Source: Deltaproteobacteria bacterium
GTDB lineage: Bacteria; Desulfobacterota; Desulfomonilia; Desulfomonilales; Desulfomonilaceae
Direction of reading: 5' to 3'
NCBI GenBank assembly: GCA_016875095.1
Contig: VGSG01000009.1
Coordinates: forward strand, 1-64,000
Length of the DNA stretch: 64,000 bases
Position 1 is the stretch's first letter; every line of letters begins with the position of its first letter. Below are positions 1-64,000 of this stretch, in pieces. The translations under genes were made by a program, and so were the position numbers. The notes beneath the pieces are model-generated. The model was given only the letters and a program-made list of their open reading frames with translations. It did no database searches and was not told the DNA's origin.

Positions 1-186
1 GCTTCAGGCTTCGATACGCGTCAGTTTGAACAAATGAAAGCGTCGCCACCCGCTTCTCAAGCGCCTGCGCAGCAGCGTTCGGTCGCCACGGGCAAGACCT
101 CCGAAGAGAAATCCGCGGTTGGGACCAAGAAGCCGACAGGGGGGTCACGAGGCTTTGCGCCCAAGTCTAAGGGCAGCCGACGGTGA
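1..186 (+). CDS. C-terminal end of an unidentified protein (cut by window edge)
   Basis: An open frame enters from the left edge and stops at a TGA at 184-186. The visible 61 residues are a hydrophilic tail rich in Ala, Pro, Ser, Lys and Gly with a very basic end (KSKGSRR). No domain is visible, so this is probably the disordered carboxy terminus of a larger protein. It is in the same orientation as the cupin gene that follows 65 bp later. Function unknown. Confidence 0.45.
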   Translation, partial: ASGFDTRQFEQMKASPPASQAPAQQRSVATGKTSEEKSAVGTKKPTGGSRGFAPKSKGSRR

Positions 187-251
187 GGAGGGTCGCCGTC
201 AGGCATGGAGGCTATCGGCAGGGTTTTGACCAATACGTGGAATAGAGACGC

Positions 252-614
252 ATGAAGGCCGCAATCAACCTCAGCGAAAAGCTTTCAAAGTTTTCTGAGC
301 TCTGGTCGCCGAAGATCGTCGCGCGGATGAACGACTATCATTTCAAGCTCGTCAAATTTCAGGGCGAGTTCGTTTGGCATGACCACAAAGACACTGACGA
401 GGTCTTCATCGTGCTGGCCGGGGAAATGACCATTCACTTCCGGGATGGCGATGTTTCGGTCAGGAAAGGAGAGATGTTTGTCGTTCCGAAGGGAGTGGAA
501 CACATGACTTCGTCTGACGCTGAATGCCATGCCATGCTAGTTGAAGCCGCCGGCACGGTAAACACAGGGGATGCCGGAGGCGACAGGACTGCCACAACGA
601 ACGCATGGATATAG
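252..614 (+). CDS. Small cupin-domain protein
   Basis: The 120-residue protein is a single cupin_2-type beta barrel. The first cupin motif is visible as [18 protein letters not shown] (residues about 42-59), with His and Glu metal-ligand positions, and the second as VPKGVEHMT near residue 80. Such stand-alone cupins bind a metal or small molecule and are often uncharacterised. The last 20 residues or so are low in complexity. Only a weak ribosome site (GAGACG) precedes the ATG. It lies upstream of the hcr promoter region and need not be in that operon. Specific role unknown. Confidence 0.75.
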
Positions 615-768
615 AGACGACGAGCTAGCGGCGCTGCCGGATGCGGGTTCCAATCGCGGCAGTGCGTTCCATCGCGCCGCGATCTGCGGCTTCCCGGATT
701 CTGAGACAGCATCAAATCCCCCTCCCACAATGGTAATAGGCCGATTAAGCTTCGTAAGTGAAAAGAAC
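615..768. other. Intergenic region upstream of the hcr promoter
   Basis: Together with the promoter that follows, this makes a gap of 334 bp between the cupin gene and hcrB. No convincing gene is seen; the short frames on both strands have no recognisable protein. The 3' part becomes AT-rich and holds the promoter and operator annotated separately. Confidence 0.5.
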
Positions 769-798
769 TTGACACGCCAAGTGCTTTACTAGTAAATA
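769..798 (+). promoter_or_regulatory. Candidate sigma-70 promoter of the hcr operon
   Basis: A perfect -35 box TTGACA lies at 769-774 and a -10-like TAAATA at 793-798, 18 bp apart, in a locally AT-rich stretch about 150 bp upstream of hcrB. The -10 box overlaps the palindrome at 785-796, as expected for a repressor-controlled promoter. Inferred from sequence only. Confidence 0.5.
785..796. promoter_or_regulatory. Palindromic operator candidate for the MarR regulator
   Basis: TTTACTAGTAAA is a perfect 12-bp palindrome that overlaps the -10 region of the hcr promoter. Its size and AT-rich symmetry are typical of sites for MarR-family dimers, and a MarR-type gene is the last gene of the operon that this promoter would drive. 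Confidence 0.5.
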
Positions 799-948
799 GT
801 CAACGTATTTAATAAGTCGGCGCCGACGCGACCGCTGGGAGAGGAGGCGGATCATTTTTGCCAAGGCGCCTCGTGCAATCGGCCGGCGGCAAGCGCGGCA
901 AAGCTCCGATCTGAGCGCGCGAACTGCTCGATAGACAGGAGGGAGACC

Positions 949-1920
949 GTGAGGTTACCAAAATTCGATTACAGGCGACCTGAGCGCATTCAAGAAGCCT
1001 GCGCGATCTTGCTCGACCAACCTTGCGCAAAGCTCATGGCCGGGGGAACAGACCTGCTGGTAAACATGAAGCATAGGGCCGAGACGCCGTCCACCATTGT
1101 CAGCCTCAAGGCTCTGCCCGACCTGGATTTTGTGCAGAAGACAAACAGCGCCTTACGGATCGGCGCGCTCACGCCGCTCAAGAAGGTCTACAACGATCCG
1201 TTCGTGGCCGCGAAACTCCCTGCTTTGGCCATCGCGGCTTCCTCAGTGGGATCGTATCACCATCAGACCATGGGGACTATAGGAGGGAACCTCTGCCAGC
1301 AGACCAGGTGCAAGTATTTCAATCAATCCAAGTGGTGGCGTAGTTCCCGGCCACTCTGCTTCAAGGCGGGCGGTGAATTGTGTCACGTGGCCAAGAGGGA
1401 GGGCGTCTGCTACTCAACCTACTGCGGTGACGTGGCGCCCGCTCTGCTGGCCTTCGGCGCAGAAGTGATCCTGACCGGGGCGCACGGCTTGAGACAGGTT
1501 CCGTTGGAAGAGATCTTCTCAGGGGATGGCAAGACTCCTCTGAAGATCGGTCGGGGCGAGATCCTCACGGAGATTGTCATTCCCAACCAAGCGGCGGACG
1601 GGTTCTCCACGTACGGAAAATCCGCCAATCGAGGGAGCATTGACTTCCCGATCGTGGGCGCGGCTGTGTGGCGTTCAAGCTCAACCGGGGAATCAAGGAT
1701 AGCTTTGACCGCTGTGGACCGCAAACCCGTAAGAGCCCGACGGCTCGAAGATTTCCTGGAAGGGAAGCAGCTCAATGAGGAGACTTTTCAAGCCGTGGAC
1801 GGCCTGGTGGCCAAGGAAAGCCGATTGATGCCATCGTCCATTGATTCGCTTTCATACAAGAGAAAACTGATGGGGCTGCTCGTCCAAAGCGCTCTCAGTG
1901 AAGCCAGGGGAGGTGAATAA
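949..1920 (+). CDS. hcrB: 4-hydroxybenzoyl-CoA reductase, beta (FAD) subunit
   Basis: This 323-residue subunit carries the FAD domain of a xanthine-oxidase-family enzyme (AGGTDLLVNMK at 31-41 and TIGGNLCQQTRCKYFN at 110-125). The diagnostic feature is the insertion with Cys121, Cys137, Cys145 and Cys154, which matches the extra [4Fe-4S] loop that sets 4-hydroxybenzoyl-CoA reductases apart from other family members. The enzyme reductively removes the para-hydroxyl of 4-hydroxybenzoyl-CoA to give benzoyl-CoA, in the cytoplasm, with low-potential electrons. The start is GTG 949, chosen because AGGAGGGA lies 5 bp before it. It is followed by hcrC (1 bp gap) and hcrA (0 bp gap), a tight operon. 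The exact substrate could be a related hydroxyaryl-CoA. Confidence 0.9.
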   Translation: MRLPKFDYRRPERIQEACAILLDQPCAKLMAGGTDLLVNMKHRAETPSTIVSLKALPDLDFVQKTNSALRIGALTPLKKVYNDPFVAAKLPALAIAASSVGSYHHQTMGTIGGNLCQQTRCKYFNQSKWWRSSRPLCFKAGGELCHVAKREGVCYSTYCGDVAPALLAFGAEVILTGAHGLRQVPLEEIFSGDGKTPLKIGRGEILTEIVIPNQAADGFSTYGKSANRGSIDFPIVGAAVWRSSSTGESRIALTAVDRKPVRARRLEDFLEGKQLNEETFQAVDGLVAKESRLMPSSIDSLSYKRKLMGLLVQSALSEARGGE

Positions 1921-1921
1921 G

Positions 1922-2398
1922 GTGAAGCAAGCTATCGCATTAGAGGTCAATGGAGATACGTACGAGGTCCTTGTTTCTCCGAATCAGACTCTCCTTGAGG
2001 TCCTCAGGGAGAAACTGGGGCTCACAGGAACGAAAAAAGGATGCGATCTCGGGGCGTGCGGCGCATGCACGGTGTTGCTGGATGGCGCAGCTTATCTCTC
2101 ATGTCTGATGTTGGCTGTGGATGCCGTTGGAAAGAAAATCGTCACCATAGAAGGGCTCAGTCAGGGCGGCGAACTCCACCCGCTCCAGAAATCGTTTGTT
2201 GAACTGGGCGGATTGCAGTGCGGGTTTTGCACACCCGGGATTATCATGACGGCGAAGGCCGTCCTCGATGAGGAGCCGCAGCCCACTGAAGAAAGCCTGA
2301 AAAAAAAGATGGCGGGTAACCTTTGTCGCTGCACCGGGTACAAGAAGGTCTTAGACTCGATCATGGGCGCAACCGCAAGGATGGGAGGGGAACGGTAA
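1922..2398 (+). CDS. hcrC: 4-hydroxybenzoyl-CoA reductase, gamma (2x[2Fe-2S]) subunit
   Basis: The 158-residue small subunit has two [2Fe-2S] domains: a plant-type cluster with Cys41, Cys46, Cys49 and Cys61, and a helical domain with Cys100, Cys103, Cys135 and Cys137 (CGFCTPG and CRCTGY motifs). It passes electrons between the FAD/Fe-S subunit and the molybdenum subunit. GTG 1922 is preferred over an in-frame GTG at 1898, because GGGGAGG at 1907-1913 sits at proper distance from 1922 and the protein then starts like its family (KQAIALEVNG). The earlier start would overlap hcrB. Confidence 0.9.
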   Translation: MKQAIALEVNGDTYEVLVSPNQTLLEVLREKLGLTGTKKGCDLGACGACTVLLDGAAYLSCLMLAVDAVGKKIVTIEGLSQGGELHPLQKSFVELGGLQCGFCTPGIIMTAKAVLDEEPQPTEESLKKKMAGNLCRCTGYKKVLDSIMGATARMGGER

Positions 2399-4678
2399 AT
2401 GGAAAAGCAATTCAGCGTGGTAGGACGTAGACTACCTATGTTGGACGCGGCTGCGAAAGTAAACGGCTCCGCCCAGTTTACCGATGACCTCATGCTTCCC
2501 GGCATGTTGCACGGAAAAATCCTGAGAAGCCGTCTCCCTCATGCAAAGATACTGAACGTCGATGTATCCAAGGCCGCGCGTCTTCGGGGCGTTAAAGGAG
2601 TTGTCACCGGCGCGGAGATCCCGGATCGCCAATATGGAATAGTTCCGAAAGCGAGAGACGAGTACGCCCTTGCCAAGGGAAAGGTTCGCTACATCGGCGA
2701 TGAAATAGCCGCGGTGTGCGCTATTGATCAGGAGATCGCCGAAGAGGCTGTGGAATTGATTGAGGTTGACTACGAGGAACTTCCAAGTGTGTTCGACCCG
2801 TTGGACGCTATCAAAGAGGGCGCTCCGATCATACACGAGGGTGTGGCCAACAATACCTCCTTCGCCATAAGGAAGGAGTTCGGCGACGTTGAGGGCGCAT
2901 TTGCCGCGAGTCACCTGGTTTCCGAGGATTCGTTCTATTCCCAACCCGTGAACCACGCGCCGTTGGAGCCGCATTCCGCGGTGGCGCAGCACGATCCGAT
3001 ACGAGGTCAAGTCGTCCTTTGGTCCAGCACCCAGATACCTTTTTTCCTCAGAAGGAATCTGGCTGCCACGCTTCAAATTCCCGAAAGTAGAGTCCGTGTG
3101 ATCAAACCCAAAGTGGGTGGCGGATTCGGGCAGAAGATCGACATGTTTGCCAAAGACTTCTGTGCGGCGTGGTTCGCGATGAAGCTCGGCAAGCCGGTCA
3201 AGTTCACGTATGAAAGGGACGAAGTTTTCATTGGAACGCGGCAGCGGCATCCGATGTATCTCAAGGTGAAGACCGGAATGACCAAGGATGGAAAAATCCT
3301 CGGTCAGCAGTTCCTGGCCTATGCCGACGGCGGCGCGTATAACAGCACGGCGCCTACGATGATGGCCCTCTCCTGCTTTTTTCTCATGGTTCCGTACCAT
3401 GTGCCCAATCTACTGTACGAGGGGTACCATGTTTATACCAACAAGCCCGTGGGCGGGGCGATGCGCGGGCATGGCATTCCTCAAGCCCGTTTCGCGGTGG
3501 AACGCCAGTTGGACATGATGGCGGAACGGTTGAACCTGGACCCGGCCGAGATCCGGTGGAAGAACAGCATCAAAGCGGGAGAACCGCATCCCGGGGGATT
3601 TGTCATCAACACCTGTGGGTTTGCCGAAAGCGTTCGAGCGGCCGCGAAAGCGATCGGTTGGAAGGAAAAGCGCGGCAAGCTTCCCTTTGGCCGGGGGGTA
3701 GGCCTCGGTGGAGCCTCATTTCCCAGTGGGGTGACCAATATGAGCCATATCAGCTCCGGCGCGGTGGTACAAGTGGGCCAAGACGCCTCGGTCAACGTGC
3801 TTACCGGCGCCGCGGACATCGGCCAAGGCGCTGAGACCGTGATAGCTCAGATTGTCGCGGAGGTGCTCGGTGTTTCGCTTGACGACGTCAGGGTGACCGC
3901 GGCCGACACCGGCGCCACTCCTCTTGATCCGGGCACTTTCGGGAGCGGAGTGACGGTGCGCGCGGGCAACGCGGCCCGAATCGCTGCCGAGTCTGTGAAA
4001 AAAAGACTCTTCGAATGCGTAGCCGACGAGTTAGAGGCCAACCCAGAGGATCTTGTGGCCAAAGACGGCGTCATATTTGTCACCGGATCGCCGGAGATCA
4101 ACATTCCATTTGCTAAGGCTCTGAAAGCATACCAGTACAAAGACTTACCCATGCCCCTCGTGGGGAGAGCCTCCTGGATGGCCGACACCAGCGAGCCGAC
4201 CACTTTGTTCAATCAGCCGGGGAACTTCTCCCCGAGCTACTCGTTCATGACTCAGGCCGCGGAAGTGGAGGTCGATACAAAAACAGGCAAAGTGAAAGTC
4301 ATCAAAATGGCGACCGCGCATGATTGCGGTCGGCCCATCAACCCCATGCTTGTTGAAGGCCAACTGGAAGGCTCCATAGCCGGCGGGATGGGGCAAGCTC
4401 TCTATGAAAATGTGATCACCGAAAAAGGGCAGGTGATGAATCCCTCATTCCTGGATTACGGTTTTCCCACTACGCTGGAAGTCCCGGAAATGGAGTCTAT
4501 CGACATTGAAACCGACGATCCTGTGGGCCCATTCGGCGCAAAGGAGGCCGGTGAAGGAACCCAACTGTCACCCGCGCCCGCGATTGTGAACGCTATCTAC
4601 GACGCGATCGGTGTGCATTTCAATGAACTCCCGGTGACTCCGGAGAGAATCCTCAAGGCTTTGGAAGAAAGGAAGTAA
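2399..4678 (+). CDS. hcrA: 4-hydroxybenzoyl-CoA reductase, alpha (molybdopterin) subunit
   Basis: The 759-residue catalytic subunit has the full aldehyde oxidase/xanthine dehydrogenase a/b hammerhead and molybdopterin-binding domains. Visible landmarks are GGGFGQK (about 240-246) and GGAMRGHG (about 351-358), which contact the cofactor, and GPFGAKEAGEG near 708-718 with the conserved active-site Glu. The length is normal for HcrA. It follows hcrC with no gap and a GGGAGGGG ribosome site. With hcrB and hcrC it forms the heterotrimer (usually a dimer of trimers). No CoA ligase for 4-hydroxybenzoate lies in this operon; ligases occur elsewhere in the window. Confidence 0.9.
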   Translation: MEKQFSVVGRRLPMLDAAAKVNGSAQFTDDLMLPGMLHGKILRSRLPHAKILNVDVSKAARLRGVKGVVTGAEIPDRQYGIVPKARDEYALAKGKVRYIGDEIAAVCAIDQEIAEEAVELIEVDYEELPSVFDPLDAIKEGAPIIHEGVANNTSFAIRKEFGDVEGAFAASHLVSEDSFYSQPVNHAPLEPHSAVAQHDPIRGQVVLWSSTQIPFFLRRNLAATLQIPESRVRVIKPKVGGGFGQKIDMFAKDFCAAWFAMKLGKPVKFTYERDEVFIGTRQRHPMYLKVKTGMTKDGKILGQQFLAYADGGAYNSTAPTMMALSCFFLMVPYHVPNLLYEGYHVYTNKPVGGAMRGHGIPQARFAVERQLDMMAERLNLDPAEIRWKNSIKAGEPHPGGFVINTCGFAESVRAAAKAIGWKEKRGKLPFGRGVGLGGASFPSGVTNMSHISSGAVVQVGQDASVNVLTGAADIGQGAETVIAQIVAEVLGVSLDDVRVTAADTGATPLDPGTFGSGVTVRAGNAARIAAESVKKRLFECVADELEANPEDLVAKDGVIFVTGSPEINIPFAKALKAYQYKDLPMPLVGRASWMADTSEPTTLFNQPGNFSPSYSFMTQAAEVEVDTKTGKVKVIKMATAHDCGRPINPMLVEGQLEGSIAGGMGQALYENVITEKGQVMNPSFLDYGFPTTLEVPEMESIDIETDDPVGPFGAKEAGEGTQLSPAPAIVNAIYDAIGVHFNELPVTPERILKALEERK

Positions 4679-4716
4679 CAGCGCATTTGGGTCAATCAAC
4701 GCCGAGAAGATGTCTC

Positions 4717-5190
4717 ATGCCGAAAAACGAAAAAAAGGAAGATATGAGCGTGGAAGAAAAGGTCATGATCTTCGTTGTCATGGCTTCCGAGTTGTTCAAG
4801 AAGAATTCCACAGCCATCTTCGGCCAATACGGGCTCACTTTCTCGCATTATAATGTTCTCAAGTCCCTTGTCGCATGTGAAGGTGGCCGGGACACGGCGG
4901 GCAACGTCAGCAAGCGTATGCTGGTAACAGGCGCGAACGTGACCGGACTTGCCAAACGAATGGAGAAAGCAGGACTGATCGAAAGAAGGAACGACGAGAA
5001 AGACGAACGCCTCACCATGCTGCAAATCACTAAGAAGGGACGGAAAGCGCTCGATGCAATTCGTGAGATTCAGGAAAAACATGTCAATGAATATATGCAG
5101 ACCTGCTCCCGGGAACAGAAAGAGGAACTCCTTACCGTTCTTAAGAGCATCCTCCGAAAAGGCAAGCAACTGGCCGGATCGAAATACTAA
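4717..5190 (+). CDS. MarR-family transcriptional regulator
   Basis: About 157 residues with a winged helix-turn-helix. The recognition region is visible in HYNVLKSLVACEGGRDTAGN and in the wing ERRNDEKDERLTMLQITKKG, which is the MarR family signature. The gene starts about 40 bp after hcrA and is probably co-transcribed, so it is likely the local repressor sensing an aromatic acid or its CoA thioester. ATG 4717 is taken as start; a TTG at 4687 and an ATG at 4744 (after AAGGAAG) are alternatives. A candidate binding site is the palindrome at 785-796. Confidence 0.85.
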   Translation: MPKNEKKEDMSVEEKVMIFVVMASELFKKNSTAIFGQYGLTFSHYNVLKSLVACEGGRDTAGNVSKRMLVTGANVTGLAKRMEKAGLIERRNDEKDERLTMLQITKKGRKALDAIREIQEKHVNEYMQTCSREQKEELLTVLKSILRKGKQLAGSKY

Positions 5191-5264
5191 GATGCCCGAG
5201 GGGAGGCGAGACGCGACCGCTTATACGAAGTTCTGTTCAAGGAGACAGAATGGCATGGGCGGAG

Positions 5265-5331
5265 GGTTGCGGGTCCGGTGAACGAAGATCTGACGGCTCT
5301 GCGTCATTCGTAGTGAACCGGACCCGCAACC
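5265..5331. terminator. Long inverted repeat between convergent genes
   Basis: GGTTGCGGGTCCGGT at 5265-5279 is repeated exactly in inverted form at 5317-5331, with 37 nt between. Inside it, ACGAA and TTCGT can extend the stem. The regulator gene (+) and the kinase gene (-) converge here, so a bidirectional transcription stop is the simplest role. There is no clear U-tract, so it could equally be a small mobile-repeat relic. Confidence 0.45.
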
Positions 5332-5437
5332 TCATCTGCTCACAAGTGACCGGTTTGAAAGCCAATTATTATCAAGCCTCACGCGGTGACAAGGGCGATT
5401 TATCCTTATCTCTCGATATTCCAGGTGAGGAATCGTC

Positions 5438-6718
5438 CTAATTGCGCTTTTTCTGCCCGGCTTCCTCCCGAGACACAGGCAATACGAGCCGAAATAGCGC
5501 TCCTGAAGCAGATTTCTCCAAAGTGATTGTTCCTCGGTGAGCGGAAACGATTGCCTGAACAATGGACAAACCCAAGCCGGTCCCCCCCGATTCTCTCTCC
5601 GTTGTGAAAAAGGGCGTGAAGATCCTGTCCGCATCGGTTTCCGACACACCCCTCCCATCATCTTGCACGTCAATTTCAACGCGATCCGCGCGGTCTCGCC
5701 CGGCCGGCCGTGCAGACAAATGAACATGCGCTTCATCGCCGGCATGCTGCCCGGCATTGTCCACGAGGTTGGAAAGAACCGACTCGAAGACCTCCGGCGC
5801 CATGGCGATCGGCTGTATTCCGGGCGCAAGGTCGAATGTGACGCTCAGGCTTTCACTTTGGAACCTCTCCGCGACCTGTTTGAAGGAGTCGGCCGGGTGA
5901 GTCTGTTCACTGCCGGGTTTCAATACGTCGGCCCTGGCGAGGTCCAGCAAACGCTGCACCAGTCTTGCCAGCCGATCCGCATCCTGCTCCAAGATGTTCA
6001 GAAAGCGCGCGCGATTGGCCTCAGACATGTCCGCAAGATGCTCCTTGAGAAGTTCCACGACGCCACGGATTGATGTGAGAGGAGTCTTGAACTCATGGGA
6101 AACGTTGGACGCGAAGGTGCGGATGTAGTTTGCCCGCTTTTCTAAGGCGCCGGACATCTGCGCCAGAGCCTTGGAAAGATGGTCCACTTCGTACGTCCCG
6201 GGCCTGCTCAACGGAACCGCCACAGCTTCCTTGTCACTGAGCGCCACCTGTTCGGCTTGACGTATGAGAGCCTTCACCGGCCTTGTAATGAGGAGAGTCG
6301 TGAGAACGGTCACAGCGCACACTACAAACAGAATGACCGCGCCGCCACCCACGAGATAAAACCTGTTCCGATGAAGGGCCGTGGATAAGGCCATTGGGGT
6401 TCTCGACAGCAAGACCGCGCCGAGCACCCTGTCGCCCTCGATCACAGGCATTGCCACAGATACTCTCACCCGACTGCTGCGACTGATCGAGCCCATAGGA
6501 CGGGCAGTCTCCTCAGGGTACCGCTGCCTGAGCAGGCTCACATGCCGGCCTTGAAGGGCCTTTCTCACTTCCTCCTGGCCGGTGAGCGCCTTACCAAGGT
6601 CGGCGCGGGTCGAGGCCACAACGACTCCGCGATAATCCATGACCCTGATTCCGCTCAAGGTGATCTTCTGGGCATTCACCAACACGGGTGTCACCCGTTC
6701 CGCGGCGAGTTGAGCCAT
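5438..6718 (-). CDS. CreC-like sensor histidine kinase, 5'-truncated
   Basis: 426 residues from the first ATG. Order: part of an extracytoplasmic sensor region (1-115), one membrane helix (about 120-145), HAMP linker (146-195), phosphoacceptor SHEFKTPL with His208, and an ATPase domain with the N box (LVDNAGQHA), DDGRGV and GGTGLGLSI. The kinase core is intact. The amino terminus is not: there is no first membrane helix and no ribosome site before the ATG. The same frame stays open upstream to 6880 and continues kinase-like (ending IYPPAPDSVQPD before the Met) until about 6795, where it runs antisense into the CreD-like gene. The gene therefore looks broken at its 5' end. No response regulator is adjacent. 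Confidence 0.75.
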   Translation of the reverse strand: MAQLAAERVTPVLVNAQKITLSGIRVMDYRGVVVASTRADLGKALTGQEEVRKALQGRHVSLLRQRYPEETARPMGSISRSSRVRVSVAMPVIEGDRVLGAVLLSRTPMALSTALHRNRFYLVGGGAVILFVVCAVTVLTTLLITRPVKALIRQAEQVALSDKEAVAVPLSRPGTYEVDHLSKALAQMSGALEKRANYIRTFASNVSHEFKTPLTSIRGVVELLKEHLADMSEANRARFLNILEQDADRLARLVQRLLDLARADVLKPGSEQTHPADSFKQVAERFQSESLSVTFDLAPGIQPIAMAPEVFESVLSNLVDNAGQHAGDEAHVHLSARPAGRDRADRVEIDVQDDGRGVSETDADRIFTPFFTTERESGGTGLGLSIVQAIVSAHRGTITLEKSASGALFRLVLPVSREEAGQKKRN

Positions 6719-6767
6719 AGCGTCCGGCGCAGTATCCGGCTGGACGGAGTCCGGAGCCGGAGGGTAA

Positions 6768-7796
6768 ATGCGATCCTTGGCGATATCCAGGGACGCGCTG
6801 GCCGTCGACTTGAATCTCGAACACCGTCGGAAGGGCTTACTTTGGTACTCAACGTACCGCGTAAGATTCGTGGGGCAGTATCAAATCGGCTATCCTACAG
6901 AGGCGCCTCAGACAGTTTTTTTTCAATTCAAGTCGCCTTCCCAAAAGGCCATTTACGATGATGTGAAATTGCTTGTGGATGGACAGGAAGTTGCGGATCT
7001 TCCGATCCGTAACGGTATCTTGACCAGAGAGCTGTCGCCGGCGCCCGGTCAAGTCCACTTCGTTGAAGTTCGATATGCGACAAACGGCATGGACGCATGG
7101 TGGTACGATTTTGGCCTTCATGTCAAACAGATCAAGAATTTCTCACTGACGATGAACACTAACTTTCGTCAGATCGATTTCCCGGAGAACAGTGTCTCAC
7201 CCACAACGAAAGATAGGACACCCCAGGGATGGAAGCTTCAGTGGGCATACAAGAACCTCTTGAGCAATGTGAAGATAGGAATGGTGATGCCGCACAAGCT
7301 CAACCCGGGACCTTGGGTCAGTCAAGTGAGTTACGCTGCTCCTATATCGCTTTTTCTCTTCTTTTTCATGCTTCTTCTCATATCCACCGTGCGACAAATC
7401 AATATCCACCCGATGAACTATTTTTTCATCGGCGCGGCCTTTTTCAGTTTCCATCTGCTCCTGGCGTACATGGTGGATCATTTCTCCGTGCATATCTCTT
7501 TTCTCGTGGCTTCGATTGTGTCCGTGGCCCTGGTGGTTTCGTACATGCGTCTTGTGGTCGGTCCTCGGTTTGCCTTTTGTGAGGCTGCAATCGCGCAGTT
7601 CGTGTATCTCGTGGTCTTCTCCTACAGCTTCTTCTTCCAGGGGTACACCGGCCTAACAATAACTGTTCTGGAAATTTCCACGTTGTTCGTACTGATGCAG
7701 ATGACAGGTCGCCTTGACTGGGATGACGTGTTTCGCCGTGACACTGGCCAACCGCAGCAGCTCAAACTTGAAGGAGCGCCGCCGGTCCGAGGTTGA
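6768..7796 (+). CDS. CreD-like inner-membrane protein, N-terminally truncated
   Basis: 342 residues. The first 180 or so form the soluble domain of the CreD family (RRKGLLWYSTYRVRF near 20-34), followed by five predicted membrane helices (about 190-208, 216-236, 243-262, 270-290, 294-312) with the CreD-like stretch INIHPMNYFFIGAAFF. In CreD this soluble domain is periplasmic and follows an amino-terminal membrane anchor, which is missing here. A TAA lies directly before the ATG, so the frame cannot extend upstream. A GGAGGG ribosome-like site precedes the ATG. The function of CreD in envelope stress is poorly known. Whether the shortened protein is made or stable is uncertain. Confidence 0.7.
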   Translation: MRSLAISRDALAVDLNLEHRRKGLLWYSTYRVRFVGQYQIGYPTEAPQTVFFQFKSPSQKAIYDDVKLLVDGQEVADLPIRNGILTRELSPAPGQVHFVEVRYATNGMDAWWYDFGLHVKQIKNFSLTMNTNFRQIDFPENSVSPTTKDRTPQGWKLQWAYKNLLSNVKIGMVMPHKLNPGPWVSQVSYAAPISLFLFFFMLLLISTVRQINIHPMNYFFIGAAFFSFHLLLAYMVDHFSVHISFLVASIVSVALVVSYMRLVVGPRFAFCEAAIAQFVYLVVFSYSFFFQGYTGLTITVLEISTLFVLMQMTGRLDWDDVFRRDTGQPQQLKLEGAPPVRG

Positions 7797-7812
7797 CCGT
7801 CACATCCTCACC

Positions 7813-8163
7813 ATGCGCGTGGCGAGACGAGGCCTGGCAATCAAGGACTCCAGGCCCCTGGTTACCTTTTCGGTCAAGGAACGGAAGCTGATCAAGACGA
7901 CAATCCCGCAAACCGGCACGTACAGATTCTCCAGGTTTCCACGAGGGTCGTACGTCCAGTTCGGAGACCACGAGGTCGCTCGGTCCATCCGAAACTTGGG
8001 GCTTTCTTCCAGGCCCGTGCTGTCGCGCTATTACCTGGAACGAAGCGCCATCCTCCCCGCGGGTGAGGTGATCGAGCATGAAGTGCGGCCGCTGGAAGGT
8101 TACTACGGGCAAGAGCGCGAAGGAGAGCACGCTGCCTTGTATGGCGAGAGTAAAGAGGATTAA
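7813..8163 (+). CDS. Hypothetical protein
   Basis: A frame of about 116 residues beginning at MRVARRGLAIKD; the same frame is open further upstream to 7714, overlapping the end of the CreD-like gene. It is basic and hydrophilic, with no membrane helix, signal peptide or domain that I recognise. No good ribosome site is seen. It lies in the short gap between the CreD-like gene and the convergent pxpA gene. It may be real or fortuitous; the opposite strand also has open frames here without family resemblance. Confidence 0.35.
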   Translation: MRVARRGLAIKDSRPLVTFSVKERKLIKTTIPQTGTYRFSRFPRGSYVQFGDHEVARSIRNLGLSSRPVLSRYYLERSAILPAGEVIEHEVRPLEGYYGQEREGEHAALYGESKED

Positions 8164-8248
8164 TGAAAATGACGGCTGAACGCGAACCCGGATTCAAATG
8201 GTGAACGTCCAGCTCTCGTCGCCTCATCCTTTTGAAAGAGTATGGTTA

Positions 8249-9031
8249 TCAGCCCGCCGCGACTGTAGACATCGGCGCCACCTGGATTCCGGCTGATTCC
8301 AGGGCGGATCGGATCGACTGGACCAGCTTCAGGGCTATAGGCGTGTCTCCATGCACGCACAAAGTTTGAGCTTCGAGATCGATCACTGTGCCGTCAATGG
8401 CGACCATCTTGGAGTCTTTTGCGAGGCGGACCGCACGTTCCGTGGCCTCTTGATGATCGTGCAACACAGCGCCCGGGAGCGATCGGGACAGCAGATTCCC
8501 GTCCGGAGTGTACGCCCGATCGGGGAAAGCCTCGTACACTACCTTAAGGCCAGCGTCGTGAGCCACTTTGGTCATCAATCGTCCTTTTGCGCCTGCGAAG
8601 GCCACATAGAGCAAGTTCGGGTCGTACGACACGACCGCTTCGGCAATTGCTGCGGCCTGGTCTTCATGATCGAATGAGTCCAAGTAGAGCTTTCCATGAG
8701 GCTTCACGTGCGTCATGCTGACCCCATGAGCTTTGCAGAAGGCATCCAGCGCGCCTATCTGGTAGAGAACATAATTTCGCAGCTCTGCGGGCGCGCATTC
8801 AAGGCGCCGACGGCCGAAGCCCATGAGATCGGGATATCCGGGATGGGCTCCCACTCCCACGCCATGCCGCTTGGCAAGGGAGACGGTGCGATCCATCACC
8901 ATAGGGTCGCCCGCGTGCCAGCCGCACGCCACATTGGCGGAGGTTATGTGCTTCATTACCTCTTCGTCGGCTCCCAAAGCCCAACGACCAAAGCTCTCGC
9001 CCATATCGCAATTCAAATCAATTGAGCGCAT
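8249..9031 (-). CDS. pxpA: LamB/YcsF family protein, 5-oxoprolinase subunit A-like
   Basis: The 260-residue protein is full length for the YcsF/PxpA family and shows its hallmark stretches: IDLNCDMGESFGRW at 4-17, NVACGWHAGDP near 33-43, GAHPGYPD, and HVKPHGKLY. In other bacteria PxpA works with PxpB and PxpC to open 5-oxoproline with ATP. No pxpB or pxpC is seen in the window, so this copy is an orphan as far as visible. It is the last gene of the livKHMGF-BKACE-aminotransferase operon, 4 bp after the aminotransferase. That context suggests a role in opening or processing a lactam or carboxamide derived from the imported compound. Confidence 0.85.
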   Translation of the reverse strand: MRSIDLNCDMGESFGRWALGADEEVMKHITSANVACGWHAGDPMVMDRTVSLAKRHGVGVGAHPGYPDLMGFGRRRLECAPAELRNYVLYQIGALDAFCKAHGVSMTHVKPHGKLYLDSFDHEDQAAAIAEAVVSYDPNLLYVAFAGAKGRLMTKVAHDAGLKVVYEAFPDRAYTPDGNLLSRSLPGAVLHDHQEATERAVRLAKDSKMVAIDGTVIDLEAQTLCVHGDTPIALKLVQSIRSALESAGIQVAPMSTVAAG

Positions 9032-9035
9032 TCAC

Positions 9036-10367
9036 TTAACCCCCTAACAAGTCCTTTATGGTGAGCGCGAGGGTCTCTACCGCGGTGTCAATCTCCGTAC
9101 GATCGATCACAAACGGAGGCCCGATGACGATGGCGTCACCATCCTTTCCTGCGAAACCGCTGGAAAGGTATACGAGCGCTCCACGCTGAAACATGGCTTC
9201 TCTTGTCCTCTCCGCAATCTTCTGTTCTCTGGGAAAAGGTTTGAGGCTCGACTTGTCCTGTCCCAGCTCCACACCCCACATGAGTCCGACGCCTCGTATG
9301 TCGAGCACGCGCGAAGAGTCAGAAAGCCGCTGTCTGAGGCATTCCTCCAGGTACGTGCCCATTTCGGCGGCCCGATCGACCAGCCGGTCTCGTTCCAGAA
9401 TGTCGATGACCGCCAAACCCGCGGCCGCTGCGACCACATGATGCGAAAACGTTCCCCCATGAACAAAATTACCGCTGCCTTTGCGCATGAGCTCAAGGTA
9501 TTCACTCTTTGCGGCGACCGCGGAGAGCGGAACCGCGCCCGAACTGATGCCCTTGCCGAGCGTCATTATGTCCGGCGTCACGTCCCAATGCTGACACGCA
9601 AACCAGCGGCCGGTGCGCCCCATGCCGGACATGACTTCGTCCAGGATGAGCAACACGCTGTGACGATCGCAGATCTCCCGAATTAGCCCTAGATATCCGG
9701 GCGGAGGAGGATAGATCCCCAGTGTGGCGCCACTCACCGTCTCCGCGAGAAAGGCCGAGACCGTCTTTGGTCCGAGCTGCAGGATGACATCTTCAAGCGC
9801 GAGAGCGCATTGCAAGCCGCACTCAGGCAAGGCGAGCCCATAGGGGCAGCGCAGGCAGTAAGGCGGAGGGATATGCGCCACGTCGCTCAAGAGCGGCGTG
9901 AACGGCTCCCTGAAATACGTGCGGCCCGACGCGGACAAGGCGCCGAGCGTCAGACCGTGGTATGATTTCCACCGGGCAATGAGCTTCACCCGCTCAGGGT
10001 GACCGCTTTCTACATGGATCTGTCGGGCAAGCTTGATCGCTGTTTCGATCGCCTCCGAGCCCGAGGACAGAAAGTAGAACCTGTCAAGCCCTTTGGGAGC
10101 ATGTTTCGCAAGCTCCGAAGCGAGCGACTCCACGACCTCCGTTGAAAACAGGGTTCCATGTATGTAGTAGCACTGCTCCATCTGAGCATGCACAGCGCGA
10201 ATAATTTCTTCGCGGCCATGACCCACGTTCACCACGAGAGCGCCGCCACCCGCGTCCAAGTAACGCCGCCCGTCCTGGTCCTCTATCCAGACGCCGTGCG
10301 CCTTTGCAGCCCTTGGAAGAGGCTTGTCCAGCCTTCGGGGGAAGACGTTGCCGGGAGGAATGCTCAT
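9036..10367 (-). CDS. Class III pyridoxal-phosphate aminotransferase
   Basis: About 443 residues, full length for fold-type I, class III omega-amino-acid transaminases. Landmarks are SSGSEAIETAIKLAR (PLP phosphate region), the tryptophan/tyrosine pair WKSYHG, LILDEVMSGMGRTG (Asp contacting the PLP ring) and TLGKGISSGAVP with the Schiff-base Lys. A short Cys-rich insert PYCLRCPYGLALPECGLQC is typical of a subgroup in anaerobes. The start is taken at the ATG 10367 (SIPPGNVFPRR); a GTG at 10409 would add 14 residues that overlap a repeat. It probably converts an amino acid into the keto acid or aldehyde that the neighbouring BKACE or a dehydrogenase then uses. Exact substrate unknown. Confidence 0.85.
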   Translation of the reverse strand: MSIPPGNVFPRRLDKPLPRAAKAHGVWIEDQDGRRYLDAGGGALVVNVGHGREEIIRAVHAQMEQCYYIHGTLFSTEVVESLASELAKHAPKGLDRFYFLSSGSEAIETAIKLARQIHVESGHPERVKLIARWKSYHGLTLGALSASGRTYFREPFTPLLSDVAHIPPPYCLRCPYGLALPECGLQCALALEDVILQLGPKTVSAFLAETVSGATLGIYPPPPGYLGLIREICDRHSVLLILDEVMSGMGRTGRWFACQHWDVTPDIMTLGKGISSGAVPLSAVAAKSEYLELMRKGSGNFVHGGTFSHHVVAAAAGLAVIDILERDRLVDRAAEMGTYLEECLRQRLSDSSRVLDIRGVGLMWGVELGQDKSSLKPFPREQKIAERTREAMFQRGALVYLSSGFAGKDGDAIVIGPPFVIDRTEIDTAVETLALTIKDLLGG

Positions 10368-10407
10368 GACGCCTGCGCCTTCAGACCTATTCAACCGGAC
10401 TTGAATC

Positions 10408-10485
10408 ACCCCCCCTTGCCCCTCCCATCAAGAAAGGGGGATTTGGAACCCTCTCCCCTGGCGGGAGAGGGCAGGGTGGGGGGGA
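10408..10485. repeat. REP-like GC-rich palindromic repeat
   Basis: The stretch contains CCCTCTCCC (10449-10457) and GGGAGAGGG (10463-10471) as a tight hairpin, flanked by poly-C and poly-G runs that pair with each other. This composition is that of the dispersed REP/BIME elements seen between genes in many Proteobacteria. It lies inside the operon between the BKACE and the aminotransferase genes, where it may affect mRNA stability. Confidence 0.6.
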
Positions 10486-10533
10486 ACATATTTAGAAAGA
10501 GGTTCAACCTCAACCTACGGCAGTATGTGCGCT

Positions 10534-11367
10534 CTACTTCACTCTGATACCCAGGATCTGCCGAGCTTCAGAGCACGTGGCGATCCCTCGATCCAGCATT
10601 TCCGCCAGCTTCACCGTTCGTTCCACAAACTGCGCGTTGCTCTCCGCTTTCACGCCTCGTCTCAGATACAGGTTATCTTCAAAGCCTACCCGCACATGAC
10701 CTCCCATAAGCGTGGCATGAGTCGTAATTGAAAGCTGCATGGGCCCAACACCCAAGCAAGACCACTGACACCCGGACGGCAAACGGCGCCGCATATCCAA
10801 AAGCGCTTCCACCGAGTCTTCTATACCCCACGGGATGCCCATACAGAGTTGAAAATACGCGGGAGGCTCTATGAGACCGCGCGAAACCAAATCTTTGGCC
10901 TGTCGAATGTGGCCTAGGTCGAAAACCTCCAACTCGGGTTTGACACCGGCCTCTTTCATGGTTTTGGCCGCAGTTTCCACCCAGTCCGGCGGATTGATAA
11001 AGACCCGTCCTCCGCGGAAGTTGAGAGTGCCCACATCCAGGGAGCACAGATCGGGTCCCAGTTCCACGGGCATCAAGCGCTGCTTTCCCACGTCGGAACC
11101 GGTGATGTTGAATCCGCTCGTGGTGAGGCTTATGAGCATGTCGCTCTCGGAACGTATCCGTTCCACGACTTCGGCAAAGAGCGATTGTTCAAACGCGGGG
11201 GCGCCTGTTTCAGGGTCCCGCACATGAACGTGAACCACTGCCGCGCCGGCCTTCCAGCAGCGGAGGGCTTCGTCAGCTATCTCCTTGGGAGAGTAGGGCA
11301 CATTGGGGTTCTGGTCACGGGTCGGCCCCGACCCTGAGACCGCAACAGTGATGACAAGTTTGTCCAA
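10534..11367 (-). CDS. BKACE (3-keto-5-aminohexanoate cleavage family) enzyme
   Basis: 277 residues, the full length of the beta-keto acid cleavage enzyme family. The zinc ligands are visible in [14 protein letters not shown] (about 43-56) and the late Glu in [10 protein letters not shown]. BKACEs condense a beta-keto acid with acetyl-CoA to release acetoacetate and an acyl-CoA. It is 19 bp downstream of livF and upstream of a class III aminotransferase, so the pair could first make, then cleave, a beta-keto acid. A second BKACE (39646-40488) belongs to another operon and differs clearly in sequence. Confidence 0.9.
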
Positions 11368-11386
11368 AGGACTTCCTCAAGAATCA

Positions 11387-12088
11387 TTAATGAGCAAGGT
11401 AAGCCTTGACGATATCCTCATCGGCCATCAGTTCGACGCAAGGGCCGGATCTGATAATTGTTCCGGTTTGCATGAGATATGCTCTATCCGTGTGTCGCAA
11501 CACCTGGTTAACGTTCTGTTCGACAATCAGGAGTGTTCGGGTCTCTCCCACCAGCCTGAGCGCTCGGTAGATTTCCTTTACCACCAGGGGCGCCAGACCC
11601 AGGGAAAGTTCGTCCACCAACAACAATTGCGGCCGGCTCATCAGCGCCCTTCCGATGGCCAGCATCTGCTGTTCGCCTCCGGAGAGTGTTTCCGCGGGCT
11701 GATGGAGCCGCTCGTGGAGCGCCGGAAAGAGCGCGGTCACCTCTGCCAGCGATTCTTTCAGGCTTTTCCTCGCCGCGGGATTGTACGCTCCCATCCGAAG
11801 ATTATCCATCACGGCCATGTCCCCAAACGGTCGCCTGCCCTCGGGAACACATGCGATCCCAAGCCGTGAAATCTCGTAGGGCGGCAGACCGCCGATGTCC
11901 CGACCGTCAAAAGCGATGCGTCCTGATCGAGGCTTTTCCAGGCCCACCACTGTGCGAATCAGAGTTGTCTTGCCTGCTCCGTTGGCGCCCAGAACAGCGA
12001 CTTTCTCGCCTCCGGTCAGTTCCAGGCTAACGCTCCTGAGGATGTGGTGCTCCCCGATGAATACATCAATCTTTTCAATCCCCAGCAT
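11387..12088 (-). CDS. livF: Branched-chain-type ABC transporter ATPase LivF
   Basis: About 233 residues with Walker A GANGAGKTTL, the Q-loop, the ABC signature LSGGEQQMLAIGRAL and Walker B LLLVDELSLGL. The length and the GRRPFGDMAVMDNL region are those of LivF, the second ATPase of LIV-type importers. The start is set at ATG 12088 (LGIEKIDVFIG); this overlaps the end of livG by 14 bp, as is common for translational coupling. An earlier ATG at 12124 would add residues without family resemblance. It energises uptake together with LivG. Confidence 0.9.
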   Translation of the reverse strand: MLGIEKIDVFIGEHHILRSVSLELTGGEKVAVLGANGAGKTTLIRTVVGLEKPRSGRIAFDGRDIGGLPPYEISRLGIACVPEGRRPFGDMAVMDNLRMGAYNPAARKSLKESLAEVTALFPALHERLHQPAETLSGGEQQMLAIGRALMSRPQLLLVDELSLGLAPLVVKEIYRALRLVGETRTLLIVEQNVNQVLRHTDRAYLMQTGTIIRSGPCVELMADEDIVKAYLAH

Positions 12089-12809
12089 CGGGCGCCCCCA
12101 GGTACGCTTCGATGACGCGGGCATCCCGAGCCACGTCAGCGGGAGTCCCTTCGCAAATGAGCATGCCTTGGTTCAGCACGAGCAACCGTTCGCACAGCGT
12201 CATGATCGCGCCCATGACGTGCTCGATCCATACGAAATTGACGCCGCGCTTATCTCGAATCGACCGTATCAAGCCCATAGCCTGGTCCATCTCGATGGAG
12301 CTCAAGCCTCCGAGCGCCTCATCCAGCAGCGCTACGCGCGGCCGTGTGGCAAGGGCTCGAGCCAATTCAAGACGCTTCTTATCGATGAGGTTCAGCGAGG
12401 AAGCGAGAAAGGATTCCTTCCCCGAGAGCCCGACAAAATCGAGCAGTTCCCGAATCAACTCTGGTCTTTCCGAATCCGGGGCCGGATGGGCGCGGCCGAT
12501 CAGGGCCACGAGGACATTTTCGTAACAGGTCATGCCCAGGAAGGGCCGGGCCACTTGGAAGGTCCGAGCCAAGCCTGCCCGCGAGATCCGGTAAGGCGGG
12601 AGCCCGGTAATGTCCAGACCGTTGAATCGGACGCGACCGCGGTCCGGGGTAATAGCGCCGGCGACGAGGTTGAACAGTGTGGTCTTGCCCGCGCCGTTAG
12701 GCCCTATGAGCCCCAAAATCTCGCCCTCATTGACATGGAACGAGACGTCCGACACGGCCTGTAGGCCGCCAAAACTCTTGCTCACATGGTCAACCACCAC
12801 AAGACTCAT
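12075..12809 (-). CDS. livG: Branched-chain-type ABC transporter ATPase LivG
   Basis: About 244 residues with Walker A GPNGAGKTTLFNLVAG and Walker B VALLDEALGGL. The signature motif is unusual: the LSxGQ loop is replaced by SLNLIDKKRLELARAL. This variant is also seen in other LIV-type paralogues, so the protein is probably active. ATG 12809 (SLVVVDHVSKSF) is chosen over 12848 because it matches the usual family start. The gene is 11 bp downstream of livM. Confidence 0.88.
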   Translation of the reverse strand: MSLVVVDHVSKSFGGLQAVSDVSFHVNEGEILGLIGPNGAGKTTLFNLVAGAITPDRGRVRFNGLDITGLPPYRISRAGLARTFQVARPFLGMTCYENVLVALIGRAHPAPDSERPELIRELLDFVGLSGKESFLASSLNLIDKKRLELARALATRPRVALLDEALGGLSSIEMDQAMGLIRSIRDKRGVNFVWIEHVMGAIMTLCERLLVLNQGMLICEGTPADVARDARVIEAYLGAPDAGD

Positions 12810-12820
12810 ATATGGAACCC

Positions 12821-13768
12821 TCAAACAGCGCTCCGGAATTGGCGCCAAAGCCCCACTAATCCTTGAGGGGCAAAACGAGCCACGGCCAGAGCCACCAGTC
12901 CAAAAATGAGAATATGGTACTCGCCGTAAACGCGAATATATTCGGAGAGCGTCTCCAAAAAAAGAGCGCCCACGATCGGACCTATGAACGTTCCCATGCC
13001 CCCGATCACGGTCATGGCCAGGACCAGGAACATCAAGTCCAACGACAGGATGTGCGGCGTTATGAGCATCAGGTAATGCCCGTACAGGGAACCTGCAAAG
13101 CCGGCCATCGCTCCTGCGATAACAAAAGCCAAAATCCTCACCCGAACCACCGGTATACCCAACGAAGCCGCGGCGGTTTCGTCATTCTGGACCGCACGAA
13201 AAGACGCGCCCAGGTCCGAGTTCAAGATCCGGCGGATCAACCAAAGGATCAGTAGAGCAGCGGCAAGAAGCACGTAGAAGCTGACCGTCTTGGAGTATTC
13301 CCCAAAAAGCGGCGGCGTCTTGAGGCCCATGGTTCCGCGAGTGATCTCATATTCATTGGTAACAATAATGCGGAGGATCTCGGAGAATCCGAGAGTGGTC
13401 AGGCTCAGGTAAATGCCGCCCATGCGAATGCACAGCGACCCCAGAGCAAGACCGAGCACAGCCGCGACGGCAATGCCGATGGGCAGGCCCAACAGAGGAG
13501 GCAATCCGGCTTTGGCGGCCAAGATGCCCGAGGTGTACGCTCCCACTCCGGCAAAAGCCGCATGAGCAAACGACACCTGGCCTGTATACCCCGCGAGAAG
13601 ATTCCAGCTCGATGCCATCATGACATAGAATAGCCCCACAATGGCCGTGTGGAGCCAATACTGTCCGAGAAACAACGGGAATGCGGCAAAAAGCGCGAGG
13701 ACAACTATCCCAACAACGGTGAGCGGTTTCTTCGTGTTTGCCGTGATAACCTCCATTGGCACGATCAT
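12821..13768 (-). CDS. livM: Branched-chain-type ABC transporter permease LivM
   Basis: 315 residues with about eight to ten hydrophobic segments and the conserved permease stretches SWNLLAGYTGQVSFAHAAFAGVGAY (read as two parts around residues 54-78) and GGMGTFIGPIVGALF near the end. It forms the membrane channel with LivH. An ATG 12 bp further in is an alternative start, since the GGAG before the first ATG is too close. It is transcribed from the minus strand between livH and livG. Confidence 0.9.
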   Translation of the reverse strand: MIVPMEVITANTKKPLTVVGIVVLALFAAFPLFLGQYWLHTAIVGLFYVMMASSWNLLAGYTGQVSFAHAAFAGVGAYTSGILAAKAGLPPLLGLPIGIAVAAVLGLALGSLCIRMGGIYLSLTTLGFSEILRIIVTNEYEITRGTMGLKTPPLFGEYSKTVSFYVLLAAALLILWLIRRILNSDLGASFRAVQNDETAAASLGIPVVRVRILAFVIAGAMAGFAGSLYGHYLMLITPHILSLDLMFLVLAMTVIGGMGTFIGPIVGALFLETLSEYIRVYGEYHILIFGLVALAVARFAPQGLVGLWRQFRSAV

Positions 13769-13826
13769 CTCCAGCTAGGGTCTCCCCGGAAACTCTTCCA
13801 AAAAGCTCCCGCGCTTCAGCGCCCTT

Positions 13827-14690
13827 CTATGCTCGCTTGCGACCGAACAAGCCCGCGGGTCGCAAGAAGAGCGCCGAAATGAGGATGATAAAGCCAAAGA
13901 GCTGCTTGTACGCGCTGGAAATATAGGCGGCTCCAAGGTTTTCCATCACGCCCAACAGAATGCCGCCCACAACGCATCCTGCAAAAGAGCCCATACCGCC
14001 CAGGACGACCACAACAAACGCGGTGAGACTCACCCCCACACCGATCGTTGGGGTAACCGGGAAGATAGGTGTCAGGATGACACCGGCCGCGCCGGCCAAA
14101 GCGCATCCAAGGCCGAACGCGAGCAAGTTCACTCTTTGGGGATTCACGCCCATGAGTGAAGCCATGTCACGATCGATGCTCACGGACCGCACTACTCTGC
14201 CGAACCAGGTGTAACGGATAAGCGCAAAGAAGCAGACGATCATCACCAGCGCAAGAGCGAAGCCCAGGAGGCGCTGATTGCCGTACATGAAAAGCGAAAA
14301 AACGTTTGTAGCGCCGGTAACCAGGTTGGGAGGCTTACGAGGATAAGGCCCGAAAATGAGCAAGTATCCGTTCTGCAGCACGATGGACAAAATGAAGGTA
14401 ACGATCAAGGAATACATTTCGTTACCGTATGTCGGCCGTATGAGCGTTCTTTCGACGATCAACCCCACAACAAAAACACACAGCGTCGCCATGATCATGG
14501 CGAGCGCCGGGTGCATACCCAGGGCGGACGCAAACAAGGCGCTGAAGTACCCCGCGAGAACGTACAGCTCGCCGTGAGCAAAGTTCACCACGTTCATGAT
14601 CCCGACGATCAGCGCAACGCCCAGCGCAAAAAGGGCGTATATGATCCCCATGACCAATCCGTTGGTCAGGTAAAGCAAGAAATCAGTCAT
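13827..14690 (-). CDS. livH: Branched-chain-type ABC transporter permease LivH
   Basis: 287 residues with around eight membrane helices. The start is typical for LivH (LTNGLVMGIIYALFALG), followed by NVVNFAHGELYVLAGYF, and near the end VLGGMGSFAGCVVGG. It is the second permease subunit. The gap to livK is about 104 bp, long enough for a processing site or weak promoter, but nothing clear is seen there. Confidence 0.9.
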   Translation of the reverse strand: MTDFLLYLTNGLVMGIIYALFALGVALIVGIMNVVNFAHGELYVLAGYFSALFASALGMHPALAMIMATLCVFVVGLIVERTLIRPTYGNEMYSLIVTFILSIVLQNGYLLIFGPYPRKPPNLVTGATNVFSLFMYGNQRLLGFALALVMIVCFFALIRYTWFGRVVRSVSIDRDMASLMGVNPQRVNLLAFGLGCALAGAAGVILTPIFPVTPTIGVGVSLTAFVVVVLGGMGSFAGCVVGGILLGVMENLGAAYISSAYKQLFGFIILISALFLRPAGLFGRKRA

Positions 14691-14794
14691 TACGGGGCGG
14701 TCTCCGTGTGCGATGAATCAGCGATCCGCTTTCGAAACGATCTGCAGCGCGTGGTTCTAACGCTCGAGATCGGGTGAGCCCGAGCGTTGAAATG

Positions 14795-15997
14795 TCACTT
14801 CTTCTTAAGCTCGCCGGTGGCAAGGTCTTTCGGATGGACGACCACCTGCTTCTTGTCTTGCCACTGGACGACGAGCATAGGCGGCTGCCACTGATGGTAC
14901 CGATACGACCCGGGCGTCAGATCAAACTTTACGACTCCGCTGGCAATGGTTAGGTTGGTCTTTTCCAGGGCGTCGACCAATTTGTCGGCATCGGTCGAAC
15001 CTGCCCGGTTAATTGCATCCGCAGCCAACAGGACCGTGTTGAACAGAGAACGAGACTTATAGTCAGTGGGATTCTGACCGAACTTCTTCCTGTACGCCTC
15101 ATAGAATGCTTTGTCTACCTCGGTCACAGGCTTATCCACGTTCATGGATGAGACGAACAGCTCCAAATTGCCCGCGTCTCCCACGTTTTTCCAAAAGTCC
15201 GGCCACAAGCTGGGCGGCCCTGCGCCATCAAGCACCAGAGCGGTTTGAGGCGCCAAGCCGGTTTCATTGGCCTGAGCGATAAAATAGTGAAGCCCGAAGC
15301 CGTACACAAAGGCCAAGACCAGATCGGGCCCAAACTGCTTCACCTTGTTCAGCTCGGTGTAATGATCCTGACTTTGCCGTTCCGTAACGATGGTCATGAA
15401 GGGAATGTTGGCCGCCTTGAGCCCTTCCTCGGCCAGCTTCTTGATACCAAGGCCCCAATCCGTGTTTTCTGCAACGATAGCCACTTTCTTGAAGCCGTTT
15501 GCCTTGACGAAACCCATCAGGCTATCGTTCACCACACCGCTGTTGCTGGGCCCGGCTCGAAAAACGTACTTGTAGCCTTTGGCCGTGATGTCATCGTGCC
15601 ACGCCTCGGCGATTATGAGAGGAACCTTCAGCCTGTTGGCCACGTCGATCTCCGCAAGAGCGGCGGACGAATGGCTCTCGCCGACCACCAGCGCCACCTT
15701 GTCTCTTGTAATGAGCTTCTCGATTCCCGAGGCCGCCTTCTCAGGATCGCCCGCGGTATCCTCGAAAACCACTTCCAGTTTCTTGCCAAGCACTCCTTTT
15801 CCCGGAGCATTGACCATGTCCAGGGCCACGGCAAAGCCCTCTTCGAAAGCCTTCCCAGTCGCGGCCGCCGGTCCGGTGCGGGGTCCCACCACACCTATCT
15901 TTATCGAATCATCCGCGGCCCATGTCGGGCCGGCTCCGATGACCGGAAAGAGCGCGAATAAAACAACCAACGCCCTATGAAGCTTCTTCGCATTCAT
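14795..15997 (-). CDS. LIV-type periplasmic substrate-binding protein
   Basis: About 400 residues from ATG 15997, with a signal peptide (KKLHRALVVLFALFPVIGAG, cleavage near TWAADD) followed by a periplasmic-binding fold type I (IKIGVVGPRTGPAAATGKAF). It is the receptor for the LivHMGF importer encoded downstream. The start is chosen because AGGGGG lies shortly upstream and because an earlier ATG would put 30 non-signal residues before the signal peptide. Related receptors bind amino acids, amides, short acids or aromatic acids; the ligand cannot be read from sequence. First gene of the operon. Confidence 0.88.
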   Translation of the reverse strand: MNAKKLHRALVVLFALFPVIGAGPTWAADDSIKIGVVGPRTGPAAATGKAFEEGFAVALDMVNAPGKGVLGKKLEVVFEDTAGDPEKAASGIEKLITRDKVALVVGESHSSAALAEIDVANRLKVPLIIAEAWHDDITAKGYKYVFRAGPSNSGVVNDSLMGFVKANGFKKVAIVAENTDWGLGIKKLAEEGLKAANIPFMTIVTERQSQDHYTELNKVKQFGPDLVLAFVYGFGLHYFIAQANETGLAPQTALVLDGAGPPSLWPDFWKNVGDAGNLELFVSSMNVDKPVTEVDKAFYEAYRKKFGQNPTDYKSRSLFNTVLLAADAINRAGSTDADKLVDALEKTNLTIASGVVKFDLTPGSYRYHQWQPPMLVVQWQDKKQVVVHPKDLATGELKKK

Positions 15998-16174
15998 CCC
16001 TAACCCCCTGGGTGAAATGTATGGGTTAATCGCCGCAATTCTGACGGCATGAGCAGTGACCTGCTCGCCGACCGGCGCGGGCATCATAGCAGCCTCCGAA
16101 AAGATCCGTCAATGGCAAACCCGATCAGGGACTTTTGGTTCGTTCAGGCGGCGCTGGACACTTCGGCGAACATA

Positions 16175-16213
16175 TCATTGCGAGTCCTCCGGGACGAGGC
16201 ACGAAGCAATCTC
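16175..16213. repeat. Dispersed repeat (TCATTGCGAG ... GAAGCAATCTC)
   Basis: TCATTGCGAG at 16175-16184 and GAAGCAATCTC at 16203-16213 form a partly self-complementary unit (ATTGC/GCAAT). A second, shorter copy in inverse orientation lies at 19291-19317. Elements of this look are dispersed in many deltaproteobacterial genomes. Confidence 0.5.
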
Positions 16214-16350
16214 CTCGGTGGGACAGGCGTCTCGCCTGTCAGTCGGAACGACAGACATGGTGCCCGTCCCAGCAAGAAAGAAAATGCCGGTGAGACCGGT
16301 ATGTTACCGTAGCCCCCAAGAGACAGGCTGGAAGCCTGTCCCACCGAGGA
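16212..16350. mobile_element. MITE-like element with 17-bp terminal inverted repeats
   Basis: TCCTCGGTGGGACAGGC at 16212-16228 is matched exactly by its reverse complement at 16334-16350. Each end also carries a hairpin, GACAGGC-n5-GCCTGTC, at 16222-16240 and 16322-16340. The element is 139 bp and has no coding capacity. It is a non-autonomous mobile or REP-type unit in the divergent promoter region. Confidence 0.6.
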
Positions 16351-16448
16351 CTTTTCACAGTGACATGGTTCGAGGCAATTGACACGCTGTGTCGTTGAAC
16401 GTAACTTACGGTCCATAGGATTCAGCATATGCAGGAGGAACATGGAGG

Positions 16449-18032
16449 ATGGAAGAGACGCGCTTCAAGTTGACGTACGCGACTATGTTCGACCCTCCCG
16501 ATATACTCCATACGCGGTTTGAAGCCGCATTGGCAAAGGTGAGAGCCGATCTCGGCAAAGAACACGCCATGATCGTCGCGGGCAAGGATAGATACTCGGC
16601 TCAGAAGTTCAACGAGACGTCGCCTGCCGACACCGACGTGGTCCTCGGCATCTTCCAACAGGGCACGGCGCAGGGTGCTCTGGACGCGGTGGAGACTGCG
16701 CGCCGGGCCTTTGCTGAGTGGAGCGGCGCGCGATGGCAAGATCGCGTGACCCTACTCCGAAAGGCCGCAGCGCTCGTGGAGGAGCGGATCTTCGACATCA
16801 GCGCGGCCATGGCTCTGTCGGTAGGCAAGAACCGAATGGAGTCCCTCGGCGAGGTCGCTGAAACAGCGGATCTGATCAACTATGCCTGCGATCAGATAGA
16901 GCAAAATGACGGCTTTGTGAAAGAAATGGGTCAGGACCCCATCAAGAACTGTGTTTCCAGGAACCTATCCGTGCTGCGACCGCATGGCGCCTGGTTGATC
17001 ATCAGTCCGTTCAATTTTCCCATAGCGCTCACGGGTGGCCCTGCGGCAGCCGCTCTCGTCACTGGAAACACGGTGATCATCAAACCGCCTTCCGATGCTC
17101 CGTGGACTGTTCGACTCCTTGCTGACTGCTTTCAGGACGCGGGTCTGCCGGACGGGGTTGTCAACTTTGTGACCGGCTCGGGCTCTACGGTGGGAGAGGC
17201 GCTGATATCAAGCTCGGATGTGGATGGTGTCACCTTTACCGGGTCTTACGAAGTGGGTATGAAGATCTTTCAGGAGCGGGCCCGACTGAATTACGCGCGT
17301 CCCGTGATCCTGGAGATGGGCGGCAAGAACCCCACCATAGTTTCGCGCAACGCGGACCTGGAAATCGCCGCGCTGGGGACCATGCGGTCCGCATTCGGCC
17401 TGCAAGGCCAGAAATGCTCGGCATGTAGCCGGGTCTATATTGAAGAGCCGGTGTACGATGACTTCGTCAGTCGCCTGGTGGACCTAACCGGCAAGATCGT
17501 AGTGGGCGATCCAACGCAAAAGCACGTGTACATGGGACCAGTGATCAACCGGACGGCGTTCGATCGATACAGGGCTTGTGTGAAGGAATTGTCCGCGGCC
17601 GGCAAAGTATTCAGCGGCGGTCAGGCGCTCGATTCAGGAGAGTATGCCAGAGGCTATTTTTGTTCACCGACAATCGTGGCGGATGTTCCTCGCGATCATC
17701 GGCTCTGGATAGAGGAAATGTTTGTGCCCATCTTGATGGTGAGCACAGTCGCGGACCTTTCCGAAGCGATGGAGCAGGCGAATCAGAGCACATTCGGCCT
17801 CACCGCTGGATTCTACGGTTCTCCTGAAGAGGCGGATTGGTTTTTCACCAATATCCGTGCAGGAGTCGCGTACGCCAACAGGTTGGTGGGAGCAACCACC
17901 GGAGCTTGGCCGGGGTTCCAGCCTTTCGGGGGATGGAAAGGCTCCGGCGCGTCCGGGAAGAACGCGGGCGGCCATTACTATCTTCCGTTGTACCTGCGAG
18001 AGCAAATACAGAGTCGAATGATCCGACAATAA
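16449..18032 (+). CDS. Aldehyde dehydrogenase, P5C-dehydrogenase (PruA/RocA) type
   Basis: 527 residues, the length of 1-pyrroline-5-carboxylate (glutamate semialdehyde) dehydrogenases. The family start (FNETSPADTDVVLGIFQQ region near 56-73) is present. Catalytic features are LEMGGKNPTIV with the general-base Glu and FGLQGQKCSACSRVYIEE with the nucleophile Cys. The cofactor region FTGSYEVG and the oligomer stretch PFGGWKGSGASGK are also intact. It oxidises an amino-acid semialdehyde to the acid with NAD(P)+. AGGAGG at 16432-16437 lies 11 bp before the ATG. It faces the livK operon divergently and may handle an aldehyde from it; the true substrate need not be P5C. Confidence 0.85.
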   Translation: MEETRFKLTYATMFDPPDILHTRFEAALAKVRADLGKEHAMIVAGKDRYSAQKFNETSPADTDVVLGIFQQGTAQGALDAVETARRAFAEWSGARWQDRVTLLRKAAALVEERIFDISAAMALSVGKNRMESLGEVAETADLINYACDQIEQNDGFVKEMGQDPIKNCVSRNLSVLRPHGAWLIISPFNFPIALTGGPAAAALVTGNTVIIKPPSDAPWTVRLLADCFQDAGLPDGVVNFVTGSGSTVGEALISSSDVDGVTFTGSYEVGMKIFQERARLNYARPVILEMGGKNPTIVSRNADLEIAALGTMRSAFGLQGQKCSACSRVYIEEPVYDDFVSRLVDLTGKIVVGDPTQKHVYMGPVINRTAFDRYRACVKELSAAGKVFSGGQALDSGEYARGYFCSPTIVADVPRDHRLWIEEMFVPILMVSTVADLSEAMEQANQSTFGLTAGFYGSPEEADWFFTNIRAGVAYANRLVGATTGAWPGFQPFGGWKGSGASGKNAGGHYYLPLYLREQIQSRMIRQ

Positions 18033-18154
18033 GCAAAGGTTGCGGAACGTCGGATAATCGCTTTCTTGATGGCGCATTAGTATGATCTCAAGAGGGAGAC
18101 CAAATCAGTCGGCCGATATGGTATCATTGGAGGGCGGTGAGGGAGGTGTAGGCC

Positions 18155-19222
18155 ATGACAAAAGTAATGATCCATCCCGCTACGTACGAGAATGTCCGCC
18201 AGGCTGTTGACCGAGCCTTTGAGATCTTCCCGGTGGATGTTCAGGGCAAGAAGGCGCTGATAAAGCCCAATGTGCTCCGGGCTTCGCAGGCGTCAGAAGC
18301 TATCGTCACCAATCCTCAAGTTCTTCGCGCTGTTGTGGAAAAAGTGGAAACGCTGCGGCCCGCGTCCCTGATTGTGGGAGATAATCCCGGTCTTTTCAAT
18401 TACGGCGCGAACGAAGAATGTTTCAGAATGACAGGGCTGCTTGAAGCTTCCAAAGGATATTATCTCAACATCGGTAATGATTCGCAGAAGCTTGATTTCA
18501 ACCCGGATTTCATGCCCGCGGTGAGCGTTTCTCGATCCGTGCTGGACGCGGACGTGATCATCAGCCTGCCGAAGTTCAAGACTCACGGCCTGACCGTCAT
18601 GACCGGAGCGATCAAGAACTGTTACGGCTTCTTGCCCGGCGCTCAGAAAGCCAAGTTACACAAGGCCGCGGGCAATCCTGAGCGCTTCCACGAAGTTATC
18701 GTGGATGTGTTCCGGCTCCGACCGCCCGATTTGTTTATTGTAGATGCGGTGGTCGGTATGGAGGGCAACGGTCCTGCTTCTCCTGACCTACGAAACATCG
18801 GCCTGGTGCTCGCGTCCGACAATGCTGTGGCTTTGGATGCAGTTATCGCGACCATGATGGGTTGTGATCCGGCTCGACTGCGATTCCTCCAAAAGGCCAA
18901 GGACGAGGGCCTGGGCGATTACGACCTGAAAAAAATAGAGCTCATCGGTGAACTAAAACCTATACGCGATTTCAAGCTTCCTCCTTTGGGCGGAGAAGCG
19001 ATCATCCGCAACGAGAACATACAAGCCGTCATTCATTCGCGGACCATCTTGCGACCTCAGGTCGAACCTGACCTGTGCACTGCATGCGAAACCTGCGTGG
19101 ATCAGTGCGCGGTATCCGCGTTGTCGATGGACAATGGGCTCCCCGTAGTCGATGCGGACACTTGCATCACGTGCTTCTGTTGCCAAGAGATGTGCCCCGA
19201 AAAGGCGATTACGCTGAAGTAG
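18155..19222 (+). CDS. DUF362 protein with C-terminal 2x[4Fe-4S] ferredoxin domain
   Basis: 355 residues. Residues 1 to about 290 are the DUF362 domain (KKALIKPNVLRA, VGDNPGLFNYG, ADVIISLPKFKTHGLTVMTGAIKN). The end is a bacterial ferredoxin with CTACETCVDQC and CITCFCCQEMC, eight cysteines for two [4Fe-4S] clusters. Such fusions are common in strict anaerobes and are thought to act in electron transfer or cluster handling, but the reaction is not established. A GGAGGTGTAGGCC ribosome site precedes the ATG. It follows the aldehyde dehydrogenase by 122 bp on the same strand and might accept its electrons. Confidence 0.85.
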   Translation: MTKVMIHPATYENVRQAVDRAFEIFPVDVQGKKALIKPNVLRASQASEAIVTNPQVLRAVVEKVETLRPASLIVGDNPGLFNYGANEECFRMTGLLEASKGYYLNIGNDSQKLDFNPDFMPAVSVSRSVLDADVIISLPKFKTHGLTVMTGAIKNCYGFLPGAQKAKLHKAAGNPERFHEVIVDVFRLRPPDLFIVDAVVGMEGNGPASPDLRNIGLVLASDNAVALDAVIATMMGCDPARLRFLQKAKDEGLGDYDLKKIELIGELKPIRDFKLPPLGGEAIIRNENIQAVIHSRTILRPQVEPDLCTACETCVDQCAVSALSMDNGLPVVDADTCITCFCCQEMCPEKAITLK

Positions 19223-19290
19223 CCGATTTGTTCTTTTCCGAAGTGATAGGAAGTCGGTTGGGAGAAGCTTGGACCGGCCGGCCTGACGCT

Positions 19291-19317
19291 GGGCATTGCT
19301 CCACTCTCGCAATGACA
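19291..19317. repeat. Short copy of the TCATTGCGAG/GAAGCAAT repeat
   Basis: GGGCATTGCTCCACTCTCGC followed by AATGACA is, when reverse-complemented, a shorter version of the repeat at 16175-16213 (TCATTGCGAG ... GAGCAATG). It is a dispersed-repeat relic after the DUF362 gene. Confidence 0.45.
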
Positions 19318-19367
19318 CGGCCGCCGGATCCGCCCCAGTGTAAACCTATAGTCAAGAAAAATCAGAG

Positions 19368-19397
19368 TTGACTCAACCGACGACGGTGGGGTATGGT
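19368..19397 (+). promoter_or_regulatory. Candidate promoter for the small TGA-containing gene
   Basis: TTGACT at 19368-19373 and TATGGT at 19392-19397 are 18 bp apart and end 53 bp before the ATG at 19451. The boxes match sigma-70 sites moderately. This suggests that the small gene has its own transcript rather than depending on the DUF362 gene. Confidence 0.4.
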
Positions 19398-19450
19398 CTT
19401 CACCTATTGGAATGGCCGGATTTTGATTTATGACGAAAGGAGAAGACATA

Positions 19451-19720
19451 ATGCTAACCAAATGTGCCACGCTACTTGTTCTTATGGCAGCGGTCGCTTT
19501 CGTGACCGCGCCCTGTATTGCGGAAGCTGCTTGATTTGGCTGTTTCCCCTCCTGGTCAGGAGGAACATCGTACTCAGCCGGCTCCTACTACGGCGGATAC
19601 GGAGCCTACGGATATGCTCCGGGGGTTTACGGTTACAACGTTGTCCCCGGTTCCGTGAAACGAACCGGCAAGTCTACCAAAGCCAAAACCGAGAAACCCA
19701 AGGCCAAGCCCGCGCAATAG
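19451..19720 (+). CDS. Small exported Gly/Tyr-rich protein with in-frame TGA; candidate selenoprotein
   Basis: A perfect ribosome site (AAGGAG, 8 bp spacing) precedes ATG 19451. Codons 1-27 encode a clean signal peptide ending in PCIAEAA. Codon 28 is TGA (19532-19534), then the frame continues without another stop to TAG 19718-19720: FGCFPSWSGG, a Tyr/Gly-rich segment (residues about 40-65, SYYGGYGAYGY) and a Lys-rich tail. If TGA is selenocysteine, the mature protein starts with a U-x-x-C redox motif. A hairpin at 19548-19563 (CCTCCT, loop GGTC, AGGAGG) lies 19 nt after the TGA, the place and loop type expected for a bacterial SECIS. Alternatives: a pseudogene (TGC or TGG mutated to TGA) or only a 27-residue peptide. 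No family recognised. Confidence 0.5.
19548..19563 (+). promoter_or_regulatory. SECIS-like hairpin downstream of in-frame TGA
   Basis: A 6-bp perfect stem CCTCCT/AGGAGG closes a GGTC tetraloop (19554-19557). Bacterial SECIS elements lie in the coding region just after the UGA and need a G-containing apical loop; the fdhF element of E. coli also presents GGUC. The distance from UGA to the loop is 19 nt. The hairpin could also be chance, since the arms encode ordinary Pro-Ser and Gly-Gly codons. Confidence 0.4.
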
Positions 19721-19772
19721 CGAGAGGTGAGGGCAGGGCGCTACGGGGCTGGAGGAAAGTAGATCCGAACTT

Positions 19773-19810
19773 GCGGGAACCCCTTTTTCGTGTGAAAAAG
19801 CGGTTCCCGC
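19773..19810. terminator. Strong bidirectional terminator hairpin
   Basis: GCGGGAACC and GGTTCCCGC pair perfectly, and CTTTTTC and GAAAAAG extend the stem with one C-C mismatch and a GTGT loop. It separates the small exported protein gene (+) from the activase gene (-), the last gene of the large minus-strand cluster. It probably stops transcription from both sides. Confidence 0.75.
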
Positions 19811-19837
19811 ACCCTCGCAAGAAGCGCTATCCATTCC

Positions 19838-20623
19838 TTATTGTGCGTGGGCGCTCATGTCGCGGGCGATAAGGGCTGCGCCCAAGGCGCCCACAATCTG
19901 AGGTTCTTCGGGCACGTTTATCCGTCCGCCCACCTTTTCTCTGATTTTCTCCACGATACCGGTGTTCTTGGCCACACCGCCCGTCATGGTCACTTCCATC
20001 CGTATGCCCACAGCGTCCATCAATGGCGCGAGGCGGTTGCATATGGATTGATGAATTGCATTGAGTATGTCTTCTTTCGGTGTGGCGCGAGCCACCAGTG
20101 AGATGACCTCGGACTCGGCGAATACAGTGCACATGCTGCTAATGGATATGTCACGGGTGGACCTCATTGAGAGCGGGCCCATCCGGTCCAGGCCGATTTC
20201 CAGGGCCCGCGCCATTACTTCCAAGAATCTGCCCGTGCCCGCGGCGCATTTGTCGTTCATGCTGAAATCCGCCACTTTTCCGTCTTGTGAGACGCTGATG
20301 ACCTTGCTGTCCTGGCCGCCGACATCAATTATGGTTTGTGTTGCGGGAAAAAGATGAACAGCTCCCCGCGCATGGCAAGTGATTTCGGTCACGGTTTTGT
20401 CGGCAAAAGGTATACTTACGCGGCCGTAACCGGTAGCCACGGTGAAGTTCACTTCAGATTGAGCGATGCCGCCACTCGCCAAAGCCGCGGCAAATGATTT
20501 CTCACCGGCTGTGCGACTGTTCGCGCCGGTGGATGAAATGTGGTACGAAACCACCGCGCCCGCATGGTCGAGGATCACGGTCTCGGTGCTCAATGAGCCC
20601 ACGTCGATTCCGACGAAATACAT
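19838..20623 (-). CDS. BadF/HgdC-type ATPase, 2-hydroxyacyl-CoA dehydratase activase
   Basis: 261 residues of the ASKHA-fold activase family. The phosphate loops are FVGIDVGSLSTETVILD at 3-19 and IDVGGQDSK. The two cysteines that hold the shared [4Fe-4S] cluster of the homodimer are seen in NDKCAAGTGRF and SSMCTVFAESEV. It hydrolyses ATP to push one electron into the dehydratase, starting its radical cycle. The gene is 7 bp after a CoA ligase and in one cluster with both dehydratase subunits. Only one such ATPase is present, which argues for a dehydratase activase rather than the paired ATPases of a benzoyl-CoA reductase. Confidence 0.9.
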   Translation of the reverse strand: MYFVGIDVGSLSTETVILDHAGAVVSYHISSTGANSRTAGEKSFAAALASGGIAQSEVNFTVATGYGRVSIPFADKTVTEITCHARGAVHLFPATQTIIDVGGQDSKVISVSQDGKVADFSMNDKCAAGTGRFLEVMARALEIGLDRMGPLSMRSTRDISISSMCTVFAESEVISLVARATPKEDILNAIHQSICNRLAPLMDAVGIRMEVTMTGGVAKNTGIVEKIREKVGGRINVPEEPQIVGALGAALIARDMSAHAQ

Positions 20624-20630
20624 TTTCGCG

Positions 20631-22433
20631 TTACCTGGAGTCGTCGTACAACGATTCCAATAAGGGCGCGTACTTATCTTTTATGACCTTGCGCTTAAGC
20701 TTCAACGTGGGCGTAATCTCACCCTGTTCTTGGGAGAACTCACACGGGAGGATCTCAAACTTCTTGATCGTTTCGAAGCGCGCAAGGTCCGTGTTGACCT
20801 TTTCGATTCCTTGGCGGATATGTTCGCGTATTTCCGGGCTGCGCGTCAGTTCCTCGTAAGTCTCATACGTGATTCCTCGGTCTTTCGCCCAAGCGTCGGT
20901 TTCCGCGCGATCGAGGGTGATGAGAGCGATAAGGTAGTTCTTCTTGTCTCCATACACCAGCGGAAGCGATACCAGAGGAATCCTCTTGAGCTGGTTCTCG
21001 ATGTTTTGCGGCGCGATGTTCTTTCCGCCCGAAGTGATGATGAGATCTTTCTTCCTATCGGTGATCACGAGAAAGCCGTCTTCGTCCCATCGGCCCACAT
21101 CGCCTGTGTAACACCACCCGTCTCTCAACACTTCCGCAGTCAGTTCGGGCTTATTATAATAACCCATGAAATTGTTGCCTCGGATAAGAATCTCGCCGTC
21201 GGGCGCGAGCTTCACTTCCACTCCCGCCATGGGTTTGCCCACTGTGCCAAAGCGGCGCTCCTCGAATGTAGTCATGGTCCCGGAAATTGTCTCCGTGAGC
21301 GCATAGAATTCCAGCACATCTATCCCCATACTGTGGATGAACTCTCCTACATCAGCGGAAAGAGGCGCTCCGGCAGACACGGCAAACGTCAGCCTTCCAC
21401 CAAGGAGATTACGGATCTTTTGAAAAACCAACCGATCCGCCACGTTACACTTGAACCTGAGCCACGCGGACATGGGCAAGCGAGCTGTGATCTTTCTGCT
21501 CCTTTCGCGGCCGGCTGCCATGGCCCAATGGAATATTGATCGCTTAAACGGCGAGCCCTTTTCCGCGGCGCCGACAATCCGGTCATACACTTTCTCGAAG
21601 ATGCGAGGAACACTGGTGAAGTACGTAGGTCGGGTTTCCATCATGTTCTGACCCACGGTGTCGATGGATTCGGCTATCGCGAACGGAATGTTCATATAGA
21701 TGTTGTAATAATATCCCGAGACGCGAGGGTAAAGATGTGATATGGGAAGGATCATGAGGGAGAAGTTGGTCTTGGGATCGATCTTGATCAATTCGTGAAT
21801 CGACCAAAGAACAAATGCGATATTCCGGTGGCTGATCATGCAGCCTTTGGGCGGCCCGGTAGTGCCCGAGGTGTATACGATTGTGGCCATGTCATTGATA
21901 TTGATGCCGCTGATGCGACGCCGCAGCTCTTGTTGACTTCCGTCTCTGACGCGTCGGCCCTGTTCAACAAGCTCGGCAAACGTAATGACTCGCCCGTCGT
22001 CTTGTGAGACTGTTCCTTCAATAAGAACGATCTTGGACAGTTTCGGCAATTCGTGGACGTGGAGGAGGATCTTGGCGAGCTGAGTGACATCTTCAACAAC
22101 AGCGAAGGCGCAGCCCGAATCGCTCAGGATGTATGCTGCCTGTTCCGCGGTGTTCGTATGATAGATCGGCACGCCCACCCCGCCGGCGAGCAGCGTCCCC
22201 AGGTCCGCGACGATCCATTCGAGACGATTGAACGACATTATGGCAAGGCGATCCCCGGGTTGCATCCCGATATTGAGCAGGCCGCACGCGAAGGCTTCCG
22301 ACGCTTCCCTCAGCTCCGCCCAGGTCAGGTCGGTGTATTGCCCACCCTTTTCCCGCTTGTGCTTGATGATGGTCTCATCCTGAAACTTACTTGCGTTTTC
22401 TACGAACGCTTCGACGATGGTCTTGTGCGACAT
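20631..22433 (-). CDS. Long-chain-type acyl-CoA ligase (AMP-forming)
   Basis: About 600 residues from ATG 22433 (SHKTIVEAFVENASKF). The AMP-binding P-loop IVYTSGTTGPPKGCMISH, the hinge GDVGRWDEDGFLVITDRKKD and a late Lys (TLKLKRKVIKDKYAPL) are all present. The layout, with the large insertion and VPRIFEKVYDRI, is that of FadD15/long-chain ligases that act on bulky acids. The upstream frame to 22694 is open but resembles nothing and overlaps the preceding gene, so it is not included. It lies between the dehydratase and its activase, and probably activates the acid that this module processes. Confidence 0.88.
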   Translation of the reverse strand: MSHKTIVEAFVENASKFQDETIIKHKREKGGQYTDLTWAELREASEAFACGLLNIGMQPGDRLAIMSFNRLEWIVADLGTLLAGGVGVPIYHTNTAEQAAYILSDSGCAFAVVEDVTQLAKILLHVHELPKLSKIVLIEGTVSQDDGRVITFAELVEQGRRVRDGSQQELRRRISGININDMATIVYTSGTTGPPKGCMISHRNIAFVLWSIHELIKIDPKTNFSLMILPISHLYPRVSGYYYNIYMNIPFAIAESIDTVGQNMMETRPTYFTSVPRIFEKVYDRIVGAAEKGSPFKRSIFHWAMAAGRERSRKITARLPMSAWLRFKCNVADRLVFQKIRNLLGGRLTFAVSAGAPLSADVGEFIHSMGIDVLEFYALTETISGTMTTFEERRFGTVGKPMAGVEVKLAPDGEILIRGNNFMGYYNKPELTAEVLRDGWCYTGDVGRWDEDGFLVITDRKKDLIITSGGKNIAPQNIENQLKRIPLVSLPLVYGDKKNYLIALITLDRAETDAWAKDRGITYETYEELTRSPEIREHIRQGIEKVNTDLARFETIKKFEILPCEFSQEQGEITPTLKLKRKVIKDKYAPLLESLYDDSR

Positions 22434-22488
22434 GGCATTCTCCGACTGCGACAGCGGTCTTAATTCCACACACGGCTTGCGGAGGGCT

Positions 22489-23733
22489 CTAACTCTTCCT
22501 CGCCAGCAGCATCTCCATGAATGCGTCGACTCTTGTCCGGAATTGTTCAACGGAAAAGTTCCGGCTGTCCATATGGTCCGCGTCGATGACAATCGAGGGG
22601 ATGCCAAGCTCAGCCTCGAGCGCCCGTTTGATATCCATCTGGCCCAATGTGATAGGAAGGCACGATTTGTTGCGATGAAGTATTGCCCCATCAATGGAGT
22701 ATTCTTTGCACGCCTTGATCACCATTTCCACCCGCTTGTCCACCGACACGCAGGAAACCATTGGATAAGATTTGAGGCTCTTCAAAGCCAAGGCTTCGAT
22801 GGGACGATTTACGTCCAGGCGCAGGGACCAGGCCGAAGAGTAAGTCTCGGCAACCACGACGCCTCCCATGCCCTCGAAATGGTTGAACAGGCCCATGTTG
22901 TACCACAGCGGTATGTTGTCCCAGAACAGACGTATCTTTTCCTGTTCCAAGACACCAAGCCCTTGCGCGGACTTCTCCTTCACCTCGTCCCTTACGGTGG
23001 TGAGGAAGTCCACCGCGGTCTGCGTTCCCTGACGGGTTACCATGACAAACATGATCCCGATTTCCGCCGCGGAAAACGGGGTCGGTATGCGGCGACGGTA
23101 GGTCATGATCTCGTCCCACAGCTCGCATGAGCGGTCGGAGAGCTTCACCACCTCCTTGAGTCGGTCCTGGTCGAGCTTTCTGCCTGTGGCCTGTGAAAGG
23201 AAATCGATCAAGCGGTGGATTTCAGCGATAGCGTAATCCACGTGATGTTGGCGGATCTCCTCGGTCGGGACCTGCGGCAGGTCCGCGGGGTAGACCTTGG
23301 CGTTGGGGAACCGGCGCTCCAGCGCCTGGAAGATCTTGATCACCGGGACGCAGCCGCCCCCGGGTGAGAGCAGTATATCCGGCTCGGGCAGGCCGCCCAA
23401 AGGCGTTCCTTCTTCCTTCATGAGGCCATGCACGTACCCGATGATGTTTCGCATGTACCCGCACAGGTCACGGGAATAGCCCATGCCTTCCGCAACTTCG
23501 AAGTTTCTTTCCGCGAGTCCGAATGCTGCGCAGATTGGTGACCAGTTCTCAGGAAAGACGGGCTGAATGTCCATGGCATAGAATATTTCAATGGCGCCGT
23601 TCATGGGAGGCATCCAGCCAACAGGCTTTCCCTCAGCCTTTGCTCGGCCGCATTCCACATAGTATTCCGTCACCACCCGGTTCAACTCTTTGGCCGCCCT
23701 AAGCCTCTTTCTGGATTTCCCGGTCTTCTCCAT
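22489..23733 (-). CDS. 2-hydroxyacyl-CoA dehydratase subunit (HgdB/BcrC family)
   Basis: 414 residues of the D-component family. The three cysteines that ligate the [4Fe-4S] cluster are in the usual places: ENWSPICAAFG, SRDLCGYMRN and HRNKSCLPITLGQ. GWMPPMNGAIEIFYAMDIQPVF is the common early stretch. With its partner it removes water from a 2-hydroxyacyl-CoA by a ketyl-radical mechanism after one-electron priming. It starts 7 bp after the partner gene. Family members also reduce aromatic CoA esters, but the single ATPase nearby favours dehydration. Confidence 0.88.
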   Translation of the reverse strand: MEKTGKSRKRLRAAKELNRVVTEYYVECGRAKAEGKPVGWMPPMNGAIEIFYAMDIQPVFPENWSPICAAFGLAERNFEVAEGMGYSRDLCGYMRNIIGYVHGLMKEEGTPLGGLPEPDILLSPGGGCVPVIKIFQALERRFPNAKVYPADLPQVPTEEIRQHHVDYAIAEIHRLIDFLSQATGRKLDQDRLKEVVKLSDRSCELWDEIMTYRRRIPTPFSAAEIGIMFVMVTRQGTQTAVDFLTTVRDEVKEKSAQGLGVLEQEKIRLFWDNIPLWYNMGLFNHFEGMGGVVVAETYSSAWSLRLDVNRPIEALALKSLKSYPMVSCVSVDKRVEMVIKACKEYSIDGAILHRNKSCLPITLGQMDIKRALEAELGIPSIVIDADHMDSRNFSVEQFRTRVDAFMEMLLARKS

Positions 23734-23740
23734 CGTGGTT

Positions 23741-24853
23741 CTACCTCAACATCTCAAAGAAGGCTTCGAGACGCGTCCTCAATTGCCCTTCGTTGACCCC
23801 GGTCTCCTCCATTTCCACCGCGATCGATGGAATCTCTTTTGCCTTGAAGTGTTCCACGAGGCTCGGATGGTCCGCCAAATGTGGAGTGCAGTACTTCTGA
23901 AAGAGGAAAATCACGCCTTGAGCCCCGGACCGCTCCAGAAGATGCTCGATAAACGGCGCCCTGTCCGAAACCCTCGACCTGCACGGACACGGGGCGCGAT
24001 TCATGTACCGGTCTATGAGGCGTTGGATGGGATCCAATCCGAACCCCGACACGGGCTCGAAATTTCGTATGCCCGTGCACAGGTCGTCGGCTACGATCAG
24101 GCCGCCGGACTCCTCGATGAGGTCAAGGATTTTCGGGTCCTCCACAAGGCTGCCGGAAACGAGCACACGCGTCCCGCCGCGTTCCGACGCTACCGAGGGT
24201 CCGGTAATCGGAGCCGAGTCCTCCAGCATCCGTAGGTAATCCTCCGGCGGCGTCATGAAGCCGGCCTGGATGATGGCGAGGAAGTCGCTCGCTTGTATCG
24301 ACAACCTTTCATCGTAGCGGATTTGGTAGAGCTTTAGGATCAAGCGTCTGATTTTGCCGTACAACTCAATTGCATCGGCCAAGCTTTGTTCACTGAATGT
24401 TCCCCCGATTGCTCGGAGCTTCACGGTCAGCGCATCGATCTCGGAAAGGAGGAAGCGTCGGGAAGAGGGTGAGTCACAGTACGGCAATGCGATAGTGTGA
24501 TAGATCTCACCGGGGATGTTTCGTTCCCAGATTCTCACCGCGCCGCAGGCTGCATCGCAGGTATAGCCCTGCACAATACCCGAAAGAAAACCGTACTCGC
24601 CGCTCAATGCCTTATCAAGCGCAGCCCTCATATACGGACAGAGGAAGCTGGGCGCCAAAGTGTCAGCCTTCGTAAGAGTGCGAACGCCTCCCATAACCCT
24701 GACCGGGACAAAACCGGACGCGTGGATCAATTCCACAGGGGTGTACGTGCAGAAGTATCCCAGTATCCTCCGGCCTTGCGCGGCCAAGGTCCGGAGACGT
24801 GGTTCCTGATTCTCGATCGCGTCATGAAAGCGCGCCGCCAACTCGCTCGACAT
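23741..24853 (-). CDS. 2-hydroxyacyl-CoA dehydratase partner subunit
   Basis: 370 residues from ATG 24853, preceded by AAGGAG. The family pattern ILGYFCTYTPVELIHASGFVPVR is near residues 31-53. The cluster cysteines are FLCPYMR, YTCDAACGAVRIWE and FQKYCTPHLADHPSL. It forms the heterodimer with the product of 22489-23733. The pair shares only limited similarity, as is normal for the two subunits. Upstream lies the cytidylate-kinase-like gene (41 bp gap). Confidence 0.88.
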   Translation of the reverse strand: MSSELAARFHDAIENQEPRLRTLAAQGRRILGYFCTYTPVELIHASGFVPVRVMGGVRTLTKADTLAPSFLCPYMRAALDKALSGEYGFLSGIVQGYTCDAACGAVRIWERNIPGEIYHTIALPYCDSPSSRRFLLSEIDALTVKLRAIGGTFSEQSLADAIELYGKIRRLILKLYQIRYDERLSIQASDFLAIIQAGFMTPPEDYLRMLEDSAPITGPSVASERGGTRVLVSGSLVEDPKILDLIEESGGLIVADDLCTGIRNFEPVSGFGLDPIQRLIDRYMNRAPCPCRSRVSDRAPFIEHLLERSGAQGVIFLFQKYCTPHLADHPSLVEHFKAKEIPSIAVEMEETGVNEGQLRTRLEAFFEMLR

Positions 24854-24894
24854 GCGAACTCCTTCAGCCTCAATGCGCACACGCGCTGCTCAAA

Positions 24895-25728
24895 TCACAG
24901 CAGAAACCGGAAGCCCTCGGTGATCACCAGATCGTTTTCCACCTTTATCACTCCAGGGCACTGGGAGACGATCTCCTCTGCGAATTCCTTGTCCGCTTTT
25001 TGAGCGACGAGGCCGGTCATGCGCACCACCCCACCGCGTTCCGCCGTGATTTTGATATCGCGGGCCACGGCGGAGGTCAATTTGTTGCGCACCAGCGTTT
25101 CCGCGCGTTTGGCGACTGCAAGGGCTTTGAACGTTTCCGCGGACTGGGCCTTGTCAGGGACAGGCATCGTTTGCCTGACAGCCTCAATCAACGTCTTGGC
25201 CGCTGCGTGGGCGGTATAGCGCTCCGTGTTGAGAATAACGTCGTATAGACCCCAGTCATCCAGATTCGCCATGAAGATTGACTGTATCAACGACCTTCGG
25301 TCGCGGTCGTATTTCTTGACGAAATCCTCGGCAACCGCCGCTGAGGAGCCGCTTCGTTCCTGCACTCGGCGAACTCTTACGGCGAAGGGGGCCACGATGC
25401 GAGTGGTGAATACGCCGGGAAAGCCCCGCAGCACGATCTGCGCGCCGCGGCCGACCATCACCACATTTCCGCGGCTCGCCTGCTCAAAAGCCATAGCCTC
25501 GAAGAGGCTAAGGTAAGACGGTCTATCGAAGAATATGCGTTCGAAAAATCCGGCTCCGTGCTCTTTTTCGTAAGCCGCGCACGCCGCGCTATAATCGGGT
25601 TCGCAGGACAGCGCCAACTTGTGCAGGCCGTCCCTCCCGATCAGTTCCAAGCCCATCTCCGCGGCCACCAGAGAGGCTATTTCATCGCCGAACGAACCTA
25701 CTTGCCTCGATATGACGACTATGTTCAC
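24895..25728 (-). CDS. Cytidylate-kinase-like protein fused to a BON domain
   Basis: 277 residues. Residues 1 to about 195 form a cytidylate-kinase-like domain: VVISRQVGSFGDEIASLVAAE (P-loop-like region), RGNVVMVGRGAQIVL and RRVQERSGSS. From about 200 to 270 there is a BON-like fold (RDIKITAERGGVVRMTGLV followed by AEEIVSQCPGVIKVENDLVI). The Gly-Lys-Ser/Thr of a standard P-loop is not obvious, so nucleotide binding is uncertain. Its place inside a catabolic operon, between hydroxyacyl-CoA dehydrogenase and dehydratase genes, suggests a regulatory or sensing role rather than nucleotide synthesis. True CMP kinase function is unlikely. Confidence 0.7.
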   Translation of the reverse strand: MNIVVISRQVGSFGDEIASLVAAEMGLELIGRDGLHKLALSCEPDYSAACAAYEKEHGAGFFERIFFDRPSYLSLFEAMAFEQASRGNVVMVGRGAQIVLRGFPGVFTTRIVAPFAVRVRRVQERSGSSAAVAEDFVKKYDRDRRSLIQSIFMANLDDWGLYDVILNTERYTAHAAAKTLIEAVRQTMPVPDKAQSAETFKALAVAKRAETLVRNKLTSAVARDIKITAERGGVVRMTGLVAQKADKEFAEEIVSQCPGVIKVENDLVITEGFRFLL

Positions 25729-25776
25729 TCACGGCCTCCTTGCGACGGAAAGGTTCTTGACTCTCCAAGCTGCCTA

Positions 25777-26649
25777 TTACTGCTTTCGGGTTCCGTCGGG
25801 ATTGTATTCATACCAGCCCTTGCCGGTCTTACGGCCCAGGTGGCCCGCGGCCACCTTGCGCCGCAGTATCGCGGGCGGATGGAACTTGGGATCTCGTTCC
25901 TCCATGTACACGTTTGTGTACGCCATGAGCTGCACGTCCAGCCCTACCAGATCAGACGTCTCAAGGGGGCCCATCCTGCGTCCGAACGCGAGACGGAATC
26001 CCTTATCAAGATCCTCGGGTGTGACAACGCCGTTTTCCACGAGGCGCATAGCCTCCAGGTTGGCGAGCATATTGGCGCGATTGAGCGCGAAGCCCGCAAT
26101 ATCGGTCTTGACCATGATAGGCTCTTTGCCGAGGAAGCGCACGAATTCGGCGCCGAACGCAAACGTTTCATCATTCGTGCACACGCCTCTGATGACTTCC
26201 ACCGCGTCCATCATTGGGACGGGATTGAAGAAGTGTAGCCCAAGGAGACGCTCAGGTCCGCTCAGATCTTTGCCGATCGCGCTGATGGGAATAGCGGAAG
26301 TGTTCGTGGCCAGGACGGTGTGATGGCCTACGATCCCCTCAACACGGGCAAAGAGGTCTTGTTTGACCCTGAGATCCTCGAATACCGCTTCGATCACGAG
26401 ATCCGCGTCGGCCCCGACTTGAAGATCAGTCGACGCGGTGACGCGCGCGATAACTTCTGTCGGTTTCTCGGAAAGTTTACCCTTTTCCGCGAGCTTCTCC
26501 ACCGACCGGGAAATGGTCTTCATAGCTTTGTCGAGCATCTCCGGGCCTGTGTCTATCATGGTTGTCTTCAGGCCCTTTTGCGCGCCGACCTGAGCGATCC
26601 CGGATCCCATGGTCCCCGCGCCGATCACCAATACCTTGTCAATCTTCAC
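25777..26649 (-). CDS. 3-hydroxyacyl-CoA dehydrogenase
   Basis: 290 residues, the length of single-function 3-hydroxybutyryl-CoA dehydrogenases. The NAD-binding glycine motif VLVIGAGTMGSGIAQVGAQKG is at 5-25; the active site is GLHFFNPVPMMDAVEVIRG with the catalytic His, and the C-terminal dimer domain (NRANMLANLEAMRLVENG, MGPLETSDLVGLD) is complete. It oxidises a 3-hydroxyacyl-CoA to the 3-ketoacyl-CoA, feeding the thiolase encoded 55 bp upstream. Confidence 0.92.
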   Translation of the reverse strand: MKIDKVLVIGAGTMGSGIAQVGAQKGLKTTMIDTGPEMLDKAMKTISRSVEKLAEKGKLSEKPTEVIARVTASTDLQVGADADLVIEAVFEDLRVKQDLFARVEGIVGHHTVLATNTSAIPISAIGKDLSGPERLLGLHFFNPVPMMDAVEVIRGVCTNDETFAFGAEFVRFLGKEPIMVKTDIAGFALNRANMLANLEAMRLVENGVVTPEDLDKGFRLAFGRRMGPLETSDLVGLDVQLMAYTNVYMEERDPKFHPPAILRRKVAAGHLGRKTGKGWYEYNPDGTRKQ

Positions 26650-26704
26650 GGATAGCCTCCAATGCAGCGGTCATTGCCGCCTTATCATGGTCGGACCACG
26701 CTTG

Positions 26705-27892
26705 TCATCCCGTTTCATTACCGAATACGGCCACAGCGCTGATCTGCGGCGGTCCCCCAAAGGTGTGGGAGAGGCCGCGCCGGGGGTTCTTAATCTGGCG
26801 CTCGGGGTTGTCCACCTTTTGTTGAAGCTGTTTGTATACTTCGTACGTCATCCGCAGGCCGCTGGCGCCGATTGGATGACCGAAGCATTTTAGTCCGCCG
26901 TCGATATTGACCGGCAGCCCGCCGTGTCTTGTGAAGAAGCCCGACTCCACGTCCTCCCGCGCGTTGCCCGGCTCGCTGAACCCGAAATTCTCATAGATTG
27001 CCAGTTCGGTGATGGTGAAGCAATCGTGGACTTCGGCCAGGTCCAGTTCTTGTCGCGGGTTCTTGATCCCCGCCATGTCATAAGCCTGCCTGGAAGAGTT
27101 AATCAAGGAGTCGAATCGCAACCAATCGAATCCGGGTCGCAAGTGGGGTAGCATGGAGTCCATGGAGATGCCCACTCCTTTGAGATATATGGGGTCGGGC
27201 CGAAAACTCTTCGCCAGGTCGGAGCGGGTCACGATCGCGCAGGCCGCGCCGTCGCTGTTGCCGCAGCAGTCAAAGAGTCCGAGAGGCCACGAGACAATGG
27301 GGGCCGCGATGACCTTGTCCAAACTCACCTTGTTGTGGAAGTGCGCTTTGGGAGTAAGCCTGCCGTTCTCGTGGTTCTTGACCGCAATGCGTCCGATCAG
27401 TTCCTTACCCTGTTCGTCACTCAGGCCGTAAGTTTCGAAGTAGCGTTTGGCAATAAGCGCGAAGGATCCGGGAGCTGTTCGGCGGGCTTCCAGCACGGGA
27501 CTCATCCCGCGGCCCGCGCCCAATCCGGGATAGCCGGTGTCTTTGAGCTTTTCCACGCCCAGGGCCATGACCACGTCATACAAGCCGCTCGCGACGGCGA
27601 CGCAAGCCTCGATCAGAGCGACATGGCCGCTGGCGCACCAGTTCTCATTGCGAATGAGGGGAATGTTGCGCAGCTTGAGCGCATCCGCGGCTACGGAGGC
27701 GCCTATTCCTCCCACAGGCGCGTAGACCGTGCTGAACCAGCAGGCTTCTATGGATTCGGGTCCTATCCCCGCGTCCTGATACGCTTCATACGCAGCTTCT
27801 ATCGCCAAATCGGAAAGGCCCGCGTCCCAGCGCTCCCCGAACTTGCTACACCCCATCCCGATGATCGCAACCTTGTCTTTGATGCTGCCCAT
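26705..27892 (-). CDS. Thiolase-family (SCP-x type) acetyl-CoA acetyltransferase
   Basis: 395 residues with a thiolase fold of the SCP-x/DUF35-partner subgroup. The nucleophile Cys86 is present in RNENWCASGHVA, and the second-half motifs are EVHDCFTITELAIYEN and GLKCFGHPIGASGLRM. The usual C-terminal CxG cysteine motif is not evident (GGPPQISAVAVFG). It probably cleaves or forms a 3-ketoacyl-CoA. It lies 14 bp after the KAS/HMG-CoA-synthase-DUF35 fusion gene, so the two products may form a complex as archaeal thiolase/HMG-CoA synthase/DUF35 proteins do. Confidence 0.85.
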   Translation of the reverse strand: MGSIKDKVAIIGMGCSKFGERWDAGLSDLAIEAAYEAYQDAGIGPESIEACWFSTVYAPVGGIGASVAADALKLRNIPLIRNENWCASGHVALIEACVAVASGLYDVVMALGVEKLKDTGYPGLGAGRGMSPVLEARRTAPGSFALIAKRYFETYGLSDEQGKELIGRIAVKNHENGRLTPKAHFHNKVSLDKVIAAPIVSWPLGLFDCCGNSDGAACAIVTRSDLAKSFRPDPIYLKGVGISMDSMLPHLRPGFDWLRFDSLINSSRQAYDMAGIKNPRQELDLAEVHDCFTITELAIYENFGFSEPGNAREDVESGFFTRHGGLPVNIDGGLKCFGHPIGASGLRMTYEVYKQLQQKVDNPERQIKNPRRGLSHTFGGPPQISAVAVFGNETG

Positions 27893-27906
27893 AGTTCACC
27901 CCTCGT

Positions 27907-29325
27907 TCACCTGACCGGCCGGCATTTCCAGAAGTAGTTGTGGAAGTCTCCCAATTCGTGAAACCGGCGAAGAGTAAGGCGCACCGGCATGCCCACCCGC
28001 ACGTCCGCTGGCCGGCAATCGGTCATTAATCCGTAGAAGCGCGCGCTGTTTTCCATTTCCACTACTGTCTGCACCACCACCGGGTCGTCACTTCGGCCGG
28101 CGAGATTGTCCTGGCTGAACGAAAAAACCTTTCCCTGGAGCCCGGAAAGGCGAACAGTCTCGAATCGATCGAGACTCCGACAATTGTTGCAAACCCGCTG
28201 AATAGGAAACGCGACTTCTCCGCATTCCCGGCATCGACTACCCCGGCAGCGCAACAAGGAATCCCGCTCTCGCCACGTTGCGGATGCGGAAGGGAGAATG
28301 CGAAAAGGCTCGCCCGGCAAGGGTTCGACGGATTCCTTGTAGCTGAGAAAGCGCGCGTAAGAGTTCAAGGCGCCCCGGGCGGTTATCTGTTCACCGACAG
28401 AATGTTTCGGCGCTTCGGACGCCGGATTGGCGGCGACCCTGAAGAGCAGGGCCTCTGCCCCGTCCCCGTACCCTGCCACAAGCAGGGTTTGTCCGGGTCG
28501 GGCCTTCTCCAGAGCCTCGGTCAACATCAGAAGGGGGTGGGCGGCGCCCGTAAAGCCGACTTCGTTGAGCAGAGAGTCGGCAGCCGCCTCTTCCTTATCC
28601 ATGCCCGTAACTTTGAGCAGGTCCTTCAGGGAACGCTGATCCGGCGCCGCCACCACAGCTCGATCCACTTCAGAAGGCTTCAGTCCGAGCTTGGTCAACA
28701 AGCTGCTGATTACCTCCTTCATCAAAGCCATATACCCTACGCTCGTGATGAAGCGGCCCTCCCATGCGCGCACGTATCTGTCACCGGGGTTGCGCCACAC
28801 GTCCGTGATGTAATCGTTGAGACCATAGCCGCCCATATATTCGAGAACTTCATTCGATCCGCCCACCAGGACGGCCGCGGCCCCATCGCCGAACTGCTGC
28901 TCCGGATCCGAGCGAGGATAACCCTGACGAGTGTCCGCCGCGGCCACCAGAATCGTATCCGCCGTGCCTGCCGAAACAGCGTCCAGGGCCAGACGCAGGG
29001 CGCTCAGCGAAGAACGCAAAGAATGCGCATAATCGACTGTCAGAATTCCCCGGTCAAGATCCAGCGCTGTCGCTAACAGAGCCGCAGCCTGTTTTTCCAA
29101 GTAAGGCGCGGTGGTGGACGCGAAGAAGATCCCGCTCAGTCTCGATCGATCTTCCTCCTTCAAGCAGGCCTGCGCAGCTTCCGCCGCCATGGTCAGGGAA
29201 TCCTCGTCGTGGTTCGCTACGCTGCGACACCCGGGCAGAGCGCTTCGTTCCCACGCGGCTGCTATGACCTTTCGATCCATCTTAAGGTAGGGCACGTATC
29301 CCGCGGCTCGAACAATACCTGCCAT
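27907..29325 (-). CDS. KAS III/HMG-CoA-synthase-like protein fused to DUF35 (Zn ribbon + OB fold)
   Basis: 472 residues from ATG 29325, which has AGGAGG upstream. Residues 1 to about 335 have the HMG-CoA synthase/ketoacyl synthase III fold (GIFFASTTAPYLEKQAAALL, FGDGAAAVLVGG). Residues about 340-472 are DUF35: zinc ribbon cysteines in RCRGSRCRECGEVAFP and RVCNNC, then an OB fold. Where the family nucleophile Cys should stand, the protein reads VDYAHSLRSSLSAL (98-111), so Ser or Ala replaces it. It may thus be a non-condensing partner, a scaffold, or use another mechanism. Its neighbours are a thiolase and an acyl-CoA mutase. Confidence 0.8.
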   Translation of the reverse strand: MAGIVRAAGYVPYLKMDRKVIAAAWERSALPGCRSVANHDEDSLTMAAEAAQACLKEEDRSRLSGIFFASTTAPYLEKQAAALLATALDLDRGILTVDYAHSLRSSLSALRLALDAVSAGTADTILVAAADTRQGYPRSDPEQQFGDGAAAVLVGGSNEVLEYMGGYGLNDYITDVWRNPGDRYVRAWEGRFITSVGYMALMKEVISSLLTKLGLKPSEVDRAVVAAPDQRSLKDLLKVTGMDKEEAAADSLLNEVGFTGAAHPLLMLTEALEKARPGQTLLVAGYGDGAEALLFRVAANPASEAPKHSVGEQITARGALNSYARFLSYKESVEPLPGEPFRILPSASATWRERDSLLRCRGSRCRECGEVAFPIQRVCNNCRSLDRFETVRLSGLQGKVFSFSQDNLAGRSDDPVVVQTVVEMENSARFYGLMTDCRPADVRVGMPVRLTLRRFHELGDFHNYFWKCRPVR

Positions 29326-29485
29326 AAGAATAATTCCTCCTCGGTCCACTACAGTCGGACTCTAGGAAAATCGGCTTGCGTCCGAATAACGATGGAAGAT
29401 GCCGCATCAGTGAAAGGTTAATGAACTCGACGACATTGCCGCCTGTGGGGCGAAGAGCAACGGCGCGGGCTGCGGTCCAAGATCT

Positions 29486-31141
29486 CTAGATTGTGCGGAC
29501 GGGTTTGTACTCCCCGAAAACTTCCCGCAGCGCGCCGCAGATCTCTCCCAGACTCGCGTATGCCTCCGACGCTTCAATGAGAACGGGCATCAGGTTCCGA
29601 TCGCCCTGCGCGGCCTCACGCAGCGCGCCAAGCGCGGCAGTCACCTTATCCGCGCTGCGTCGCCTCCGCAATGCCTGAAGACGCTCGATCTGGTCTTGCT
29701 CCGCCTGCGGATTCGATTGGAAGATGTTGACGCGCTGTTCGCCTTCCTCTTCCACCTGGTGCTTGTTCAGTCCCACTACGACTCGCCGACCCTGCTCGAT
29801 GTCGCGTTGGATCTCGTACGCGCGGCCTTCGATCTCCCTCTGGACAAAACCGCGCTCAATCGCGGCCACCGCGCCCCCCATGTCGTCTATCCGCATGATA
29901 AGAGCCTTGATCTCTTCGCACATGCGCCTGGTGAGCGCCTCAACGTAATACGAGCCTCCCAGAGGATCAACAGTGTCCGTCACACCGGCTTCCTCCAGGA
30001 GGATCTGCTGAGTGCGAATGCTGCAGCGGACCGACTCTTCGGTGGGCAGGGAGAGGGCCTCGTCGTACGAACATGCGGCAATTGATTGGGCTCCACCCAG
30101 GACCGCCGCCAAAACCTGGTACGCCACCCGAACCGCGTTGTTGACGGGTTGTTGCGCCGTGAGGCTCGCGCCGGAAGTCTGGGTATGGAAGCGCAACATC
30201 CACGAGCGAGGGTCCTTTGCCCCGAAGCGTTCCCGCAGCAACTCCGCCCAGACTCGACGAGCCGCTCGGTATTTGGCGGCCTCTTCAAAGATTTTGTTCG
30301 CTGTGTTGAAAATCCAACTAATGCGAGGCGCGAAGCTGTCTATGTCCAAACCCGCGGCCAACCCGGCCTGGATGTAGGCAATGGCATTGCTGAAGCTGAA
30401 GGCAATCTCCTGAACCGCGGAGCAGCCCGCCTCACGCATGTGGTACCCCGCGATGTTGATGCTGTTGAAGCGCGGAAGATGCTCGCCGCAATAAGCGAAA
30501 ATGTCGGTGATCAACCTGATGGACGGCTTGGGCGGAAAAATATAGGTCCCACGGACCGTATACTCTTTGAGAATGTCGTTCTGAATAGTCCCGCTGAGCG
30601 CCTTGGGATCCAGGTTCCGTTTCCGGGCCAGGCTGATGTACATTGCCAGGAGTATGGCCGCGGGAGCGTTGATGGTCATGGAGGTGGAGAGCTTATCGAG
30701 CGGCAGGCCGTCAAAGATACTCTCCATATCTTCCAGCGTGTCCACCGGGACCCCTACCTTGCCCACTTCACCCGCGCTCATGGGGTCGTCGGAGTCGTAC
30801 CCGATCTGGGTGGGAAGATCAAAGGCCACGCTGAGCCCGGTCTGACCATGCTCCAGCAGGTAGCGAAAACGGCGGTTGGTGTCCTGTGGCGATTCGTAGC
30901 CCGAATACTGCCGTATGGTCCAGGGCCGAGCCAGATACATGCCGGAGTGGATACCGCGAGTGAACGGATACTGACCCGGGAAGCCGATCTCCGCGAGATA
31001 ATCCTGGCCGTCCACTTCGGCAGGCGTATAGAGAGGTTCCACGGCCGCGCCCCAATCCGTTTGCCGGCGTTTCAGACCGGCAAGGGATTTGTCGGCGTGA
31101 ACCCATTGTTCCTTGATCTCGCGGAAATTCGTGCTGTCCAT
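29486..31141 (-). CDS. Acyl-CoA mutase large subunit (methylmalonyl-CoA mutase family), no B12 domain
   Basis: 551 residues, the TIM-barrel half of a coenzyme-B12-dependent acyl-CoA mutase. Tyr79 (PWTIRQYSGY), Arg197 (LKEYTVRGTYIFPP) and His234 (AGYHMREAG) match Tyr89, Arg207 and His244 of methylmalonyl-CoA mutase, so a carboxylated substrate is possible. Other pocket residues differ: RGIHSGMY replaces the usual RGPYATMY. The C-terminal B12-binding domain is absent and no small B12 subunit gene is seen in the window. ATG 31141 is preferred because GGAGAAG precedes it. It rearranges the carbon skeleton of a CoA ester in this module. Confidence 0.85.
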   Translation of the reverse strand: MDSTNFREIKEQWVHADKSLAGLKRRQTDWGAAVEPLYTPAEVDGQDYLAEIGFPGQYPFTRGIHSGMYLARPWTIRQYSGYESPQDTNRRFRYLLEHGQTGLSVAFDLPTQIGYDSDDPMSAGEVGKVGVPVDTLEDMESIFDGLPLDKLSTSMTINAPAAILLAMYISLARKRNLDPKALSGTIQNDILKEYTVRGTYIFPPKPSIRLITDIFAYCGEHLPRFNSINIAGYHMREAGCSAVQEIAFSFSNAIAYIQAGLAAGLDIDSFAPRISWIFNTANKIFEEAAKYRAARRVWAELLRERFGAKDPRSWMLRFHTQTSGASLTAQQPVNNAVRVAYQVLAAVLGGAQSIAACSYDEALSLPTEESVRCSIRTQQILLEEAGVTDTVDPLGGSYYVEALTRRMCEEIKALIMRIDDMGGAVAAIERGFVQREIEGRAYEIQRDIEQGRRVVVGLNKHQVEEEGEQRVNIFQSNPQAEQDQIERLQALRRRRSADKVTAALGALREAAQGDRNLMPVLIEASEAYASLGEICGALREVFGEYKPVRTI

Positions 31142-31191
31142 GTCTGCTCTTCTCCTGTCCCCAGGAAAGGCCCTACTCACCGTCGCCCCGA

Positions 31192-32334
31192 TCAAAAGCC
31201 GCATTCTCTGGCGATCACCATCTTGTGCACTTCGGAAGTCCCTTCGGTCACGGTGAAGAGCCTGCCGTCGCGCCAGTGTCTTTGAACCGCGTACTCCATC
31301 ATGTACCCGTAACCGCCGTGGATCTGCATGGCGTCATTCAAAATCTTCTGCAGGGTCTCGGTGCAAAAGAGCTTTACCATGGAGGACTCCTTTCGCACGT
31401 TTACGCCGGAGTCGTACAGATGAGCCGTGTAATAGGTGTAGGTCCGCATGATATCGACGTTCATGGCCATTTCGGCCAACTTGAAGCGAGTCGCCTGGAA
31501 TTCGATAATGGGCCGTCCGAATTGCACCCGCTCCTTGGCATATTGCGCGGACAGCTCGTATGCGGCTTGCGCGGTCCCAGTGGACCGACTCCCATAGGTT
31601 ATCCGGCCGGAGATCAGGGTATCGTCAATTTGCTTGAAGCCACCGCCTTCCTTGCCGCCGATCATGTTGGACGCGGGAACCACACAGTCTTCAAACACGA
31701 GTTCAGCAGTCTCCGTGCAGCGGTTGCCCACCTTCTTGAGCTTGGGGGAGACGTTGAATCCCGGGGCGCTGCGCTCCACAATGAAGAGGTTAATGCCTTC
31801 TCCGCGACGTTCCGGTTGCGTGTACGCGGCTACGACCACATAATCGCAAATAGGGCCGTTGGAGATAAACATCTTTGAGCCGTTGATGATGTAATTGTCT
31901 CCATCTCGCTCCGCTCTGGTCTGAAGGGAAGCCACGTCCGAGCCGGCATTGGGTTCAGTCAAACCGAACGCGGCTATTTTTTCGCCCTTTATGGCGGGAA
32001 CGAGAAAGCGCTCCTTCTGTTCCTCGGAACCGTACTGATAGATCGGCATGGCGCCGAGGCCGCTGTGCGCCACCACCGCTCCCGCAATGCCGGAGCATAC
32101 TCGCGTGAGCTCTTCGACCAGGATGCACTCGGCTATCTTGTCCGCGCCCCCGCCGCCAAGCTCCTCGGGATAGCGCGGGCAGAGGAATCCATATTCAGCC
32201 ATGCGTTTGAACAGGTGTTTGGGGAAAGTCTCGGTCTCCTCCGCCTCTTCGACCAGAGGCGCAATTTCATTTTCCGCAAAGGCTCTGATAGCGTCGCGGA
32301 AAATGCGGTGTTCCTCGGTGAGTTGATATGCCAT
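31192..32334 (-). CDS. Acyl-CoA dehydrogenase
   Basis: About 380 residues, full length. The flavin/substrate motif AFGLTEPNAGSDVASLQT, the middle beta domain and the C-terminal helical domain ([36 protein letters not shown]) are present. The catalytic Glu is at the usual MCAD/BCAD place in TVTEGTSEVHKMV. It introduces an alpha-beta double bond and passes electrons to ETF. ATG 32334 (AYQLTEEHRIFRDAI) is used; an upstream ATG at 32370 adds non-family residues. It differs in active-site layout from the second dehydrogenase in the cluster (36377-37540). Confidence 0.9.
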   Translation of the reverse strand: MAYQLTEEHRIFRDAIRAFAENEIAPLVEEAEETETFPKHLFKRMAEYGFLCPRYPEELGGGGADKIAECILVEELTRVCSGIAGAVVAHSGLGAMPIYQYGSEEQKERFLVPAIKGEKIAAFGLTEPNAGSDVASLQTRAERDGDNYIINGSKMFISNGPICDYVVVAAYTQPERRGEGINLFIVERSAPGFNVSPKLKKVGNRCTETAELVFEDCVVPASNMIGGKEGGGFKQIDDTLISGRITYGSRSTGTAQAAYELSAQYAKERVQFGRPIIEFQATRFKLAEMAMNVDIMRTYTYYTAHLYDSGVNVRKESSMVKLFCTETLQKILNDAMQIHGGYGYMMEYAVQRHWRDGRLFTVTEGTSEVHKMVIARECGF

Positions 32335-32415
32335 ATGCGTAAGACTCCTAAGAGAACTGCGTTCGGTCAAGAAGCAGGTATAAGGCCGCGATGCGAATTT
32401 TCCGCAGGAACGATT

Positions 32416-33153
32416 TTACATGCCGACTTTTCCGAGGGTGACTTCCCTCACCCCACCCAAGAGTATGTCCGGCGCCTGGCGAATACGAAGGCTGTTTATG
32501 ACCCGCGCCCGGCCCGAAGCAATGTGCCTTCTTGTCGCCGCAATCGCTTCTTGCGCCTCACCTCGGCTCAAGGCGTCCAGTAGCGCGCGATGCTCCTGGA
32601 CGATCCCCAGAATCTGCTCGTTACTGAAGTACTCGGGCCGGTATTTCAGGTAGAGTTTCTCGAAGATCTCCTCAAGCATGGTGTAGATCACCTCATTCGC
32701 GGCGAACTCGGCAATCTTGAGATGGAAATGCGCGTCCACCAAGATCAGCCGACGGCCGATCAGATTCTCCGATTCCATACTGTGCTTCTTGAAGGTCTTC
32801 TTGAATTGGCTGACGACTCGGGGGTTCAGGTTCTCCACGATCCGAGGGATTATGTATATCTCAAGGGCTTCACGGGCTTCGTAGAGCTGGAGCGCCTCTT
32901 GCTCGGTGATTTCGCTGACGAAGTACCCCTTGTTAGGCGCATACGTAACAAAACCGGATGCCTTCAGCCGGTTGAGCGCCTGTATCACAGGGGTTACGCT
33001 CACATTCAGCCGTCGAGCCAGGTCCGTGTAAATGATCTTTTGTCCGGGCGCGAGAAGGCTCGAATAGAGCATATTGCGGATTTTCTGGAATGTTTCTTCA
33101 ATGGCCGCGCCCCGTTTTGGGGGCGCTCCGTTGTGTGTGATCATATTCTTCAT
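32416..33153 (-). CDS. GntR-family (FadR/VanR-like) transcriptional regulator
   Basis: 245 residues. An amino-terminal winged helix (IYTDLARRLNVSVTPVIQAL, GFVTYAPNKGYFVSEIT) is followed by an all-helical FCD ligand-binding domain with metal-ligand-like Asp and His residues (LVDAHFHLKIAE, EHRALLDALSRGE). It is embedded in the middle of the catabolic cluster, between a ligase and a dehydrogenase gene, and is likely its local regulator, sensing an acid or CoA-ester intermediate. A candidate operator is the inverted repeat upstream of dctP (45359-45378), but this link is only an inference. Confidence 0.88.
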   Translation of the reverse strand: MKNMITHNGAPPKRGAAIEETFQKIRNMLYSSLLAPGQKIIYTDLARRLNVSVTPVIQALNRLKASGFVTYAPNKGYFVSEITEQEALQLYEAREALEIYIIPRIVENLNPRVVSQFKKTFKKHSMESENLIGRRLILVDAHFHLKIAEFAANEVIYTMLEEIFEKLYLKYRPEYFSNEQILGIVQEHRALLDALSRGEAQEAIAATRRHIASGRARVINSLRIRQAPDILLGGVREVTLGKVGM

Positions 33154-33217
33154 GGTGTCGCATGTTCTCCACTAAATGTCGGCGCATTGCTCGATTTGCC
33201 GGGCGCCGTTTCCACCG

Positions 33218-34780
33218 TCAGGCAAAGCGTTCCGGGTAGAGCCGCTTAAGCTCGTGTTTGACCACCTTGCCCGCAGCGTTCATCGGCAATTCCGGGATAA
33301 AATGTATGCCGCCTCTGGGCAGCTTAAAGTCGGCCAGCTTCTCTCTGAGCATGGCCATGAGCTGCTGATCGTCCGGGAGATCGTCCCCCTGTCCCAGCAC
33401 CACGAAGGCCACAGGGGTTTCGCCCCAGACCGCATGCGACCTTCCCACGACCGCAGCCTGGAGCACCGCGGGATGGGACTGCAGGGCATCCTCGATCTCC
33501 TTCGGGTAAACGTTGAATCCACCGCTGATGATCAGCTCCTTCTTGCGGTCGACGAGGAAAATGTAGCCCTCGTGGTCCATGTACCCCACGTCCCCGGTAT
33601 GGTGCCATCCGTGGCGAAGAGCTTCCTCAGTGAGTTCGGGTTGCCGCCAATACCCGGCCATGACATTGGTTCCCCTAATCACGATCTCGCCGATCTCGCC
33701 CGGGGGGAGTTCCCGGTCTTCGTCATTGAAGATGCGGACCTCGGCATTGATGCTTTCGTGGCCGATGGAACGCAGCCTGGCTTCCATTTCAGGTGACCCA
33801 TCCAGCATGTGGTCGTGTTCATCCAGGAAAGCGATGTACCCCGGAGAGGTCTCCGTGGCGCCGCACGCGCCCACGAAACGCCAGTCAAACCGCGCCAGGG
33901 CACGCTTGAGCACGGTTATCGGCATGGGAGCGGAACCGTAGCAGACGGTGCGCAGGCTGGAGAGGTCGAAGTCCGAGAGCTGCGGGCATTCCAGGAGCTT
34001 CAGGAGCATTACGGGGATCAAGAATGCGGTGGTGACCCGCTCGCGCTCGATCGTGGCCAGATAGTCCACGGGGTCGAACTTGTTCAACAAAACCACCGTA
34101 TTGCCGCGGAAGGTGCTCGCCAGGACGGTGCCCACGCCGGCGGCTTGATATATGGGCGCGGCCACCAGCGCCACGTCGGCGCCACGGGTGCGACGCGAGA
34201 TGGCCGAGGCGTGAGCGGACGAGAAGAGGTTCCGGTGAGTCCACATAACCCCTTTGGGCCGGCCTGTGGTTCCGCTGGTGTAAATGAGGCCCGCAAGGTC
34301 GTCGTCTCCACGGACGGGCTCGATCCGCTCTGCGGACTGGCCTTCCAGTATGGTTTCAAAGGAGTCAGCCTCACCACCGCCGATAACAAAAAGATTTCTT
34401 CCAACATGCAAATTGGGGACTCCCGCAAGCTTGGCCAAGTATTCTTCGCCTGCTATTACCAAAGCGGGCTCCGCATCCGCGACGATAGCCGCCACTTCCG
34501 GCAGGGCCAGGCGGGTATTCACAGGGCAGAAAACTCCCCCGGCTTTCAGAGCGCCAAAGAAGGCTTCCACATTTTCGATCGCGTTGTGGTTGAGGATGCA
34601 GACTCGGTCACCGGGGCGCAACCCGCGTGCAAGAAGACCACGCGCCAATTGATTGGCGCGGCGGTTGAATTGACCGAACGTAAGTCGCCGAGAACCCTCC
34701 GCCAAATAGATCTTATCACCATGATTCTTGGCGTGCTTCTCGGAAACATAGGAGAAGAGCATCGTGTTCGCGGATTGCAT
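33218..34780 (-). CDS. Acyl-CoA synthetase (AMP-forming) 1
   Basis: 520 residues with the complete ANL-fold motifs: LIYTSGTTGRPKGVMWTH (P-loop), YGSAPMP, GACGATETSPG, HHTGDVGYMDHEGYIFLVDRKKE (hinge) and LPMNAAGKVVKHELK with the catalytic Lys. The family is that of fatty-acid/aryl-CoA ligases such as FadK- and benzoate-like enzymes. It makes an acyl-CoA from acid, ATP and CoA. It starts 8 bp after the next ligase gene, so two ligases are translated back to back; they are only distant relatives and probably accept different acids. Confidence 0.9.
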   Translation of the reverse strand: MQSANTMLFSYVSEKHAKNHGDKIYLAEGSRRLTFGQFNRRANQLARGLLARGLRPGDRVCILNHNAIENVEAFFGALKAGGVFCPVNTRLALPEVAAIVADAEPALVIAGEEYLAKLAGVPNLHVGRNLFVIGGGEADSFETILEGQSAERIEPVRGDDDLAGLIYTSGTTGRPKGVMWTHRNLFSSAHASAISRRTRGADVALVAAPIYQAAGVGTVLASTFRGNTVVLLNKFDPVDYLATIERERVTTAFLIPVMLLKLLECPQLSDFDLSSLRTVCYGSAPMPITVLKRALARFDWRFVGACGATETSPGYIAFLDEHDHMLDGSPEMEARLRSIGHESINAEVRIFNDEDRELPPGEIGEIVIRGTNVMAGYWRQPELTEEALRHGWHHTGDVGYMDHEGYIFLVDRKKELIISGGFNVYPKEIEDALQSHPAVLQAAVVGRSHAVWGETPVAFVVLGQGDDLPDDQQLMAMLREKLADFKLPRGGIHFIPELPMNAAGKVVKHELKRLYPERFA

Positions 34781-34788
34781 GTGTTCTC

Positions 34789-36330
34789 CTATGAAAAGGA
34801 ACTATCAGGCTCCAGATTGTCCCGGAGCACTCTTTTCAGGACCTTGCCGGCCGGCGAGCGGGGCAGGGCGGCCACGAACGTGACGGATCGCGGCTTCTTG
34901 AATCCGGCCAACTTATCCTTGCAATGGAGAATGATTTCCTCCTGCGTGCACAATACGCCGGGCTTGAGCGCCACCGCTGCGTGAACTCGTTGTCCCCAGA
35001 TAGGATCCGGCGCGCCCACCACGGCAACCTCTTGCACTTTTGGATGAGTTGCCAGGACTTCCTCGATTTCGCGGGGATAGATGTTTTCACCTCCGCTGAT
35101 GATCATGTCCTTCTTACGATCCCGAATGTAGAGGAACCCGTCTTGATCCATTTCGCCCAAATCGCCCGTATGGAGCCAGCCGTCCGTGAACGCTTCCTGA
35201 GTGGCCACGGGGTTTTGGTAATAGCCGCTCGTAACGTTGGGCCCTCGAACCAAGATCTCGCCTATTTGACCGGCGGGAAGATCGCGACCCAGCTCATCAA
35301 CGATCCGCGCCTCCACACTGTGGAAAGGCTTACCGACCGAATCGGTCTTGCTGAGGGCGTCCGCAGGCTTGAGAGTGGAAATGACGGCCATTGTTTCGGT
35401 CATGCCGTAAGTTTCGCCTAGCTTGGCGTTGGGAAAGACTTCCATGAGCCGGCGCTTCGTATGGGTCGGCATCGGCTCGGCCCCCGAGCCCAAAGAACGA
35501 ACCGAAGAGGTATCGTACCGATCCAGGTCGGGCAATTGCAGGATAAAGTTCCATACAGTGGGCGGGAACACGAGCCGATTGATTCGTTCCCTTTGCACGG
35601 TCTCCATGAGCGAGGCAGGATCGAACTTGGCCATGGAAACAGTGGAGCATCCCAGGTAGAGGTTTGTCACGAGCAGGGCAAATGCGGCGACATGAAATAG
35701 AGGAAACACGAGAGCCACTCGGTAATCCGGGGCCAAATCCACCTCTCCCGCCGCGGCTGCCGCGGCCCATATACAGGAGCGATGAGAATGGATTACCCCC
35801 TTGGGCTTGCCTGTTGTTCCGGCCGTGTACATGATACAGGCCGCGTCGCTTTCCATCAGATCGGGCCACTCAAAGCCCGCCGAGTCGGCCTCTTGCAGGG
35901 CTTCCAGGCTCTCTTCCGTCGGGAGAGGCTGTCCCCCGCTCACCACCCACCGGCCCACCCGGGGCGTGCCGGGGCGCACCTTATCCACTACCGGCCGAAA
36001 CTGATGATCGTAGACGAACACGTTCGCGTCCGAGTTCTTGACGATATAGCTCAACTCGTCGGCGGCGAGGCGCACGTTCAACGGTGCCAACACCGCTCCC
36101 AGCTTCATGAGCGCCAGGTAGAGTTCAAGCACGGTCCGTCCGTTGAGAAAAAGGGTAGCGATCCGGTCGCCTTTCTTGACGCCCATCGCATGTAGGGCCC
36201 GAGCGAGCCGATTGGAATTCTCCAACCACTCGCGGTAGCGCAGGCGACCTGTTTCGGAGACAATCGCCTCTTTGTCCGGGCACTTCCGAGCCGCACGTTC
36301 CAGCAAGTAAGGTATGGTCATCTGGAGCAT
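34789..36330 (-). CDS. Acyl-CoA synthetase (AMP-forming) 2
   Basis: 513 residues. The P-loop is IMYTAGTTGKPKGVIHSH, followed by GSGAEPMPTHTKRRLME, GETYGMTETMAV, HTGDLGEMDQDGFLYIRDRKKD and LPRSPAGKVLKRVLRDNL with the catalytic Lys. All core motifs are intact. It lies 46 bp downstream of an acyl-CoA dehydrogenase gene on the same strand. Substrate class cannot be settled from sequence. Confidence 0.9.
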   Translation of the reverse strand: MLQMTIPYLLERAARKCPDKEAIVSETGRLRYREWLENSNRLARALHAMGVKKGDRIATLFLNGRTVLELYLALMKLGAVLAPLNVRLAADELSYIVKNSDANVFVYDHQFRPVVDKVRPGTPRVGRWVVSGGQPLPTEESLEALQEADSAGFEWPDLMESDAACIMYTAGTTGKPKGVIHSHRSCIWAAAAAAGEVDLAPDYRVALVFPLFHVAAFALLVTNLYLGCSTVSMAKFDPASLMETVQRERINRLVFPPTVWNFILQLPDLDRYDTSSVRSLGSGAEPMPTHTKRRLMEVFPNAKLGETYGMTETMAVISTLKPADALSKTDSVGKPFHSVEARIVDELGRDLPAGQIGEILVRGPNVTSGYYQNPVATQEAFTDGWLHTGDLGEMDQDGFLYIRDRKKDMIISGGENIYPREIEEVLATHPKVQEVAVVGAPDPIWGQRVHAAVALKPGVLCTQEEIILHCKDKLAGFKKPRSVTFVAALPRSPAGKVLKRVLRDNLEPDSSFS

Positions 36331-36376
36331 TGGGCACGCCTCATGGCTTGGTCCCGATCGGCGCGAAGATCGGAGG

Positions 36377-37540
36377 TTAATCCTTCAGGAGTTCCCTTGC
36401 AATGATCATCTTCTGGATCTCGGAGGCGCCGCCGCCGATTTCCACCAGTTTTGCGTCGCGCAGGTAGCGCTCCACAGGATACTCACGCATGTAGCCGTAA
36501 CCACCGTGGATCTGGATCGCGTCCAGAGCAGCGCGGGTGGCCATGACCGAAGCGAAGTACTTGGCCATGGAGGCTTCCTTGGTCAACTTGCGACCCTGAT
36601 CCACCAGCGGACACAACGAGTAGGTGTAGCGCCGCGCCATATCCAGCCGAGTCGCCATTTCTGCGATCATGTTCCGAACAAGCTGGAAGTTGCCGATGAG
36701 CTGGCCGAATTGCCGACGCTCTCGGGCGTACTTCACCGAGCATTCCAGGCAGGCTTGCGCAATGCCGATACTGGTCATGGCCCCCAGTACGCGCTCTTCG
36801 TCCAGCGCCTCAAAAAGTATCGTGAATCCGTCTCCTTCTGGGCCGAGGATCTGCTCCGGCCCGACCTCCACCTCGTCCAGGAAGACTTCGCCGGTCGGCG
36901 AGCAGCGCATACCCATTTTCTGAAAAGGCGGGCCGGTGGACAGACCCTTCATCCCCCGCTCCAGAATGAAGAGCGCGCCCCCTTGCGCGCCGTGAGTGCC
37001 GTGCTCCCGAGCCACCACCAGGAAATAGCGAGCCTCGGGGGCATTGGTTATGAAGGTCTTGGAGCCTTTCAGCGCATAGGCCGCGCCTTTCCGGGTGTAG
37101 GCGGTCCGCAGGGCGAGCGCGTCGGAGCCGGCCTCGGGCTCGGTCAGACAGAAGGCCGCGAGCGCCTCGCCAGCGATCACCGGCGGTATGTACGTGGATT
37201 TTTGTCGGTCCGTCCCATACTTGGAAATGAAATACGCGAAGTTGGTGGTGCACATGTTCACGGACATGCCGAAGCCCGCGGCCACGCGACAGAATTCCTC
37301 CTTGATAAGCGCGTTGGTCAGCAAATCAGCGCCACCGCCGCCGTACTCAACCGGCGAAGTGGACCCGATCAGGCCGTTCTCACCAGCCTTCCGGTACACA
37401 TCCATGGGAAATCGTTCGTTCTCGTCGATCTCGCGCGCAATGGGCGCGAGCTCCTTCTCCGCGAACTTCCTCACAGTTTCGCGCACCATGCGATGCTCTT
37501 CAGAGAGCAATTCGTCCCACAGAATCCTCATGTCGGTCAT
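36377..37540 (-). CDS. Acyl-CoA dehydrogenase, isovaleryl-CoA-dehydrogenase-like active site
   Basis: 387 residues with [36 protein letters not shown] and [21 protein letters not shown]. At the site where most family members have the catalytic Glu, this one reads [12 protein letters not shown] (Gly). A Glu in [14 protein letters not shown], which matches the alternative base of isovaleryl- and long-chain enzymes, is present. It is therefore probably active on a branched or bulky acyl-CoA. It starts 6 bp after maoC. An internal ATG at 37531 is an alternative start. Confidence 0.88.
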
Positions 37541-37546
37541 GTCCTC

Positions 37547-38002
37547 TCAGGCGCCGGCCGGCTTTCTTCTGGCGATAAGAGCGGTGGTCGTGCCGGTTTG
37601 GACCACCTGGCCATGCTGATTTATCAACTCTTTTTCAAATGTCAGTACGCCCCGGTCCGGTTTAGAGGTATCTCTGAGATCTTTCACTCGTTGCATTACT
37701 CGCAGGGTGTCGCCGATCTTGATGGGATGGTGAAAATTCCACGTCATACCCAGGAACGCCAAGAGGGTCCCATCCGTGATGCCCAGCATTTGCGAGAGCC
37801 CCGCATGGATGACAATTCCCAGCAAACCATGTGCGATGCGCTCGCCAAAGGGGCTCTTCTTGGCGAATTCAACGTCCGTGTGCAACGCGTTGGTATCCCA
37901 GGAGAGCGCCGCGAAGTTGACAATGTCCGCCTCGGTTACCGTGCGGCCTTTGGTCACGAATTCCTGCCCGAGGTGAAAATCTTCAAAATACAACGGTTCC
38001 AT
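37547..38002 (-). CDS. MaoC-family (R)-enoyl-CoA hydratase
   Basis: 151 residues with a single hot-dog fold. The hydratase-2 motif is visible as ALSWDTNALHTDVEFAKKSPFGERIAHG, read in two parts at about 31-43 and 44-58, with the catalytic Asp and His. It adds water to an enoyl-CoA produced by the adjacent acyl-CoA dehydrogenase. Gap to the upstream ligase gene 20 bp. Confidence 0.88.
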   Translation of the reverse strand: MEPLYFEDFHLGQEFVTKGRTVTEADIVNFAALSWDTNALHTDVEFAKKSPFGERIAHGLLGIVIHAGLSQMLGITDGTLLAFLGMTWNFHHPIKIGDTLRVMQRVKDLRDTSKPDRGVLTFEKELINQHGQVVQTGTTTALIARRKPAGA

Positions 38003-38022
38003 TTAGTTCCACCTTGTGCGCT

Positions 38023-39591
38023 TCATCTTCGCCATGATTCGGTGCTCGGCCTCTCGCTGGAGGCGCAGAACCATTCTCTGAGAACTCTCTTGAGGACCTT
38101 GCCTCCGAAGGTCCCCTTGGGCAGCTCGTCAACGAAATGAATGGCGCTCGGCTTCTTGTAGCCAGCCAGGTGTTCCCCGCAATACCGCTCCACGTCTTCC
38201 GCCGTAAGATTGCTGCCCTGCGCCGGAACGATCACCGCGCACACGGATTCACCCCATTTCGGGTGCGGAATCCCGATGACAGCGGCCTCAGCAATGCCCG
38301 GATGCCGAGCCAACACCTCTTCCACTTCCTTGGAGTACACGTTCAGCCCGCCGGTCTTGATCATGTCCTTGAGCCGATCAACCATATAGAGGTAGCCTCG
38401 CTCGTCGTGCTTGCCCACGTCACCGGTATGCAGCCATCCGCCCCGCAGGGTCCGTTCCGTCTCCGCGGGCTCCTTGTAGTAACCTTTGAACACGGTGGGC
38501 CCTCTCACAATGATTTCTCCCGGTTCCCCCGCCGGGAGATCCTGGTCCGCGGCATCCACGATACGGACCTCAGTGCACATGTACGCTCTGCCCACGCTTC
38601 CCCAATCCAGCGGCCGGTCCCAAGGCTTGAGCACCGTCACGGCAGGTGAGGCCTCGGTCAACGCGTACGAACTGTAGTACGCGGCGTTCGGCCACAAGTC
38701 CGCTTGGATCTCTTCCATTTCCGTCGGCGTGAGCACTCCTTGGGTATTGAGCCATCTGGTCATTGAGGTGGTGTCACGGCGCTTGGTGCGGTTTGCAGCC
38801 AGGAGCATTCGATAGATCGTGGGATTCCCCACCACGAAAGTCGTACGGTAACGCTCCACGTAGTCCAGGTACCCGTCGGGCTCGAACTTCCTGCTCCCAA
38901 TAAAGGTAGCCCCAGCGTACATGTATGCGAGGAAACGGCTCATCGCAGCCGCGTGGTACATCTGCATGGGGTAGAAGATCGTATCTTCGGGGGAGGGGCT
39001 GTGATTTTCGGTCGTTACCGATATGATGTTCCACAACAGGTTCTTGTGGCTCAGAACCGCGCCTTTGGGCGTTCCGGTCGTTCCGCCTGTAAACAGGATA
39101 AAAGCGTCGTCATCCTCCTCAAGGCGCGATGTAGGCTCCTGATCGCTGCCGGCGCCGATTAGATCCTCGTAGCTCAGGGCAAACTCGGGGGCCTTTTCCC
39201 CAAAGCAGACCACTTGCGCCAATTCGGGAAGCCCCGCTAGCAGCTCCTCCGCGATCACGCTGAATTCGAGGTCAAAGATCAGGGCAGAGCAATCCGTCGA
39301 CCGAATTTGGCGTTCAATTTCTCCCGGTTTCTCACGAGAATCCAAGGGAACGGTGACCAGACCCTTCTTCAGGTTTCCGAGAAACACCTCCATAAGGCTC
39401 AAGCAATTGTTGGAGAGCGTGGCCACATGAGTTCCTTGAGTCATCCCAAGACCCTCGCAGGCGTTACTCCAGCGGTTGACCCGTCGGTTCAGTTCCGCGT
39501 ACGTCGCGCTGCGCTCATCATCCATGCACGCGATCTTTTTCGGGAACTTGCGGGCTGAACGGGCAAACGCCTCGCCCAACGTCATCTCCAT
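38023..39591 (-). CDS. Acyl-CoA synthetase (AMP-forming) 3
   Basis: 522 residues. Motifs: ILFTGGTTGTPKGAVLSH, YALTEASPAV, HTGDVGKHDERGYLYMVDRLKD and LPKGTFGGKVLKRVLREWF with the catalytic Lys. The hinge Arg is followed by Leu rather than Lys (DRLKD), a mild variation seen in fatty-acid-type ligases. The last 15 residues or so are hydrophilic. It lies between the BKACE gene and maoC and may activate a product released by the BKACE, but this is inference. Confidence 0.88.
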   Translation of the reverse strand: MEMTLGEAFARSARKFPKKIACMDDERSATYAELNRRVNRWSNACEGLGMTQGTHVATLSNNCLSLMEVFLGNLKKGLVTVPLDSREKPGEIERQIRSTDCSALIFDLEFSVIAEELLAGLPELAQVVCFGEKAPEFALSYEDLIGAGSDQEPTSRLEEDDDAFILFTGGTTGTPKGAVLSHKNLLWNIISVTTENHSPSPEDTIFYPMQMYHAAAMSRFLAYMYAGATFIGSRKFEPDGYLDYVERYRTTFVVGNPTIYRMLLAANRTKRRDTTSMTRWLNTQGVLTPTEMEEIQADLWPNAAYYSSYALTEASPAVTVLKPWDRPLDWGSVGRAYMCTEVRIVDAADQDLPAGEPGEIIVRGPTVFKGYYKEPAETERTLRGGWLHTGDVGKHDERGYLYMVDRLKDMIKTGGLNVYSKEVEEVLARHPGIAEAAVIGIPHPKWGESVCAVIVPAQGSNLTAEDVERYCGEHLAGYKKPSAIHFVDELPKGTFGGKVLKRVLREWFCASSERPSTESWRR

Positions 39592-39645
39592 CTTTCCGTT
39601 CTCCTCGGGATCTTGCCCTCCGTCGGTCCATACCGAGACTTGGCG

Positions 39646-40488
39646 TCAACCCTTGTTGAGCAGCGGCATCATCTGTCTTGCTTCCTCAACCGTGGCCGGC
39701 TCCTTGCCAAGTTCCCTGACTATGCGCACCGCCTTTTCCACGAGTTCCGCGTTGCTCTTGGCCGGTAATCCCCGAGAAAGGAAGACGTTGTCTTCAAAAC
39801 CCACACGCAGGCCGCCTCCCAGGAGCACCGCCATCGCTCCCATGGTGAAATGATGCCTTCCGATCCCGATGGCCTGCCAGGAATACGTCGGGTCCAGGCT
39901 CTCGCACATGACCAGAAGGTTCTTACAGGTCGCGGGAATGCCGCCGATCACCCCCATAACGAAGCTGAACCGGTACGGGGGCTCCAGGAATCCCTGCCTT
40001 CGCACCCAGTATTCCACGTTATGGATCATGGACAGGTCGTAAGCCTCGAATTCCGGCATCACCTTCAACTCTTTCATTCGCTGGGCGTACTGCTCGATCG
40101 TATCGGGAGTATTAGGAAACAGCTTACGCCCGAAATTCATGGAGCCCGCGTTGAGTGACGCTGAGTCGGGCATAAGCTCTTCAACCGGCCTCAACCGCTC
40201 TTCGACGCTTAGGCCCAAGGTGGTTGCGCCACCACCGGTGGTTATCTGTGTAATGATCGGGCACGCAGCCTTCACCGCGGCCAGATACGCCCTGAATACC
40301 TCCAGGTCCGAGGTGGGTTTGCCCGTGTCAGGCTCCCGCGCGTGCAAGTGGACCATTGCCGCGCCGGCCTCATAAGATCGACGCGTCTCTTCCGCCACTT
40401 CTTCCGGCGTGTATGGGATGTTGGGATTATCCGCGCGCGTTGATATGCTTCCCGTGGGCGCCACCGTTATGACTACCTTGTCGTTCAT
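39646..40488 (-). CDS. BKACE (beta-keto acid cleavage) enzyme 2
   Basis: 280 residues. Zinc-ligand motif MVHLHAREPDTGKPT (about 45-59), a Gly-rich TTGGGATT loop, and RVGFEDNVFLSRG near the end are intact. It is expected to transfer the acyl part of a beta-keto acid to CoA from acetyl-CoA, releasing acetoacetate. The first BKACE of the window (10534-11367) has clearly different substrate-loop residues, so the two should differ in specificity. Neighbours: DUF35 gene (34 bp upstream) and ligase 3. Confidence 0.9.
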   Translation of the reverse strand: MNDKVVITVAPTGSISTRADNPNIPYTPEEVAEETRRSYEAGAAMVHLHAREPDTGKPTSDLEVFRAYLAAVKAACPIITQITTGGGATTLGLSVEERLRPVEELMPDSASLNAGSMNFGRKLFPNTPDTIEQYAQRMKELKVMPEFEAYDLSMIHNVEYWVRRQGFLEPPYRFSFVMGVIGGIPATCKNLLVMCESLDPTYSWQAIGIGRHHFTMGAMAVLLGGGLRVGFEDNVFLSRGLPAKSNAELVEKAVRIVRELGKEPATVEEARQMMPLLNKG

Positions 40489-40522
40489 GGTCCACCTTCA
40501 GGGTCTCTTGAGGTCCTCGGAG

Positions 40523-41068
40523 CTACTCAATCGGCTTGAAGTAGAAGTCGGTTATGGAGCCGTGGCGCTCCTCACGGAACACGGCCTTTACTCTAGTTCC
40601 GACCGCGATCTTCCGCACGTCTTCCACCTCCATGTTCGTCATCAAGAGGAAATCGGTTCCGTCGAGCTGCACGTACGCGCAAATAAACGGAAGCTTCTTG
40701 ATAAATGCGCTGGTGGTGTAATGCTGAACAGTGCAGGCTCGTATGACGCCGGTCCCTTCGAGTCGGACCCATTCCGTGGGCTGGTAGCAGTCATTGCAGT
40801 GCGATCGAGGAGGGCAATAAACTTTGCCGCACTCGTTGCAGCGAGCCCCATAGATCGCCTTGTTTTCGCGGAGTTCTCGAAAGAAGCGCGACTGTTGGCC
40901 GTAGCTATACTTGAAGAGGATTTCCATCTTATCCGGGACCTCAAGGGGAGCGTCCACAGGATTTTGCCCGGACAGTTCAGCTTCAAACTCTCTCCTGAGG
41001 TGGTCACTAGGAATGCCGTACTTCCGATGGTGGAATTGATACCAAGCTTCTCTCTCTTTTTCGTCCAT
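40523..41068 (-). CDS. DUF35 protein (Zn ribbon + OB fold), thiolase partner
   Basis: 181 residues. An extended helical start (1-65) precedes the zinc ribbon (Cys pairs in ARCNECGKVYCPPRSHCNDC) and an OB fold (WVRLEGTGVIRACTVQHYTT). Such proteins bind thiolase-fold partners and probably guide the acyl-CoA; examples are the ChsH2 DUF35 domain with Ltp2, and archaeal thiolase/HMG-CoA synthase complexes. It begins 9 bp after the thiolase-like gene, which supports a stable pair. Confidence 0.85.
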   Translation of the reverse strand: MDEKEREAWYQFHHRKYGIPSDHLRREFEAELSGQNPVDAPLEVPDKMEILFKYSYGQQSRFFRELRENKAIYGARCNECGKVYCPPRSHCNDCYQPTEWVRLEGTGVIRACTVQHYTTSAFIKKLPFICAYVQLDGTDFLLMTNMEVEDVRKIAVGTRVKAVFREERHGSITDFYFKPIE

Positions 41069-41077
41069 AGGGATCTC

Positions 41078-42268
41078 CTAGTTTTCCAGGACAAGACAGA
41101 CGGTCCACGTGCAGAGCGTGCCGCCGATACTCTGCACCAGTCCTCGTCGGGCATTGGGCGCTTGACGTTCCCCGGCTTGTCCGCGCAGATGCGTGGCTAT
41201 CTCAAAAGTCTGCATGATTCCGGTCGCGCCCACCGCGTGACCGCAACCGATCAGACCCCCACTCAAGTTGACCGGAATCTCGCCACCGGGCATTACCGCG
41301 CCTTCGTCGATCAAGTCGCCCCCGCGACCTTCTTCGCAAAAGAAGCAGTCCTCATAAGCCATGATCTCCGTTCCCGTGAAGGCGTCATGAAGCTCGGCGA
41401 GGTCCAACTCTTTCAAGGGGTTGGTGATCCCCGCCATCTCATAGGCTTTTCTTGCCGCGACGCGTGATGACTCGTAGGTGTAGATGTTCGGCCGATTGCC
41501 CGGCATCACATAATCCACGGAAGCTCCCAGGCCGCCGATCCACACCGGATTGTCGGTGATCTCATGCGCGACCTTCTTGGAAGCCAGTATCACCGCGGCC
41601 GCGCCTTCGGTGTACAGGCAGTTGTCGTAGAACCTGAATGGCTCCACGATCATTCTGGAGTTCAAGACATCTTCCACGGTGATGATCTTCGGGGACTGGG
41701 CCACGGGATTCTTGGTGGCGTTGAAGTGGTTTTTCACCGAGACTTTGGCCATTTGCTCGTCAGTGGGGTTTCCGTACTTCTCCCGGTGAGCGACCACTGC
41801 CAGCGCGAACCCTGAGGCTGCAGTTCTGCCCGCGGGGTTGTCATAGGTCATGTCCGCGGTGTAGAGAATGGCCCGCAAGACCTCCGGCGTAGCCATCGCG
41901 ACCTCGTAGTTGTAGCAGTCCGCGCACTTTTCGACGCCTAACACCAGGCAGATATCATAGAGGCCGCTGGCCACTTCCGCGTACCCGATCCTCAGGGCCG
42001 CGCCGCCGGTGGCGCCACCGGAATTGACCCTCACCATGGGCTTGAGTCCCAAGCCCAGGTAGTCATGGACAAACGCGTCCGGCTGGTATTGGCGTTGAAA
42101 GAAATCGTTATAGATGCCGTATACCGCGCAATCTATTCGATCTTTATCGACGCCTGCATCCTCCAGGGCCATTTTGGCCGCGTCAAAAGCCAGCTCGTAG
42201 TACGTCTTGTCAACCCATCTGGCTTTGAATTTGGTGCAGCCCATGCCTACAATGGCTACGTCTCTCAT
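41078..42268 (-). CDS. Thiolase-like protein lacking the nucleophilic Cys (Ltp2-like)
   Basis: 396 residues of the SCP-x/thiolase superfamily. By alignment with its relative at 26705-27892, whose Cys86 is in NENWCASGHVA, this protein reads RVNSGGATGGAALR, with Gly85 in the nucleophile position. The later motifs ELHDAFTGTEIMAYED and GLIGCGHAVGATGIMQ are kept. Loss of the Cys rules out normal thiolysis. The best-known precedent for a thiolase fold working with a DUF35 partner in a non-thiolase reaction is the Ltp2 retro-aldolase of steroid side-chain breakdown. It directly follows the TRAP permease gene (46 bp) and precedes the DUF35 gene. Confidence 0.8.
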   Translation of the reverse strand: MRDVAIVGMGCTKFKARWVDKTYYELAFDAAKMALEDAGVDKDRIDCAVYGIYNDFFQRQYQPDAFVHDYLGLGLKPMVRVNSGGATGGAALRIGYAEVASGLYDICLVLGVEKCADCYNYEVAMATPEVLRAILYTADMTYDNPAGRTAASGFALAVVAHREKYGNPTDEQMAKVSVKNHFNATKNPVAQSPKIITVEDVLNSRMIVEPFRFYDNCLYTEGAAAVILASKKVAHEITDNPVWIGGLGASVDYVMPGNRPNIYTYESSRVAARKAYEMAGITNPLKELDLAELHDAFTGTEIMAYEDCFFCEEGRGGDLIDEGAVMPGGEIPVNLSGGLIGCGHAVGATGIMQTFEIATHLRGQAGERQAPNARRGLVQSIGGTLCTWTVCLVLEN

Positions 42269-42314
42269 GACTCCTCCTTGAACACGACTCCCCTCATCTT
42301 TACTTGCCCTAGTG

Positions 42315-43619
42315 TTAATGCATCATCGAAGGCAGATACATAACGATTTCGGGAAAGATGGTGCAAATGAACAGACAGAGCATCTGAACAACCACAAAGG
42401 GGATGATGGAGCGATATATGTCGTCCATGGTTATCTCCGGCGGAACCACCGCTTTCATGATGAAAAGGTTGAAGCCGAACGGCGGCGTAAGGTAGGCCAT
42501 TTCCATGTTAATCGTAAAGATCACGCCGAACCAGACAGGATCAAATCCTAGCTCCTTCACCAGAGGCACGAAGATCGGCGTAGTGAGCATGATGATGCCC
42601 GCGGGGTCCAGGAACATCCCCAGAACAAAGAAAAGGAGCTGGAGGCCGAAGAAGATCCACCACTTGGAGAGCTGGAGGCCCAGGATAGTGTCCTTGAGTA
42701 TGGTGGACACCCCCGCATAAGCCAGGACGTGCGTGAAAGCAACCGCGCCCGCGACTATCCAGATCACCATCGCGGTGAGACTCAGCGTGGAAAGGAGCGC
42801 CTCCTTGAAATCCCACCGGGTCATCTTGCCGTGGAACAGGGCGCACAGCAGGGAGCCGAATGCGCCTATGCCCGCGGCCTCGGTCGGAGTGGCGGCGCCG
42901 GAGTAAATCGCTCCGAGAACGAGTGCGATCAGGAGCACCGGCAGGACAATGCCCTTGAGAGTGACCAACTTCTGCCTAATCGTGAAGCGTTCCTGAATCG
43001 GAGGTCCCAGCCTAGGATTGATGAGGCAACGGATCAGAATGTACACGCAGAACGTCGCAGCCAAGAGAATACCAGGCAACATCCCGCCCATGAAAAGCTG
43101 ACCGACTGAAACTTCGGTCATAGTCCCGTAAATGACCATGATGACGCTGGGTGGGATGAGGATGCCCAAGGCTCCACCCGCGGAGATGCTGCCGGTCACC
43201 AGAATCTTGTCGTAGCCTCGCTTCAACATGGAGGGTAACGCGATCAGGCCCATACTCACGGTTGCGACGGAGCTTATGCCCGCCATCGCGGCGAATATGG
43301 CGCAGATGATCACCGTGCCGATGGCCAGCCCTCCGGGTATGCGCCCCATCCATGCGTAGACCATCTGGTACAGATCGTCGGCCAAGTCGGAACACCGCAG
43401 GATGTTGGCCATGAAGATAAACAGCGGCACTGCGATGAGTATCTCCTGGGTTCCCTCCGCGTACGCGGTCTGGGCGATCATGTACATGCCCTTGGGTCCC
43501 CAGATGTACAAGGCGGCCAACACCGCAACGCCGCCCATGGTGAAAGAGACCGGAAGCCCCAAGAGTAGCAGCGTAACCAGCAGCACGGTAATTACGAGCG
43601 CGAAGAGGGTGGCGTCCAT
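42315..43619 (-). CDS. dctM: TRAP transporter large permease (DctM)
   Basis: 434 residues with about twelve hydrophobic segments. Typical DctM stretches are LLLGLPVSFTMGG near 19-31, VPLFIFMANIL, GIAGISSVATVSMGL-like repeats (AAMAGISSVATVSMGLIALP) and the late LTPPFGFNLFIMK. It couples sodium or proton flow to import of an organic acid delivered by DctP. Gene order dctP-dctQ-dctM is the usual one, and these are the first genes of the long cluster. Confidence 0.92.
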   Translation of the reverse strand: MDATLFALVITVLLVTLLLLGLPVSFTMGGVAVLAALYIWGPKGMYMIAQTAYAEGTQEILIAVPLFIFMANILRCSDLADDLYQMVYAWMGRIPGGLAIGTVIICAIFAAMAGISSVATVSMGLIALPSMLKRGYDKILVTGSISAGGALGILIPPSVIMVIYGTMTEVSVGQLFMGGMLPGILLAATFCVYILIRCLINPRLGPPIQERFTIRQKLVTLKGIVLPVLLIALVLGAIYSGAATPTEAAGIGAFGSLLCALFHGKMTRWDFKEALLSTLSLTAMVIWIVAGAVAFTHVLAYAGVSTILKDTILGLQLSKWWIFFGLQLLFFVLGMFLDPAGIIMLTTPIFVPLVKELGFDPVWFGVIFTINMEMAYLTPPFGFNLFIMKAVVPPEITMDDIYRSIIPFVVVQMLCLFICTIFPEIVMYLPSMMH

Positions 43620-43679
43620 CTCTGTTCCTCGTTTCTCCTCCCATGATGTGAACGAGTCGATGGTTAAACTCGGACCGAC

Positions 43680-44210
43680 TCACTGGTCCTTTATCTCGTC
43701 TGCCCACAAAACCCGAATGTTTGACGCGGTCCGAGCCGCGATCTGTAACAGGAGCAGGAACGCCCCCAGTGGGACCATCATTTGCGAAGGATAGAGCGGC
43801 CACTCCAGAAAGCTGCTGGAAAGCTTGTTCTTTGTGAACGACTCAAGAGCGATCTCTCCTCCCCACCAGAGCAGTATCACGCACCACAGCGCCGCTATCC
43901 ACCACGTGCAAAGCTCTATCCCCGCGCGGCGACGAGGCGTCCAGTGACGGTAGAGAATGTCCACGCGGACGTGTTGATCCCGGAGTAGACAATATCCGCC
44001 GCCGAGCAAGCTCATGGCGCACAGAAGGTACTGGTTGAGCTCACCGGCCCAGTCGGTAGGCGCGTTCAGGAAGTACCGACAGACCACTTCGTACGTGATG
44101 GTTACCGTCATGACCAGCGCCACGTAGGAGCTGACGGTCGCCACCCACGTATTGACAACCTCGATCACGCGAAGCCACCCTCGGCTCGGCTCCGTTTTGG
44201 CGGGCAGCAT
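43680..44210 (-). CDS. dctQ: TRAP transporter small permease (DctQ)
   Basis: 176 residues from ATG 44210, which has a perfect GGAGGTGATT ribosome site. Four membrane helices and the DctQ motifs YEVVCRYFLNAPTDWAGELNQYL and GGGYCLLRDQHVRVDILYRH (each quoted in part by key residues RYF, W-E-L and HVRVD) identify it. The same frame is open upstream to 44369 but would overlap the dctP gene and has no family resemblance. It partners DctM. Confidence 0.9.
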   Translation of the reverse strand: MLPAKTEPSRGWLRVIEVVNTWVATVSSYVALVMTVTITYEVVCRYFLNAPTDWAGELNQYLLCAMSLLGGGYCLLRDQHVRVDILYRHWTPRRRAGIELCTWWIAALWCVILLWWGGEIALESFTKNKLSSSFLEWPLYPSQMMVPLGAFLLLLQIAARTASNIRVLWADEIKDQ

Positions 44211-44269
44211 AATCACCTCCGCGGGGAGCGGAAGGGAACCTCTTGCGATTCCCTCCCGCGGTTTGGATC

Positions 44270-45289
44270 CTACATGGCGCCTTTTTTCTTCTGATAATTG
44301 ATCAACAGCTCGACGATTTTCTTGCTGAGCGGCGTGGCCTCGCCCACCTGGGTCCAGAGAGGGATACATTGCTCGCGCAGTTTTTTCACGTCGGCGTCAG
44401 GAAGAGTGGTGACCTTGATGCCCCTTGCCCGAGCCTCATCAAGCCCTTCATTATCCCATTCGGGGCAAGCCTGAGCGCTGAGAAGACAGGTTTCCTTTCC
44501 CGCCTTCTCCAGCGCCTGCTGAAGTTCCGGAGTCAAGGACTTCCAGAAGTCCAGATTCAGATACACTCCTGATATGGAAGGCGCATGGAGCCCGGGCAAC
44601 ACCACTTGGCTGACCACTTCATGGAGCTTGTAGGTCCTCAACGTGTAATACGGATAGACCACGCCATCGACCGTCCCTCTCTGCAGCGTCACGTAGAGTT
44701 CCGTTGCAGGCATCGCGACCGCCGCGGCTCCCATAGTTTTAACAATAGCCCCGTCCAGACCGGTGGCGCGCATCTTCTTACCTTTGAAATCATCCATTGT
44801 CGTCACCGGGAACTTGGTCATGCAACCCATGGACGCCGACATCATGGGGAAGAGGTAATACACGTTATGCTTGGTGTTTGCCTCTCGCATCAGATCCAAG
44901 TAACCCGTGTTGTAGTATATGTCGAAGGCTTCATCCGGCGTGCGCCAGTTGAAGGGGAGCCACTCGGTCTTGCCTTCGGGCACTGTGCCCCCGTGATAGA
45001 TAAGAGAACTGTACAGTCCTTCCACCGTGCCCTTGGCCAATGCGTCATAGCCCTCCTGCAAACTGACCAGCATCCCGGGCCAGAACAGCTTCACCTGCAC
45101 TTGTCTCTTGGTGTACTCTTCCACCTTGGCGGCGAATTTCTTGAGCATCACCGGACCGTGGCTGGCTTCCGGGTAGACACACTGGATGCGCAAGGTGTGC
45201 GTCTTTGTTTGGGCCCAGCAAGGGATGACGATCAAACAGAATCCTGCAAGCGCGGCCAAAATCGTGCGCAGAGCATGGCTCCTCTTCAT
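44270..45289 (-). CDS. dctP: TRAP transporter periplasmic solute receptor (DctP)
   Basis: 339 residues from ATG 45289, after a GGGAGGAGGG ribosome site. A signal peptide (KRSHALRTILAALAGFCLIV) is followed by the DctP fold: RIQCVYPEASHGPVMLKKFA, KMRATGLDGAIVKTMGA with the Arg that pairs with the ligand carboxylate, and AMPATELYVTLQRGTVDGVV. It captures an organic acid in the periplasm for DctQM. First gene of the 22-gene minus-strand cluster; the region upstream holds inverted and tandem repeats that may control it. Confidence 0.9.
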   Translation of the reverse strand: MKRSHALRTILAALAGFCLIVIPCWAQTKTHTLRIQCVYPEASHGPVMLKKFAAKVEEYTKRQVQVKLFWPGMLVSLQEGYDALAKGTVEGLYSSLIYHGGTVPEGKTEWLPFNWRTPDEAFDIYYNTGYLDLMREANTKHNVYYLFPMMSASMGCMTKFPVTTMDDFKGKKMRATGLDGAIVKTMGAAAVAMPATELYVTLQRGTVDGVVYPYYTLRTYKLHEVVSQVVLPGLHAPSISGVYLNLDFWKSLTPELQQALEKAGKETCLLSAQACPEWDNEGLDEARARGIKVTTLPDADVKKLREQCIPLWTQVGEATPLSKKIVELLINYQKKKGAM

Positions 45290-45355
45290 TGGATTCCCTC
45301 CTCCCATGTAAGGTGCTTAGATTGTTGGTTAAGTTGGGGATGAGCCGGGTATTCA

Positions 45356-45391
45356 ATCAAAAACTTAATCAAGTTTTTCATCAAGTTTTCT
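45356..45391. promoter_or_regulatory. Inverted and 12-bp tandem repeats upstream of dctP (operator candidate)
   Basis: AAAAACTT (45359-45366) and AAGTTTTT (45371-45378) form a perfect inverted repeat with a 4-bp centre. ATCAA motifs recur every 12 bp at 45356, 45368 and 45380. A minus-strand TTGACA lies at 45401-45396, but no good -10 was found at normal spacing. This AT-rich block sits about 70-100 bp before dctP and is a likely regulator site, perhaps for the GntR protein of the cluster. Confidence 0.45.
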
Positions 45392-45425
45392 CGGCTGTCA
45401 AGTTCTTTTTTCTCTCCCCGGCCTC

Positions 45426-45455
45426 TTGTCGCTCTCCGGCCGCAAAGAGTATAAT
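45426..45455 (+). promoter_or_regulatory. Candidate promoter for the membrane-protein gene at 45534
   Basis: TTGTCG at 45426-45431 and a perfect TATAAT at 45450-45455 are 18 bp apart on the plus strand, ending about 80 bp before the proposed start. It would be divergent from the dctP operon. Confidence 0.45.
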
Positions 45456-45533
45456 AACCGCCAGAATCGCTCCGATTTTCAATGAGTTTCCCGGCGAACT
45501 ACAATAGGAACCGTCTCTCAGAGGAGGCTGCCG

Positions 45534-46958
45534 ATTTCAACTCTCGAGGCTCAAAGTAGGAAGCGCGGAGTCGCGCGGATCGCGCTGCTGATATGTTCAA
45601 TTATCATCTTTACCGGCGTCTACCTTGCCTTCAATACTCGGGGGTTCAGTCGTTACGGCGAGATACCGGGACGATCCAATTATAACCTCCTGGCACAAGC
45701 CCTGGTCGCGGGACACCTTCATTTGCCGCACGAATTGTCTGCGGAACGAAGTCAGGCCCCCGACCCAAACAATCCCCGGTTGACTTCGCCCTATTTGATG
45801 GATGCGGTGATTTTCGGCGGGAAATACTACTTTCTCCAGGAGCCGATGCCGGGCACGCTCCATGCTCTATGGATACGAATCACAGGAACGGAGCTGCCCA
45901 CAGGAGCGGTTGTGGTTCTCGCCGCGTCCGGATGTCTGGTGGCGCTAATCAGTTTGCTGGGGCTCATAAGACGAGAATTCTTCCCGGCTTCGCCTGAATG
46001 GATACTATGGCTCGCATCCATCTCTTTCGGGTTGTCCGCGCCGCAACTGTATCTAGTGAGCAAACCCACTGTTTATCATGAAGCCATCGCTTTCGGACTT
46101 CTTTTCGTTTTGGGCGGAGCGCTCTCCTATGCGGCGGCTCTGGTCCATACGAAGCGCAGCGGAGTTTATTTCGCGCTGTGCGGATTGATGTTCGGCCTGG
46201 CGGCCCTATGCCGATTGACACTAATCTTGTACCCTCTCTGTTTCATTGCGGCTCTTTTCTTCACATCAATTACATCTCCTCATGCCCTTTTCGGCCGCTG
46301 GAAGGCCGGGGTTTCGCTGGCTCTGCCGCCTGTCGCAGCCGTGGTCATATTGATGGTTTACAACTACATGAGATTTGGTGACGCCTTTGATTTCGGACGG
46401 CGCCACATCATGTATCCCTGGTACTCGGTATATGAATACGTGTGCCTTCAAGGCAACGCATTCAGACTGGCGCACGTCCCGGAGAACTTGGCCGCGTATT
46501 TTCTTTCGCTGCCGGAATTGGTATGGAAGAATTCATTGCCCTGGCTTCGCTTCGGGAGAGAGATATTCAGCGCCGGGAGTGTGGTAATGGGTCGAGAGCA
46601 ACTGGGATCGATCGGGCTCCTCATGCCTGTTCTGGTGCTGCTCCTGCCTTTTCAAAGGCTTGTGGGGCCTGTGGACTGGAGCCGACCCCTTAAAACGATA
46701 CTGGTGGCATCGGGCCTTTCTTCTCTGGTCATGTTTGCCATGTTCCTTTGCTACTTCTACGCGGTCCCCCGTTATCTTTACGAATTCACGCCGCTGCTGT
46801 TTGTCGTGATATTCTGCAACCTCTCAGAGACCTGGAGGCGCATGGGTCATGCGCCCAAAGCCCGTAGGGCCTTCACCATTGGCCTCGTCCTCTTGATCCT
46901 GTTCAATTCCGTGATGGGGATATATTTGGGCCTCAATGGCATGGCGCAGCTTGAGTGA
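45534..46958 (+). CDS. Polytopic membrane protein, GT-C/GT39-like; probable ATT start
   Basis: The frame has its first ATG/GTG/TTG at 45723 (TTG), but it is open and protein-like well before that: a basic start, a clear membrane helix (IALLICSIIIFTGVYLAF) and GEIPGRSNYNLLAQALVAG. A strong ribosome site AGAGGAGG (45520-45527) lies 6 bp before an ATT at 45534, which is the best start; an in-frame stop is at 45483. The protein is then 474 residues with about ten membrane helices. The fold resembles membrane glycosyltransferases that use polyprenyl-linked sugars (GT-C), but no diagnostic catalytic motif is certain. Confidence 0.6.
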   Translation: MSTLEAQSRKRGVARIALLICSIIIFTGVYLAFNTRGFSRYGEIPGRSNYNLLAQALVAGHLHLPHELSAERSQAPDPNNPRLTSPYLMDAVIFGGKYYFLQEPMPGTLHALWIRITGTELPTGAVVVLAASGCLVALISLLGLIRREFFPASPEWILWLASISFGLSAPQLYLVSKPTVYHEAIAFGLLFVLGGALSYAAALVHTKRSGVYFALCGLMFGLAALCRLTLILYPLCFIAALFFTSITSPHALFGRWKAGVSLALPPVAAVVILMVYNYMRFGDAFDFGRRHIMYPWYSVYEYVCLQGNAFRLAHVPENLAAYFLSLPELVWKNSLPWLRFGREIFSAGSVVMGREQLGSIGLLMPVLVLLLPFQRLVGPVDWSRPLKTILVASGLSSLVMFAMFLCYFYAVPRYLYEFTPLLFVVIFCNLSETWRRMGHAPKARRAFTIGLVLLILFNSVMGIYLGLNGMAQLE

Positions 46959-47084
46959 AAGGGAACGTCCGGTTGATCAAATGAGTGATACCGGTCGCCT
47001 CCGAGTGATACAACACGAACTCCACAGATTGGTCGGCGCCGCGCTCCATGCAAGCTGATGAGGCGCCGTGCGGTGAAATGAGGC

Positions 47085-48284
47085 CTATGCGCCTGACGCG
47101 CTTGAGGATTCACGAGCGCCGCTGTGGATCATCTTCAAATAGATGAGCCACACGCCAACAGCCAAGGCCAATAGATAGTACTCGCCGACCTTGCCAAGAC
47201 CCTGAAGAGCAAAATTCCCGAAAGGTAGGACAGAAAAGAGGAAAATAGCCGGATACGCTTGTGAAGCCTGGATGCGGAGCATAAGAAAATAGGTCGGCGC
47301 CAGGAGAATCATCCATTGGTAGTCTTGGAACCTTGGCAGAATAAGCACATAAACCAGGCAGGCCAGGAATGCCGCCTTCGATCTCTCGTCGTCCTCTTGC
47401 AAGTTGAGGCGCAAGAAGGCTTTCCAACTCAATGCAACGACAACGGCCGCCAAACACACGTACAAGCCCCACTGAACAATCCGAGGCGTCGTCATGCCCG
47501 TAAACTTCACAATCAGATGTGATACATATCTGATCAAGGAAAAAGCAGATGGGTTCGAAATACCCATCGCTTCTACTTCTGAGTGCGCCAAGGCCCTCCA
47601 GCCGAATGAGAGGAAGGCATCCGGGTATGCAAACCAAGCGATCAAGCTTGCGACAAGGACGGCGCAGACCAAGCTTACCAGGCGCCGTCTGCTTGAAGGG
47701 GTGTTGTCCACCAAGAGCAGTCCTAGCAGCGCCAAAGGAGTCAATTTGAATAGCGAAGCCGCCGCAATGAGAATGATGAACATCGTCAGCCTGGCTCGCA
47801 TGTATGCCAAGAGGCCGCACCAAATGAGGGCCTGCTCGAAGATGGTCACATTACCTGCTCGGAGATCCAGCAAGATAGGGCCGCCGTATGCAAATAAACA
47901 AAAAAGGCCAAACCACGAGTCGGTCGGGTTCTTCAGCAGCTTGGATTGCCATAGGAAAAAGAGGAGAAACAGAAGACCGCACTTGACGGCAAGGAACAAG
48001 ACCTTGGCCTGCGCTAAAGGCAAAAGGGTAAACGGTTTGAAGAACCAGATCGAAGGCGGAAAATAGGGGTAGTAAATGCGGCGCTCCTCTGAGCTGGCGA
48101 CGACACGAGCCACATCAGAAGGATCATGCGCATTAAGACCGGCCCCATGGGTCTTCGTCGCCCAGTAATACACCTCGAAATCCCATTGAAACCATTCAGG
48201 GTGAATCAAGATTGCAGACAAAGCGCCAAGCCAACAGACAATGGTAAGCCCAACCGCGAGTTTGTTGAAGGTGTCACTTTTCAT
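47085..48284 (-). CDS. GT87/DUF2029-like membrane glycosyltransferase
   Basis: 399 residues with about ten membrane helices. An acidic loop after the first helix (PEWFQWDFEVYYWATK, about 29-44) and the YYPYFPPSIWFFKPF stretch are typical of the DUF2029/GT87 alpha-mannosyltransferase-like family. It probably adds a sugar from a polyprenyl-phosphate donor on the outer face of the inner membrane. It is convergent with the plus-strand membrane protein before it (126 bp gap, nothing notable). Confidence 0.65.
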   Translation of the reverse strand: MKSDTFNKLAVGLTIVCWLGALSAILIHPEWFQWDFEVYYWATKTHGAGLNAHDPSDVARVVASSEERRIYYPYFPPSIWFFKPFTLLPLAQAKVLFLAVKCGLLFLLFFLWQSKLLKNPTDSWFGLFCLFAYGGPILLDLRAGNVTIFEQALIWCGLLAYMRARLTMFIILIAAASLFKLTPLALLGLLLVDNTPSSRRRLVSLVCAVLVASLIAWFAYPDAFLSFGWRALAHSEVEAMGISNPSAFSLIRYVSHLIVKFTGMTTPRIVQWGLYVCLAAVVVALSWKAFLRLNLQEDDERSKAAFLACLVYVLILPRFQDYQWMILLAPTYFLMLRIQASQAYPAIFLFSVLPFGNFALQGLGKVGEYYLLALAVGVWLIYLKMIHSGARESSSASGA

Positions 48285-48613
48285 AACGCGGTATGTAACT
48301 CACGGGATTCGTATCGCCAAACAAGGTAGATCTTCGACAACGTCGCACCTCCGATTGCTCCTGTCCGGCAGTCCGTTTACGGTTCTCGCTCCCACTAGAA
48401 TGGCCATGATCCACCCAGGGCCTGGAACCGGCGATCCCTTATCCCACACTCGCGCCTAAAGCCCCGGTTCGACCGAGTGTGGCCCAATATCAAGGGAAAA
48501 TCGCTATCTCGGTATCCGTGCTGAGTTCGGGCGATAAAATCCCCGTAAAGCCACCGTGACCGACGATAACCCCAACATCTCCATTATCTTGAAGATAATG
48601 GAATCCGACGATT
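48285..48613. other. Intergenic region with a short palindrome
   Basis: A 329-bp gap without a supported gene. At 48581-48601 the arms CCATTATCTT and AAGATAATGG flank a single G, a perfect palindrome just after the stop of the rffA-like fragment. With almost no loop it is more likely a protein site or insertion relic than a normal terminator. Confidence 0.4.
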
Positions 48614-49120
48614 TCACGGCATTTTGTGATAGAAGCGCGTTATCACATCCACAACTGCCTTGATCTCCGTGTCGGTCATACCATAATAGACCGGAAGCCG
48701 CAGCAATCGGCTGCTCAGGTCGTCAGTCACCGTCATCAGGCCGTCCGTCCGCCCGTACTTTCTCCCAGCGGGCGAGGAATGCAGCGGGACGTAGTGGAAA
48801 ACGGCAAGAATCCCGTATAGAGCCAAATAGCTTATTAGGCGTGTTCGTTCATCCAACGAGCGCGTGAGGATGTAGTACATATGTCCATTCCGCGTCGAGT
48901 CACCATCTTTGCGTGGAAGAGTCAGGACCCCCTCCTCTTGGAGCGGCCCAAGCATCCGATCATACGCCTCCATAATCTTGATTCTGACCTCTACTATCTC
49001 GTGGGCTTTCTCCAACTGAGCATAGAGGAATGCCGCCACGAGGTCGCTCGTGAGGAACGACGACCCAATGTCAACCCAGGTGTACTTGTCTACTTGACCT
49101 CGCAAGAACTGGTTCCTATT
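48614..49120 (-). pseudogene. 3' fragment of a WecE/RffA-type sugar aminotransferase
   Basis: The frame encodes NRNQFLRGQVDKYTWVDIG and on to the stop, matching the last 165 residues or so of dTDP-4-amino-4,6-dideoxygalactose transaminases (WecE/RffA, about 376 residues). Similarity starts abruptly at about 49120, directly after an in-frame TAA (49123-49121). The amino-terminal half, with the PLP-binding Lys, is missing. The only start-like codon is TTG 49105. It cannot be an active aminotransferase and marks a break of an O-antigen or enterobacterial-common-antigen-type locus. Confidence 0.8.
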
Positions 49121-50580
49121 TTACGTGGGAGTGTTACTCTTAATATGTTAAGATGATCGTCTACCTCAATGGTAGGTAGATTCGAGGGCGAAATACCATC
49201 AGGAGGCAGATAGTCTGCTCGTACGTCCCCGCACACATTCAGTGCGTCTCCGTCGCCCAAAGTTCTCCAAAAATACGAAGCGTCCCAGTGCGGCTCCCCT
49301 GTCATATTCGGCCAAGGAGGCTCCGCCCGCTTCAAACAAACTCTCTTGTGGTCCTTCAGGTCCAATCGATTAAGGCACACAATGAAAGACCTTTGGTGAC
49401 TTCCGAGAGCTGGTTGATCATAAAGACCTTTGATCATCCTTGTGCTGAAGAAAATATGAGAGAGGACCAATGCATAGACCAATGCGGGAGCTTTGAGATA
49501 TCGTTTTGCAACGTAAATTACTGAACCGGTGCCAAACAGCATTGGTAGGGCTAAGTAATTCAGATGTCGCGTGTACACGAGAAAAGCGAACGGCATGTAG
49601 AAAGCGCCAGCAAGTAGAAGGAGGAAGACTCCCCTGCGATCCCTGTTAAGTAAACAAACCAATAACGTCAGACACATCAGCGCGAGGCAACTTCCCCATA
49701 TTGCCAAGAACCTTACTTTTCTGCCTCCCATGCCTGTCGCATAAAAGAAGAAGGTATCCATAAACTGAGCGGGAGTGAAGTGGGCAGCATAGGCTGGGTC
49801 AATATGGTCTCTTACCCTGAGCCAGAAAAAGATGGACCAACTTGAAAGGACTAGAATCAGGGCGAGTTTCGGTCTGTTCAATCCGGAAATCCCTTGGAAG
49901 AGAACGATATATGCAATGAGAGACGGAATCACTGCTACCATGCCCAAGTTGCAGTACATCCCCAACATAAATACCAGAATTAAAATGAGTGACCGCCTCT
50001 TGACATGGTGAATGTCGAAAAGAAAACGGTCATTACAGGACAACAAGAGAAAAAGTAAAATAAAAAAATGAGCTGACAAGTGCTGGATATTGGATAGCCA
50101 AATGAAATTTTGCTGTGTTGGTATCATCAGGAAATAGATAAGGCCCGAAAACACGCCTGTAAATTGACTGTTCGTCAGTTGCCGGATAAGCAAGAAGCAT
50201 AAATAAGAAATGACGATCAACAGCAACAGGTTGATTAGGAAATAATATTCCGACTTCATGCCGAATATCGCCTGCATGAAATGCCAGTAAGTATTCCTAG
50301 AAAGAAATCTGCCAAAATTGCCAAAATCAATAAGATCGCCAATGTGGAGATAGCTTTTGTAGCACCATAAGAATATGAAGTCATCGCCGTAAAACCATGC
50401 ACGAAAAGAATATCGAATATAGAGGATGAGGTACAGGAGGCCAATCGCAAGCGCTGGAAGGTAAAGGGGGATACCAATCCCGGAAGAGGGTCGCCGCGTC
50501 TCGGTTCTTGGGGCCACAGCGTCTTCGTCACATGTCGCCTTTGACGGTCCTTGTGCATGGTTGACGTGGGTCGTTATCAT
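49090..50580 (-). CDS. Polytopic membrane protein, GT-C-like (AT-rich gene)
   Basis: 496 residues with about eleven hydrophobic helices. After the first helix comes an acidic loop AWFYGDDFIFLW (about 62-73), the Asp-Asp type loop seen in the catalytic region of GT-C glycosyltransferases. The gene is visibly richer in A/T codons than its neighbours, a sign of transfer. Its last 14 codons (from VTLPRK) run across the rearrangement point at about 49120 into the aminotransferase fragment in another frame, so its natural carboxy terminus may be lost or replaced. Confidence 0.6.
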   Translation of the reverse strand: MITTHVNHAQGPSKATCDEDAVAPRTETRRPSSGIGIPLYLPALAIGLLYLILYIRYSFRAWFYGDDFIFLWCYKSYLHIGDLIDFGNFGRFLSRNTYWHFMQAIFGMKSEYYFLINLLLLIVISYLCFLLIRQLTNSQFTGVFSGLIYFLMIPTQQNFIWLSNIQHLSAHFFILLFLLLSCNDRFLFDIHHVKRRSLILILVFMLGMYCNLGMVAVIPSLIAYIVLFQGISGLNRPKLALILVLSSWSIFFWLRVRDHIDPAYAAHFTPAQFMDTFFFYATGMGGRKVRFLAIWGSCLALMCLTLLVCLLNRDRRGVFLLLLAGAFYMPFAFLVYTRHLNYLALPMLFGTGSVIYVAKRYLKAPALVYALVLSHIFFSTRMIKGLYDQPALGSHQRSFIVCLNRLDLKDHKRVCLKRAEPPWPNMTGEPHWDASYFWRTLGDGDALNVCGDVRADYLPPDGISPSNLPTIEVDDHLNILRVTLPRKIGTSSCEVK

Positions 50581-50896
50581 AAATTACCTCCGGCCCTGTG
50601 GAGTCGGTCATGTGGACAGACGAAGTGAGGATCTTGAGGCGAGAAATTAGACGGGGGGTTCGGCCCCAGTCCGCCTTAGCCGGAATTATGCGGCAGTCCT
50701 CCCATTTAGCCGGTCTTGGAACTCGTGTGGGATGGAGGCGTAGCTCCGCTCCCCTCGGAAATGCCTACGTTGGGAGTCGCACTCGACCGGAGGCCGGCCA
50801 AATCGTCGTCACGGCGCTGAAAGGACCGCTTATGCACCTGTTATGAGCCTGCCTCGCCGTACGTCACTCCGTGAACCGCTCTTCCCACCGCGCTCG
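50581..50896. other. Gene-free stretch beside IS1380 remnant
   Basis: About 316 bp between the start of the AT-rich membrane protein gene and the decayed transposase. It has short open frames on both strands but none with a recognisable protein. It probably contains the lost end of the insertion sequence and the promoter of the membrane protein gene. Confidence 0.4.
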
Positions 50897-51345
50897 TCAC
50901 CCGTACACGGAACGCTCGTGTGGGCCCAAAGGAAACGGCGAGGCCACATGAACATACCACCTCCGACCATCATACGGGACTCTTGCCGCAAGCTTGATCG
51001 AGTGCTTGAGGACCTATTCTATTGACCGTTTAACCTCTTCGGCCACGAGGTAGAATTGCCGGAGCACACGCAGGAGCTTGAACGTCAACAGTACTATGAG
51101 CAACCGGGTCTGGTTGGCCGCAAAGCGCCAGCATCGCGTCTTGTCCCTGCGCTGGCTTCTCTTCCCTCTCTTGATCCGATTCTCAAAGTCCCCAGGCCCG
51201 TTGTACACCCTGACCAGCTTCTTGGCAAGGCATTGGAATCGCTCACACGAATGCGATCCTAAGGGAGAGTTCTACGTCGTGCCACTCGATCTGGGCAATG
51301 ACCTGGCGCTCCCTGTCCCGGGCGCGTGTCGTGGATCCTTATGAG
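50897..51345 (-). pseudogene. Decayed IS1380-family transposase
   Basis: Reading the minus strand gives RQVIAQIEWHDVELSLRIAF, a frameshift, then KLVRVYNGPGDFENRIKRGK and RFAANQTRLLIVLLTFKLLR, EEVKRSIE, a TAG in place of the expected Trp, and VLKHSIKLAARVPYDGRRWY before a final TGA. This order is the carboxy half of IS1380 DDE transposases. At least one frameshift and one internal stop make it inactive. Decayed upstream sequence may reach to about 51504 (a possible amino terminus GKIIPTFCGSILPF), but that part is not certain. Terminal repeats could not be placed. Confidence 0.8.
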
Positions 51346-51756
51346 AGAATCCTCGATGGCCGCCAACCCGGTCTTCAGCCCTTACGCCGTAATTCTCAAG
51401 CGTCGAAAGTGTCGACTGAGTGGCTCCAGCTTCGTCACCCTTACCTACGGCGAGTCGAAGGGGAGAATCGATCCGCAGAAAGTCGGTATTATTTTCCCCA
51501 TCATATCAGGCGGTTGACCAGAAGAAGATACTTCTCTTTCTTGAACCGTTGAATAATCCGGGCTTAAACAAACAAAAAAGCACGCCGCCGTCGTCGAAAA
51601 GTCTTGTTGGAATCGGTTGATCTCCAAGGGCGTAGTTTGTACCCTCGAATCCCTTTTGCACGAAGCCATTATCTGATGAGCGTCCCGGCTGACGTCATTA
51701 ACAAAATCGCTTGGTGGCATGCTCGACCCTTGTCGTTTTGTTGTCCTCGCCTTACG
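51346..51756. other. Degenerate sequence upstream of the transposase remnant
   Basis: About 410 bp with only short frames. The minus strand near 51504-51448 may encode the decayed amino terminus of the IS1380 transposase. The region ends at the stop of the following membrane protein gene. No functional gene is supported. Confidence 0.4.
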
Positions 51757-53433
51757 TTAGCGCTCGACTCTTTCCTTAACATAGATGTGTCTTGTTCCGA
51801 GTAGCGCCCCCCTATAGGAAGCCTCTTCAAGAATTCGCCATCGTTCCCCCGGAGGATCGTTCCTGTCAGGCGTGATATGGAACCGTGCTTCTTCGCGTTT
51901 CTTGGCCAACCACCCGTCAAGGCGAATATGAATATCGCGCTGTGCCGGCTTGGCTTCCTCGAGGGCTTCCCTGAGGAATTCATCAAACCGATGGTACATC
52001 ATCCACGTCCACAACCCTGATATTTCTTTGGAACTTATCCCCTTCCGGCTGAGATGGCCGGCAGCTTCCCAGCTTGCTTCCTGGCCGGCAAGCAATCCGC
52101 GGGTCCAAGTTGCGCTCAGAGCCAACATGATGAGGCTAAGAACTATCACAGGCTTCCCGAGCCTAATAAGGTGCGGTTCCAGACCGCGCCCGAGGGCAAT
52201 CAGGGTGAAGGGGAGCAACACGAGCAAGTATAAATCGCCGATCGTGCAAAACAGCAAGATCTCGACAAAGAAGAACAAGGTAACAAAATCCAGCAATCGC
52301 TGCGACGGAGAGATACGCGCCCAATTCTCGCGCGGTAGATATCTGGAGAGTAACAGCCATCCGTACAACCCGGAGCCTATCACAGTGATAAATGTCAGGA
52401 ACCATCGGCCCAATGCCGTGAAGCCCACCAAACTTCCAAAATTCCAGGGCAGATCCGATATCAACCAGTCCGCGCAGCCAAACACGTGCGCAAAGACAAC
52501 GCCGGTGGCCACGTAAAGCACAAAGCCCCCAGCCACTAGGATAGGCGCCCTGATACCCGTGACTCCGCCCTCAGAGGACCTTCCCGGGGGTCCAGGGGAT
52601 TTGCTCCGAATTAAACTGATCCAGTGGACCAATGCTATCGGCGCCAGAGGCAAGGAAAAAAGAACCAGATATTGAAGAATGACGGTCGGTCGCCCAAGAA
52701 TATTACCGGCGAGGCCGCCTGCGTCAAGCAAGTACCGAGTCTGGAGTTCCGTGAAGTGAATCGCGCCCCAGTTTGGGTCTCTCATCCCGGCATGGAGCTG
52801 CCATGCCGCGGCCATGGTCGGGAGCGCCAGGCTCAACACCACTTGCCAACGCGGTATTCGTAAATCCCTGAAAAGCATGGCCGTGACAATCACCCCAGGC
52901 ACGATCGCCGCGCAGAACTGCCTCGTCAGGATGGCTGCGACAGCCGTGAGTGAAGCCAACGACATGAAAACAACGCTGCTCGACCTCAACCCGCGCGTAT
53001 AAAAAAAAAGAGACATAATTGAGAGAGCGAGGGCCGACACATTCGTCATGAAGCTGAAGCTCATGCGGACAATGAGCGGACAGGAAAGCATGACGAGCGT
53101 GAGGAGCCCCGCGGTGGGAGGACTCAGTCCATGCTCTCGGGCCAGGCAATAGAACGCGACCAAGCCTAAGAATGACAGGACAAGTGTGGAAAGCCTCAAG
53201 CTGGAGTGAGTATAACCCAGCGACCGGGCAAACAAAGCTCCCCAGTAAACCTGAAAGGGCAGGTTCGCGCCGGCAAACTCATGGAGCTTGTATTCACCGG
53301 TTTCAAGCAGACGCCGGACGGTCAGCGCATAGGCCCAATCGTCCAAAACCGGCGCTTCGCGAATAGGATTCACCCACACCACAACCACGACAAACAGAAC
53401 AATGGGAAACCAGAGATATTTTCCGCTCACCAT
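51757..53433 (-). CDS. GT39/ArnT-like membrane glycosyltransferase A
   Basis: 558 residues with about twelve membrane helices and a hydrophilic end (about 480-558). The first loop has REAPVLDDWAYALTVRRLLETGEY (key: LDDW at about 30-33), the Asp pair expected of GT-C enzymes. Shared blocks with the next gene (53494-55341) are DDW, SFSFMTN, LTRQ and LRLS, so the two are paralogues. They probably transfer sugars or other lipid-linked groups across the inner membrane face. Acceptor and donor unknown. Confidence 0.65.
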   Translation of the reverse strand: MVSGKYLWFPIVLFVVVVVWVNPIREAPVLDDWAYALTVRRLLETGEYKLHEFAGANLPFQVYWGALFARSLGYTHSSLRLSTLVLSFLGLVAFYCLAREHGLSPPTAGLLTLVMLSCPLIVRMSFSFMTNVSALALSIMSLFFYTRGLRSSSVVFMSLASLTAVAAILTRQFCAAIVPGVIVTAMLFRDLRIPRWQVVLSLALPTMAAAWQLHAGMRDPNWGAIHFTELQTRYLLDAGGLAGNILGRPTVILQYLVLFSLPLAPIALVHWISLIRSKSPGPPGRSSEGGVTGIRAPILVAGGFVLYVATGVVFAHVFGCADWLISDLPWNFGSLVGFTALGRWFLTFITVIGSGLYGWLLLSRYLPRENWARISPSQRLLDFVTLFFFVEILLFCTIGDLYLLVLLPFTLIALGRGLEPHLIRLGKPVIVLSLIMLALSATWTRGLLAGQEASWEAAGHLSRKGISSKEISGLWTWMMYHRFDEFLREALEEAKPAQRDIHIRLDGWLAKKREEARFHITPDRNDPPGERWRILEEASYRGALLGTRHIYVKERVER

Positions 53434-53493
53434 GTCCTCATGCCAGGAATTCAGCCTTTCTCTCAGGCCGAGGATGTCGCGAGCAAGGTCGAC

Positions 53494-55341
53494 TCACTGC
53501 TCGGCGCTGCGTTTACCTCGGTTTAGGAGCCCGGAAAACATACGGAACGATCTGTGAGAATTCATGTCTTCATCGGAGCGGTTGTCGGATTTCAATACAT
53601 GCACTGCGCCGTCCTTTCCCACATACCGCGCAAACGGAAACGTGCGGACAACTTTGTATCCCGGCAACGGGCCGAGTGTGACCAAGTAGTCCTCGCGATC
53701 CACCCACCACCAACTGAGTCCGACCCTGGGATGGAAATCCTTCTTGTAGCAATGATAGCCGTTGAATTCAAACCCCTCGTCGATGCCACACGGATCGACG
53801 TGAAGTCCTTTGGTAATGTGCTCGTGCGCGACCGTCAAACATCGTTTGAAGCTCATGAAATCGCTCACCATGAGCGGGATCAAGACAGCCATGATTATCA
53901 AAGGAATCAGACACGGCAGAATTCTCAAGAAATTCAGAGGGAAGATCAAGCCCCGAAAAACATCGGCGCAGAGCCAGACCATGATAAATATCAACAACGG
54001 AATAAAATCCCTGTCAAAGGATCCCGTGAAGATGGTCACGCCCCCGTAGATCAGGGCCGCGACCAAAGAAAGCGTCCCGATGAATGACGTGGCGTTTTCG
54101 GGGTCTTTCCGTAATGATGAGACCCATTGCGCCAGCGAGGAATAGGCCAGCGCAAGTAGGACCCCGCACGCGAGCAATCCCCAAAATGCCATAGCGTAGT
54201 AGGCTGTCTTGGGAATCGAGCTTAGCCTCTGTATGCCGATTATGTAAGTGTCCTTGAGCAATATGGGACCGATTCCGAAATCAAAGATCACATTCTGGTG
54301 CAACTTCACCGGGGGATCAACAAGGCCCGCTGTTATCGCCGCCTCCACGACGACGAACCCGAAAGCCAAGATACATACGAAAAGACGGAAAGCGGAAAAG
54401 GACCATAATCGATAGTAGCTCAGAGCCAACAAAGGAGTCACGAACAACGCCGTATATCCCAGCGTCAGCACAAGCAAGCGCGCATAGTGATAAAAGATTA
54501 TGAGACCCTTGTTCAGAGGCTTCTCCAATATATTGGCTACAACCTGGTGCTGCGTTACGGGTGTGCTCCCTGCCCCGTAGAGCAAGCCCTCGAAGCCGAT
54601 CCACGGCACAAAGCATATGATGGCCGCGAGAGCGCACATCTTCAGTCTTCCCAGTCTCATTCCGTGCGGATGGGCAAGCGTCATGATGATGAACGCGACA
54701 GGAATCACGATGCCTATCTGTCGGGTGAGAATGGCTGCGAGCCCGAACAGCAAACCAACAGCGATGAGAAGCTTTCTACCTCGCTGCTCCCCAAGATGAA
54801 GAAAGAGGAGAGAGAAGACAATCAGCGAGGCAAAGGTAATATCAGTCATGAACGTAAAGCATTGCGACAAGAACAGCGGGTTCAGGACCAGTGTAAGCGT
54901 CCCCAGCAGAGCCACCCACGGGGAGGCGCCGCACAACCTGAGCAAGACGAGAAAGCTGAAGGAACCGAGGACACCGAGGAAGAGCACCGACAGGCGGAGC
55001 GTGGTGAGTGAAAATCCCCCGACGGCGGTGAACAGGCCGCCCCACAGTATGTGCGCTATAGCGGCCGGTCCGCCTCTTCCCCAACCGGTAGCCGCCAATT
55101 CCCCGTGCCACAGCAAAGACTGTAGTAGCCTTACGAAGCTCCAGTCGTCGTTAATCATGAATTCGCCCACTGGATTAACCAGCGCTATTGTGGCGAGCCA
55201 AACCGTAGCAAGAACTAAGAAAGGGGCTGCGAGAGAACGTATCGCGCCGTAGAGGGTAGTCTGTTCACCGGCGCCGTAGTCCCCGATGTTCTGTCCCATT
55301 GCGTGGCTGAGGTCACTTCTTGCCGGATTCAGGATATCCAC
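53494..55341 (-). CDS. GT39/ArnT-like membrane glycosyltransferase B
   Basis: About 615 residues from GTG 55341, chosen because GGAG lies 5 bp before it; the frame is open to 55551 but that part overlaps nothing useful and looks non-coding. Contains about twelve helices, the loop MINDDWSFVRLLQSLLW with the Asp pair, CFTFMTDITFASL and AAILTRQIG, all in register with its paralogue downstream. A hydrophilic tail (about 520-615) follows. The tandem arrangement suggests a local duplication and a shared role in surface polysaccharide or lipid modification. Confidence 0.65.
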   Translation of the reverse strand: MDILNPARSDLSHAMGQNIGDYGAGEQTTLYGAIRSLAAPFLVLATVWLATIALVNPVGEFMINDDWSFVRLLQSLLWHGELAATGWGRGGPAAIAHILWGGLFTAVGGFSLTTLRLSVLFLGVLGSFSFLVLLRLCGASPWVALLGTLTLVLNPLFLSQCFTFMTDITFASLIVFSLLFLHLGEQRGRKLLIAVGLLFGLAAILTRQIGIVIPVAFIIMTLAHPHGMRLGRLKMCALAAIICFVPWIGFEGLLYGAGSTPVTQHQVVANILEKPLNKGLIIFYHYARLLVLTLGYTALFVTPLLALSYYRLWSFSAFRLFVCILAFGFVVVEAAITAGLVDPPVKLHQNVIFDFGIGPILLKDTYIIGIQRLSSIPKTAYYAMAFWGLLACGVLLALAYSSLAQWVSSLRKDPENATSFIGTLSLVAALIYGGVTIFTGSFDRDFIPLLIFIMVWLCADVFRGLIFPLNFLRILPCLIPLIIMAVLIPLMVSDFMSFKRCLTVAHEHITKGLHVDPCGIDEGFEFNGYHCYKKDFHPRVGLSWWWVDREDYLVTLGPLPGYKVVRTFPFARYVGKDGAVHVLKSDNRSDEDMNSHRSFRMFSGLLNRGKRSAEQ

Positions 55342-55420
55342 GGTCACTCCGCCAAGAATCGTCAGCGGAACATTCGAGCAATTTGGATGAGTTGAGCGGC
55401 CCGAGATCTTGGTATGTTCC

Positions 55421-56890
55421 CTAACGCCGGTTGTTCCGGATTTTGCGCTCAAGTCTCTCCACCGGCCTCGTCGTGGCGTCAACGCCAAGAGATCGAGCTC
55501 CGAAGTATTCCGCCATCGACGTGTTATACCAGTAAGAGGTATCGACGCCAAGGTCCCCCGCGGCCATGAGGCATGTCGGCGCGACCGATAAGGGCGGCAC
55601 TACCACGTCCAGCCTTCCTTGTCTGACGGATTCTCGAACGATCGCGTAACGCTCGAGCATCTCCGCGCGGTAAGTCGGCGCGGCAAAGAGCAAATCACTT
55701 ATGCAATTAGGGAAGTTGCCCGCTGCAAGCAAGGCGACAACCAACGCGATTCTACCGAACGCCTGCGCGCGACTCGAACCGAGAAAGCGATTTCCGTATC
55801 TTGAGTGTATCCAAGCAATAAGCAGAAATGAATTGATGAGCCAGCCGATGAAAAAGACGAGGTAGCTTGTGTTGATGGCGCGAGGCGGCCCCACATGTCC
55901 CAAGACGAAGCATCTCGGAAAGAAGGAGACGATGAGCAAGCCCAACCAGAGGCCGCCTGAGAGCATCAGATGTTTGCCGTTGATTTGTTTCAAGAAGTTC
56001 ACATGCTTTGCCGCCTGAAGCGCCGTGGGGATCAGAACGAGGGTGACAGCCCATAGCGCCGGGCTACTGACGAGAAACCGAAGGGAAAAATAGCAGCCGT
56101 ACTTGACCGATTGGAGGATTGCCGAGATGAAATGAAAATGTGGATGAGTCGTGGGCAAGTCAAGGGCTCTCGCGTAATTGCCTGGGGCCGACACAGCTAT
56201 GATCCCGAATGCTACACCGGTTCCCAACGTCAGTATCCACAAACGCGATTCGGATCTGTTGACGGCGAACATGATGGCTGAGCCCGCAGCAGTCATGGCC
56301 AGCATAATGACGAGGTTGGTTTCATTGGCGCCGACCACGGCCGCGGCGAGCAAACAGCAAAGGAGAGCCCGGGCAGCGCGCGTGCCGGATGAAAGGATTC
56401 TGAACTTGAACATGAGCGACGCGGCAAGAAGAACAAGGAGAGATGCTGCGAACTGATAGTGGAGGCCTCCCGTTAGCCAGTAGAATGCCTGGCACGGATA
56501 CGGCACAACGCTGAGATAGATGCAAAAGGCCGACAGCGCAACCCAGAAGATTTCGGCATTCGGAACGGCCCCGCGGAGAAGGCTCAGAGACAGGAAATAT
56601 AGCGCCGCGAAAGATGTTCCAATTAAGAACATCACAAAAAGCGGATAAGCTGCGATAAGACCTCCCATGAGGCCGATGGAGAGCGACAGCAGCACCGAGA
56701 AATACCGGCCGGTGATCGTAAAATAGTCACTCTTCAGGCCTCCCCACAGACCCAGTTGCAGGGCGGTATTGGTGAATCCATAATCATCGTGGGAGGGTTG
56801 AGCGTAGAAAGCGAGGATCAAGAATGGCACGATATACACCAACAGCGCCACCTTGAGAAACGGCGTGAAACTGGAGCCGTTCGATGTCAT
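55421..56890 (-). CDS. DUF6056-like polytopic membrane protein
   Basis: 489 residues with about twelve membrane helices. The start has AFYAQPSHDDYGFTNTALQLG (Asp pair near 35-36) and then TITGRYFSVLLSL, the DDY...GRY pattern of DUF6056-type membrane proteins, which are thought to be GT-C relatives. It is more distant from the other two tandem proteins but follows the same plan. The gap to the next gene on the strand is 79 bp and to the Fe-S gene upstream 21 bp. Confidence 0.6.
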   Translation of the reverse strand: MTSNGSSFTPFLKVALLVYIVPFLILAFYAQPSHDDYGFTNTALQLGLWGGLKSDYFTITGRYFSVLLSLSIGLMGGLIAAYPLFVMFLIGTSFAALYFLSLSLLRGAVPNAEIFWVALSAFCIYLSVVPYPCQAFYWLTGGLHYQFAASLLVLLAASLMFKFRILSSGTRAARALLCCLLAAAVVGANETNLVIMLAMTAAGSAIMFAVNRSESRLWILTLGTGVAFGIIAVSAPGNYARALDLPTTHPHFHFISAILQSVKYGCYFSLRFLVSSPALWAVTLVLIPTALQAAKHVNFLKQINGKHLMLSGGLWLGLLIVSFFPRCFVLGHVGPPRAINTSYLVFFIGWLINSFLLIAWIHSRYGNRFLGSSRAQAFGRIALVVALLAAGNFPNCISDLLFAAPTYRAEMLERYAIVRESVRQGRLDVVVPPLSVAPTCLMAAGDLGVDTSYWYNTSMAEYFGARSLGVDATTRPVERLERKIRNNRR

Positions 56891-56911
56891 GAGTATACTT
56901 GAACCACCACC

Positions 56912-57910
56912 TTAGCCGAATGCCTTTTCGGGGACGAAGTCCTTTGCGCGCACCTCTTTCATCGAAATCGCTTCCGCTGCGCATGGGACCTGGCAGAGGC
57001 CGCAGCCCATGCACTTATCGGCATTAACCTGTGCAGGTGAATCGTCTTCTACCGTGATCGCGCCGAAGAAGCACCTCTCCGCGCAGAGGCGGCACGACGT
57101 GCAGAGGTCCGGGTCCACGTCCGCCGCGAAACGGCTCGGTTCGATGACGCTGATATTGTGCTCGATCAAGATAGGCATGGTCTGACAGCAGCACGCGCAG
57201 CAGTTGCAGATGAAGTGGTCCACACTCTGTTTGTTCATAACCACGTGGATCAGACCTTCTTCTTCGCATTCTCGAATCAGGTCGAGCGCTTGCTGCTTGG
57301 AAAGCTGCTTTCCCGTGCCCCTTGCCAGAGTGTAATCCGCGGCGCGATTCACCTGGATGCAGGCGTCGAGCTTCTTGTCGCACTTGTGCGCGGTGAGACG
57401 GCAGGTGCACTTTGTGACGGCCAGGTTGCGCGCGTTCTCGACGATCTCTCGGATGTCTTCAAAGGCCAGGACGTAGGTTTTCGCGGCCACGCTCACCCCG
57501 ACCGGAACCACGCGAGTGAACGGCCGCGGGGTTATTTGGCTGACGATCTTTGCTAGAGGCGGCCATTCGATTTCCATGAAATCCTGCCAGAGGTCCAGGA
57601 ATCGTTGAGGCGCGTCCGGCCACAGGATAGTGGCATCGTGAAATTGCACCAGATCGCGGCTCATCCGGTACGAGGGCGGGTCGGTCTTGGATGAAGGGAA
57701 GACGAGCCCTTTGACAAAAAGGACCTTGAGCATGGCTTCTATTTCGGCTTCCGAGCGGCCAAGCTTTCCCGCGAGGGTAGGCGCGTCGGAAGGGAGAGCC
57801 AAGAGGAGTTGGGCTTCATCACGGTCGGCGATTATCTCAAAGAGTTGGGGGATCCGTTGTGATTGGCCCAGGCCTATTCTGCCGGCCAGTTCCAAGTAGG
57901 CAGCCTCCAT
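56912..57910 (-). CDS. Winged-helix-like protein with C-terminal 4Fe-4S ferredoxin domain
   Basis: 332 residues. The first 80 or so look like a helix-turn-helix region (DAPTLAGKLGRSEAEIEAML). A middle part has Cys motifs TKCTCRLTAHKC and ICNCCACCCQTM, which may bind metal. The end has two [4Fe-4S] motifs, CTSCRLCAERC and CMGCGLCQVPC. This layout occurs widely in anaerobes as 4Fe-4S proteins of unknown electron-transfer or sensing function. It is the first gene of the minus-strand block of membrane proteins, but a functional tie to them is not evident. Confidence 0.7.
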   Translation of the reverse strand: MEAAYLELAGRIGLGQSQRIPQLFEIIADRDEAQLLLALPSDAPTLAGKLGRSEAEIEAMLKVLFVKGLVFPSSKTDPPSYRMSRDLVQFHDATILWPDAPQRFLDLWQDFMEIEWPPLAKIVSQITPRPFTRVVPVGVSVAAKTYVLAFEDIREIVENARNLAVTKCTCRLTAHKCDKKLDACIQVNRAADYTLARGTGKQLSKQQALDLIRECEEEGLIHVVMNKQSVDHFICNCCACCCQTMPILIEHNISVIEPSRFAADVDPDLCTSCRLCAERCFFGAITVEDDSPAQVNADKCMGCGLCQVPCAAEAISMKEVRAKDFVPEKAFG

Positions 57911-58163
57911 AAGACTTTCCTCCTTGTTGTATTCGGGTTTCCGTCGGCGCGGAGGAACTCAAACGTAACAGATAATTGGCGCAGCGGGAAGGGACTCTCT
58001 TCCGGATCCCCAAAACGTGGGTGAGGTACACAATCCCATTCCGGGTGTCGAAGATCATAAGAACTATTTGGAGAACCGGCGGAATCGGGTAATGATAGAA
58101 TAAGCGTCATGGTGCGGGCCGCAACGTAATAGACGGATGCGTGATAAGTGGAGGGAGGGGAGT
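57911..58163. other. Divergent intergenic region
   Basis: A 253-bp spacer between the Fe-S protein gene (-) and the baeRF-like gene (+). Promoters for both should lie here, but no convincing -35/-10 pair is seen. A GGAGGGAGGGG ribosome site ends it just before ATG 58164. Confidence 0.4.
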
Positions 58164-59315
58164 ATGCACACCGATCTGTTCACCATTGAAGAGCTCAAGG
58201 GCCTGATGCAGAGTCAAGGAGACACCTGCGTCTCCGTACTGATGCCCACGCGCCACACCACCTCTGAGGCGCTTCAGAACCCTATAAGATTCAAGAACCT
58301 CCTCCGACAGGCGCAGTCTATGCTCGCTGAGGTGAATCACCCCGATCCATCGGCTCTTCTTGACCCCGCGGAAGAGCTTCTGGACGACCGAGACTTCTGG
58401 CGTCATCAGGGAAATGGACTAGCGGCTTATCTGACTGCCGGCTTTTTCCATTGCTATCGCGTGCCCTTCGAGCTGGCGGAGATGGTGGTGGTGAGCGACC
58501 GCTTTCATCTCAAGCCTCTGTTGAGGCTCCTGATGGCGGATGATCGATTCTATCTCCTGGCGCTGAGTCAGAACGAGATCCGGCTATTCGAGTGTACCAG
58601 GCACACGGTCAGCGAGGTCGAATTGGAAGGCATTCCCGAGAGCCTGGCAGAAGCGCTGAGGTACGATGAACCCGAACGGCAGCTACAGTATCAGACGCGC
58701 ACGCCGCAGAGGCCGGGCAGGCGAGCTGCTGTCTTCCACGGCCACGGAGGAGGGGCTGAAACCAGTAAGGACGATATTTTGCGATATTTTCAGACCATTG
58801 ACCGAGGATTGCAGCAATTCCTTCCCGATGGCCGTGTTCCGTTGGTTCTGGCTGGGGTGGAATACCTCTTCTCGATCTACCGCCAGAGCAATACGTTCCC
58901 TTTCTTGATGGACAAGGGGGTCCCCGGGAACCCGGAAGGTCTCAAGGGAGAAGAACTGCACAGACAGGCATGGGAAATCGTGGCGCCCGTGTTTGACCGG
59001 GCGAAGCGCGACGAGATCGATCGTTTTCACGCGCTCGCGGGCGCCGGGAAAGCTTCGGATGACTTCCAGGAGGTCCTTGACGCCGCGCATTATGGGAGGG
59101 TTGCCACGCTATTCCTCTCGGTAGGAGTCGAAATCTGGGGAAATTATGACGAAAATGGAGGCACGATCACTCTCCACGAGGAAGCCCAACCGGGCGATCA
59201 AGATTTGCTCGATCTGGCCGCGGCCCAGACCATCATGACGGGCGGCACGGTCTATACCGTTGAGGCGGAGGAAGCGCCGGGCGAGGGCCCCCTGGCCGCA
59301 ATCTTTCGATGGTGA
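58164..59315 (+). CDS. baeRF-family (archaeo-eukaryotic release-factor-like) protein
   Basis: 383 residues from ATG 58164, with a strong GGAGGGAGGGG site; an upstream GTG at 58137 is less likely. The fold order fits bacterial eRF1-like (baeRF) proteins: ELKGLMQSQGDTCVSVLMPT near 8-27, YRVPFELAEMVVVSDRFHLKPLL around 104-126, FYLLALSQNEIRLFE, and a late HYGRVATLFLSVG. These proteins are predicted to act at the ribosome, perhaps releasing stalled peptides or working in stress, but bacterial functions are largely untested. Family number within baeRF not assigned with certainty. Confidence 0.7.
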   Translation: MHTDLFTIEELKGLMQSQGDTCVSVLMPTRHTTSEALQNPIRFKNLLRQAQSMLAEVNHPDPSALLDPAEELLDDRDFWRHQGNGLAAYLTAGFFHCYRVPFELAEMVVVSDRFHLKPLLRLLMADDRFYLLALSQNEIRLFECTRHTVSEVELEGIPESLAEALRYDEPERQLQYQTRTPQRPGRRAAVFHGHGGGAETSKDDILRYFQTIDRGLQQFLPDGRVPLVLAGVEYLFSIYRQSNTFPFLMDKGVPGNPEGLKGEELHRQAWEIVAPVFDRAKRDEIDRFHALAGAGKASDDFQEVLDAAHYGRVATLFLSVGVEIWGNYDENGGTITLHEEAQPGDQDLLDLAAAQTIMTGGTVYTVEAEEAPGEGPLAAIFRW

Positions 59316-59394
59316 AAAAGCCGCTGGAGAGGGCTTTCGTCAGGAGCTGCGGTGTCCTATAGTGACGCGCGAATCTCGTATTTTGGGAGAACGC

Positions 59395-60219
59395 ATGAAA
59401 GTTCTTGATATTCACATCCACGTTGGCCGGCGAGAGCACCTCACCCCAAGCCTCATCTCCTTCCTTGAAGAGGAAATGGGTCCGGCGACTGTGGAACTCG
59501 CTCAACAATTGACCCCTGACGCGCTCGTAGATTTATTGGACGCCCACGGGGTGCGGCTCGGGGTCATTCTCGCCGAGTACTCGCCTCGCACCACAGGCGT
59601 CATACCCAATGAGTTCGTCTCTGAATTCTGCCGACAAACGGATCGCATCATTCCATTCGCTTCCATCGATCTGGAGAGCGACGCTCCCCCGGCCGACCAG
59701 ACGGAAAAGGCGGTCAAACAGCTTGGATGCAAGGGTATCAAACTCTTGCCCTCCTACACCCGCCTTTACCCGGATGATCCGCGCCTGTTGCCCGCGTATG
59801 AGGTCGCTCAAGGCTTGGGCATTCCCATCATGTTCCACACAGGGACATCGGTCTTTCCAGGATCGAGGATCCGTTACGCAAACCCGCTGCTCTTGGACGA
59901 TATAGCAGAAGATTTCCCGCGCCTGAACCTGGTCATGTGTCACGGCGGCCGCCCGTTCTGGTACAAGGAAGCGGAATGGATGTTACGTCGTCACAAGAAC
60001 ATGCACATCGACATCTCAGGCATTCCCTTGCGGAAATTACCCGAACTCTTTCCCAAGGTGGAAGCGTTCCGGGACCGCTACATATTCGGGAGCGATTGGC
60101 CTACCCGGCCGAACATAGCGGACTACGTGGGGGAGGTCACACGCTTCCCCTATACCGCCGAAACCATCCAGGCGATTCTGTGGGACAACGGCGCACGGTT
60201 GCTGGGACTTGAGTCGTAA
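59395..60219 (+). CDS. Amidohydrolase family 2 (ACMSD-like) metal-dependent hydrolase
   Basis: 274 residues from ATG 59395 with GGGAGA upstream. The TIM-barrel metal motifs are seen: DIHIHVG at the start, MFHTGTSVF, MCHGGRPFW and YIFGSDWPTR with the late Asp. Related enzymes hydrolyse or decarboxylate aromatic or cyclic acids. An upstream frame to 59260 overlaps the preceding gene and is not used. It follows the baeRF-like gene by 79 bp. Substrate unknown. Confidence 0.8.
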   Translation: MKVLDIHIHVGRREHLTPSLISFLEEEMGPATVELAQQLTPDALVDLLDAHGVRLGVILAEYSPRTTGVIPNEFVSEFCRQTDRIIPFASIDLESDAPPADQTEKAVKQLGCKGIKLLPSYTRLYPDDPRLLPAYEVAQGLGIPIMFHTGTSVFPGSRIRYANPLLLDDIAEDFPRLNLVMCHGGRPFWYKEAEWMLRRHKNMHIDISGIPLRKLPELFPKVEAFRDRYIFGSDWPTRPNIADYVGEVTRFPYTAETIQAILWDNGARLLGLES

Positions 60220-60275
60220 CGATGCTCCACTCTCGTGGCAGTTCGACTCAATGAGAAGCCCTCCGCCCTATCTCG

Positions 60276-61496
60276 TCATGCCCGCGAAATAGATGAGGGT
60301 GAAGCGGGATTCTCCGGAGACGGGCTATGTCCGGTTCGCAATTGTTGCGCTACGGCAAAGAGAAACCCGAAGACGAGAAACAGCAGCATCTGCAGCGCAA
60401 GGGGTTTCAACGAAGCAAACCCCACCAAAAGCTCATAGAATTCGCGGCCGGAAGACGGGTCGGGGATGTGAAGCCATAGTCGCATGAGAATGAGCTGTCC
60501 GGCCGCGAGGATGAGCCACTCCAGCGCAGTGGTGGGGATTCTGGCCGACGTGGCGAAGAGCCACAGCGCCACCGGAAATATCGGGAAGACCAGTCTGTCA
60601 ATGGCAGAGCCTCCCACCAACCCGAGCAGCATGGTCAGAAACGCAAAGAGCGTAAGGTCCCATCGCTTTCGCATTCGGTGGAAAGAGCCCCGCGCATCCA
60701 AGATTATGGGCCACAGCAGCATCCCGAATATCAGGGGGAGAAGGAAGGCGGTTCGGATCAGCCCTCTCCCCCAGAAATGCGCCCGAACGCACACAACCAC
60801 CGTGTCGATATACGAGTAGTCGCCCTGCACGGGAATAGCGACCACCAGACCTACTCGGAGCAGAGCGAGCGCAGCAAGCGCCAATGCGAGGGCGGCCCAT
60901 CTCCGCGTTGTCGGCGCCTGCTCGGTTGAAACCCTCGCGGCCAGCGCCACGAAGACGAGGGCAGTGGCTTCCCGGGCCAGGCTTCCCAACGCGAGCAGGA
61001 CCGTGGTGGATAGGATGGCGCCCGACTCGGCTGCAATGAGGCCCAGCATCTGGAACGCCCAGGCTGTGCTGTCGGCGCCATAGGTCCAGAAGATCGTCAT
61101 CTTGATGGTGAGCGTGGCCATGAGCAAGGCTACGGCCGCGGCTGCCCGAGCGAGACTGACGCCCAGGACCTGTAGCCAGATCACGGAAGCCACGACCGTC
61201 ACACAGAGAAAGAACCAGTTCAACAGCCGAAAGCCGAAATTGACGTCAAAGGGTAGGGCGGCCACGATTTTGGCCGGCAATAGCCGATAGGCCATGGGCG
61301 CGGTGTCCGAAAGATTTCTAAGACCCGAAGCCATATGGATGTATTCGACTTCTTCCCAAACCGGACCTGCAATCTGGTTCGTGGAGATTGCTTGGACCGC
61401 GATCACTCCGCACAGACTCAGGAGCGCGATGATCGACAAGCTTGGGCTGTGGCGAAAATCACTTACCGTCCTGGCAAACCAATCCCTCGGCATCAA
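60276..61496 (-). CDS. Polytopic membrane protein, GT-C-like
   Basis: 406 residues with about nine membrane helices. The first helix (SIIALLSLCGVIAVQAIS) is followed by an acidic loop GPVWEEVEYIHMASGLRN, with Glu rather than Asp. Other marks are TPIFWTYG-like TIFWTYGADSTAW. No family is assigned with certainty; it resembles membrane glycosyltransferase-like proteins. It is 25 bp after the CHASE2 cyclase gene on the same strand, so they may be co-transcribed. Confidence 0.5.
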   Translation of the reverse strand: MMPRDWFARTVSDFRHSPSLSIIALLSLCGVIAVQAISTNQIAGPVWEEVEYIHMASGLRNLSDTAPMAYRLLPAKIVAALPFDVNFGFRLLNWFFLCVTVVASVIWLQVLGVSLARAAAAVALLMATLTIKMTIFWTYGADSTAWAFQMLGLIAAESGAILSTTVLLALGSLAREATALVFVALAARVSTEQAPTTRRWAALALALAALALLRVGLVVAIPVQGDYSYIDTVVVCVRAHFWGRGLIRTAFLLPLIFGMLLWPIILDARGSFHRMRKRWDLTLFAFLTMLLGLVGGSAIDRLVFPIFPVALWLFATSARIPTTALEWLILAAGQLILMRLWLHIPDPSSGREFYELLVGFASLKPLALQMLLFLVFGFLFAVAQQLRTGHSPSPENPASPSSISRA

Positions 61497-61521
61497 ATCA
61501 CCTAATTACCGCGATCAAGGG

Positions 61522-63498
61522 CTAGATTGAAAGCTCCGTGATCGGAAAGAGCCTCATCGGCGCTCGTATACCCTTTAGCTGCACTGTTCTGGGCGCTCCC
61601 ACCCGGGCTTGGCCCGACAGCCGTTCGTAGGCCGCTTCGGTCAAGAGAATTTCACCCGGGCCTGCTTGCGCCTCTACTCGAAACGTCGTGTTGATCGCGC
61701 TGCCAAGGGCCCCATATTTCAGTCGCCTTTCAGAACCTATGTTGCCCACCACCGCTTGCCCGCAATTGATGGCGATCCCCATGCTCAATTCCGGCAGTCC
61801 AAGGGAAGCATACTCCGCATTCAAACCGCCCATCGCCTCTTGCATGGCCAGGGCGCAAATTACCGCTCGCCTGGTGTGGTCGTCGGTGGATTGTGGGACC
61901 CCGAACAGAACGAAGATGCCGTCTCCGGTGAACTCTACGATCAGCCCACGGCGCTGCATGATGATATTTACCATCTTCTCCAAGTATCGGTTAATTACTG
62001 TGAGAGTGGATGTGGCCTCCAAGGCTTCCGTCATAGGGGTAAATCCCCTCAAGTCAGAGACGAGGACAGTGACGTCACGCAACTCTCCCCTGAGGTTTAC
62101 TCCACTTTGTGATTTGAGTATCTCGGTCACCACGTCATCACTCACGTACCGACCGAACGCCTCGCGAATCATTTGCCTTTCTTTTTCCATGCCGATGCCA
62201 CGGAAAACTAAACCAATAGCCGCGCCCGGCAGAAAGACAAAAAACAGGTCCGCCGCAGGAATTTCCAGCGACCTAGTCGCAAAGGCGGCAATGACGAGAA
62301 GTCCGAAGCCGAAGCACACAGCCAGGCACAGGAGCACGCCCCTTTGCAGACGAGCAGTGGCCGTTATCGCGAGGAACAGGACCAAGCCAATGACCGAGAC
62401 TAATATGAGCACAGGCCAGGGACGGACTTCGTTAATGAATCGACCTGCAATCATCGTGTCCAGGGCGCTTGAATGGACACGGCTGAGAAGCACGTCATTC
62501 TCCAGGGGATTGGCCCCTATGTCCGCAGTGCCTGTCCAGGCAATTGAGATTATTACGATCTTGTCTTTATATCTGCCGGGCCTGGAGGGGTCGTCTTCGC
62601 CTTCCAGCAAGTCCAAGGCCGTATAGTGCTCAAAGCTTTCCCAGACGGGCCTCCAGTTGATGAGGAGATTACCCTGGTAATCCACAGGGACCTTACATGC
62701 GCCGAGCTGATGGCGTATCTGAATCCAGCCTTGCGGGCTGAGTTCAATCTGACTCGGCTTGACGTCCCAATACGCGACCAGGCTCGCGAGACTCAGGCTG
62801 GGAATCACACGATCCTGCATCTTGACGAGGAGCGGAATTCTCCGATGAATGCCGTCTCTGTCCGGGGTCGAGTTGATATGCCCCAGATGCCCGGAGCTGT
62901 GAATAATAGGCGGCAAAGGCAGGCACGAGTCCCTAGGGCTCTTGACGTTGACCAACGTGAACTCAGGTGGCACATCCAGCCGCCAACCTCGACCGTAGAT
63001 CGCCTCGACGCGGTTCAGCTCATAAGCTTCGTCTGTTTTGTGCGCCCACGAATCGGTCTCAATCAGTCCCAGCGCTGACACTACGCGGCCGGATTCAGCC
63101 ACCGACCTGAACAATGCCGCGTCGCCTTCCGTCGTGCGCCCCTGAGACGTATACATGATGTCGAACACAATCGCTTTCGCGCCGAACTCCGTAAGCCGGT
63201 CCACCATTCTTGCGGTCAACTGCCGATCCCACGGCCATTGCCCGTACTTCCTAATGGCCTGATCGTCAACGTCCACGTGGACCGCCACGGGACTGACCTC
63301 AGCCTTAGCAAACAGCCCCAGCTTCAGATCGTAAATTCTGTTGTTGAGGGTCATGAACGGTCCGGGGAAAAGATACAGCAGTATGAGAGCCAGGCAGCCC
63401 CATAAGATCCCCGCAAGCGCGCTGGTAAGAATGAATCTCTTGCCACGCCGGTGAACAGGAAAGGCCGTTCGTATTTTCAAAGCTGCCTCAAAACCCAT
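61522..63498 (-). CDS. CHASE2-domain adenylate cyclase (class III)
   Basis: 658 residues. Membrane helix about 22-45; extracytoplasmic CHASE2 sensor about 50-320 (VDVDDQAIRKYGQWPWDR, AKAIVFDIMYTSQG); three helices about 340-410; and a class III cyclase domain about 460-640. Both metal Asp residues are present (VSDLRGFT and FTGDGIFVLFG). Near the base-binding site it reads RLKYGALGSAINTTFRVE: Lys and Asn/Arg are kept but Ser stands where Asp is frequent. It should make cAMP in response to an unknown outside signal. The upstream partial gene may be its partner. Confidence 0.85.
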   Translation of the reverse strand: MGFEAALKIRTAFPVHRRGKRFILTSALAGILWGCLALILLYLFPGPFMTLNNRIYDLKLGLFAKAEVSPVAVHVDVDDQAIRKYGQWPWDRQLTARMVDRLTEFGAKAIVFDIMYTSQGRTTEGDAALFRSVAESGRVVSALGLIETDSWAHKTDEAYELNRVEAIYGRGWRLDVPPEFTLVNVKSPRDSCLPLPPIIHSSGHLGHINSTPDRDGIHRRIPLLVKMQDRVIPSLSLASLVAYWDVKPSQIELSPQGWIQIRHQLGACKVPVDYQGNLLINWRPVWESFEHYTALDLLEGEDDPSRPGRYKDKIVIISIAWTGTADIGANPLENDVLLSRVHSSALDTMIAGRFINEVRPWPVLILVSVIGLVLFLAITATARLQRGVLLCLAVCFGFGLLVIAAFATRSLEIPAADLFFVFLPGAAIGLVFRGIGMEKERQMIREAFGRYVSDDVVTEILKSQSGVNLRGELRDVTVLVSDLRGFTPMTEALEATSTLTVINRYLEKMVNIIMQRRGLIVEFTGDGIFVLFGVPQSTDDHTRRAVICALAMQEAMGGLNAEYASLGLPELSMGIAINCGQAVVGNIGSERRLKYGALGSAINTTFRVEAQAGPGEILLTEAAYERLSGQARVGAPRTVQLKGIRAPMRLFPITELSI

Positions 63499-63614
63499 GA
63501 ATTTTCAAAGGAGTCAACGACGAAACACGGCCTTTCGGAAGCGCGTGTCCCTGCGTCAGCAGAAACATCGTGCCGTTTCCGCAGCCGCTCCACTTGCGCC
63601 AACTCCGAAAGCCA

Positions 63615-64000
63615 CTATTCCCTCTCGGGCTTTTCGGCGCCTGGTGTGAGACCCTGCCCGCCGGTAAGACTGCCCGGCTTAGTGCTCTTCGGGGGCTTAG
63701 GCCCACCCATGAGCACGATGGAACTGTCGGTATCCCCAACGGGCCGGAGCAGCGCTACTTCACGATTAAAGGCTTGGTCGCGGGACAGTTCTTCAAGCTT
63801 CCCGATAAGGATTTTCATGTCGGCTGCGTTGGTATGGGGGATCTTCAGAAACGGCTGGCCGGGACGCGCCTGAAGCGGCGCGAGGCTGAACGGGATCGAG
63901 GATGCGTAGAATACTATGGTAGCCTCTCTGGTCTGTTCGCTCATGATGAGCGAGATGCTCGAGCCGGGACCGAATAATGTATACGTCTTGTCCGGAAGGA
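63615..64000 (-). CDS. C-terminal part of an unidentified protein (cut by window edge)
   Basis: The frame enters at the right edge and ends with a stop at 63615. The visible part reads LPDKTYTLFGPGSSISLIMS and continues for about 127 residues: a beta-rich segment, then a Pro/Lys/Gly-rich, probably disordered end (GGPKPPKSTKPG). In this kind of locus the gene before a CHASE2 cyclase is often a FecR-type or similar envelope protein, but that cannot be judged here. An ATG at 63944 is internal, since the frame remains open beyond it. Confidence 0.45.
   Translation of the reverse strand, partial: LPDKTYTLFGPGSSISLIMSEQTREATIVFYASSIPFSLAPLQARPGQPFLKIPHTNAADMKILIGKLEELSRDQAFNREVALLRPVGDTDSSIVLMGGPKPPKSTKPGSLTGGQGLTPGAEKPERE

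Follow-up and report, generated by a model that had tools for sequence, protein, structure and literature searches.

The gene at positions 19451-19720 of the window, by which we mean the whole 64,000-nt stretch analyzed, very probably encodes an exported selenoprotein, decoded at UGA and belonging to a hitherto undescribed family. Its status as a selenoprotein we consider close to certain, even without experiment. The window corresponds to contig C9 in a genome of 4.7 Mb with a completeness rating of 100%. The predicted mature form has an [A/G/S]-Sec-x-Gly-Cys head, a disordered Tyr/Gly/Ser stretch, and a basic tail. Judging by the genomes scanned, and only those, the family appears limited to Desulfomonile-like bacteria and almost never occurs in a Cys version. 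The features of the locus are as follows.

19437-19442, plus strand: ribosome-binding site AAGGAG, 8 nt before the ATG, read from the sequence
19451-19720, plus strand: very probable selenoprotein gene of 89 aa with Sec at codon 28 and a TAG stop, based on the frame through the TGA conserved at 12 loci and downstream dN/dS of 0.11-0.29
19451-19528, plus strand: signal peptide with predicted cleavage between A26 and A27 (A24-E25-A26, then A27-U28), based on the small-x-small pattern
19532-19534, plus strand: UGA very likely read as selenocysteine, based on TGA in 12/12 type A and 5/5 type B loci and Sec machinery in the genome
19532-19564, plus strand: conserved head U-F-G-C-F-P-S-W-S-G-G, with U28, G30, C31, P33, S34, W35, and G37 invariant in the alignment
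19548-19563, plus strand: putative SECIS hairpin (CCTCCT stem, GGTC loop, AGGAGG stem), near-invariant at the DNA level with frozen Ser codons
19565-19657, plus strand: coding region for the Tyr/Gly/Ser-rich low-complexity stretch, predicted to be unstructured
19658-19717, plus strand: coding region for the Lys/Pro-rich basic C-terminal tail, from sequence and alignment
19772-19811, no strand assigned: near-perfect palindrome between convergent genes, a probable transcription terminator

Much of the anatomy proposed in a first-pass annotation of this DNA was confirmed, including the strong ribosome site (AAGGAG, 8-nt spacing to the ATG at 19451), the in-frame TGA at codon 28, a further 61 sense codons before the TAG at 19718-19720, and a 6-bp hairpin with a GGTC loop, separated from the TGA by 19 nt. 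AGGAG-type sites also precede the ATG or TTG starts of homologues. The annotation had further proposed a signal peptide with the TGA exactly at the signal-peptidase site and a mature protein beginning U-F-G-C. The signal peptide stands and supports export of the predicted protein, but the cut is predicted one residue before Sec, from a small-x-small pattern seen in 16 of 17 family members, and Sec is thus probably residue 2, not 1. We rejected a lipoprotein with Sec replacing the lipobox Cys ([LVI][ASTVI][GAS]), as 15 of the 17 have E, F, G, or P at position -3; only two members fit (L014, VAS; L219, VAG). The suggestion that the gene has its own promoter rests on no more than two 9/12 consensus matches (0.3 expected). 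The structure that the annotation took for a strong terminator is a near-perfect 17-bp palindrome (-28.9 kcal/mol, z = -5.7), which the scan did not call as an intrinsic terminator on the plus strand. By eye, many homologues also have a hairpin-like repeat soon after the stop.

Searching 18 genomes of the order turned up homologues of this gene, which we call type A, at 12 loci; these belong to 11 genomes of the Desulfomonilaceae, counting this one. The TGA occupies the same codon in all 12, and the consensus consists of a signal peptide, [A/G/S]-U-x-G-C-[FS]-P-S-W-[SG]-G, a Ser/Tyr/Gly-rich stretch, and a Lys-rich tail. Downstream of the TGA, dN/dS was 0.11-0.29 in ten pairs (Nei-Gojobori, 53-67 codons compared), similar to or below upstream values. 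The frame through the TGA contains no other stop, and frames +1 and +2 are stopped in most homologues. Frame +2 is open in the window and in L004, so the window alone would not decide the coding frame. A search of the contigs with the single protein gave no match, probably because the protein is short and of low complexity, and a 395-genome sample of the phylum contained no further member outside the order. Marginal matches in two genomes of that sample (G054 and G228) were read and rejected as chance. Low-scoring loci (L013, L139, L148, L154, L158, L171-L175, L177, L181, and L182) and a SECIS-model match (L197) were also rejected, as they lacked a signal peptide, the family motif, or a coherent frame. 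One of these, L171, has at 318-419 (G006:C92) an ORF for a tiny exported Cys/Gly-rich peptide (AGCGCGGGGGK...), similar in layout and unrelated in motif.

A second, paralogous subfamily, type B, is present in five genomes including this one, with the motif U-C-G-P-x-F-W-x-E-G and a TGA in all five loci. The first sign was a weak match in G014 with a signal peptide, a TGA, and a GGTC hairpin. Type A and the G014 locus were combined into a covariance model, which recovered a locus in G011 (G011:C1:3765844), which encodes ...LSGAA-U-CDFAFWAEGPSYFQG, a protein clearly related to that of G014 (BLASTP E 5e-10). A profile of these two sequences found three more loci at E < 0.001, in this genome, G010, and G015, each with one in-frame TGA after a signal peptide. 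The copy in this genome (L217, G000:C93:3250-3348) lies outside the window and reads G-G-U-C-G-P-T-F-W-E-E-G-P-S-Y-F. In this genome, G010, and G015, the type B gene is flanked by tyrS and a small conserved gene, and G014 shares the latter; these neighbors are uninformative for function. Alignment of the type A and type B profiles gave a probability of 94%, to which the signal peptides contribute. Common descent of the two types is likely on this evidence, although not proven. At least one family member of either type was present in 14 of the 18 genomes of the order.

Third codon positions are frozen in the hairpin downstream of the TGA. Across its codons, CCC TCC TGG TCA GGA, Ser is TCC at 12/12 loci and TCA at 11/11, whereas all six Ser codons occur in the remainder of these proteins (TCC in 25/108). 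In L008, the TCA codon is lost and the stem is re-formed as CCCUCC-UGG-GGAGGG. The type B hairpins (UCCUUCU-GGUC-GGAAGGA and CCUUCU-GGGC-AGAAGG) have stem letters partly different from type A. Taken alone, the hairpin has no more stability than shuffled sequence, and the case for it therefore rests on conservation rather than energy; in some homologues, the 42 nt folded in isolation give a different minimum-energy structure. Covariation in the SECIS alignment is thin, with one two-sided change, a level reached by 39 of 500 shuffles. An Rfam search returned nothing relevant. Published bSECIS rules call for a loop of 3-9 nt with G in the first two positions, a stem of 4-16 bp, a spacing of 16-37 nt, and an MFE <= -7.5 (PMC13188914); the window hairpin meets them, with a 4-nt GGUC loop, G first, 6 bp, 19 nt, and -10 kcal/mol.

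The four genes that the first-pass annotation proposed to look for, selA, selB, selC, and selD, are all present in this genome (SelA, E 2e-150; SelB, E 5e-117; SelD, E 5e-105; tRNA-Sec, 70.6 bits). SelD proteins carry a catalytic Sec or Cys near the N-terminus, and selD of this genome has an in-frame TGA in this region, indicating that Sec decoding is in use in this genome. Across the order, SelB was above cut-off in 18/18 genomes and tRNA-Sec in 16/18. We infer that Sec insertion at the window gene is very likely, a statement that rests on sequence alone. We also noted a second SelB gene in G011, which is probably the genome of Desulfomonile tiedjei (DSM 6799), beside a tRNA-Sec-like gene (L233, G011:C1:3558000-3572000). 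This 92-nt gene, at 4735-4826 of the locus, has an anticodon read by ARAGORN as GCA (Cys). A comparable second pair occurs in G012.

We scanned 84,980 species with a DNA motif allowing Sec, Cys, or Trp at the position. Nine of the 91 matches had a signal peptide and the family's downstream sequence; all nine carried TGA and were Desulfomonile-type loci. Neither a Cys orthologue nor a TGG (Trp) version of the motif was found in these species, although the scan would miss Cys forms with a different motif. The annotation had proposed a search for Cys homologues (C-F-G-C); close homologues with C-x-G-C were absent among the species scanned, and the homologues carry TGA. Its test for refutation by Trp at this position turned up no such homologue. 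The one Cys relative is a divergent paralogue in G012 (L015), which reads C-A-C and lacks the hairpin.

Two readings would deny selenocysteine at this codon. Were the TGA a true stop, the gene would yield only a 27-residue signal-peptide-like leader, and the rest would be pseudogene or untranslated RNA. In its favor, TGA serves as an ordinary stop in the rest of the genome, and the hairpin alone is not unusually stable. Against it stand protein-level purifying selection on the downstream codons of independent pairs, the TGA frame alone staying open in most homologues, and the same TGA at 12 loci, which decay would not keep. We give this reading very little credence; on comparative grounds, selection and the open frame strongly disfavor a pseudogene or untranslated tail. 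Degenerate copies in relatives, which the annotation had named as grounds for refutation, were not seen, as the copies are intact and under selection. Alternatively, a code change or near-cognate read-through could place Trp or another ordinary amino acid at the TGA. We found no supporting evidence for this, and the complete Sec machinery, the conserved SECIS-type hairpin, the lack of any TGG homologue in the 84,980 species, and the loss of the hairpin in L015, where alone among the relatives a sense codon (Cys) stands at the corresponding position, leave it barely credible. The selenoprotein reading is upheld by the TGA, hairpin, and flanking residues conserved at 12 loci and by selection on the downstream frame.

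The window gene resembles E. coli FdhF-type SECIS decoding in its UGA, its downstream mini-hairpin with a GGUC-type loop, and the presence of SelA/B/C/D. In E. coli fdhF, a GGUC-type loop has near-identical spacing and lies one nucleotide nearer the UGA than in the window. The predicted protein is neither a formate dehydrogenase nor a member of a listed family, and has no thioredoxin-like fold. The U-x-x-C spacing of type A recalls UxxC thiol-disulfide selenoproteins (thioredoxin, glutaredoxin, DsbA/TlpA-like), but here the motif lies N-terminally in a mature chain of low complexity, and type B has U-C. We found no thioredoxin-like domain around UxxC, either by Pfam/NCBIfam match or as a domain fold in a low-confidence model (six sequences; indicative). 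Two of 11 members matched ExtJ of a selenite/tellurite reduction operon (NF040942) below cut-off (best E 0.045), but the match is not significant and the Ext operon context was not seen. Like the sulfur globule protein (PF17228), the predicted protein is exported and Tyr/Gly-rich with low complexity; only one member matched that model (E 0.0014), the match is composition-driven, and PF17228 has no Sec head.

We propose that SelB and Sec-tRNASec would decode UGA codon 28 as Sec, directed by the E. coli-like mini-hairpin (GGUC loop, 19 nt). The precursor would then be exported and, as inferred from the cleavage pattern, trimmed by signal peptidase I so that a single residue is left ahead of Sec. 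The mature protein would open with [A/G/S]-Sec-x-Gly-Cys and continue as a disordered Tyr/Gly/Ser-rich chain ending in a basic tail. No fold emerged from structure prediction, with pLDDT mostly below 50 from a shallow alignment of only six sequences, so the inferred disorder is indicative. The Sec/Cys head is inferred to be most likely a redox pair (selenenylsulfide) or a soft-metal(loid) ligand in the cell envelope, and could either switch between the selenol-thiol and selenenylsulfide states or bind a soft metal(loid); the basic tail may keep it near anionic surfaces. Taken by itself, this redox or soft-metal(loid) role is an even call. The annotation had inferred an exported redox protein of unassigned family. 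No Pfam or NCBIfam model matched above its cut-off, and the redox function remains inference. No fold, informative gene neighbor, or characterized homologue points to a specific biochemical role.

Other roles for the selenoprotein deserve weight. Its Tyr/Gly-rich chain might assemble in the envelope or on mineral or sulfur granules, with Sec/Cys crosslinking or anchoring it rather than acting as a redox catalyst. Low-complexity composition, the lack of a predicted fold, and the weak resemblance of one member to the sulfur globule model fit such a structural role; however, composition-driven similarity is unreliable and conservation is strongest in the UxGCFPSW head, so we hold the idea to be unlikely, though not negligible. 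The protein might instead bind and sequester periplasmic metal(loid)s such as arsenic or mercury. An N-terminal Sec/Cys pair suits soft metals, and one type A copy (L127, G009:C105) is divergent from genes for an ArsR/SmtB-type regulator, an unknown 239-aa protein, an ArsG-like permease, and an arsenite methyltransferase. This arsenic gene set is suggestive only. It occurs at one of 12 loci, neighbors elsewhere being unrelated, and we are doubtful of a dedicated metal(loid)-binding role. Tentatively, and at somewhat under even chances, we regard the family as near Sec-obligate, non-thioredoxin exported selenopeptides in which selenium at residue 2 of a disordered, basic-tailed chain would serve as an N-terminal hook, either for metal(loid)s or for redox crosslinking; a functional Cys counterpart may not exist.

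No entry in a table of 119 selenoprotein families (2026 review, PMC13188914) matched, and none of these families has selenium N-terminally in a secreted Tyr/Gly-rich protein that appears to be unstructured. According to the deep-Sep paper, Cys homologues now seem to exist for every known selenoprotein, and selenoproteins without them may be lost in the filtering of its method (PMC12013277). A family in which nearly every member has Sec and the one Cys relative is divergent can escape pipelines of this type, and further families may therefore go unnoticed. In the open literature, with subscription literature and GenBank annotation outside our scope, we found no paper joining Desulfomonile tiedjei with selenoproteins. 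If G011 is that genome, this cultured relative carries both subfamilies, making the prediction testable.

Type A neighbors differ among loci and include an acyl-CoA dehydratase activase, RimO, a release factor, and a TolC-type protein. Around the window gene, 18155-23733 holds genes for a DUF362/ferredoxin-like protein (by eye), an acyl-CoA dehydratase activase, an acyl-CoA ligase, and a 2-hydroxyacyl-CoA dehydratase subunit. The type A gene of several Desulfomonile genomes also has an acyl-CoA dehydratase activase gene beside it in divergent orientation, but this activase is a different, large one, and the arrangement may be coincidence.
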